Positions 1-32,395 of a DNA stretch of 32,395 nucleotides are shown one piece after another. Numbering within the stretch: position 1 is the stretch's first letter; each line of letters opens with the position of its first letter. A program made the translations under genes and the position numbers. The stretch spans positions 1 through 32,395 of the forward strand of contig JAURME010000036.1 of the NCBI GenBank assembly GCA_030830865.1. The letters run 5' to 3'. The notes under the pieces are model-generated. The model worked only from the letters and a program-made list of their open reading frames with translations. It was not told the origin of the DNA and made no database searches. Source of the stretch: Candidatus Nanopelagicales bacterium (lineage in GTDB: Bacteria; Actinomycetota; Actinomycetes; S36-B12).

Positions 1-509
1 CGTGCCAGTTCGTACGCCTCGATCGCCCGGTCCGACTCGACCTCTATGTTGCAGGCCGCTTCGACCGACTCCTTGAACCCCTCCGGCACCTGTTCGAGGT
101 TGAAGTCGAGTCGGCCGGTCAGCGGGTCCATGTTCGAGCCCGTCACCAGCGCCCCGAAGTCACGGAAGACGACGCCCGAGAGCAGGTGCAGCCCGGAGTG
201 CGTGCGCATCAGGGCCGTACGCCGGTCGTCCTCGATCGCGCCGGTGACAGTCGTGCCGACCGGCGGCAGCGGGTCGCCGTCCAGGGGCACCAGAGAGAGG
301 TCATCGCCACGACGGACGTCGACGATCCTCGTCTGCACACCACCCCACAGCAGCACGCCATGATCCGGCGGCTGGCCCCCGCCACCGGGGTAGAACGCCG
401 ACCGATCGAGCACGATCCCCTGCTCGGGATCGCTGGACAGGACCGTGGCATCCCACTCCCGCAGCGTCGCGTCGGCGAGGTCGAGGCGATGCGTGCGGGC
501 GCTGCCCAT
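1..509 (-). CDS. AlaX-type alanyl-tRNA editing protein (partial, 3' end off window)
   Basis: The first 169 residues are visible; the gene runs off the left edge. They carry the hallmarks of the AlaX / AlaRS editing domain: FYPGGGGQ at residues 39-46 and a zinc-type HxxxH (H104, H108) in the segment RTHSGLHLLSG. Family members hydrolyse Ser or Gly wrongly attached to tRNA-Ala. Start: the ATG at 509-507 lies 2 bases after the gpmA stop, so it is probably last in that leftward operon. The expected C-terminal Cys/His zinc ligands would lie beyond the window. A full alanyl-tRNA synthetase is excluded because no aminoacylation domain precedes the editing domain. Family is confident; tRNA specificity is not determined. 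Confidence 0.85.
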   Translation of the reverse strand, partial: MGSARTHRLDLADATLREWDATVLSSDPEQGIVLDRSAFYPGGGGQPPDHGVLLWGGVQTRIVDVRRGDDLSLVPLDGDPLPPVGTTVTGAIEDDRRTALMRTHSGLHLLSGVVFRDFGALVTGSNMDPLTGRLDFNLEQVPEGFKESVEAACNIEVESDRAIEAYELA

Positions 510-511
510 GG

Positions 512-1273
512 CTACTTCTTGCCCTGTGAGGCCACCGCTGCGGCGGCCTCGGCCGCGGCAGCGGGATCGAGGTACTCCCCACCGGGGACGATCGGCGTGA
601 GGTCCTCGTCGAGCCGGTAGACCAGCGGGATGCCCGTGGGGATGTTGAGCCCGGCGATGTCCTCGTCGGAGATCTGGTCGAGGTGCTTGACCAGCGCGCG
701 CAGCGAGTTGCCGTGGGCGGCGACCAGGACGGTCTTTCCGGCGCGGAGGTCCTCCGCCACGATGACGTCCTCCCAGTAGGGGATGAGTCGCTTCACGACA
801 TCGGCCAGACACTCGGTGGCCGGGCGGGCCTCGGGAGGCAGTGCGGCGTAGCGCGCGTCGTCCGTCTGGGCCCAGGGATCCTCCGGATCGATCGGTGGCG
901 GCGGGGTGTCGTAGGAGCGGCGCCACAGCATGAACTGCTCCTCGCCGTACTCGTCGAGCGTCTCCTTCTTGTTCTTGCCCTGCAGTGCCCCGTAGTGCCG
1001 CTCGTTCAGTCGCCAGTTGCGTCGCACTGGGATCCACATGCGGTCGGCGGCCTCGAGTGCGATCTGCGAGGTCTTGATGGCTCGCTTGAGCAGGGAGGTG
1101 TGGACCACGTCCGGCAGCAGGCCGGCCTCGGCCAGGAGCTCGCCCCCGCGCTGCGCCTCGCCACGTCCCTTCTCGTTGAGGTCGACATCGACCCAGCCGG
1201 TGAAGAGGTTCTTGGCGTTCCACTCGCTCTCGCCGTGGCGGAGCAGGATCAGGGTGTACGGCGCATCGGTCAT
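512..1273 (-). CDS. gpmA: 2,3-bisphosphoglycerate-dependent phosphoglycerate mutase
   Basis: A 253-residue cytosolic glycolytic enzyme interconverting 3- and 2-phosphoglycerate. The signature [10 protein letters not shown] gives the phospho-acceptor H13. E91 in LNERHYG and the second catalytic H187 in AAHGNSLRA are also present, together with the long lid insert (about 110-150) that marks dPGM rather than short phosphatases. Length fits the family (about 250). The Ala-rich tail after about residue 233 is low complexity. The ATG at 1273 overlaps the upstream LtrA-family stop by four bases (ATGA), so translation is probably coupled. In mycobacteria gpm1 lies next to senX3-regX3 and close to mshA, as here. 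Confidence 0.96.
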
Positions 1274-2424
1274 GCGCCCATCCTGCCGGAGTCGACCGCG
1301 TCCTCGCGCACGGTGGTCTCCGTCGTCGTGCGTGACCTGCTCAGTGTGACCTCCACGACGATCATGAGCACCAACGCTGCGATCGCCGCATGGGTGACAG
1401 TGATGTTGTCGTCAACAGGAAGGAAGTGAAGGGCAAGGAAGACGACGCCCGAGCCGCCCAGCACGATCGATGAGCGGTTGCGCCAGCCCGTGGCTGCTGC
1501 GGCCACCCCGGCCAGGCCAAGGTAGGCGATGCCGAGGGAACTCAGGAGGCCGACGTCCTCGGCGTAGGCCTCGAGCTCCTTGATGACGGCGGCGGGCAGC
1601 GGAACGGCATTCGCGGCGAGCGTCACTGACGAAAGGCCGACGCCGATGATGAGCGGCAGGTGAAGCAGCAGCCAGCCCTGCATCCGACGGACCTGAACCG
1701 GTGGACCGGTGGGAAGCACATGGATGAAGTAGGCCCGCCACAGTACGAAGACCGTCGCGGTGGCGAGGACGATGCCGACAAAGGAGAAGGTGCCACCGCG
1801 CTCCTTGCCGATCGCGATCTCGAGGAAGGTGTCGCCCAGAAGGATCAGAACGAACTGGCCGAGGCGCTCGCGGAGGTGCTCGATGCTGACGGTGGCGTTC
1901 GAGGGGAGCAGTCGAGGGAAGATCACCAGGATGCCGACCAGTCCCACGGCCGGTCCGACAGCCATGGCCACGTAGGGAGCGGTGAAGGTGCCGATGCCCA
2001 GGATCACAGCAGCGACCAGGCTCAGGCTGGCGCCCATCGTGGCCGCTCGGCGGGCGTCGGGAGCCTGCATCCCTGCGTAGGCGTACCGCAGGGCGAGGGC
2101 CAGGAATGCCAGGGCCATGCCGCCGTTGAGTGTCTCCTCGGTGCTCCACTCGTGCCACAGGGTCCCGGTGGCGGCGATCATCGCTCCGACGATCCAGGCC
2201 ATCGTGAGCAGTTGGACGGCGATGCCGTGGTCGGGGAAGCGGTTGCTGGCGAGTACCCAGGCCGACCATGCGCCGAACACGTAGACGATGGCGACGAGGT
2301 ACCAGATAACCCAAGCCGAACCCCAGCCGAACTGCAGGCCGGAGAACAGCGACATGGCGAGGACCACGATGACGAGGTCTTGGAGCAGCTCCAGCCAACT
2401 GACCTTGGGCATGTGATAGCGCAC
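1270..2424 (-). CDS. Low-temperature-requirement A (LtrA) family membrane protein
   Basis: A 384-residue polytopic inner-membrane protein. The N-terminal segment [12 protein letters not shown] and the central [19 protein letters not shown] (186-204) match the conserved positions of the LtrA family, named after a Listeria gene needed for growth in the cold. Around ten hydrophobic segments are visible, ending near residue 360 with a polar R/T-rich tail. Biochemical function is unknown in this family. The GTG at 2424 is 5 bases after the ybjN-like stop; the ATG at 2412 is an alternative that removes four residues. It sits where mycobacteria have a different membrane protein gene (Rv0488) between ybjN and gpm. 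Confidence 0.82.
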
Positions 2425-2429
2425 GCTGA

Positions 2430-2942
2430 TCAGTCCTGGGAGGCGTTCTCGTCGGTCGGATCCATCAGGTGACGGAAGGCCGCGAGGTTGTCAGTCGGCA
2501 GCCCGCGCTGGGTGCGCCACTGCCACTCCCGGCGGATGCTCGTGGCGAAGCCGAGTTCGAGCAGCGAGTTGAACGATCCGTCGGAGTACTCCAGCACCGC
2601 TCCCATGAGCCGGTCGAGTTCCTCGACCGTCACCGCCGCGAGCGGCAGTCGTCCGACCAGGTAGATGTCCCCGAGGTGGTCGATGGCGAAGGAGACACCG
2701 TAGGTGCGTCGGTTGCGCTCGAGCAGCCAGCGGTAGACCGCCTCGTGGTTCTCATCAGGATTTCGCGCCACGAACGCATTGATGGTGGCTGCATGCTCAC
2801 CCAACGTGATCGACGTCGTCGTCATGAGCTTTCGCTCGCCGGGAAGTGTGACGACGAAGGTGGTGGAGTCCGGGGCCTCCCAGTCCAGGCCAGACGAGGC
2901 GAGGAACTCGCGGACGGCTGCGGCTGCCGCCTCGCGGCTCAT
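2430..2942 (-). CDS. YbjN-domain protein
   Basis: A 170-residue soluble protein of the YbjN / bacterial sensory-transduction regulator family, a fold related to type III secretion chaperones. It has the typical run in which the protein is tested against a threshold and then [21 protein letters not shown], followed by an acidic segment [17 protein letters not shown]. The start ATG at 2942 overlaps the mshA stop (ATGA), which is why the longer open frame reaching into mshA is not used. Mycobacteria carry a YbjN gene (Rv0487) immediately after mshA in the same order. The cellular role is unknown; co-transcription with mshA is likely. Confidence 0.85.
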
Positions 2943-4282
2943 GGCCGCTGGGCGGTGAGGGTCAGCGGTGCGGCATTCGTCATCGCGGCTGCGTAGCTGT
3001 TCAGCAGTCCGGCGGTCGTGGCCGCCCATCCGAAGGACGCGGCGTGCATGTGGGCCCCGTGCGAGAGCTCCTCGCGAAGGCGGGGCTGACGCACGATGGA
3101 GGAGATCGCGGCGGCGAAGTCCCGGGGGTGGTGGGTGTCGACGAGCAGGCCGCTGACGTGATCGGCGACGGCGGTGCGCAGTCCACCGACGGCTGCCGCC
3201 ACGACCGGGGTGCCGCAGGCCTGCGACTCCACGGCCACCAGGCCGAAGGACTCTGAGTGGGACGGCACCACCGTCACGTCCGCGGCGCGGAACCACTCGG
3301 CCAGCGCGCCTCGATCGGACGGTGGCTCGAACCGCACGAGGTCATCGATGCCGAGCTGGCTCGCGAGGTCCATCAGCGATGTAGGACGTTCGAGGCCAGA
3401 CCCTGACGGCCCTCCGCAGATCACGACCTTCAGGCGGTCGCGCAGGGCGGGGTCGGCAGCGACCATCTCGGCAGCGGCCTTCACGAGGACGTCTGGTGCC
3501 TTGAGGGGCTGGATGCGGCCGACGAAGAGCAGGACGACGGCATCATCGGCCACGCCGTGGCGCCTTCGCGCTGCAGACCTGCTCCCCGGGGTGAAGAAAT
3601 CCAGGTCCACGCCGGGATGCACGACGTCGACGCGGTCGCGCTCGGCGCCATACAGGTCGACGAGCTCGTGGGCCTCGTCGTCGGTGTTCGCGATGAGACG
3701 GTCAGCCACTGCAACGACCTGCTCCTCGCCGATGACGCGGAGCGCGGGCTCGGGGGTGTCACCGGCGGAAAGGTCGCGATTCTTGACCTTGGCCATCGTG
3801 TGCATGGAGTGAACGAGCGGGACGTTCCAGCGCTCCGCGGCGAGCCAGCCGACCTGGCCGGAGAGCCAGTAGTGGGAGTGGATGAGATCGAACCATCCCT
3901 CGGGACGGGACGCCTCGGCGCGCAGGACCCCGGCCGTCACCGCGCAGAGCTGGCCGGGCAGGTCCTGCTTGTTCAGGCCCTCGAAGGGGCCGGCCGTGAC
4001 ATGGCGGACGAGGACGCCGGGGGCCATCTGCACGACCGGCGCGAGATCGGACGACGTCGCCCTCGTGAAGATCTCCACCTCGGTACCAGACTCGGCCAGC
4101 CGCTTGGCCGTCTCGACGACATAGACGTTCATTCCGCCTGCATCACCGGTACCGGGCTGGTCCAGGGGTGAGGTGTGGATGGAGAGGACCGCCACTCGCC
4201 GGGGCCGGCGCACGCGTCGCGAGGACAGCAGGGACGGAGAGGTCACCGGGGTAGTCTTCCGCACTCCAGCGGACGCGGCCAC
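2939..4282 (-). CDS. mshA: D-inositol-3-phosphate glycosyltransferase (mycothiol biosynthesis)
   Basis: A GT4 glycosyltransferase of 447 residues that joins UDP-GlcNAc to 1L-myo-inositol-1-phosphate, the first step of mycothiol synthesis, in the cytosol. Diagnostic segments: [20 protein letters not shown] (35-54), the sugar-acceptor loop HSHYWLSG (135-142), [12 protein letters not shown] (222-233), [13 protein letters not shown] (254-266) and the donor-binding E-x7-E in ESFGLVAVE (344-352). Length is usual for MshA. The GTG at 4282 is the longest start; another GTG at 4246 preceded by GGAAG would remove 12 residues and is plausible because the N terminus is basic and unconserved. phoU lies 31 bases upstream, ybjN overlaps downstream. 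Mycothiol is specific to Actinomycetota, which supports the taxonomic call. Confidence 0.95.
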
Positions 4283-4313
4283 CGAATGGCCGGAAGTCGG
4301 AGATTCTCCGGGT

Positions 4314-4970
4314 TCAGAGGGAGACGCCGACGTACGGCTCTCCAGTCACGATGGTGATGACGCGCCGGGTGACGGAGACCGCATGATCGGCGTAGCGCTC
4401 GTAGTACCGCGAGAGGAGGGTCACGTCGATGGCGGCCTCGACACCGTGCGGCCAGGCGGGGGACAGCACGATGGTGAACAGTTCGCGATGCAGACGGTCG
4501 ACCTCGGCGTCGTGTCGCCCGATGTCGGCGGCGAGTGCGACGTTCCGGGACGCGATGACCGAGCCGGTCTTGGACACGATGGCCTCCGCGAGGCCGCCCA
4601 TCTCGGCGAAGGTCCCGCGAAGCTCCTGCGGAATCGACAGTCGCGGGTAGCGCAGCCGGGCCTGCTTGGCGACGTGCTCGGCGAGGTCGCCCATGCGTTC
4701 AAGGGACGCGGCGATGCGCAGGGCCCCGATCAGCTCCGGTAGTTCGCCGCGGCTAGGCGAGTTCAAGGCGATCACGTCGAGGCACTGGTCCTCGACGTCA
4801 CTGAACAGCAGGTCCACCTGGGCGTCGGCGGCGATGACCGACTCGGCCATCGCCAGATCGGCGTCGAGCAGCGCTTGGGTGGCCCGGTTCATGGCGGACC
4901 CCACCAGCTGCGTCATGCGCACGAGATCGTCCTTGACGTCCCCGATGTGCTGATTGAGTTCGGCGTTCAT
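4314..4970 (-). CDS. phoU: Phosphate signalling regulator PhoU
   Basis: A 218-residue all-helical protein made of two three-helix PhoU repeats. Repeat signatures are [18 protein letters not shown] in the first half and [18 protein letters not shown] in the second, with the E/D-rich metal-cluster positions. PhoU proteins link the Pst phosphate transporter to a sensor kinase and keep the Pho response off when phosphate is plentiful. The ATG at 4970 was chosen because the protein aligns from [11 protein letters not shown] and GGGGA lies four bases before it; an in-frame extension to 5021 is not family-like. It is divergent from senX3-regX3, and no pstSCAB genes are in the window. A -10 (TACCGT, complement of 4999-5004) and PHO-like heptamers lie upstream. 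Confidence 0.94.
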
Positions 4971-4998
4971 GGATCCCCTGTGTCGTGGTGTCGGCGCA

Positions 4999-5004
4999 AC
5001 GGTA
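4999..5004 (-). promoter_or_regulatory. Candidate -10 element of phoU
   Basis: On the minus strand these bases read TACCGT, fitting the actinobacterial TANNNT -10 consensus. This would start transcription near 4992 and give a leader of about 22 bases that contains the AGGGGA ribosome site. No convincing -35 hexamer is seen, as is common in this phylum. Confidence 0.35.
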
Positions 5005-5034
5005 CGCCTCCTAGGCAACAACTCGTCGGCACAG

Positions 5035-5063
5035 GGTGAACGCCACGCGGCATTCCGGTGAAT
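5035..5063 (-). promoter_or_regulatory. PHO-box-like repeat pair between phoU and senX3
   Basis: On the minus strand the spacer reads ATTCACC (5063-5057) and GTTCACC (5041-5035). Their starts are exactly 22 bases apart, that is two 11-base units, with a degenerate unit between them. GTTCACC in 11-base register is the known PhoP/RegX3-type PHO-box unit of actinobacteria. The site would sit about 43-71 bases upstream of the proposed phoU transcription start. Binding by the adjacent RegX3 is inferred. Confidence 0.5.
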
Positions 5064-5143
5064 AGGGGGTGTCGCGGGCCGAATCCTTCGTGAATCCTGA
5101 CGTGGGCAGGGCCGGTTGGCCTGGGAGGCACCGGATTCGCTCT

Positions 5144-5158
5144 TATCCTTGGGGGGTG
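5144..5158 (+). promoter_or_regulatory. -10 element placing a leaderless start on senX3
   Basis: TATCCT at 5144-5149 fits TANNNT. A transcript starting seven bases after its last T would begin exactly at the GTG (5156-5158) of senX3. The bases between are a G run with no proper Shine-Dalgarno spacing, and the GGGAGG at 5122-5127 is too far upstream. This decides the GTG as start. Confidence 0.55.
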
Positions 5159-6289
5159 ACTGTTGAGAACGCTGCCGGGGACGGCATCAGTGCTGTCGCT
5201 GCGCGCGGTGACATGCCGGATGTGTCCTCTGAGGTCATCCGCGTCCTGAGTGTCCTTCCCTCCGCCTCCCTCGTCGTGGCGCCTGACGGAACGGTCTTGC
5301 GGGCGAATGCCCGTGCCACGGGTCTGGGTCTGGTCAACCGCGACGTGGTCACCGTCCCCGACATCCGTCACCTCATCGACCGCGCGGCGAACGACGGCCA
5401 TGCACGCGAGGTCGAGATGAGGGTTCGGCGCCCACCGCTCGGGCGCGAGCTCCTCGAGTTGCGCGTTCGCGTGGCCGCCCTCGGCACCGGGGCGATCCTC
5501 GTGCTCATCGACGATCTCGCCGAGGAGCGTCGCGTGGACGTCATCCGCCGTGACTTCGTCGCCAATGTCAGCCATGAACTCAAGACCCCGGTGGGCGCGA
5601 TCGCGCTGCTCGCCGAGGCGGTCTTGGCGGCGGCTGACGATGAGGAGCAGGTGCGTCACTTCGCCGAGCGCATGCAGATCGAGGCGACACGGCTGACCAC
5701 GCTCGTGCAGGACGTCATCGACCTCTCTCGCCTCCAGGGCGACGACCCCATGACGCGGGCAGCGGTCGTGAGCGTCGACGACCTCGTGGGGCGTGCCGTC
5801 GACGAGGTGCGCACGCTGGCCTCACGCCAGCAGATCGAGCTCGAGGTGGGGGAGCCCACGGGAAGTCTCGTCTATGGCGACGAGCGGCAACTCCTGGCGG
5901 CGCTGCGCAACCTGCTTGCCAACGCCATCGCCTACTCGCCGGATCACACCAGGGTGGCTGTGGGCACCCGGGTCGCAGACATGGTCATCGAGATCGCGGT
6001 CAAGGACCAGGGGATCGGCATCGCCGGCAACGACCTCGATCGGGTGTTCGAGCGGTTCTACCGCGTGGACCCCGCCCGATCCCGCGTCACCGGAGGCACC
6101 GGTCTGGGCCTGGCCATCGTCAAGCATGTGAGCCAGAACCACGGCGGCGAATGCACGGTGTGGTCCGAGGTGGGCGTCGGCTCGACCTTCACCCTGCGCC
6201 TTCCCCGATATGAAGCGTCGTGCCCCTTGACGGAGCGCGACATCGACCTCGACATCATCAGCACACAGGCGGAAGAGGTGCAGTCGTGA
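5156..6289 (+). CDS. senX3: SenX3-like sensor histidine kinase, apparently soluble
   Basis: A 377-residue histidine kinase paired with the response regulator that follows with a four-base overlap (GTGA). It has a PAS-like input region (about 25-120), HisKA dimerisation helix with H140 in FVANVSHELKTPVGA, N box RNLLANAIAY (251-260), G1 DQGIGIA (284-290), F box FERFYRVD and G2 GGTGLGLAI (313-321). HisKA and catalytic domains match the SenX3/PhoR class that senses phosphate status together with PhoU/Pst. Oddity: no hydrophobic membrane segment occurs before the PAS-like region, and the in-frame stretch upstream to 5069 is polar, whereas mycobacterial SenX3 has N-terminal membrane helices. The GTG start rests on the leaderless promoter. 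Ortholog status comes from context and sequence. Confidence 0.88.
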   Translation: MTVENAAGDGISAVAARGDMPDVSSEVIRVLSVLPSASLVVAPDGTVLRANARATGLGLVNRDVVTVPDIRHLIDRAANDGHAREVEMRVRRPPLGRELLELRVRVAALGTGAILVLIDDLAEERRVDVIRRDFVANVSHELKTPVGAIALLAEAVLAAADDEEQVRHFAERMQIEATRLTTLVQDVIDLSRLQGDDPMTRAAVVSVDDLVGRAVDEVRTLASRQQIELEVGEPTGSLVYGDERQLLAALRNLLANAIAYSPDHTRVAVGTRVADMVIEIAVKDQGIGIAGNDLDRVFERFYRVDPARSRVTGGTGLGLAIVKHVSQNHGGECTVWSEVGVGSTFTLRLPRYEASCPLTERDIDLDIISTQAEEVQS

Positions 6290-6966
6290 CGCGGATCATG
6301 GTCGTGGAGGACGAGGAGTCCTTCTCCGAGGCCCTTTCCTTCATGCTCAGGCGTGAGGGTTACGAGGTCGAGGTGGCCGACGATGGCAACAAGGCGCTGG
6401 ATGCCTTCGAGCAGCGTGGTGCCGACCTGATCCTGCTGGACCTCATGCTCCCGGGGACGTCCGGTCTCGAGGTCTGCCGCACGATCCGGACCAAGTCTCA
6501 GGTGCCGATCATCATGCTGACGGCCAAGGACGGTGAGATCGACAAGGTGGTCGGCCTCGAGATGGGAGCTGACGACTACGTGACCAAGCCGTTCTCGTCG
6601 CGTGAGCTCCTGGCGCGGGTGCGCTCGGTCCTGCGCCGCCACGGCGAGGCGGAGGAGCTGCTCCCGACGACGGTCGAGGCCGGTCCGGTCCGGATGGACA
6701 TCGACCGACACGTGGTCACGGTGCGGGGTGAGGCGGTCTCGATGCCACTGAAGGAGTTCGACCTCCTCGAGATTCTCGTCCGCAACTCCGGCCGTGTGCT
6801 CACCCGGGCCCAGCTGATCGACCGGGTCTGGGGCGCGGACTACGTCGGCGACACGAAGACCCTCGATGTGCACGTCAAGCGCCTCCGGGCGAAGGTCGAG
6901 GAGGATCCCGGCAAGCCATTGCATCTGGTGACGGTGCGCGGTCTGGGCTACAAGTTCGAGCCGTAG
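6286..6966 (+). CDS. regX3: OmpR/PhoB-family response regulator RegX3
   Basis: A 226-residue DNA-binding response regulator. The receiver domain (1-120) has the acidic pair E8/D9, phospho-acceptor D52 in LILLDLMLPG, the conserved Thr in MLTAKDGE and Lys in YVTKPFSSREL. The winged-helix domain (about 130-226) holds LKEFDLLEILVRNSGRVLTR and ends TVRGLGYKFEP. D52 is the phosphorylation position of mycobacterial RegX3. GTG at 6286 overlaps the senX3 stop, so the kinase and regulator are co-translated. It probably controls phoU and pst-type genes through GTTCACC repeats like those at 5035-5063. It could equally be called phoP in Streptomyces naming. Confidence 0.94.
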   Translation: MTRIMVVEDEESFSEALSFMLRREGYEVEVADDGNKALDAFEQRGADLILLDLMLPGTSGLEVCRTIRTKSQVPIIMLTAKDGEIDKVVGLEMGADDYVTKPFSSRELLARVRSVLRRHGEAEELLPTTVEAGPVRMDIDRHVVTVRGEAVSMPLKEFDLLEILVRNSGRVLTRAQLIDRVWGADYVGDTKTLDVHVKRLRAKVEEDPGKPLHLVTVRGLGYKFEP

Positions 6967-6999
6967 AGCGTTTGGGGTGCTCGAATCGCGAAGGCCCGG

Positions 7000-7016
7000 T
7001 AGTTTCTTCAGCCATG
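7000..7016 (+). promoter_or_regulatory. -10 element with near-leaderless start of the DUF4232-like gene
   Basis: TAGTTT at 7000-7005 lies eight bases before the ATG at 7014, giving a predicted leader of about 2 bases. No Shine-Dalgarno sequence is seen. Confidence 0.45.
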
Positions 7017-7535
7017 CGTGCTGCCTACGTCACCGCCCTGGCCCTGACGGGCATCGTTGGCGCTTCCTTCGTCTGGGCCACGCCGGTGCAGGCGGCCGTC
7101 GCCCCCTGCACCGGTGACCGGATGACCGCCCGGGTCACCGACACCGATGCCGGCATGAGCGAGCAGATCGCCTACGTCACCGTGCGCAACCGAGCCAGGA
7201 AGCGCTGCTACGTCTCGGGCTACCCCTACCTGGCCCGCGTGGTCGCGAAGGACGGCAGCAAGGTGTTCACGCAGGTGCGGGGCGGCACTGCGCTTGCACA
7301 GAATCCCTCACGCAAGCGGATCATCCTCAAGCGCGGCCAGAGGGCGCACTTCGTGATCGGGACCTCAACGGCATACGACACCAAGCCGATCACCCTTCGT
7401 CGGATCCGGTTCGCGCCGGCGCCGGGCGTCACGCCGATCAGCGTCGATGTCCGGCTTGACGTCGATCGCGCCGACGGTCAGCCCTACCGGCTCACGACCA
7501 CGGCCTACGCCCCCGGAGCCGGCAAGGTCCCCTGA
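7014..7535 (+). CDS. Secreted DUF4232-like protein
   Basis: A 173-residue exported protein. Residues 1 to about 28 form a signal peptide (hydrophobic ALALTGIVGASFVWA then TPVQAAVA). The mature part begins near APCTGDRMTARVTDTD and has the beta-sandwich pattern of DUF4232: a Cys near the start, YVTVRNRARKRCYVSGYP, and a late QRAHFVIGTS strand. The two Cys in the mature part may form a disulfide. Function of the family is unknown; members are secreted or lipid-anchored in actinobacteria. ATG 7014 is chosen over the in-frame upstream start at 6972 because it gives a proper signal peptide and fits the promoter. It stands alone, after regX3 and converging on the lipoprotein gene. Confidence 0.72.
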   Translation: MRAAYVTALALTGIVGASFVWATPVQAAVAPCTGDRMTARVTDTDAGMSEQIAYVTVRNRARKRCYVSGYPYLARVVAKDGSKVFTQVRGGTALAQNPSRKRIILKRGQRAHFVIGTSTAYDTKPITLRRIRFAPAPGVTPISVDVRLDVDRADGQPYRLTTTAYAPGAGKVP

Positions 7536-7539
7536 GAGG

Positions 7540-7563
7540 TCCCGACGCCTGGCATGGTCGGGA
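7540..7563. terminator. Possible bidirectional stem-loop between convergent genes
   Basis: TCCCGAC (7540-7546) and GTCGGGA (7557-7563) can form a 7-bp GC-rich stem with a 10-base loop in the 32-base gap between two convergent genes. No T tract follows on either strand, so it is at best an atypical terminator. Confidence 0.3.
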
Positions 7564-7567
7564 GGGA

Positions 7568-8083
7568 CTACGGGCGGGCCGTGATGCCCTCGTAGTAGCC
7601 GGTGGCGGGAACAGTCAGGACGCTCATCTTGGCGAGGCCGGCGTTCGCGAAGCCGAGCTCCAGCGGCACGTACGTCGACACCTCGGCGTCGAAGCCCTCG
7701 AGGACGCTGATGTAGAGGTCGCTTTCGTAGGCGAATCCGATGGATGCCCCCGGCGCGATGTCGATACCGGACGCGACATCCATGGCGTCGTCTGCTGCCA
7801 GGAACTGGGCCTGCTTGCCGTCGATGGTCGCGTAGGTGAGCCGGTCGGCTTCAAGACCCACGTTGATCAGCCGGACGAGGAGGGTGGCGGCGCCGGGCTC
7901 CTCAGCGTTGCGCACCACGGTGGCGTTCTCGATGCGGATGTCCCCCTGCTTGGCCTGGACCCCGTTGCCGGAGTTCATGGAGGCCTGGACCGTCGTCGTG
8001 GCGGCCTGTCCGTTGAAGCAGGCGCTCAGCGAGAGCACGGCGACGGGCAGCAGGAGGGTGGCGGCGAGATGGGAGCGCTTCAC
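7568..8083 (-). CDS. LpqE-like lipoprotein, divergent from carD
   Basis: A 171-residue lipoprotein. The signal peptide [22 protein letters not shown] ends in a clear lipobox LSAC with lipidated C22. The mature domain contains [26 protein letters not shown], a beta-rich segment similar to the PCu(A)C-type copper-chaperone fold, but no obvious Met/His copper-binding set is seen. In mycobacteria lpqE sits divergently beside carD exactly as here, which is the basis for the name; the function of LpqE is not established. The GTG at 8083 is chosen because it gives the signal peptide and a TAGTCT -10 lies directly upstream. The longer frame to 8239 runs across the carD promoter and is rejected. Confidence 0.78.
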
Positions 8084-8090
8084 GCGGCAC

Positions 8091-8096
8091 AGACTA
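8091..8096 (-). promoter_or_regulatory. -10 element of the lpqE-like gene (leaderless)
   Basis: The minus strand reads TAGTCT here, seven bases before the GTG start at 8083, so the transcript would have a leader of about one base. No ribosome-binding sequence lies in between. Confidence 0.5.
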
Positions 8097-8181
8097 GCGA
8101 AGGCCCCACGTGCGTCGCCCTCGGGCGGTGGGCCTCGCGGACGGGTCCATCGGCGCCCGTCGGCGGACAGAACCCGCGTGG

Positions 8182-8206
8182 TAACCTTGGAGTCCTTTGA
8201 AAGGGG
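8182..8206 (+). promoter_or_regulatory. carD -10 element and ribosome-binding site
   Basis: TAACCT at 8182-8187 fits TANNNT and predicts a start near 8194. AAAGGGG at 8200-8206 then forms a good Shine-Dalgarno site 10 bases before the carD ATG at 8217. Unlike many genes in the window, carD therefore appears to have a short leader. Confidence 0.5.
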
Positions 8207-8216
8207 TTCCTCACTT

Positions 8217-8699
8217 ATGGCCTTCAATGTCGGTGACACGGTTGTCTACCCCCATCACGGCGCTGCAGTCATCGAGTCGGTGGAGATTCGGAAGATCAAG
8301 GGTGAGGACCGCGAGTACCTCGTCCTGCGGGTCGCGCAAGGCGATCTGACCGTTCGGGTCCCCGCCGACAACGTTGATCTTGTGGGTGTCCGCGACGTCG
8401 TCAACCAAGAGGGCCTCGACAAGGTGTTCAACGTGCTGCGCCAGCCGTACACCGAGGAGCCCACCAACTGGTCGCGCCGCTACAAGGCGAACCTCGAGAA
8501 ACTGGCCTCCGGCGATGTCATCAAGGTCGCCGAGGTCGTCCGCGACCTGTGGCGTCGTGAGCGTGAGCGCGGCCTGTCCGCGGGCGAGAAGCGCATGCTC
8601 GCCAAGGCACGCCAGATTCTGGTGAGCGAGCTCGCCCTCGCGGAGAAGACGAACGAGGACAAGGCCGAGGCGATCCTCGACGAAGTCCTCGCCTCCTAG
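8217..8699 (+). CDS. carD: CarD-family RNA polymerase-binding transcription factor
   Basis: A 160-residue global regulator that stabilises RNA polymerase open complexes at rRNA and housekeeping promoters. The N-terminal RNAP-interaction domain (1-60) starts [18 protein letters not shown]. The helical DNA-binding domain contains W85 in [16 protein letters not shown], the Trp that wedges into the upstream edge of the -10 bubble in mycobacterial CarD and falls at the same residue number. Length is typical (about 160). It is first in a rightward run with ispD 11 bases downstream. A good Shine-Dalgarno site supports the ATG; the long frame from 7836 is not used. Confidence 0.96.
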
Positions 8700-8710
8700 G
8701 CCCCACACCG

Positions 8711-9448
8711 GTGGCGTCCGCCGACGCGGCAGGGGAACAGCCGCACCCGGGTGGTCGTACCGCCGTCATCGTCCCGGCCGCAGGACGTGGTGAGCGGCTC
8801 GGTCCGGGAGGGCCCAAGGCTCTGCGCCCCCTGGCGGGTGTCCCGATGCTCGTCCACGCTGTGCGCGCGCTGGCATCGAGCAGGGCCGTCCACCTAGTGG
8901 TCGTCGCAGCCCCGCCGGACGCCATCGACACGTTCTCGACCCTCCTCGGTGAGCACGACTTCCCGGCCGACGTCACCGTGGTGGCCGGAGGCGACACCCG
9001 CCAGGACTCCGTGGCTCGGGCGCTGATCACCCTGCCCGACGATATCCGAACCGTCCTCGTCCACGACGCCGCTCGACCCCTCGTTCCCGAGCAGGTGGTC
9101 ACCCGCGTGGTCGCGGCTATCGGGGAGGGCCATCAGGCCGTTGTACCTGCCCTGCCCGTCGTCGACACCATCAAGGAGATCGACGATGCCGGGACCGTCG
9201 TGCGCACAGTGGACCGTACGTCCCTGCAGGCGATCCAAACGCCACAGGCCTTCCGGCGCGACGTGCTTCAGCGGGCGCATGCCGAGTCCGATCTCTCCGT
9301 CACCGACGACGCCGGGCTCGTCGAGGCGATCGGGATCCCGGTCTTCGTCGTCCCCGGCCATGAGGAGGCCCTCAAGGTGACTCGCCCGTTCGACGTCGTG
9401 ATCGCTGAGGCGATCCTCGCCCGCCGCAGGGCCGCCGGTGCCGTCTGA
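8711..9448 (+). CDS. ispD: 2-C-methyl-D-erythritol 4-phosphate cytidylyltransferase
   Basis: A 245-residue MEP-pathway enzyme that makes CDP-methylerythritol from MEP and CTP. The CTP-binding loop [20 protein letters not shown] (19-38) includes the catalytic Arg and K36. Further motifs are VHDAARPLV and [10 protein letters not shown]. Length is a little above the usual 230 because of a 15-residue polar N terminus, so the GTG at 8711 may not be the exact start, but no better-supported one is visible. It follows carD by 11 bases and overlaps ispF by 11 bases. The order carD-ispD-ispF is that of mycobacteria. Confidence 0.95.
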
Positions 9449-9941
9449 GCCGCTGATCCCGCTCGTCGGGGTCGGCACTGACGTCCACGCCTTCGGCGAT
9501 GAGTCCCGTCCGATGTGGCTGGCCGGCCTGCACTGGCCGGGTGAGGTCGGGCTCGCGGGGCACTCCGATGCCGATGTCGCCGCTCACGCCCTGTGTGACG
9601 CCCTGCTCTCCGCGGCTGGGCTCGGTGACCTCGGGGCCATCTTCGGCACCGCGGATCCGCAGTGGGCGCAGGCCTCGGGTGTCTCGCTCCTGAGCCATGC
9701 GGCGACCCTCGTCCGTGCGGCCGGATTCACCATCGGCAACGCCAGTGTGCAGGTCATCGGGAACCGGCCGAAGATCGGTCCGCGCCGCGACGAGGCCCAG
9801 GACGTCCTGAGCGCGGCCGTCGGGGCCCCGGTCCGCGTCTCGGGCACGACCACCGACGGCCTGGGACTCACCGGTCGTGGCGAGGGCGTGGCCGCGATCG
9901 CGGTAGCCTCCATCATCGGTCCGACCCGACCCACACGCTGA
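9438..9941 (+). CDS. ispF: 2-C-methyl-D-erythritol 2,4-cyclodiphosphate synthase
   Basis: A 167-residue trimeric MEP-pathway enzyme that cyclises CDP-ME 2-phosphate to MEcPP with loss of CMP. Metal ligands are D15 and H17 in VGTDVHAF and H50 in [17 protein letters not shown]. The nucleotide-binding [11 protein letters not shown] and the C-terminal [20 protein letters not shown] are present. Its GTG start overlaps the ispD end by 11 bases, so the two adjacent pathway enzymes are translationally linked. Confidence 0.96.
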
Positions 9942-9964
9942 ACCGCAACGGAACGGATTCCACG

Positions 9965-10363
9965 ATGACCACGATTCCCGAGATCGCCCAGGGCTGGATC
10001 GACGACAACGCCTTCGCCACGATCGCGACGGTGCTGCCGAATGGCTACCCCCAGCAGTCCGTCGTGTGGGTTGAGCGCGACGGAGACGATCTACTCGTCT
10101 CCACCGTCAAGGGCCGGCGTAAGCACCTCAACATGGAGCGCGACCCCAAGGTGTCCGTCCTCGTCTATCCGAGGGACAACCCGTACTCCTACGTCGAGAT
10201 CCGGGGCACCGTCTCCATGACCGAGGAGGGTGGCCGCGAGCTCATCGACCGACTCGCCCAGCGGTACACCGGAGCCGACCGCTACTCGATGGACGACGGC
10301 ACCGACAACGTGCGCGTCGTCGTGCGGATCAGGCCGGACAAGGTCGTCCTGCTCTCCCGCTGA
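9965..10363 (+). CDS. PPOX-class F420-dependent flavin/deazaflavin-binding protein
   Basis: A 132-residue split-barrel protein of the pyridoxamine-phosphate-oxidase-like superfamily. The run [20 protein letters not shown] (residues 40-59) is the cofactor phosphate-binding motif typical of the actinobacterial F420-using branch rather than FMN-dependent PdxH. Length (about 130-140) and lone-domain structure match. The substrate is unknown; relatives reduce enones, biliverdin or quinones. It lies between ispF and cysS, where mycobacteria have no gene, so it is an insertion into an otherwise conserved block. The ATG at 9965 has only a weak purine-rich upstream sequence. Confidence 0.82.
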
Positions 10364-10397
10364 CCCGCGCGCCCTCGGGGACTTCTCCGGCGGTCGG

Positions 10398-10412
10398 TAC
10401 TGTTCGGGGGTG
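10398..10412 (+). promoter_or_regulatory. -10 element placing a leaderless start on cysS
   Basis: TACTGT at 10398-10403 fits TANNNT, and the GTG of cysS begins exactly seven bases after its last T (10410). No Shine-Dalgarno sequence is present. This suggests cysS has its own promoter although it lies within a long same-strand run. Confidence 0.5.
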
Positions 10413-11810
10413 GCTCTGCGCTTCTACGACACCGCTTCCCGCTCGGTCCGGGAGTTCGTCCCCCTCGAGGACGGCAAGGTCGGCATCTACCTGTGCGGTG
10501 CCACGGTTCAGGCACCTCCGCACGTGGGCCACATCCGCAGTGGCGTCGCCTTCGACGTCATCCGTCGGTGGCTGATGGCCAAGGGGTACGACGTCACGTT
10601 CGTGCGCAACGTGACGGACATCGACGACAAGATCCTCGCCCGTGGCGAGGAGCAGGGCATCCCCTACTGGGACGTCGCGATGCGCAACGAGCGCGCGTTC
10701 ACGCGTGCCTACGAGGTGCTCGGCTGCCTTCCGCCCACCTACGAGCCCCGGGCCACAGGTCATATCCCGGAGATGGTCGAGCTGATGCAGCGGCTCATCG
10801 ACACTGGTCATGGCTATTCCGGCGATGGTGACGTGTACTTCGATGTGCGCTCCTACCCGGAATATGGGGCTCTGTCGGGGCAGCGCCTCGATGACATGAA
10901 GGACGCCGCCGACGCTGACCCGCGTGGCAAGAAGGACGCCCGCGACTTCGCCATGTGGAAGTCGGCCAAGCCGGGAGAGCCATCCTGGGAGACCCAGTGG
11001 GGTCCCGGACGGCCTGGCTGGCACATCGAGTGCTCGGCGATGGCGGCCAAGTACCTTGGTCCGGACTTCGACATCCACGGTGGTGGTCTGGACCTGGTGT
11101 TCCCACACCACGAGAACGAGATCGCGCAGTCGAAGGCAGCGGGTGACGGCTTCGCCAACTACTGGCTGCACAACGCGTGGGTCACCACGGCCGGCGAGAA
11201 GATGAGCAAGTCCCTCGGCAACTCCCTCCTCGTCGACCAGGTCGTGCAGCGGGTGCGGCCCGTCGAACTCCGCTACTACCTTGCCGGCGCGCACTACCGC
11301 TCGATGCTGGAGTACTCGGACGAGCACGTGGCCGAGGCTGGCCAGGGCTACCGCCGCATCGAGGGATTCCTGGAGCGTTCGTCGAAGGCGCTAGGCATTG
11401 CCAGCACCCCCGAGGTACAACCCGATGCCCGGCCGCAGGCGTTCGACGATGCGATGGACGATGACATCTCCGTGCCGCAGGCCCTGGCCGTGCTGCACGA
11501 GACTGTGCGCGAGGGCAACGCGGCGCTCGCCGCCGACGACACCGATGCGGTGCGCGCGGCGTTCGATGCCGTGCTGGCGATGGTGGACGCCCTCGGCCTG
11601 AATCCGTGGGCTGAGCCCTGGGCATCCAGCGGCGGAGATCAGCGAGAGGCCGAGATCATCGATGCCCTGGTGCAGGTGGTGCTGCAGCAGCGCACAGAGG
11701 CACGCGCTCGCAAGGACTTCGCGGCGGCTGACGCCATCCGTGACGGCCTCGATGCCATCGGCATCAAGGTGGAGGACACCGCCGGCGGTGCCCGCTGGAC
11801 GCTCAACTGA
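10410..11810 (+). CDS. cysS: Cysteinyl-tRNA synthetase
   Basis: A 466-residue class I synthetase that charges tRNA-Cys. Zinc ligands include C29 (YLCGATVQ), C208 (HIECSAMA) and H233 (FPHHENE). The HIGH-type motif is HVGH (38-41) and KMSKS lies at 264-268. A C-terminal DALR-like anticodon region (about 350-450) is present, which separates it from the shorter mycothiol ligase MshC. Synteny (ispF, cysS, rlmB) matches mycobacterial cysS1. The GTG at 10410 is supported by the promoter placement and by the conserved start MALRFYDT; the longer frame from 10230 overlaps the PPOX gene and is rejected. Confidence 0.96.
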
Positions 11811-11853
11811 TCGAGCTGGGCTGATCCAGCCGGGCTGACCGAGGAGACATTCG

Positions 11854-12798
11854 ATGGCAGGCAACTCACAGCGCCGCGGCGCCATGCGCAAGGACGGCAC
11901 CAAGAAGGGTGCGACAGTCGGGTCGGGTGGTCAGCGCCGCGCGAAGCTGGAGGGCAAGGGCCCGACCCCCAAGGCCAAGGACCGGCCGCATCATCCCGCG
12001 GCACGCCGTGACCGGGCCGCACAGAAGCGTGCCGCGAAGAGCTCGTCGGTGAAGGCGACGGGCACCCGTCGTTCGCAGGGCAGCCATCTCATGGGGCGCA
12101 ATCCCGTGGTCGAGGCCCTGCGTGCGGACATCCCGGCGACGGGTCTGTATGTGCAGGCAAAGGCGGACGCCGACGATCGGTGGCGCGAGGCCATGCGGAT
12201 CGCAGTGGCCCGCGGCATCCCGATCATGGAGGTAGCGCGCACCGAGCTCGATCGGATGACCGACGGAGGCGTTCACCAGGGACTGGTCCTCACCGTTGGC
12301 GAGTACCAGTACGCGGATCTGTCGAAGATGTCGTCCGGCAGCCTCGTCGTCGTCCTCGACGGTGTCACGGACCCGAGGAACCTCGGGGCGATCGCCCGTT
12401 CGGCGGCGGCCTTCGGTGCCGACGGGATCGTCATCCCGACCCGTCGCTCGGTGGGCGTCACTGCGTCGGCGTGGAAGACCTCGGCTGGTGCGCTGTCGCG
12501 GATCCCGGTCGCACAGGTGACGAACACGACCCGTGCGTTGAAGGACCTGCAGCAGGCCGGTTTCGCGGTCGTGGGCCTGGCCGCCGACGCCGACGTCACG
12601 CTCGAAGGTCTCGATCGCTCGGTGCTGACCGATCAGGTCGCGATCGTGGTCGGTGCCGAGGGGGCCGGGCTCTCCCGCCTTGTGGGCGAGACGTGTGACT
12701 GGCGGGTGAGCATCCCGATGGCGTCGGGTAACGAGTCGCTCAATGCGTCGGTTGCCGCGGCCATCGTGCTCCAGGCCGTCTTCTCTGCGCGGACCTGA
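11854..12798 (+). CDS. rlmB: 23S rRNA (guanosine 2'-O) methyltransferase, TrmH/SpoU family
   Basis: A 314-residue SPOUT methyltransferase expected to methylate the 2'-O of a guanosine in 23S rRNA. SpoU motifs are in order: VVLDGVTDPRNLGAIARSAA (motif 1), VVGAEGAGLSRL (motif 2) and IPMASGNESLNASVAAAIVL (motif 3). The substrate-binding domain starts near GRNPVVEALRAD. The first 75 residues are an extra, highly basic disordered extension (K/R/G-rich), common in actinobacterial members and probably rRNA-binding. GAGGAG at 11841-11846 gives a good ribosome site for the ATG. The methylated nucleotide is not proven by sequence. Confidence 0.93.
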   Translation: MAGNSQRRGAMRKDGTKKGATVGSGGQRRAKLEGKGPTPKAKDRPHHPAARRDRAAQKRAAKSSSVKATGTRRSQGSHLMGRNPVVEALRADIPATGLYVQAKADADDRWREAMRIAVARGIPIMEVARTELDRMTDGGVHQGLVLTVGEYQYADLSKMSSGSLVVVLDGVTDPRNLGAIARSAAAFGADGIVIPTRRSVGVTASAWKTSAGALSRIPVAQVTNTTRALKDLQQAGFAVVGLAADADVTLEGLDRSVLTDQVAIVVGAEGAGLSRLVGETCDWRVSIPMASGNESLNASVAAAIVLQAVFSART

Positions 12799-12809
12799 GC
12801 GCCGATCCG

Positions 12810-13985
12810 CTAGGTGGACGAACTGACCGTCGTCTTGGCCTTGGCGGTGAGGGCGTTGCCGACGAGGGGGAACACCAGGACGCTCAGCGCGCCGGCGCCG
12901 ACCATGGATGCGGCGCCGGCGGCAGTAATGACGCCGTTCTCGACCTGAATCGTCGTCACGGCGACGATGATCGGCAGGCCGGTTGCTGCGTAGAGCGTGA
13001 ACCGGGCCCGCTGGCGTGGGTCGGGGATTGCGCTGCGATACAGGAACCACTGCGGAAGCCCACGCACCACCAGCAGCGCGACGAAGAAGATAAGCATCGG
13101 ACGCGGGTTCTCGGCGATCGACCGGACGTCCATCTTGGCGCCGGAGACGACGAAGAACAGCGGGATGAGGAAGCCGAAGCCGATGGCCTCAATGCGCACC
13201 TGGAGGCGAGACTCGGCGACCGGCGGGGAGAACCGTCGCACGATGATGCCGGCGATGAACGCCCCAAGGACGACGTCGAGGCCAAACGATCCCGCGAGCG
13301 CCAGCATGAGGATGACCAGCAGCAGGGTCAGCCGCAGCGCTGTCTGCGAACTGGTTCCGTGCCCACGTTCCAAGACCCCCCGGATGCGGTCACCGGCGAA
13401 CCGAGAGGGGACCACGGCCAACAGGAAGGCGACCACGGCGAAGGCCACCAGGCTGATGATCGCTGCGAAGGAGGACCTGGTGCTGAGGAGCACCGAGATC
13501 GCCACGATCGGACCGAACTCGCCCCACGCACCAGCGCCCATGAAGAAGGTGCCGAACTTCGAGTCCAGTTCGCCGCGGTCGCGGATCATCGGCAGCAGGG
13601 TGCCCAGGGCGGTGGAGGTGAGGGCGATCGCGATGCCGACGACTCCGTGAGCCTTCTCGGTGGCCACGAAGATGAAGGCGACGATCAGCGCGAGCCCCAG
13701 TGAGATGACCCAGCCGATGGCCGCGAGCTTGCCGCTCTGCCCACGGATCGCCCTCTGCTCCAATTCGAGACCGGCAAGGAAGAACAGCAGGCCGAGACCG
13801 AGTTCAGACAGCAGGCCGATGGTGTCGTCGACCTCGATCCAGCCGGCCATCTCCGGGCCGAGCAATATGCCGAAGCCGAGGAGCAGGACCACTTCGGCGA
13901 TCTTGAGCCGAAGGATGCCGACGAGGATGGGCACGAACGCCGAGATCGCGGCGATGGCCACCAGTGACTGCAGTTCCGAGTGCAT
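12810..13985 (-). CDS. CPA2-family cation/proton antiporter
   Basis: A 391-residue membrane protein of the Na+/H+ exchanger domain (KefB-type) with about 12 hydrophobic segments. Family signatures are LGLGLLFFLAGLELEQ, the unwound-helix segment ALTSTALGTLLPMIRDRG and FGLDVVLGAFIAGIIVRR. No C-terminal RCK/TrkA-N domain is present: the protein ends shortly after the last helix, so gating by NAD(H) or glutathione is not expected. Transported ion is unknown. ATG 13985 overlaps the DUF4032 stop by one base (TGATG) with GGGGAG upstream, so translation is coupled; a TTG at 13988 is an alternative. It ends 11 bases from the convergent rlmB. Confidence 0.88.
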   Translation of the reverse strand: MHSELQSLVAIAAISAFVPILVGILRLKIAEVVLLLGFGILLGPEMAGWIEVDDTIGLLSELGLGLLFFLAGLELEQRAIRGQSGKLAAIGWVISLGLALIVAFIFVATEKAHGVVGIAIALTSTALGTLLPMIRDRGELDSKFGTFFMGAGAWGEFGPIVAISVLLSTRSSFAAIISLVAFAVVAFLLAVVPSRFAGDRIRGVLERGHGTSSQTALRLTLLLVILMLALAGSFGLDVVLGAFIAGIIVRRFSPPVAESRLQVRIEAIGFGFLIPLFFVVSGAKMDVRSIAENPRPMLIFFVALLVVRGLPQWFLYRSAIPDPRQRARFTLYAATGLPIIVAVTTIQVENGVITAAGAASMVGAGALSVLVFPLVGNALTAKAKTTVSSST

Positions 13986-15265
13986 CAAGGCTCCCCTTGC
14001 TGGGACATCTCAGGAGGCAGGACGATCCTGAGGGTAGCGGTGTCGTCGCTTGCCGTACCCTCGCGCGCACCGAGAACCGACTTCTCGTAGGGCTTGGCGG
14101 CCAGCACCGTCGCGACGTAGTCCGAGACCGCATCCCCGAACGGCACGCTCGCCCCGGCTCGCTCGGACATGAACCAGCGGTGCTCGAGCACCTCGTGGAA
14201 AATCTCGGCTGGCTCGAGCTTACCCCTCAGATCAGGGCCGACCTCTGCCATCACGCGCTCGAACCGGTCGGTGACCCATCGGTGGGCGGCGATCTGCTCG
14301 TCGTCGGTCTCCAACCCGAGCTTCATCCGGTAGGAGTCCAGATCGTTCAGCAGGCGCCGGGCCTGGTTCTCCTCGACGTCGAGGCCCGTCAGCTGCAGCA
14401 GGCGCCGACTGTGGTGTCCGGCGTCGACCACCTTGGGTGCGACGGTGATGTGCTCGCCGTCGGGCTGGGTGTCGACCTGCAGCTCCGCGACATCGAACCC
14501 AAGGTCGTTGAGGCGCCGCATGCGGGCCTCCATGCGGTAGCGGTCAACGCGGGACACGACGAGCGGCTCGGTGATCTCATTCCACAGGGCGTCGTAGCGG
14601 GTGCGCAGGGAGACACCGGTGACGATCGGATCGATGCCCTCCTGCAGGCGTCCACCGGCCTCCAGGTCCATCAGCTCCCCCGCGACGTTCGTCGCCGCCG
14701 TGTCGAGGTCGTACTCACGCTGCCCGACTGACAGGCTCGGGTGGATCTCTCCGGTCTCCGCATCCACGAGGTAGGCGGCGAAAACCCCGGCGTCGCGCCG
14801 AAACAGGGTGTTGGACAGTGAGCAGTCGTTCCACGAGAAGCCGACGAGGTGCACCTGGACGAGCAGCAGCGCAAGCGCATCGATCAGCCGGTCGGCCGTC
14901 TCACGGCGCAGGCTCGACGAGAACAGGGCGCGATAGGGCAGGGAGAAATCGAGGTGCTTCGTGATGAGAGCGCCGGGGAGGGGCTCCCCATGGAGGCCGA
15001 CTCGATCGAGGACGACGCCGACGGGCTCCACACATGGCAGGTCACGACGCTCCAGGTCGAACAGCAGCTCATACTCGCGGACCGCGAAGGGCTCCTCGAT
15101 CTCCTTGATCGCGTAGACGACTCCCTCGAGGCGCACGAAGCGCACGATGTGGCGGGAGATGCCGCGCGGGAGGGCGACGACCAGGTGATCGGGCCACTCC
15201 TCCAAAGGCGTCTGCCACGGCAGCATCGCGAGGAGGGGCTCGCTCGGGCTCCCCGTCATCCGCAC
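13985..15265 (-). CDS. DUF4032 protein with kinase-like N-terminal domain
   Basis: A 426-residue protein. The N-terminal half looks like a WaaP/Kdo-type small-molecule kinase: K54 in YAIKEIE, E64 in REYELL, the catalytic-loop-like WNDCSLSNTL (D147, N152) and metal-binding D168 in YLVDAETGE. The C-terminal half (about 230-410) is the DUF4032 domain with LEHRWFMSERAG near 357. The substrate is unknown. The set of catalytic residues looks complete, so activity is possible. GTG 15265 has GGAAGG nine bases upstream; ATG 15259 is an alternative. It is coupled by TGATG to the antiporter, suggesting a joint role, and is divergent from the LacI-type regulator with a spacer of only about 50 bases. Confidence 0.82.
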   Translation of the reverse strand: MRMTGSPSEPLLAMLPWQTPLEEWPDHLVVALPRGISRHIVRFVRLEGVVYAIKEIEEPFAVREYELLFDLERRDLPCVEPVGVVLDRVGLHGEPLPGALITKHLDFSLPYRALFSSSLRRETADRLIDALALLLVQVHLVGFSWNDCSLSNTLFRRDAGVFAAYLVDAETGEIHPSLSVGQREYDLDTAATNVAGELMDLEAGGRLQEGIDPIVTGVSLRTRYDALWNEITEPLVVSRVDRYRMEARMRRLNDLGFDVAELQVDTQPDGEHITVAPKVVDAGHHSRRLLQLTGLDVEENQARRLLNDLDSYRMKLGLETDDEQIAAHRWVTDRFERVMAEVGPDLRGKLEPAEIFHEVLEHRWFMSERAGASVPFGDAVSDYVATVLAAKPYEKSVLGAREGTASDDTATLRIVLPPEMSQQGEP

Positions 15266-15305
15266 ACACCGCAGCCTTCCACGTCGTCAGAGTCCGCGAG
15301 AGCCC

Positions 15306-15321
15306 TAGGGTGAAGCCCGTG
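15306..15321 (+). promoter_or_regulatory. -10 element and leaderless start of the LacI-family gene
   Basis: TAGGGT at 15306-15311 fits TANNNT and ends eight bases before the GTG at 15319. The upstream GTG at 15310 lies inside this hexamer, which argues for the later start. The 8-bp palindrome CCCTAGGG (15303-15310) overlaps the element. Confidence 0.4.
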
Positions 15322-16353
15322 GCGGAGAATCCTCGGGCGCGTCTGGCGGATATCGCGGAGCAGGCGGGAGTCAGCGAGGCGACAGTCTCCCGCGTGCTGA
15401 ACGACCGCCCAGGGGTCTCGACCACGACGCGGCAGGCCGTGCTCACTGCCCTGGACGTACTGGGCTACGAGCGGCCGATCCGGCTGCGCGGGCAGTCCGG
15501 TCTCGTCGGACTCATCGTCCCTGAGCTCGAGAACCCGATCTTCCCGGCGTTCGCACAGGTCATGGAGACCCTCCTCGCGCAGTACGGCTACACGCCGGTC
15601 CTGTGCACGCAGACGCCCGGCGGCGTCACCGAGGACGAGTACGTCGAACTGCTGCTCGACCGTGGGGTCGCCGGAATCATCGTCGTGTCCGGGCTCCATG
15701 CCGACGCCACCGCCGACCACGCTGCCTATCGCACGCTCGTCGACCGCGGTCTGCCGCTCGTCCTCGTCAACGGCTATGCCGAGGGCGTGGATGCTCCCTT
15801 CATCTCCGATGACGACGTCACCGCGATGGATCTTGCCGTGTCGCATCTGACGTCCATGGGGCACCGACGTATCGGTCTGGCCGTCGGACCGCAGCGCTTC
15901 GTCCCGGTCGTACGAAAGCGGGGGGGCTTCATCGCGGCGATGGGCCGACTCACGGGGATCAACGGGGAGGAGGCCGCGGGCCTGGTGACCCATTCACTGT
16001 TCACCGTCGAGGGTGGACAGGCCGCGGCGCATCACCTCCTCGGACTCGGAGTCACCGCAATCGTGTGCGGCTCAGACCTCATGGCTCTGGGGGCGATCCG
16101 GACAATCCGGCAGCGCGGTCTAAGAGTCCCCGAGGACGTGTCCGTCGTCGGGTACGACGACTCCCGCCTCATCGCCTACACAGACCCGCCGCTGACCACC
16201 GTGCGCCAGGCGGTCGGGGAGATGGGCACTGCTGCCGTCCAGGCCCTGCTCGACGAGATCAACGGCACACCGGCCCCGCGCGACGAGTTCATCTTCCGGC
16301 CCGAACTGGTCGTCCGGGGATCCACGGGCCCGGCACCGCGAGGTGATGGGTGA
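15319..16353 (+). CDS. LacI-family transcriptional regulator
   Basis: A 344-residue repressor. The N-terminal helix-turn-helix is RLADIAEQAGVSEATVSRVL, followed by the hinge helix region VLTALDVLGYERP. A periplasmic-binding-type effector domain runs from GLVGLIVPELENPIF to the end, with the typical ICGSDLMALGAIRTIRQRGLRVPEDVSVVGYDD variant. Effector is unknown; most family members sense sugars. It is divergent from the DUF4032/antiporter pair and 70 bases upstream of bioY, so either could be its target. No classic LacI operator was identified. GTG 15310 is the alternative start, adding three residues. Confidence 0.92.
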   Translation: MAENPRARLADIAEQAGVSEATVSRVLNDRPGVSTTTRQAVLTALDVLGYERPIRLRGQSGLVGLIVPELENPIFPAFAQVMETLLAQYGYTPVLCTQTPGGVTEDEYVELLLDRGVAGIIVVSGLHADATADHAAYRTLVDRGLPLVLVNGYAEGVDAPFISDDDVTAMDLAVSHLTSMGHRRIGLAVGPQRFVPVVRKRGGFIAAMGRLTGINGEEAAGLVTHSLFTVEGGQAAAHHLLGLGVTAIVCGSDLMALGAIRTIRQRGLRVPEDVSVVGYDDSRLIAYTDPPLTTVRQAVGEMGTAAVQALLDEINGTPAPRDEFIFRPELVVRGSTGPAPRGDG

Positions 16354-16410
16354 GTCGAACTGTCTCGTTGGCCAGCCTGATCCGATAGCCGGGCGGTCCC
16401 AGCTCAGCGG

Positions 16411-16426
16411 TAGTGTCCGCGCCATG
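16411..16426 (+). promoter_or_regulatory. -10 element of the bioY cluster (leaderless)
   Basis: TAGTGT at 16411-16416 fits TANNNT and ends eight bases before the bioY ATG at 16424. No Shine-Dalgarno sequence is present. I looked in 16354-16423 for a BirA- or BioQ-type dyad (TGAAC-GTTCA) and found no convincing one. Confidence 0.5.
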
Positions 16427-17035
16427 CGCAGCGACGACTCACAGCCCGGCGGCAGCGCCCGCTGGATGGCCCAGGTCGCGATCTTCGCGGGGGTGATCGC
16501 CGCACTGGGACTCGTGCCGGCCCTTCAACTTCCGGGCATGCCCGTGCCTATCACCCTGCAGACCCTCGGAGTCATGCTCGCGGGTTCCATCCTGGGCGCC
16601 CGCAAGGGCGCAGCCTCGGTGGTGCTCTTCCTGGCTCTGGTGGCCATCGGACTGCCCCTGCTCGCGGGTGGCCGCGGAGGGCTCGGTGTCTTCGCCACGC
16701 CGAGCGTGGGCTTCCTCATCGGCTGGCCGGTCGCGGCGTTCGTCATCGGCTGGCTGACCGAACGTCGCGGCGCCCCCTACATCATTCCGTGGGGCATCGC
16801 CTTCAACGTCATCGGTGGCATCATCGTCATGTATGCCTTCGGACTCGTCGGCATGATGGCGGTCGGCGGCCTGACCGTCGGCGCGGCTGCGATCGCCCTG
16901 CTGCCCTTCATCCCCGGCGATATCGTCAAGGCGGTCCTGACGGCCTTGATCTCCAAGCCCGTGCACGCCTCCTACCCGGGACTGCTGCCCGAGCGGCCTC
17001 GGCCGCGAAGAGATGCGGATGTCGAGGTCGGCTGA
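16424..17035 (+). CDS. bioY: Biotin ECF transporter substrate-binding protein BioY
   Basis: A 203-residue integral membrane S component that binds biotin. The family signature PVPITLQTLGVMLAGSILG lies near residue 45, followed by ARKGAASVVLFLALVAIGLPLLAGGRGGL and GFLIGWPVAAFVIGWL. About six membrane helices are visible; the tail is basic and polar. The ATG at 16424 is chosen over the longer frame from 16343 because the promoter fits it and the extension is not membrane-like. The ATPase and T subunits (bioM, bioN) are encoded 2 kb downstream, after two enzyme genes. Confidence 0.93.
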   Translation: MRSDDSQPGGSARWMAQVAIFAGVIAALGLVPALQLPGMPVPITLQTLGVMLAGSILGARKGAASVVLFLALVAIGLPLLAGGRGGLGVFATPSVGFLIGWPVAAFVIGWLTERRGAPYIIPWGIAFNVIGGIIVMYAFGLVGMMAVGGLTVGAAAIALLPFIPGDIVKAVLTALISKPVHASYPGLLPERPRPRRDADVEVG

Positions 17036-18026
17036 CCCGGTCGACCCGCTGGACTCGGGCGACCCGGTCCTGGCCTTCCGGCGTGCGCGGGATGAGGGAC
17101 GCATGCTGTCCCTGCGCACGTCCGGCACAACCGCGCGTCCGCGTCGGGTGCTGCGGACGACGGACTCGTGGGATCGCTCTTTCGACCATGTCTCGAATCT
17201 GACCGGGATCGACTCGAGGTCGCGGGTCTGGGTGCCAGGGCCGACGTCGGCCACGATGAACCTGTTCGCTCGTGTCCACTCCGATGCGGTGGGGGCGGTC
17301 GTCACCGATGATCCTGACGACGCGACGCATGCGCAAGTGACGCCACTGAGCCTTGATCGCGCGCTGCGTGACGACCTGCTGGCCGAGGGCACCACGGTCA
17401 TCGTCGCCGGTGATGCGCTGCCCGAGTCCCTGCTGGCGCGGGCGCATGGGGCGGGTCTTGCCGTGCACCAGTACTACGGGGCCGCGGAGCTGTCCTTCGT
17501 CGCCTGGGCGGACGACGGCCGCACCCTGCGTCCCTTCCCGGAGGTGGAGATCAGTGTCGACGACGACGTGATCTGGGCGCGCTCGCCGTACCTGTGCGAG
17601 GGATACGACGACACCGACGGTCCGCTGCGGTGGAGTGACGAAGGCGCGGCCACTGTTGGTGACCGCGGGACATGGATCGACGGTGTGCTGGCGGTCTGGG
17701 GTCGGAGTGAGGACGCCGTCACCGTCGCCGGCGTCACCGTCCTCGTCGCCGATGTCGAGGGCGCCCTGCGCGACAACGCGGCGGGGCAACTGACGGTGGT
17801 AGGGCTCCCCGACAACCGCCTCGGTTCGGTCCTCGCCGCCGTGGTCACCGATGCGCGGGACGTCGAACGGCTGAGAGCTGCGGCGGGCCAGATGCTCGAT
17901 CCGGCCCAGCGTCCGAGTCACTGGTACGTGGTGGAGGACCTGCCGTCGACGCCTGCCGGCAAACCGGACCGCGCTCGCATACGAGCGATGCTCTCGGAAC
18001 GGCCACCCATGAGGGTGGCACGGTGA
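17019..18026 (+). CDS. Short AMP-forming acyl-CoA ligase-like protein
   Basis: A 335-residue member of the ANL adenylating family. It has the P-loop LRTSGTTARPRRV (TSGTT at 34-38), adenine motif YYGAAE (152-157), ribose-binding D216 in GDRGTW, hinge R229 in WGRSEDAV and the catalytic Lys K315 in STPAGKPDRAR. The usual N-terminal subdomain of about 120-150 residues before the P-loop is almost absent; size is closer to short MenE-type ligases than to 500-residue fatty-acid ligases. The substrate is unknown. The ATG at 17019 has GAAGAG six bases upstream and overlaps bioY; ATG 17013 is an alternative. Its place between bioY and bioMN, with a thiolase, suggests activation of an acyl precursor related to biotin (compare Bacillus yhfT), which is inference. 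Confidence 0.8.
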   Translation: MSRSADPVDPLDSGDPVLAFRRARDEGRMLSLRTSGTTARPRRVLRTTDSWDRSFDHVSNLTGIDSRSRVWVPGPTSATMNLFARVHSDAVGAVVTDDPDDATHAQVTPLSLDRALRDDLLAEGTTVIVAGDALPESLLARAHGAGLAVHQYYGAAELSFVAWADDGRTLRPFPEVEISVDDDVIWARSPYLCEGYDDTDGPLRWSDEGAATVGDRGTWIDGVLAVWGRSEDAVTVAGVTVLVADVEGALRDNAAGQLTVVGLPDNRLGSVLAAVVTDARDVERLRAAAGQMLDPAQRPSHWYVVEDLPSTPAGKPDRARIRAMLSERPPMRVAR

Positions 18027-18050
18027 CGACGGTGCCACCCTCATGGGTGG
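18003..18050. repeat. Perfect 19-bp inverted repeat at the ligase/thiolase junction
   Basis: CCACCCATGAGGGTGGCAC (18003-18021) and its exact reverse complement (18032-18050) are separated by 10 bases. Each arm is itself a small dyad (CCACCC-4-GGGTGG). GGGTGGCAC followed by GRTGACG also recurs directly at 18013-18028 and 18045-18060 (one mismatch). The left arm lies in the last codons of the ligase gene and the right arm in the spacer before the thiolase. No T tract follows. Confidence 0.85.
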
Positions 18051-18062
18051 CACGATGACGTT

Positions 18063-19199
18063 GTGACCATCGACCCGCGGCCTGTCATCGTCGCCGCGGC
18101 ACGGACCCCGATCGGCACCGCTGGAGGCGCCCTACGAAACCTCACTGTGGAGCAGCTCGGAGCGCCGGTTGTCGCTGCCGTCGCCGGTGCGTTTCCCGAC
18201 ATCACGGTCGACGGTGTGCTCATGGGCAACTGCATGGGCCCCGGGGGCAATGTCGCGCGCGTTGTGGCTCTGGCCGGAGGCCTCCCGGAGGTGGTCTCAG
18301 CGGTCACGGTGGACCAGCAGTGCTCGAGCGGCCTGGAGGCCGTGGCACTGGGTGCCGACAGGGTGATGTCCCGTGGCAACGGTGTCATCGTCGGGGGTGT
18401 GGAGTCCGCGTCGACGGCACCCGTCCGCCACTGGCGCGAGTCCGACGGGACGGAGGGCCAGGCCTACGACCGCGCCCCCTTCACCCCGACCGACCGGCCG
18501 GACCCTGAGATGGGTGAGGCCGCGGACGATGTCGCGACCATGAAGGGCATCACACGGGAGCGGCAGGACGCGTACGCGGCGCGGTCGCACGAGCGCGCGG
18601 TGTCGAGTCAGCAGTCGGGCATCTTCGCGGACGAGATTGTGGACGTGGCGGGGGTCCGTGTCGACGAGCGGCCCCGTGACGGCATGACTCTCGAGCGGCT
18701 GGCCCGCTTTCCCGCTGCCTTTCGCGAGGGGGGCACGGTGACGGCTGCGAATTCCTGCGGGGTCAACGACGCCGCTGCGGCCCTGTTGATGGTGCCGGGC
18801 ATCGAGCAAGCTGCGAAGAGCGCGCCGGGCCTGCGCCTGGTGGGCTGGGCGTCGTCCGGCGTCGACCCCGCGACCCCCGGCCTGGGGATCGTCCCCGCGG
18901 CCACTCGAGCCTTGGCGCAGGCCGGGCTCACCTGGGCCGACATGGACGTCATCGAGTTCAACGAGGCGTTCGCCGCCCAGATGCTGGCGTGCGCGGATGA
19001 ACTCGGCATCGATGACGAGCGCATCTGCTCCCAGGGTGGGGCGATCGGTCTTGGTCATCCCTGGGGTGCGTCGGGTGCCGTGCTCATGGTGCGCCTCTTC
19101 GCGCAGCTCGTCACGCAGGGCCGGGGGCAGCGGGGCATCGCTGCGATCGCCGGCGGCGGCGGTCAGGGTGTTGCGGTGGTGGTCGAGCGATGCCGGTAG
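18063..19199 (+). CDS. Thiolase-family protein lacking the second catalytic cysteine
   Basis: A 378-residue thiolase-fold protein. Present are the nucleophile C87 (VDQQCSSGLEA), the oxyanion N300 (EFNEAFAAQML) and H332 (GGAIGLGHPWGASG). In the C-terminal motif where thiolases read CxGGGxG, this protein reads AGGGGQG, so the acid/base Cys is replaced by A363. Other family landmarks such as GTVTAANSCGVNDAAAALLM are near normal. Normal acetyl-CoA acetyltransfer would be impaired, so a changed reaction is possible. GTG 18063 is preceded by no clear ribosome site. The last 10 bases overlap bioM. Position after an AMP-ligase and within a biotin uptake cluster parallels Bacillus yhfS. Confidence 0.88.
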   Translation: MTIDPRPVIVAAARTPIGTAGGALRNLTVEQLGAPVVAAVAGAFPDITVDGVLMGNCMGPGGNVARVVALAGGLPEVVSAVTVDQQCSSGLEAVALGADRVMSRGNGVIVGGVESASTAPVRHWRESDGTEGQAYDRAPFTPTDRPDPEMGEAADDVATMKGITRERQDAYAARSHERAVSSQQSGIFADEIVDVAGVRVDERPRDGMTLERLARFPAAFREGGTVTAANSCGVNDAAAALLMVPGIEQAAKSAPGLRLVGWASSGVDPATPGLGIVPAATRALAQAGLTWADMDVIEFNEAFAAQMLACADELGIDDERICSQGGAIGLGHPWGASGAVLMVRLFAQLVTQGRGQRGIAAIAGGGGQGVAVVVERCR

Positions 19200-19882
19200 T
19201 CGAGGTCTCGGGCGTCTCCCACACATTTGGTGAGGCGTCTGCGCGGCGCACGGTGCTGCAAGACGTGGACGTCCGCTTCGACGAGCAACGCGTCGGGATC
19301 ATCGGGGCGAACGGATCGGGCAAGAGCACGTTCGCGCGCCTGCTGAATGGTCTGATCGTCCCGACCGAGGGATCGGTCACGGTCGACGGACTGACCACAG
19401 CGCGACACGGCAGGGAGATCCGCCGCCGCGTGGGGTTCTGCTTCACGGACCCCGATGCCCAGATCGTCATGCCGACGGTCGGCGAGGACGTCTCTTTCAG
19501 CCTGCGCTCGACGGATCTGACGAAGGAGCAGATTCGGATCCGCGTTGACGACATCCTCGGGCGTTTCGGCCTTGAAGGGCTCGTCGACCATCCCTCCCAC
19601 CTGCTCTCCGGTGGGCAGAAGCAGTTGCTCGCGCTCGCGGCCGTGCTCGTGACAGAGCCGGCACTCGTCATCATGGACGAGCCGACGACCCTGCTCGACC
19701 TGCGCAACGCGCAGATGATCGGCGATGTCGTGGCAGGCCTGGACACGCAGGTCGTCCTGGTGACGCACCACCTCGACCTGCTGGACCGCTTCGATCGCGT
19801 GCTCGTCTTCGACGAGGCGAGACTCGTGTGCGATGCGCCGCCAGGCCAGGCGATCGACTTCTACCGACGGCTCATGTCATGA
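19190..19882 (+). CDS. bioM: Biotin ECF transporter ATPase BioM
   Basis: A 230-residue ABC ATPase of the energy-coupling-factor type. Walker A is IGANGSGKSTF, the Q-loop region FTDPDAQIVMPTV, signature LLSGGQKQLLALAAVL, Walker B ALVIMDEPTTLLD and switch His in LVTHHLDLL. FTDPDAQ is the Q-loop form typical of CbiO/BioM ATPases. It powers BioY-BioN biotin uptake at the inner face of the membrane. The ATG overlaps the thiolase end by 10 bases and its stop overlaps bioN by four (ATGA). Confidence 0.93.
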   Translation: MPVVEVSGVSHTFGEASARRTVLQDVDVRFDEQRVGIIGANGSGKSTFARLLNGLIVPTEGSVTVDGLTTARHGREIRRRVGFCFTDPDAQIVMPTVGEDVSFSLRSTDLTKEQIRIRVDDILGRFGLEGLVDHPSHLLSGGQKQLLALAAVLVTEPALVIMDEPTTLLDLRNAQMIGDVVAGLDTQVVLVTHHLDLLDRFDRVLVFDEARLVCDAPPGQAIDFYRRLMS

Positions 19883-20478
19883 ACGATCTCGGTCTCTACC
19901 TGCCCGGAACCTCATGGGTGCATCGGCTGCCGGCTGGGGTGAAACTCGCGGCCCTGGTGCTCCTCGGTGTCGCATCGATCCTCATCGACGGTGTCGTCAC
20001 TGTCACCGCCGGAGTCGCCCTGATGCTCGTGCTGTACGGCATCGCCGGATTCACCCCAAGGCTCGCTTGGCGGCAGGTGAAGCCGCTTCGGTGGATCCTG
20101 CTGTTCATCGTCGCGTTCCAGTGGTGGGCCCGTGGCTGGCAGTCGGCCGTTGATGTCGTGGGTGTGATCGTCCTTCTCGTTCTCGCGGCCGCGCTCGTCA
20201 CGTTGACGACGAGGACGAGCGCCCTTGTGGATGTGATCATCGCGGTGCTGCGTCCGCTGCGCCCGCTGCGAGTGCAGCCCGAGCGCGTGGGACTCCTCAT
20301 CGCTCTGGGAATCCGAGCGGTGCCTATCGCAGCCGGCTTCTCGAACGAGGTGCGGGACGCGCAGCGCGCCCGAGGTCTCGGCGCCAGTCCCCGGGCCTAT
20401 GCCGCCCCGCTCATCGTCAAGTCCCTTCGCCACGCGGACTCGGTCGGCGAGGCGCTCGTGGCCCGTGGGCTTGACTGA
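19879..20478 (+). CDS. bioN: Biotin ECF transporter transmembrane protein BioN
   Basis: A 199-residue EcfT-type membrane protein with about five hydrophobic segments. The cytosolic coupling helices carry the two Ala-Arg-Gly motifs of EcfT proteins: ARGLG (in DAQRARGLGASPRAY) and ARGLD at the C terminus. The N-terminal YLPGTSWVHRLPAGVKL is also typical. It connects BioM to BioY. The ATG at 19879 forms an ATGA overlap with bioM; the in-frame upstream extension to 19828 is inside bioM. The gene ends 10 bases from a convergent dehydrogenase gene, with no visible terminator. Confidence 0.92.
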   Translation: MNDLGLYLPGTSWVHRLPAGVKLAALVLLGVASILIDGVVTVTAGVALMLVLYGIAGFTPRLAWRQVKPLRWILLFIVAFQWWARGWQSAVDVVGVIVLLVLAAALVTLTTRTSALVDVIIAVLRPLRPLRVQPERVGLLIALGIRAVPIAAGFSNEVRDAQRARGLGASPRAYAAPLIVKSLRHADSVGEALVARGLD

Positions 20479-20488
20479 GGTGTGGTGA

Positions 20489-21379
20489 TCAGCCGCCCGG
20501 CCGGATCGGGGGACGCTGCCCGACGAGGAAGCGCAGAAGGTCGGCCATGTCGGTCTCCCCGAACCCGGCCTCCCGAGCGGCGGCAACCTCGGCGGTGACG
20601 CCATCGAGGGCTCGCAGCTTCAGCCCTAGATCACTGGCCAGGCCGTCGATCAGTCGAAGGTCCTTCCCAGTGAGGTCGAGGGACATCGCCACGGGGGCGT
20701 CCTCCGACAGGAACACACGCTCCTTGTAGGCCAGGTAGGGCGCGCCGACCGAACTGGACCGCAGCACGCGGTAAGCCATCTCCGGGTCGATGCCGGAGCG
20801 GGTTGCGAGGGCCATGCCCTCGGCCACGGCGCTGTTGAGGCTGTGGACCACGAGCACGGAGGCCAGCTTCATCGCCTGCCCGCGACCGGCCTCCCCGAGG
20901 TGGACGACGTTCTCGGAGAAGGCCTCGAAGGCCGGCCGGGCGCGTTCCACCGCCTCGTCGGAACCGCCGGCGAGGACGACCAGGCTGCGCGACTGAACCG
21001 AGGCGACGCTGCCGGCGACCGGGCTGTCCACGAACTCGACCCCGGCCACCCGGTAGGCATCGGTCAGGCGGGCTGTGGTCGCGGCCCCGCTCGTGGCCAT
21101 GTCGCACACGACGACCTCGGCTGGCAGGGCGGCCAGGAGCGTGGGTTCGAGGAGGACCTGCTCGGTGTGCTCACCGAGGGCCAGGACGCAGAGCACGATC
21201 TGCGCCTCACGGACCGCCTCCGCGGGTGTGTCGGCGGCTCGGCAGCCGAGGCGGTCGGCCAGGGAGCTGGCACGCTCCCCGGTGCGGTTCCACAGGACGA
21301 CGTCGTGTCCGGCATCGATCAGGCGTTCGGCCATGGCCGATCCCATGCGCCCGGTTCCCAGAACGGTCACGTTGGTCAT
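20489..21379 (-). CDS. 3-hydroxyisobutyrate dehydrogenase-family oxidoreductase
   Basis: A 296-residue beta-hydroxyacid dehydrogenase. The Rossmann loop VLGTGRMGSAMAERL (6-20) and the catalytic Lys K171 in GRGQAMKLASVLVV are present. Two family landmarks differ: the Asn four residues after the catalytic Lys is V175, and the substrate loop DxPVSGG reads DSPVAGS. Both suggest a non-standard substrate. The cofactor is NAD or NADP (not resolved). Its ATG overlaps the hyuB1 stop (ATGA), so it is the last gene of the pucR-hyuA1-hyuB1 operon and may reduce or oxidise the product of that pathway. Confidence 0.85.
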   Translation of the reverse strand: MTNVTVLGTGRMGSAMAERLIDAGHDVVLWNRTGERASSLADRLGCRAADTPAEAVREAQIVLCVLALGEHTEQVLLEPTLLAALPAEVVVCDMATSGAATTARLTDAYRVAGVEFVDSPVAGSVASVQSRSLVVLAGGSDEAVERARPAFEAFSENVVHLGEAGRGQAMKLASVLVVHSLNSAVAEGMALATRSGIDPEMAYRVLRSSSVGAPYLAYKERVFLSEDAPVAMSLDLTGKDLRLIDGLASDLGLKLRALDGVTAEVAAAREAGFGETDMADLLRFLVGQRPPIRPGG

Positions 21380-23403
21380 GCGGCACCTCCAGTCTCCAGG
21401 GGAAGATCGTTCCAGTGCTCGGCAGCTCGCCGCTGCATGAGCTCCCTGTTCTGCTCAGTCGTCCGGGCGAGGAGCTCACCGGAGCCCCAGTCGAGGATCA
21501 CGCCGTACTGGCGAAGGCAGTCGAGAGTGTCGACCTCGCCCATGCGGTATCGGCGTGCCACGGTCTCCGCGTCGACCTCGAGCCACCGCCGACGCTCGGC
21601 ACGGATGTCGCTCCTGAGACGAGCGGTCGCCTCCACGTCGACGGCCCAGCGTTCGGCGCCCCCTGACTCGGTCACGTTCGTCTCGATGACGACGACTCCA
21701 TAGTCCTTGGCAGCGCGCTCGACGGATACGTAGCCGTCGATGACGTCTTCCAGCACGAGAGCGGTGATCCGGTCCAAGGGGTCCCCGTATCCGCCACCGC
21801 CGGCGCTCGCGCGGGAGAAGACGTCCCCGGACACGAGTTCCTCGTTGGAGAAGATGGCGCCGAGGTATCGGCGCTCGGGGGAGTCCGGATTGAGCCACAG
21901 GCCCTGGGGGGTCGACGGCAGCCCGCCGTTGATGCCCCACGGGACACTTCGCTCACGGTCGCAGCAGTAGGACATGACGGTCGCTGCACTGTCGGCCAGT
22001 TGCACGCCCTTCGCCACCCCGCAGCCTCCACGGAACTCCCCGGGGCCGCCGCTGTCCTGGACGATCCGGTGGTGGGTGGTCACGACCGGATTGAGTCGCT
22101 CCTGGCCCTCCACCGGTTGGGCGGCGAAGTTGGCGCCGAAGAGTGGCGAGGCGGCAGTGGCACCATCCCGGCCGTTCCTGGCGCCCCAGCCACCGACATT
22201 CCAGTCGTACCACATGAAGATGTCCCGATCCCGGGTGCGCATGTCGCGGCCGCCGACCAGCAGGTACTCCAGATTGAAGGAGCAGGCCATGGAACGCTCG
22301 GGAAGGATCTGCGACCACAGTTCGAACAGCGCATTGACCAGTTTCTCGAAGACGCCGGAGACGAATCCGCTCACCGCCGTGGGCCACGCGGCATTGACGA
22401 CGGTGCCGGGTGGTCCGAGCTCGACCTCGATGGCACGGTAAAGGCCAGCATTGACCGGCACCTCGGGGAAGAAGTGCTTCGTTCCGGCCAGGAGCCCGGA
22501 CAGGGTCGACCCGTACGTCGAGTTCATGAACGTCGACACGGCCGGTCCCGAGCCGGTCAGGTCGTAGCGCAGTCGGTCCCCGTCGATGGTCAGGCTCACG
22601 GTGACAGGTACGAGGCCCTCCCCAAGGGAGGGATCACCGTCCAGGAAGTCTGAGGTGGTCCACGTTCCGTCGGGGAGTTCGGCAACGCGGGCCTGCAGCA
22701 GACCGCTGGCATGGTCGATGACCTCCTGGAAGGCCTGGGTGACCACGTTGCGGCCGTAGCGGCCGACGAGGCGCAGGACCTCGCGTTCGCAAACCCTCGT
22801 CGCCTCCGCCTGAGCGTTGAGGTCGCTCGCGTTGTCCTGCGGCGCGCGGGTGTTGCCGACGATGAACCCGACGACGTCCTGCTGCAGGATCCCCCGCGAC
22901 CAGACGCGCAGAGGTGGGATTCTCAGACCCTCGCCGAAGTGCTCCCGGGCCTTGACATCGAACGAGCCGGGAACGAGGCCACCGACATCGCTCCAGTGGC
23001 CGTTGGCCGTCGCCCAGGCGATGAGATGGTCCTCGACGAAGATCGGTCGGAGGACGCGAACGTCGTTGAAGTGGGTGCCCCCGCTGTACGGATCGTTCGT
23101 GACGAACACGTCGCCGGGATGGATGTCGTCGCCGAAGGCCTCCATCACCGACTGGCACACCAGATGGTGGGTGCCGATGTGCACTGCGATGTCCTGGTCC
23201 CCCTGGGCGACCGGATTCCCCTCGGCATCGGCGAGGCTGCACGAGAAGTCCTTCGCGTAGATGACGAAGGAGTGGCACGTCATCCGGAACTGCTGCGCCA
23301 TCAGCTCCACGGCGTTCATGAAGGAGTTCCGCAGGATCTCGAAGGTCACCGGGTCGATGGCCCGCTGGCGTCGGCTGCGGGGGCGCCGGGTCGTCGTGGT
23401 CAT
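21376..23403 (-). CDS. hyuB: Hydantoinase B / acetone-carboxylase-alpha family subunit (paralog 1)
   Basis: A 675-residue HyuB-family protein. It starts with the family segment DPVTFEILRNSFMNAVELMA, then CHSFVIYAKDFSCSLADAEG, TNDPYSGGTHFNDVRVLRP, GHWSDVGGLVPGSFD, FMWYDWNVGGWGARNGRDG and a Gly-rich end SAGGGGYGDPLDR. HyuB works with an ATP-using HyuA in hydantoin, oxoproline, lactam or ketone metabolism. ATG 23403 overlaps the hyuA1 stop (ATGA), so the subunits are co-translated; the longer frame to 23439 is inside hyuA1. Its C-terminal tail (GYVSVERAAKDYGVVVI, LDWGSGEL) is shared with the second HyuB at 29318. The specific substrate cannot be read from the sequence; the gene symbol is a family label. 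Confidence 0.88.
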   Translation of the reverse strand: MTTTTRRPRSRRQRAIDPVTFEILRNSFMNAVELMAQQFRMTCHSFVIYAKDFSCSLADAEGNPVAQGDQDIAVHIGTHHLVCQSVMEAFGDDIHPGDVFVTNDPYSGGTHFNDVRVLRPIFVEDHLIAWATANGHWSDVGGLVPGSFDVKAREHFGEGLRIPPLRVWSRGILQQDVVGFIVGNTRAPQDNASDLNAQAEATRVCEREVLRLVGRYGRNVVTQAFQEVIDHASGLLQARVAELPDGTWTTSDFLDGDPSLGEGLVPVTVSLTIDGDRLRYDLTGSGPAVSTFMNSTYGSTLSGLLAGTKHFFPEVPVNAGLYRAIEVELGPPGTVVNAAWPTAVSGFVSGVFEKLVNALFELWSQILPERSMACSFNLEYLLVGGRDMRTRDRDIFMWYDWNVGGWGARNGRDGATAASPLFGANFAAQPVEGQERLNPVVTTHHRIVQDSGGPGEFRGGCGVAKGVQLADSAATVMSYCCDRERSVPWGINGGLPSTPQGLWLNPDSPERRYLGAIFSNEELVSGDVFSRASAGGGGYGDPLDRITALVLEDVIDGYVSVERAAKDYGVVVIETNVTESGGAERWAVDVEATARLRSDIRAERRRWLEVDAETVARRYRMGEVDTLDCLRQYGVILDWGSGELLARTTEQNRELMQRRAAEHWNDLPLETGGAA

Positions 23404-25472
23404 GTCGTGCCCACCTCGCTGATCCGCAGATTGGCCCACTCGTCGACGATCAGGCGGTGGCTCGACGGGACGATCGTTGTGGCGTCGGCCTGCTCGATGA
23501 CCGCCGGGCCGTCGATGCGCTGTCCCGTGCGCAGCCGCGCACGGTCGTAGACGGGGGTGGGGACTGGTTCGGCCGAGGAGTCCATGGCGACGGCCCGCTG
23601 CCCGCTCGGAGTGGGGCGGGTCGTCACCGGCTTCTGACGGCGTGCCTGCACCTTGGGCAGACGCCCGATGGCAGTGAGGTTCAACTGGTAGAGCTCGACC
23701 GGGGCATGGGGATCACGGTAGGCGTACTGGGCCTGGTAGGAGTCCTGGAAGACCTGGACGGCGGAGCCGAGGGCTCCCTTGCCTCGTCCCATCGGGATGT
23801 CCAAGGAGCGCCATTGCCCGCGGTAGCGCATGCTCACGGCGCGTTCGAGGACGATGTCCGGATCGCTGACCCCCTCGAATTCCAGACGCTCCCGCGCCTC
23901 GGCCTCGATCTCCCGGAAACGCTCCTCGAGGGTCTGCGGGTCGATGTCGCTGGCGATGCCCTGGTACATCGCCGTGAAGTCGTGCCGGATGTCGACGAGG
24001 AGACAACCGAGGGCCGAGGTGGTCCCGGGATTGGGCGGGACGATGACGGTCGGGATCCCGAGTTCCTGCGCGATGGCGACCGCATGCATGGGACCGGCAC
24101 CGCCGAATGCCACGAGGGGCGCACTGGGGGACAGTGACCTGCGCGACTGGCGCAGCAGGCGTGCGGCACTCGCCACCGCGGAGTCGGCCACCTGGATCAT
24201 CGACGAGGCCGCCTCAAGGCTGGTCAGCGTGAGAGGCCCGGCCACCCGCTCATCGACGGCCTGCCGGGCGGCTGCGACATTCAGGTCGACGACCCCGCCG
24301 GCGAGGCTGGTGCTCAGCCGTCCCAGCAGCAGGTTGGCGTCGGTGTTGGTGGGCTCGGTGCCTCCGCGCAGGTAGGACGCGGGCCCCGGATGCGCCCCAG
24401 CCGAACGAGGCCCACTGCGCAACGCTCCGGTCTCGTCGACCCAGGCGATGGTTCCGCCGCCTGCACCGATCGTCGCAAGCTCGACTCCGGGAAAGGAGAT
24501 CGGATGGCCGTACTCCACCCACCACTGCTTGGTGACTCGCACCTGTCCGTCCTGCACCAGCGTGATGTCCGAACTCGTGCCTCCCATATCGAGGGCGATC
24601 GCGTCCTGGAAGCCGCATTGCTGCGCGACGTGGCGAGCGGCCATCGCGCCTGCGGCGATACTCGAGGCGGCGAGGCGCAGGGGGAAGGCCTGGGCAAGGG
24701 GAGCGGTCATCGAGCCCCCACCGGAGTGCATGAGGAGAAGGTCCCCGCGGTAACCGGACTCCCTGAGGTAGTCCGCGAGTCGGCCGATGTACCGGGTGAC
24801 CAATGAGCCGAGGAGAGCGTTGGCCACCGTGGTGGAGAAGCGCTCGTACTCGTTGATCTCCGGCAGAACCACGCTGGAGAGGCTGACGTGGATGCCTGGA
24901 TCGACCTCCTCGAGGATGGCCCGCACCTCCTCTTCATGTCTGGAGTTCGCGTAGGAGTTGACGAAGCACACGGCAACTGTCTGGGCACCTCGGGCGGAGA
25001 CCTCCTCGGCGATTGCGACGGCCTCGGCGCGATCGAGGGGTTGGAGCACCCTTCCGGAGTAGTCGATTCGTTCGGTCACCTCAAAGCGGTCCCGCCGGCG
25101 GATGTACGGAGGGGCGACCTCGTGATACGCGTCCCAGGCGTCCTCCTGGGTGCCGTCGCGGATCTCGATCACGTCGCGGAAGCCGCGTGTGGTCACCAGC
25201 GCTGCCGGCGGGAAATCGCGCATGACCAATGCATTGGTGGTGATGGTGGTGCTGTGGATCACCTGCTGCACGGATGCGAAGTCCAGGTTCAGTGATTCGA
25301 TCGCCCTGATGACCGATGCCAACGGGTCGTCTACCGATGACGGGACCTTCGCGGTGAGCAGTTCGCCAGTGGAGTCGTCCAGGACGCACACGTCGGTGAA
25401 CGTCCCGCCCACGTCGATGGACACTCGCTGACGTGGGCCGCGCGCTCGGCGACGTCGGGGGGTCTCGGCCAT
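23400..25472 (-). CDS. hyuA: Hydantoinase A / oxoprolinase family ATP-dependent subunit (paralog 1)
   Basis: A 690-residue HyuA-family protein. The Hydant_A_N domain starts with SIDVGGTFTDVCVL (18-31), the phosphate loop of an actin-like ATPase fold. The Hydantoinase_A domain has ALDMGGTSSDITLV and TIGAGGGTIAWVDETG. VAFGGAGPMHAVAIAQELGIP precedes the C-terminal domain. IEIRDGTQEDAWDAYHEV is nearly the same in the second HyuA (27267). These subunits phosphorylate the substrate or an intermediate with ATP. The ATG at 25472 is one base after the pucR stop, and the N terminus is Arg-rich. With hyuB1 it forms one functional enzyme. Substrate unknown. Confidence 0.88.
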   Translation of the reverse strand: MAETPRRRRARGPRQRVSIDVGGTFTDVCVLDDSTGELLTAKVPSSVDDPLASVIRAIESLNLDFASVQQVIHSTTITTNALVMRDFPPAALVTTRGFRDVIEIRDGTQEDAWDAYHEVAPPYIRRRDRFEVTERIDYSGRVLQPLDRAEAVAIAEEVSARGAQTVAVCFVNSYANSRHEEEVRAILEEVDPGIHVSLSSVVLPEINEYERFSTTVANALLGSLVTRYIGRLADYLRESGYRGDLLLMHSGGGSMTAPLAQAFPLRLAASSIAAGAMAARHVAQQCGFQDAIALDMGGTSSDITLVQDGQVRVTKQWWVEYGHPISFPGVELATIGAGGGTIAWVDETGALRSGPRSAGAHPGPASYLRGGTEPTNTDANLLLGRLSTSLAGGVVDLNVAAARQAVDERVAGPLTLTSLEAASSMIQVADSAVASAARLLRQSRRSLSPSAPLVAFGGAGPMHAVAIAQELGIPTVIVPPNPGTTSALGCLLVDIRHDFTAMYQGIASDIDPQTLEERFREIEAEARERLEFEGVSDPDIVLERAVSMRYRGQWRSLDIPMGRGKGALGSAVQVFQDSYQAQYAYRDPHAPVELYQLNLTAIGRLPKVQARRQKPVTTRPTPSGQRAVAMDSSAEPVPTPVYDRARLRTGQRIDGPAVIEQADATTIVPSSHRLIVDEWANLRISEVGTT

Positions 25473-25473
25473 G

Positions 25474-27054
25474 TCAGCGGTTCTCCCGCCGGGGACTCGA
25501 TGCGGTGAGCGGCTTGGTGATCGTGTCGTGGAGCGTCAGGTACAGCAGCGTGATCGTCTCCGGGTCGGTGAGGGTCCGACCGAGATGCTCCTCGACCTTG
25601 GACAGCCGGTACCGGATCGAGTTGGGGTGCAGATGCATGGCGCGTCCAGTCTCCTGGATGTCCAGGCCGTGCCGCAGATACTCGATGAGGGTCTCGATCA
25701 GCACATCGTTCGCGGCGAGGTCTCCCAGCGCATCGGCCGCCCGGTCGCGAAGGGTGTCCGCAGGGAGATGGCCGAGAATGAAGTCGACGAACCCCACGCG
25801 GTGGAACGGCGTGAAGTGACCGGTCCGGCGGCTCGTCGCCAGCGACATCTGGGCCTGCCGCAGAGCGGCCGGTGCGGTGGTGAGGTCGTGGAAGGCGGAA
25901 CTGGCTCCGTGTCGACTCTCGGGCAGCCGCAGCACGAGTTCCTTGGTGAACCCGTCGCTGGCCGTGTGGAGGATCGCGTAGTCGCCACTGAACACTCCCA
26001 TGAGGGCCGGGGTCGCATGCTCGGCCGCCAAGGACTGCACGAGCGACAGGACTGGATCCGGCTCGGTGTCGGTTCCCCCCGCTCTGCCAGCGGCTTCGAT
26101 CACGTGCACCTGGTAGGTGCCCTCCGAGGGGAAGTGCAGCAGCACCAGACCGTCTCGCATGCGCTGGAGTCGAATGTCGGAGACGCCCTCCAGCAGTTCG
26201 ACAAGGACCTGGGCCCGCTGGATCTGATCATGCAGCAGGGCTGAGGCGAGGGTTCGCGAATGCGCCCGTAGCAGTTGCCGGACAGCGAAGCCGGTGGATC
26301 GGATGAGGCTGGCCTCGACCTCGCGACCGGTGGGCCAGGCGAGTGCCAGATAGGTGGATCTGGGTTCTGACGCGACCTCGCTGACGGCCACCTGCCAGCG
26401 TCCGACCTCCCGACGTCGGTCACTTTCGGCCCCGTGTTCAAGCACCTGCCCGATCAGGTGCACTGGGGCGTCCCCTTGTGCGGCGATGACGTCCTGACGG
26501 TCGTCGTACAACACTGCGGACACGTCCAGTGACATGGCGATCCGACGAACGAGCTCGGACTCCATGTCGCTCGCGCTCAGCGCGCCGATGAGTTCGGACT
26601 GCAGGCTCACTGCCGTGCTCAGGACCGCTACATCGTGGATGCCCGTCGACTCGTTCACCTGACGCAGGAACGCGCTCAGGGTGGCCCCCGGAGGCAGCGC
26701 GAGGATCGGCAGCCCAGCGTGGACCGCCTCGTCAAGCAGGGGCTCGGGCGGGCGCGACCATGGGCGTCCGAGTCGAATGACGACGCCGCTCGCGTGGCGC
26801 GCGGCTGCCTCCCGCACGAAGGTGCGCAGCTCTGGTTCGCCAACCCCTGCCAGAGGGCGGCCGTCGGTGGCCACGAGCCATCCCGGCTCCAGGGCGGACA
26901 GGCCGTCGGGTCCCTCCGCCAAGCAGGCCCCCAGGACAATCGCCCGCGGGTCGGGCGCGGCACCACCAGCCTGGTCCAGCGAGGCCAGAGTCATGACTCC
27001 GCCGAGGGTGATCTCCGGCGACGCCACGTCAGGTAACGATTTTGTCACAGACAC
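25474..27054 (-). CDS. PucR-family transcriptional regulator
   Basis: A 526-residue regulator. The N-terminal third resembles the purine-catabolism-regulator sensing domain (about 20-150). The middle has a GGDEF-related fold typical of CdaR/PucR proteins. The C-terminal helix-turn-helix is GRAMHLHPNSIRYRLSKVEEHLGRTL, the conserved PucR HTH. Such regulators usually control nearby catabolic or amide-degradation genes by binding a metabolite. It is first in the leftward operon and divergent from hyuA2, so it probably controls both. The GTG at 27054 gives the longest frame; an internal ATG at 26996 is an alternative because the first 20 residues are not family-like. GAGGAG lies about 13 bases upstream. 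Confidence 0.87.
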   Translation of the reverse strand: MSVTKSLPDVASPEITLGGVMTLASLDQAGGAAPDPRAIVLGACLAEGPDGLSALEPGWLVATDGRPLAGVGEPELRTFVREAAARHASGVVIRLGRPWSRPPEPLLDEAVHAGLPILALPPGATLSAFLRQVNESTGIHDVAVLSTAVSLQSELIGALSASDMESELVRRIAMSLDVSAVLYDDRQDVIAAQGDAPVHLIGQVLEHGAESDRRREVGRWQVAVSEVASEPRSTYLALAWPTGREVEASLIRSTGFAVRQLLRAHSRTLASALLHDQIQRAQVLVELLEGVSDIRLQRMRDGLVLLHFPSEGTYQVHVIEAAGRAGGTDTEPDPVLSLVQSLAAEHATPALMGVFSGDYAILHTASDGFTKELVLRLPESRHGASSAFHDLTTAPAALRQAQMSLATSRRTGHFTPFHRVGFVDFILGHLPADTLRDRAADALGDLAANDVLIETLIEYLRHGLDIQETGRAMHLHPNSIRYRLSKVEEHLGRTLTDPETITLLYLTLHDTITKPLTASSPRRENR

Positions 27055-27135
27055 GAATACGTCACGTCTCCTCGAGGAGTGGGATCGCTCTTTCCCCTCA
27101 CGGTAGCCGCTTCACCACCGTCGCGCAGCAAAGTC

Positions 27136-27152
27136 TTTGGAGATTCTCCAAA
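27136..27152. promoter_or_regulatory. 17-bp palindromic operator candidate in the pucR/hyuA2 spacer
   Basis: TTTGGAGATTCTCCAAA is a perfect 8-bp inverted repeat around a single central T, and is A/T-richer than its surroundings. It lies about 66-82 bases upstream of the predicted hyuA2 transcription start, a position suited to an activator. Binding by the adjacent PucR protein is inferred. Confidence 0.55.
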
Positions 27153-27182
27153 AGACACCCTCGATTTGTGTACCTACGTCCA

Positions 27183-27211
27183 TTGCCGCACGACCCCTCG
27201 ACTCGTAGTTT
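27183..27211 (+). promoter_or_regulatory. Promoter of hyuA2-hyuB2 operon
   Basis: TTGCCG (27183-27188) and TAGTTT (27206-27211) are separated by 17 bases, the best -35/-10 pair seen in the window. Start is predicted near 27218, giving a leader of about 50 bases. GAGAGG at 27255-27260 forms a Shine-Dalgarno site six bases before the ATG. Confidence 0.5.
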
Positions 27212-27266
27212 CCTCGCATTCCCTGGGGTCGGATTCGGCCCGAATGGAGCTAGCGAGAGGTAGACG

Positions 27267-29321
27267 ATGGGGTCTTTGCGTGTGGCAGTGGACGTCGGAG
27301 GCACGTTCACTGATGTCTTCGTCCTCGACGAGGCGACGTCCGAGACGAGGGTCGGCAAGGTGCCCTCGACACCGGACGATCCGGGCCGTGCCGTCCTGCA
27401 GGCGGCCAAGTCCGTCGACGTCGACCTGAAGGACGTCGTCCTGTTCAGCCACGGCACGACCGTGGCCACCAACGCCCTGATCACCCGGCGGTTCCCGACC
27501 GCTGCGATGGTGACGACGAAGGGCTTCCGCGATGTCATCGAGATCCGGGACGGCACCAAAGAGGATCTGTGGGACGCCTACAAGGACGTCGCCAAGCCCT
27601 ACATCCGCCGGCGGGACCGCTACGAGGTCACCGAGCGGGTTGACTACCAGGGCAAGGAACTCGTGCCGCTGGATGAGGCTGAGGCGCGGGAACTCGCGGC
27701 CCGACTGCGCAAGAAGGGCGTGAAGACGATCGCGGTGTGTTTCGCGAACTCCTACGCGAACGGCGACCATGAGAAGCGCATGAAGGAGATTCTGGAGGAG
27801 GAACTGCCCGGCGTGCGCATCAGCACGTCAAGCGAGGTCCTCCCGGAGATCTTCGAGCACGACCGCTTCAACACCACGGTCGCCAACGCCGTCCTGGCTC
27901 CGCTCGTGGGCGACTACGTCAACGAGCTCAGTGAGAACCTCAAGAACGACGGCTATGAAGGCGACCTCCTCCTGCTCCACTCCGGCGGAGGCTCCATGAC
28001 AAACCGCATGGTGCAGAAGTACGCGGTGCGCCTCGCGGCCTCGGGCATCGCGGCCGGGGCGATCGCCGCCCGGCATCTGGCCTTGGAGGCGGGCTTCCCG
28101 AATGCCATCGGCCTCGACATGGGTGGCACGAGCACGGACATCGCCCTGGTGTACGACGGCGACATCCGTGTCACCAAGGAGTGGCACGTCGAGTACGGCT
28201 ACCCCATCTGCTTCCCGAGCATCGAGGTGCTGACCATCGGTGCTGGTGGCGGATCCCTCGCCTGGATCGACGCGGCGGGATCGCTGCGCAACGGTCCCCA
28301 ATCGGCGGGTGCGACTCCGGGTCCTGCGGCGTACGGCACGGGTGGCACCCAGCCGACGAACACCGACGCGAACGTCGTCCTCAACCGCCTGGGCACCAAG
28401 CTTGCCGGCGGCAAGATGACCCTGCAGCCCGACTTGGCCCGTGAGGCCATCCACTCCGGGGTCGCCGAGCCCTTCGGCATGACCGACGAGGAGGCGGCGC
28501 TGGCCGTCGTCAAGGTTGCGAACGCCAACATGGCCGATGCCGTCCGACTGGTGTCCATCCGTCGGGGCTACGACCCCCGTGAGTTCGCCCTGGTGGCGTT
28601 CGGCGGCGCGGGTGCGCTCCACGGAGCGGCTCTCGCCCGCGAACTGTCCATCCCCACGGTGCTCGTACCTCCGAATCCGGGCGTTACGTCAGCCCTCGGC
28701 TGCCTGCTCGTGGACATCCGGCACGACATGTCCGTCATGTACCAGAAGGCCCTGGCGGATGCGAGTTCCGAGGAGATGGAGGAGATCTACCAGTCCATGG
28801 AGCGTGACGCGGCTGCACACCTCGCGGCCGAGGGCGTGAGCCCGGAGCAGGTGGTGCTGGAGCGCACCGCGGCCATGCGCTACCTGGGCCAGTGGCGGTC
28901 CCTGACGGTCACCCTGGGTCAGGGACCGGATCCGCTGCAGGATGCCGTGGGTCGCTTCCACCGCGAACATGAGCGTGAGTACTCCTTCAGTGAGGAGACG
29001 GCCCCCGTCGAGATCTATCAGCTCGGGCTTCGCGCCATCGGTGTGACGCCCAAGCCGACTCTCGCCTCGGGCGAGGTGGTGACGGCAGAGCCTCCTGCTC
29101 CCAAGGAGATCCGCGAGGTCTGGTTCGAGGGTGAGGACGGAGCAGGACGCCCGACGCAGACGCCGGTCTACGAGCGATCGGAACTGCTTCCCGGGGTCAC
29201 GGCCCATGGTCCGGCAATCATCGACCAGCTCGACTCGACCACCGTCGTCCCCCCGCACACGCGCTGGGAGATCGACAAGAACTGGAACATCCTGATCCAC
29301 ATCCTGGAGGTGTCGCAATGA
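27267..29321 (+). CDS. hyuA: Hydantoinase A / oxoprolinase family ATP-dependent subunit (paralog 2)
   Basis: A 684-residue HyuA-family protein with AVDVGGTFTDVFVLDE (7-22) and LDMGGTSTDIALVYDG as the two phosphate-binding segments. Also present are TIGAGGGSLAWIDAAG, VAFGGAGALHGAALAREL and a C-terminal DQLDSTTVVPPHTRWEID. It is clearly a paralog of the protein at 23400-25472: the same IEIRDGTxEDxWDAY and PYIRRRDR segments occur in both. A near-complete second set implies two substrates or two isoenzymes. It overlaps hyuB2 (ATGA) and has its own promoter and ribosome site. It lacks the Arg-rich N-terminal extension of paralog 1. Substrate unknown. Confidence 0.89.
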   Translation: MGSLRVAVDVGGTFTDVFVLDEATSETRVGKVPSTPDDPGRAVLQAAKSVDVDLKDVVLFSHGTTVATNALITRRFPTAAMVTTKGFRDVIEIRDGTKEDLWDAYKDVAKPYIRRRDRYEVTERVDYQGKELVPLDEAEARELAARLRKKGVKTIAVCFANSYANGDHEKRMKEILEEELPGVRISTSSEVLPEIFEHDRFNTTVANAVLAPLVGDYVNELSENLKNDGYEGDLLLLHSGGGSMTNRMVQKYAVRLAASGIAAGAIAARHLALEAGFPNAIGLDMGGTSTDIALVYDGDIRVTKEWHVEYGYPICFPSIEVLTIGAGGGSLAWIDAAGSLRNGPQSAGATPGPAAYGTGGTQPTNTDANVVLNRLGTKLAGGKMTLQPDLAREAIHSGVAEPFGMTDEEAALAVVKVANANMADAVRLVSIRRGYDPREFALVAFGGAGALHGAALARELSIPTVLVPPNPGVTSALGCLLVDIRHDMSVMYQKALADASSEEMEEIYQSMERDAAAHLAAEGVSPEQVVLERTAAMRYLGQWRSLTVTLGQGPDPLQDAVGRFHREHEREYSFSEETAPVEIYQLGLRAIGVTPKPTLASGEVVTAEPPAPKEIREVWFEGEDGAGRPTQTPVYERSELLPGVTAHGPAIIDQLDSTTVVPPHTRWEIDKNWNILIHILEVSQ

Positions 29322-31303
29322 CCGCCACGCTGGAGCGCACGACCGGAGAGGGTCACCTCGACCCGGTGACCTTCGAGGTGCTGAAGAACGCCTTCACCAC
29401 TTCTGTAGACCTGATGAGCGCGCAGATCCTGCGCACCTGTCACTCGTTCGTCATCTATGCGCGGGACTTCTCATGCGCTTTGGTGGACGCCAAGGGCAAC
29501 ACCGTCATGCAGGGTAGCCAGGACGTCGCCGTCCATGTAGGCACCCTGCACTTCGGTGCCCAGGCCATCCTGGAGAGGTTCCGAGGGGACATCCACCCGG
29601 GCGACATCTTCGGAGTCAATGATCCCTACTCCGGCGGTACGCACTTCAACGATGTGCGCATCGTCCGCCCCATCTTCGCCGACGGCGAGCTGATCGCCTT
29701 CGCGATGTCGATGGGTCACTGGTCCGACATGGGTGGCACTGTTCCCGGCTCCTTCGACGTCAATGCCACGGAGCACTTTGGCGAGGGCTTCCGCATGGTG
29801 CCGGTGAAGCTGTGGGACAAGGGTGAGTTCCGGCAGGACGTCGCCGAACTCATCGTTGCCAACACCCGCGCACCTGCATCGAACCTCGGTGACATGCGCG
29901 CCCAAGCGGAGGCGACTGGCGTGTGCGAGCGGGAGATCCTGCGCCTGACCCACAAGTACGGCCGCGACACCGTGGTCAATGCTTTTGAGGAGGTCCAGAA
30001 CTACGTCGAGCGTCTGACCCGGGCACGCATCGCTGAGTTGCCCGACGGCGAGTGGGAGGCGGTCGACTACATCGACTACGACCCGGCCCACGGGGAGGGC
30101 CTTGTCCCGGTCAAGGTCAAGATGCGAATCCAGGGCGATCAGATCCACTACGACCTATCGGAGTCCGCCCCAGCCGTGGCGAGCTTCCTGAACTCGGGAT
30201 TCGGTGCGTCCTTCTCCGGTGTCGTTGCTGGCACGAAGACCTTCTTCCCGGACATCCCGCTCAACTCCGGCTTCTACCGGGCCATCACCTGCGATCTGGG
30301 CCCAGAGGGGACGGTGGTCAACGCCGGCTGGCCGATCGCCGTGACCGGCTTCTGCTCCGGCCCTTACGAGAAGATCATGAGCGCGATCTTCGAACTGTGG
30401 TCCGGACTCATGCCCGAGCGTGCGATCGCCTGCTCGTTCAACCTGGAGTACCTGCTCATCGGCGGACGTGACGCGCGGACCGACGACGGTGGTTTCTTCA
30501 TGTGGTACGACTGGATGGTCGGCGGCTGGGGCGGGCGCAATGGCAAGGACGGCGCGAACTGCACGTCCCCGCTGTTCGGTGTGGGTCTCGCCGTCCAGCC
30601 TTTCGAGGGGCAGGAGCGTCTGACCCCCGTCATCACCGACCGACACGAGATTGTCACGGACTCCGGCGGGCCCGGCCGCTACCGCGGAGGATGTGGTGTC
30701 GAGAAGGGTGGCACGCTCACCCAGCCTGACAAGGCGGTCATGAGCTACTGCTGTGACCGGGCGCGCAATGTCGCCTGGGGCGTGGCCGGCGGCCTGCCCT
30801 CTACCCCGCACGGGGTGTGGCTCAACAAGGGTGCGGACAACGAGAAGTTCCTCGGAGCCGTGTTCTCCAACGTCCCGGTCAGCCCAGGCGACCAGTTCAC
30901 CCGACCCTCTGCCGGCGGCGGTGGCTACGGTGATCCTCTGGACCGCCCGGCCGAAGAGGTCGTCGAAGACATCATGGACGGCTACGTCTCCGTCGAGCGT
31001 GCCGCCAAGGACTACGGGGTCGTCGTCATCGTTAATGATGCTGACACCGACGACTACTCACTGGACGCTGGGGCCACCGAGGCCCTGCGCTCGGAGATCC
31101 GTGGGAAGCGACTCGACTGGCTCGAGGAGGATGCCCAGTCGATCGCTGATCGCTACAAGGCGGGGGAACTGAACGAGCTCGACCTGATCCGGCAGTACGG
31201 CGTCATCGTCGACTGGGGATCCGGTGAGCTCTTCCCGAAGACGACCCAGCAGTTCCGCGATCTGATGAAGAAGCGGGCCGCGAGCTTCTGGGCGGCGGCG
31301 TGA
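29318..31303 (+). CDS. hyuB: Hydantoinase B / acetone-carboxylase-alpha family subunit (paralog 2)
   Basis: A 661-residue HyuB-family protein, partner of the preceding HyuA with which it overlaps by four bases. Segments in order are DPVTFEVLKNAFTTSVDLMS, CHSFVIYARDFSCALVDAKG, NDPYSGGTHFNDVRIVRP, GHWSDMGGTVPGSFD, FMWYDWMVGGWGGRNGKDG, MSYCCDRARNVAWG and SAGGGGYGDPLDR. The C-terminal part GYVSVERAAKDYGVVVI and VDWGSGEL is shared with HyuB paralog 1. No acetone-carboxylase gamma subunit gene follows, which favours a hydantoinase, oxoprolinase or lactamase-type reaction over acetone carboxylation. A substrate-binding lipoprotein gene follows after 52 bases on the same strand. Confidence 0.89.
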   Translation: MTATLERTTGEGHLDPVTFEVLKNAFTTSVDLMSAQILRTCHSFVIYARDFSCALVDAKGNTVMQGSQDVAVHVGTLHFGAQAILERFRGDIHPGDIFGVNDPYSGGTHFNDVRIVRPIFADGELIAFAMSMGHWSDMGGTVPGSFDVNATEHFGEGFRMVPVKLWDKGEFRQDVAELIVANTRAPASNLGDMRAQAEATGVCEREILRLTHKYGRDTVVNAFEEVQNYVERLTRARIAELPDGEWEAVDYIDYDPAHGEGLVPVKVKMRIQGDQIHYDLSESAPAVASFLNSGFGASFSGVVAGTKTFFPDIPLNSGFYRAITCDLGPEGTVVNAGWPIAVTGFCSGPYEKIMSAIFELWSGLMPERAIACSFNLEYLLIGGRDARTDDGGFFMWYDWMVGGWGGRNGKDGANCTSPLFGVGLAVQPFEGQERLTPVITDRHEIVTDSGGPGRYRGGCGVEKGGTLTQPDKAVMSYCCDRARNVAWGVAGGLPSTPHGVWLNKGADNEKFLGAVFSNVPVSPGDQFTRPSAGGGGYGDPLDRPAEEVVEDIMDGYVSVERAAKDYGVVVIVNDADTDDYSLDAGATEALRSEIRGKRLDWLEEDAQSIADRYKAGELNELDLIRQYGVIVDWGSGELFPKTTQQFRDLMKKRAASFWAAA

Positions 31304-31355
31304 CCGACACGACTCCCGTGGCGGCAGCGGCGGTACTCACACAAAGGAGAGGTGC

Positions 31356-32395
31356 ATGAAGATCAGGAAGAGCTGGATTGCGGTAGCGGCAGCCGCCGGA
31401 ATCCTTCTGGCCGGCTGCAGTTCCAGCAGCAGCGATACGGCGGCCGAGGCTCCCGCCGAGGAGGCTCCCGCTGAGGAGGCTCCTGCCGAGGAGGCTCCTG
31501 CCGAGGAGGCTCCTGCCGAGGGCGGCACCATCGAGCCTCTGAACATCCACATCGTTGCCGCCAAGACCGGCATCATCTCGCCGTTCGACATCCAGCCCGC
31601 CGAGGCGTTCACGATGGCGATCGACGAGCTCAACGCCGCGGGCGGCATCGGCGGCCAGCAGGCCACCGTCACCTGGACGGACACGAAGTCTGATCCGGCG
31701 CTCACCACGCAGATCGCGCAGGAGGCCGTCGACGCAGGCGCGAACATCATCGTGACCACCTGCGACTTCGACTTCGCCGCCCCGGCTGCCACCGTGGCCC
31801 AGGCGAACAACATCCCGGCGCTCTCTCTGTGCTTGGGTGATCGCAAGGGCACCGACCTCGTCACCATCGGCCCCATGTCGCTCAGCCCCTCACCGGGCAA
31901 CGCGTTCAAGGGCTCCGCTGCTGCCGAGTTCGCCTACAACGACAAGGGCTGGACGAAGGCTTATGTCCTGCAGGACGACCTGCTGGAGTACACCAAGTCC
32001 CTTGGCGCCTACTTCAAGGGCCGCTTCGCCGAACTCGGTGGCGAGATCATCGGTGAGGACGTCTTTACGGGCAACGAGCAGCTCGATCCTGCTGCCAACG
32101 TGACGCGGGCTCGCGACGCGGCGAAGGACGCCGACGTCATCATCATCCCGTCCGTCGTTCCCGCGGCCACGACGATGATCAAGGCGATCCGAGACGCCGG
32201 AATCAACACCCCGATCATGATGCCGGGCGCTGCTGTGGACGGCACGCTCGTCACCGGGGCGATCCCGAACATCAGTGATTTCTACTCCCTGCCGTTCGCC
32301 TGCATGCCGGCGTACTGCGAGGGTGACCCGGATCCTGATGTCAAGGTCTTCGCGGACGCCTTCGTGGCCAAGACGGGCATCGATCCGTACCTGGC
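31356..32395 (+). CDS. ABC transporter substrate-binding lipoprotein, branched-chain amino acid type (partial)
   Basis: The first 346 residues are visible; the gene leaves the right edge. A lipoprotein signal peptide ends in LLAGC, followed by a Ser-rich stretch and five EAPAE repeats as a linker. The Peripla_BP_6 (LivJ-type) domain begins near LNIHIVAAKTG and has PAEAFTMAIDELNAAGGIGG and the second-lobe entry segment NDKGWTKAYVLQDDLLEYTK. Cys pairs (TTCDFDF / SLCLGD and FACMPAYCEGD) could form disulfides. AAAGGAGAGG just upstream is a strong ribosome site for ATG 31356. It probably captures the substrate of the hyuAB2 enzymes; permease and ATPase genes would be expected beyond the window. 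Confidence 0.88.
   Translation, partial: MKIRKSWIAVAAAAGILLAGCSSSSSDTAAEAPAEEAPAEEAPAEEAPAEEAPAEGGTIEPLNIHIVAAKTGIISPFDIQPAEAFTMAIDELNAAGGIGGQQATVTWTDTKSDPALTTQIAQEAVDAGANIIVTTCDFDFAAPAATVAQANNIPALSLCLGDRKGTDLVTIGPMSLSPSPGNAFKGSAAAEFAYNDKGWTKAYVLQDDLLEYTKSLGAYFKGRFAELGGEIIGEDVFTGNEQLDPAANVTRARDAAKDADVIIIPSVVPAATTMIKAIRDAGINTPIMMPGAAVDGTLVTGAIPNISDFYSLPFACMPAYCEGDPDPDVKVFADAFVAKTGIDPYL
31446..31520 (+). repeat. Five 15-bp tandem repeats coding an EAPAE linker
   Basis: Five head-to-tail copies of a 15-base unit (GAGGCTCCYGCYGAG) encode EAPAE five times just after the lipid-anchored Cys of the binding protein. Copies differ only at synonymous third positions. The repeat gives a flexible acidic tether and is likely to vary in copy number by slippage. 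Confidence 0.9.

Follow-up and report, generated by a model that had tools for sequence, protein, structure and literature searches.

The window, that is, the whole 32,395-nucleotide stretch of DNA analysed here, contains a tight run of five plus-strand genes at 16424-20478, in the order bioY, ligase, thiolase, bioM, bioN. Profile matches and coordinates confirm this arrangement, which the first-pass annotation had proposed, and delineate the following features:

16424..17035, + strand: bioY, encoding the biotin-binding S component of an ECF transporter, 203 aa (PF02632, E 5.2e-38), heading the run
17013..18026, + strand: short AMP-forming acyl-CoA ligase, 337 aa (AMP-binding_C, 9e-7; AMP-binding, 7e-6; NF005877, NF005797)
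18002..18051, no strand: inverted repeat of 23 nt with a 4-nt loop, spanning the stop codon of the ligase gene, 5' of the thiolase gene
18063..19199, + strand: thiolase-fold enzyme without the second catalytic Cys, 378 aa (TIGR01930, 335 bits, above the cut-off)
19190..19882, + strand: bioM, encoding the ECF ATPase, 230 aa (ABC_tran, 3.8e-26; TIGR04520, 191 bits, under its cut-off of 315)
19879..20478, + strand: bioN, encoding the ECF T component, 199 aa (CbiQ, PF02361, 3.8e-14)

Adjacent genes overlap by 23 bp (bioY/ligase), 10 bp (thiolase/bioM) and 4 bp (bioM/bioN), and the sole gap in the run is the 36 bp separating ligase and thiolase. The inverted repeat has no second copy anywhere in the window genome. 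Judged by the profile matches, BioY, the ATPase and the T protein make the ECF BioMNY set complete in one cluster; compared to the known BioMNY biotin transporter, two enzyme genes are inserted between bioY and bioM.

BirA repression has been reported for the B. subtilis yhfU-yhfT-yhfS and the Staphylococcus aureus yhfS-yhfT genes (PMC6391492, PMC11089781). As in the yhfUTS-type trio, BioY, an acyl-CoA ligase and a thiolase are encoded side by side in the window. The kinship with the B. subtilis trio suggested earlier is supported by the NCBIfam models NF005797 and NF005212, which rank second-best for the window ligase and thiolase, respectively, and by the BirA operators of the Firmicutes counterparts. 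Both window proteins score under the respective cut-offs (89.2 bits vs 518 for the ligase, 308.8 bits vs 498 for the thiolase) and are thus homologous to, but not curated members of, these families; the same models rank first or second for the corresponding enzymes, ligases and thiolases alike, that bioY operons encode in other phyla. The window further differs from yhfUTS in that the pair is followed by its own bioM and bioN, the ligase is devoid of the N-terminal part and no BirA operator was found. The Bacillales loci, represented by sequences of Bacillales relatives, exhibit the gene order of yhfUTS, BirA operators and loss of the thiolase residue Cys378. Homologous to NF005797-type ligases with about 130 N-terminal residues missing, the window ligase retains the motifs LRTSGTTARPRR, YYGAAELSF, GR and PAGKPD. 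It carries the signature of AMP-forming ligases, consisting of the ATP loop TSGTTARPRR, in which Arg replaces Lys, YYGAAE (YGxxE), GR231 and the C-terminal GK317, and an alignment with full-length relatives revealed S37, G38, G156, E159, G230, R231, G316 and K317 to be invariant. The predicted structure of the ligase has a pLDDT of 86.

With the thiolase as sole query, a genome scan recovered 80 named loci, which belong to Actinobacteria, Firmicutes, Alpha- and Gammaproteobacteria and further groups. Every one of them (80/80) has the ligase next to the thiolase, bioY lies within 5 kb in 71/80 and bioM/bioN accompany the pair in 66/80, and the linkage of bioY, ligase and thiolase thus holds across Actinobacteria, Firmicutes and other groups. 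Furthermore, ligase and thiolase distances are correlated (r 0.91, 94 loci, 0/1000 permutations). The order bioY-ligase-thiolase-bioM was found again in the window's own bacterial family and in other actinobacteria, and the ligase-thiolase pair adjoins bioY in several phyla, bearing out the earlier view that a conserved but uncharacterised role links these genes to biotin. A chance neighbourhood or contig artefact was ruled out, because the gene order recurs in the family and in other actinobacteria, and the pair beside bioY in several phyla. Inside the family, the pair is patchy, being present in 14/85 genomes, with bioY in 69/85. The first-pass annotation had considered that almost every related bioYMN cluster might lack the two enzyme genes. 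Inside the family this is partly so, as the pair occurs in about 20% of the genomes with bioY, but across bacteria it is clearly not the case.

The thiolase shares its fold with canonical thiolases (Zoogloea biosynthetic thiolase, FadA, PhaA) along the whole chain, with VIA Z scores of about 57 and rmsd values of 1.8-2.1 over some 370 residues; for the model of the window protein (pLDDT 95.6), the comparison with 4xl3 gave Z 57.7 and rmsd 1.9 over 371 residues. Aligned to solved thiolases, the window enzyme retains the nucleophile C87 and H332 and has Ala at the position of Zoogloea Cys378. By sequence, the thiolases of the pair are a distinct subfamily. C89 and H348 (Zoogloea numbering), which are common to canonical and window-type thiolases, are kept in 138/138 members, whereas Cys378, the acid/base residue of the CxGGGxG motif, which is present in the four canonical thiolases compared, is replaced by Gly (79), Ser (45) or Ala (13) in 137/137. 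Asn316 is also missing in 12/138, and the residue two positions past the catalytic His, which is Leu or Val in canonical thiolases, is aromatic in the window type (GHPY/GHPW/GHAY). Thiolytic thiolases employ Cys378, and the simple reading as an ordinary beta-oxidation thiolase was rejected, as this residue is missing throughout the subfamily. The retained nucleophile and His together with the lost Cys378 would be compatible with acyl transfer only. According to such a reading, no C-C bond is formed; the ligase would make biotinyl-CoA or another thioester, and the thiolase would transfer the acyl moiety or hydrolyse the thioester. This might, for instance, keep imported biotin trapped or set it free from conjugates. 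The composition of the clusters is in line with this, as many comprise ligase and thiolase only and one locus (L058) has the ligase without the thiolase. We consider this reading rather doubtful, because it leaves the ketoreductase, dehydratase and enoyl-reductase-like neighbours found in other lineages unexplained.

These neighbours include a FabG-like SDR (ketoreductase) beside the pair in 10 loci, MaoC/FAS1_DH dehydratases, an MDR protein in 15 loci and a 4HBT thioesterase in Erwinia, Serratia and rhizobia. The MDR protein resembles human 2-enoyl thioester reductase (E 1e-27 to 2e-31) and has the putative quinone reductase 3gms as its best PDB match; its role as an enoyl reductase is our reading of these similarities. 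Of the remaining neighbours, those with thioesterase and dehydratase domains are the most frequent in the list of 25 families, which does not include acyl-CoA dehydrogenase. Taken together, the ketoreductase, dehydratases, enoyl-reductase-like protein and thioesterase would make up a two-carbon elongation set. No single locus harbors the whole set, and the window cluster encodes ligase and thiolase without further enzymes of it. Of note, SDR and MaoC enzymes also work in beta-oxidation. The pair could accordingly degrade the biotin side chain, either for carbon or to lower the biotin level, with the ligase as first and the thiolase as last enzyme and SDR and MaoC proteins filling the middle. 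We judge this quite improbable, given that the listed neighbours comprise an enoyl-reductase-like protein and a thioesterase instead of an acyl-CoA dehydrogenase, that thiolytic thiolases need Cys378, that carriers are often auxotrophs and that biotin represses the operon in Firmicutes. Side-chain degradation, one of the functions initially envisaged, thus appears unlikely, both from the recurrence of enoyl-reductase-like and thioesterase genes nearby and from repression by biotin wherever the regulator site is visible.

Such sites were seen in Firmicutes. A BirA operator lies no more than 300 bp ahead of the first gene in 10/13 loci (expectation from dinucleotide shuffles 0.00), as the sole such site per locus, and 15/18 further Bacillales stretches have one as well. 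With such an operator in front of it in the majority of the Firmicutes loci tested, the operon is switched on under biotin scarcity. The strict BirA pattern was not found in the 24 non-Firmicutes loci scanned, proteobacterial and actinobacterial ones included, and inspection by eye revealed no BirA operator upstream of the window operon. The window genome encodes a biotin protein ligase of 279 aa, too short for an N-terminal HTH. BioR boxes of the form TTATMKATAA were absent from the alphaproteobacterial loci, the window family has no shared palindrome upstream of bioY, and a BioQ-like palindrome, TGAACN3GTTCA, occurs near bioY in three loci (L009, L054, L114), too few to build on, and is absent from the window. 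BirA repression, together with the occurrence in auxotrophs and the elongation-type neighbours, would also be consistent with a biotin-sparing elongation of fatty acids. When biotin is short and acetyl-CoA carboxylase is low in consequence, the ligase would activate fatty acids obtained by scavenging, and the thiolase would elongate them together with ketoreductase, dehydratase and enoyl reductase, by-passing malonyl-CoA. This seems unlikely to us, since malonyl-free condensation requires deprotonated acetyl-CoA, which is hard to envisage without Cys378, and the thioesterase would undo the fatty acyl-CoA. Moreover, the pair is tightly coupled to bioY even without a BirA site, suggesting that its substrate is brought by BioY.

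The biotin synthesis genes narrow the possibilities further. Neither bioB nor bioF was found in the window genome, and both are absent from all ten window-family carriers tested (window included); over all carrier genomes, these ten included, bioB is absent in 21/37 and present in 16/37. Judged by its gene content, the window bacterium cannot make biotin. Without bioB, only a compound in which both rings of biotin are already in place can be turned into biotin. Supply of pimelate was therefore ruled out as a general function, and the same absences disfavour biotin breakdown. In particular, the pimelate-like precursor suggested at the outset is at odds with a window genome devoid of both bioF and bioB and with 21/37 carriers devoid of bioB. 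That the pair makes or activates pimeloyl-CoA or another precursor for BioF, for instance from glutaryl-CoA, is highly improbable, even if a ligase plus a C2 condensation could yield a C7 diacid and 16/37 carriers have bioB. A related known system is the route of BioZ, an alphaproteobacterial ketosynthase giving pimeloyl-ACP, which feeds bioF-A-D-B. Compared by description only, the BioZ route is likewise a two-carbon elongation serving biotin, but the present pair is thiolase-derived and occurs without bioB.

We tentatively propose, at slightly less than even confidence, that the operon imports shortened biotin (bisnorbiotin) and re-elongates its side chain to biotin, a scheme for which we infer the substrate, the C2 donor, the direction and every reaction. 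A biotin-like acid would enter via BioY-BioM-BioN, and the ligase would activate a biotin catabolite with a shortened chain as its CoA thioester. The likeliest such catabolite is bisnorbiotin, whose side chain is two carbons shorter than that of biotin. Lacking Cys378, the thiolase would then act as a ketosynthase adding a C2 unit. Malonyl-CoA, used with decarboxylation, is the probable donor, as the enzyme is without the residue by which ordinary thiolases deprotonate acetyl-CoA. The product would be ketoreduced, dehydrated and enoyl-reduced to biotinyl-CoA, from which a thioesterase would free biotin as substrate of biotin protein ligase. These last four steps would fall to housekeeping enzymes in the window, while in other lineages the genes adjoin the pair. 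With a shade less assurance, we extend the idea across phyla, as a salvage in which bisnorbiotin, and perhaps tetranorbiotin, is re-elongated by a decarboxylating, ketosynthase-like thiolase without the proton-transfer Cys. To our knowledge, there is no known case of BioY binding bisnorbiotin, and a search of mainly open-access literature yielded no earlier report of bacterial bisnorbiotin salvage. The proposal draws on the linkage of the pair to bioY, the BirA operators in Firmicutes, the many carriers without bioB, the elongation-type neighbours, the loss of Cys378 and the abundance of bisnorbiotin, which accounts for 13-23% of total biotin in urine (PMC9106636).

The papers found describe the ligase and thiolase that BirA controls in B. 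subtilis and S. aureus as putative enzymes only. Relatives of the pair in bioB-less auxotrophs, together with a biotin transporter and, in other lineages, with the remaining elongation enzymes and a thioesterase, pose a definite question, namely whether bisnorbiotin replaces biotin by means of both genes. If so, a common product of biotin breakdown could sustain biotin auxotrophs, catabolites from hosts and soil microbes would be a vitamin source, genome-based predictions of auxotrophy would change and the thiolase subfamily would be one with altered chemistry. If side-chain repair is the wrong reading, the loss of Cys378 and the linkage across phyla still call for an explanation. Two Paenibacillus genomes without bioB (G495 and G500) combine a BirA operator with ligase, thiolase, dehydratases and ketoreductase.

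The first-pass annotation had placed bioY, an AMP-forming ligase, a thiolase, bioM and bioN in one rightward run, and this run is indeed present, with the identities backed by the gene reading, Pfam and NCBIfam. The relevant features are as follows:

15310-16353, same strand as bioY: LacI-family regulator, matched by RbsR-like models, with 70 bp between it and the bioY start
16424-20478, + strand: operon of bioY, ligase, thiolase, bioM and bioN
18002-18051: inverted repeat of 23 nt with a 4-nt loop, spanning the ligase stop codon, 5' of the thiolase gene

Neighbouring operon genes overlap by 23, 10 and 4 bp; ligase and thiolase are separated by the sole intergenic gap, of 36 bp, which comes after the inverted repeat. 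The repeat has no T run and no second copy in the window genome (a draft of 2.49 Mb in 176 contigs, ~95% complete); it could be an attenuator or a processing hairpin.

The ligase (337 aa; predicted model fair, pLDDT 86) keeps the AMP-ligase motifs, with Arg where Lys is expected in the first ATP motif of the gene at 17013-18026. It is missing ~130 N-terminal residues of most relatives, a subdomain that relatives elsewhere retain, and its best NCBIfam match is the 362-position ligase model NF005877. The thiolase (378 aa; pLDDT 95.6) matches canonical thiolases over its full length (Z ~57, rmsd 1.8-2.1 over ~370 residues, 35-42% identity). Across 138 distinct family thiolases, neither the nucleophilic Cys nor the GHP-motif His ever varies, whereas the second catalytic Cys, that of CxGGGxG, is replaced by Gly in 79, Ser in 45 and Ala in 13, the one remaining protein ending early. 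This position lies outside the scan patterns used to collect the thiolases, and the Cys is kept in all four canonical controls, three of them from the window genome. In thiolases, the second Cys deprotonates acetyl-CoA during condensation and protonates the leaving group during thiolysis; malonyl-donor ketosynthases work without it. We therefore infer that the Cys-less thiolase may be a decarboxylating ketosynthase.

The pair is widespread. Scanning a named genome collection with the thiolase alignment as sole query, leaving ligase and bioY unused, returned at least 80 loci. Among the best 80 matches to one query, the ligase adjoins the thiolase in 80, bioY lies within 5 kb in 71, and bioM plus bioN are present in 66. 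The carriers listed comprise Actinobacteria (Arthrobacter and relatives, Kocuria, Cryobacterium, Streptomyces), Bacillus, Paenibacillus, Salibacterium, Sinorhizobium, Shinella, Azospirillum, Erwinia and Serratia, as well as Marinimicrobia and cyanobacterial MAGs. Gene order is bioMNY-ligase-thiolase in rhizobia, Azospirillum and Streptomyces, and bioY-ligase-thiolase in Firmicutes, while in Arthrobacter ligase-thiolase converges with bioYMN. Ligase and thiolase distances are correlated (r 0.91, 94 loci). In 199 genomes drawn evenly from the order of one Bacillus carrier, the ligase is directly upstream of the 29 best thiolases in 29 cases; the next locus examined holds a canonical thiolase and no upstream ligase. 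Eighteen Bacillales stretches taken by hand, two of them already in the earlier set, have the ligase adjoining or near the thiolase in 18, bioY in 17 and a BirA site, nearly always adjoining the bioY start, in 15. At two Bacillales loci, L209 (2871-6124) and L210 (2892-6145), a lower-scoring ligase diverges from bioY-thiolase, and the strict pattern finds no BirA site.

The 85 genomes (14 genera) of the window's family include 14 with the ligase, which sits between bioY and thiolase and is followed by bioM where the contig extends far enough. As bioY is present in 69, the pair is an accessory module of about one fifth of bioY-bearing genomes. More distant actinobacteria (loci L052-L055) share the window order. 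In the short stretch examined at L057 no bioY was found, and L060 has the pair and no bioYMN within the 4 kb examined. L058 (503-3859) reads bioY-ligase-bioM-bioN and lacks a thiolase gene, so the transporter operon can include the ligase by itself.

Of 13 Firmicutes loci, 10 (0.00 expected) carry a BirA-type operator no more than 300 bp 5' of the first gene, with none elsewhere in those 11-kb stretches. BirA is a repressor when biotin is plentiful; in Firmicutes, the operon should therefore be expressed under biotin shortage. In S. aureus, bioY and yhfS-yhfT are under biotin-dependent BirA repression (PMC6391492; PMC11089781). The window has no BirA-type operator, and the biotin protein ligase of its genome is too short to include a DNA-binding domain. 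The LacI-family gene 5' of bioY recurs in one congener (L006) and was not seen in several others. Perfect BioQ-like palindromes, TGAACN3GTTCA, lie close upstream of bioY at L009 (808-820), L054 (3230-3242) and L114 (6580-6592), which suggests that some actinobacterial carriers use a TetR-type BioQ regulator.

Neither bioB nor bioF was found in the window genome, which has a biotin protein ligase gene, or in nine other family carriers. Overall, bioB is missing from 21 of 37 carrier genomes, including S. medicae, Shinella, Azospirillum and three Paenibacillus (bioF calls outside the family used a strict cut-off). Some rhizobia, including S. meliloti 1021, are proven biotin auxotrophs (PMC8914248). 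In cells lacking bioB, the product of the pair is therefore not a BioB-requiring precursor, which contradicts the proposed supply of a pimelate-like compound as a general role. A role in biotin supply would require a substrate in which both rings are already present.

Apart from bioYMN, several gene families recur beside the pair (the neighbour census listed 25 families), although gene proximity alone does not prove a shared pathway. Ten Firmicutes loci carry a FabG-like SDR, and at L121 and L130 another type of SDR lies directly 3' of the thiolase. MaoC/FAS1_DH dehydratases occur as two tandem genes in Paenibacillus and one fused gene in Salibacterium, and 15 proteobacterial loci encode an MDR protein; among solved structures, human mitochondrial 2-enoyl thioester reductase supplies its next-best relatives. 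4HBT thioesterases occur inside rhizobial clusters, and in Erwinia and Serratia they adjoin the ligase. Ligase, condensing enzyme, ketoreductase, dehydratase, enoyl reductase and thioesterase are a set for two-carbon elongation of a free acid; none of the loci examined holds it complete.

Given import, biotin-scarcity control in Firmicutes, BioB independence and this elongation-plus-release gene set, we tentatively propose that the pair re-elongates chain-shortened biotin, although this reading falls a little short of an even chance. Such biotin would enter on the BioYMN side, and its side chain would then be re-elongated and the product released. Bisnorbiotin, which accounts for 13-23% of urinary biotin (PMC9106636), is the natural candidate. 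Alternatively, the pair might serve, in falling order of likelihood, simple acyl transfer, fatty-acid sparing, degradation or, last, pimelate supply.

Elsewhere in the window, a 3-hydroxyisobutyrate-dehydrogenase-like gene (20489-21379) adjoins two adjacent large ORFs on the minus strand (21376-25472) that by eye resemble hydantoinase/5-oxoprolinase B and A subunits.
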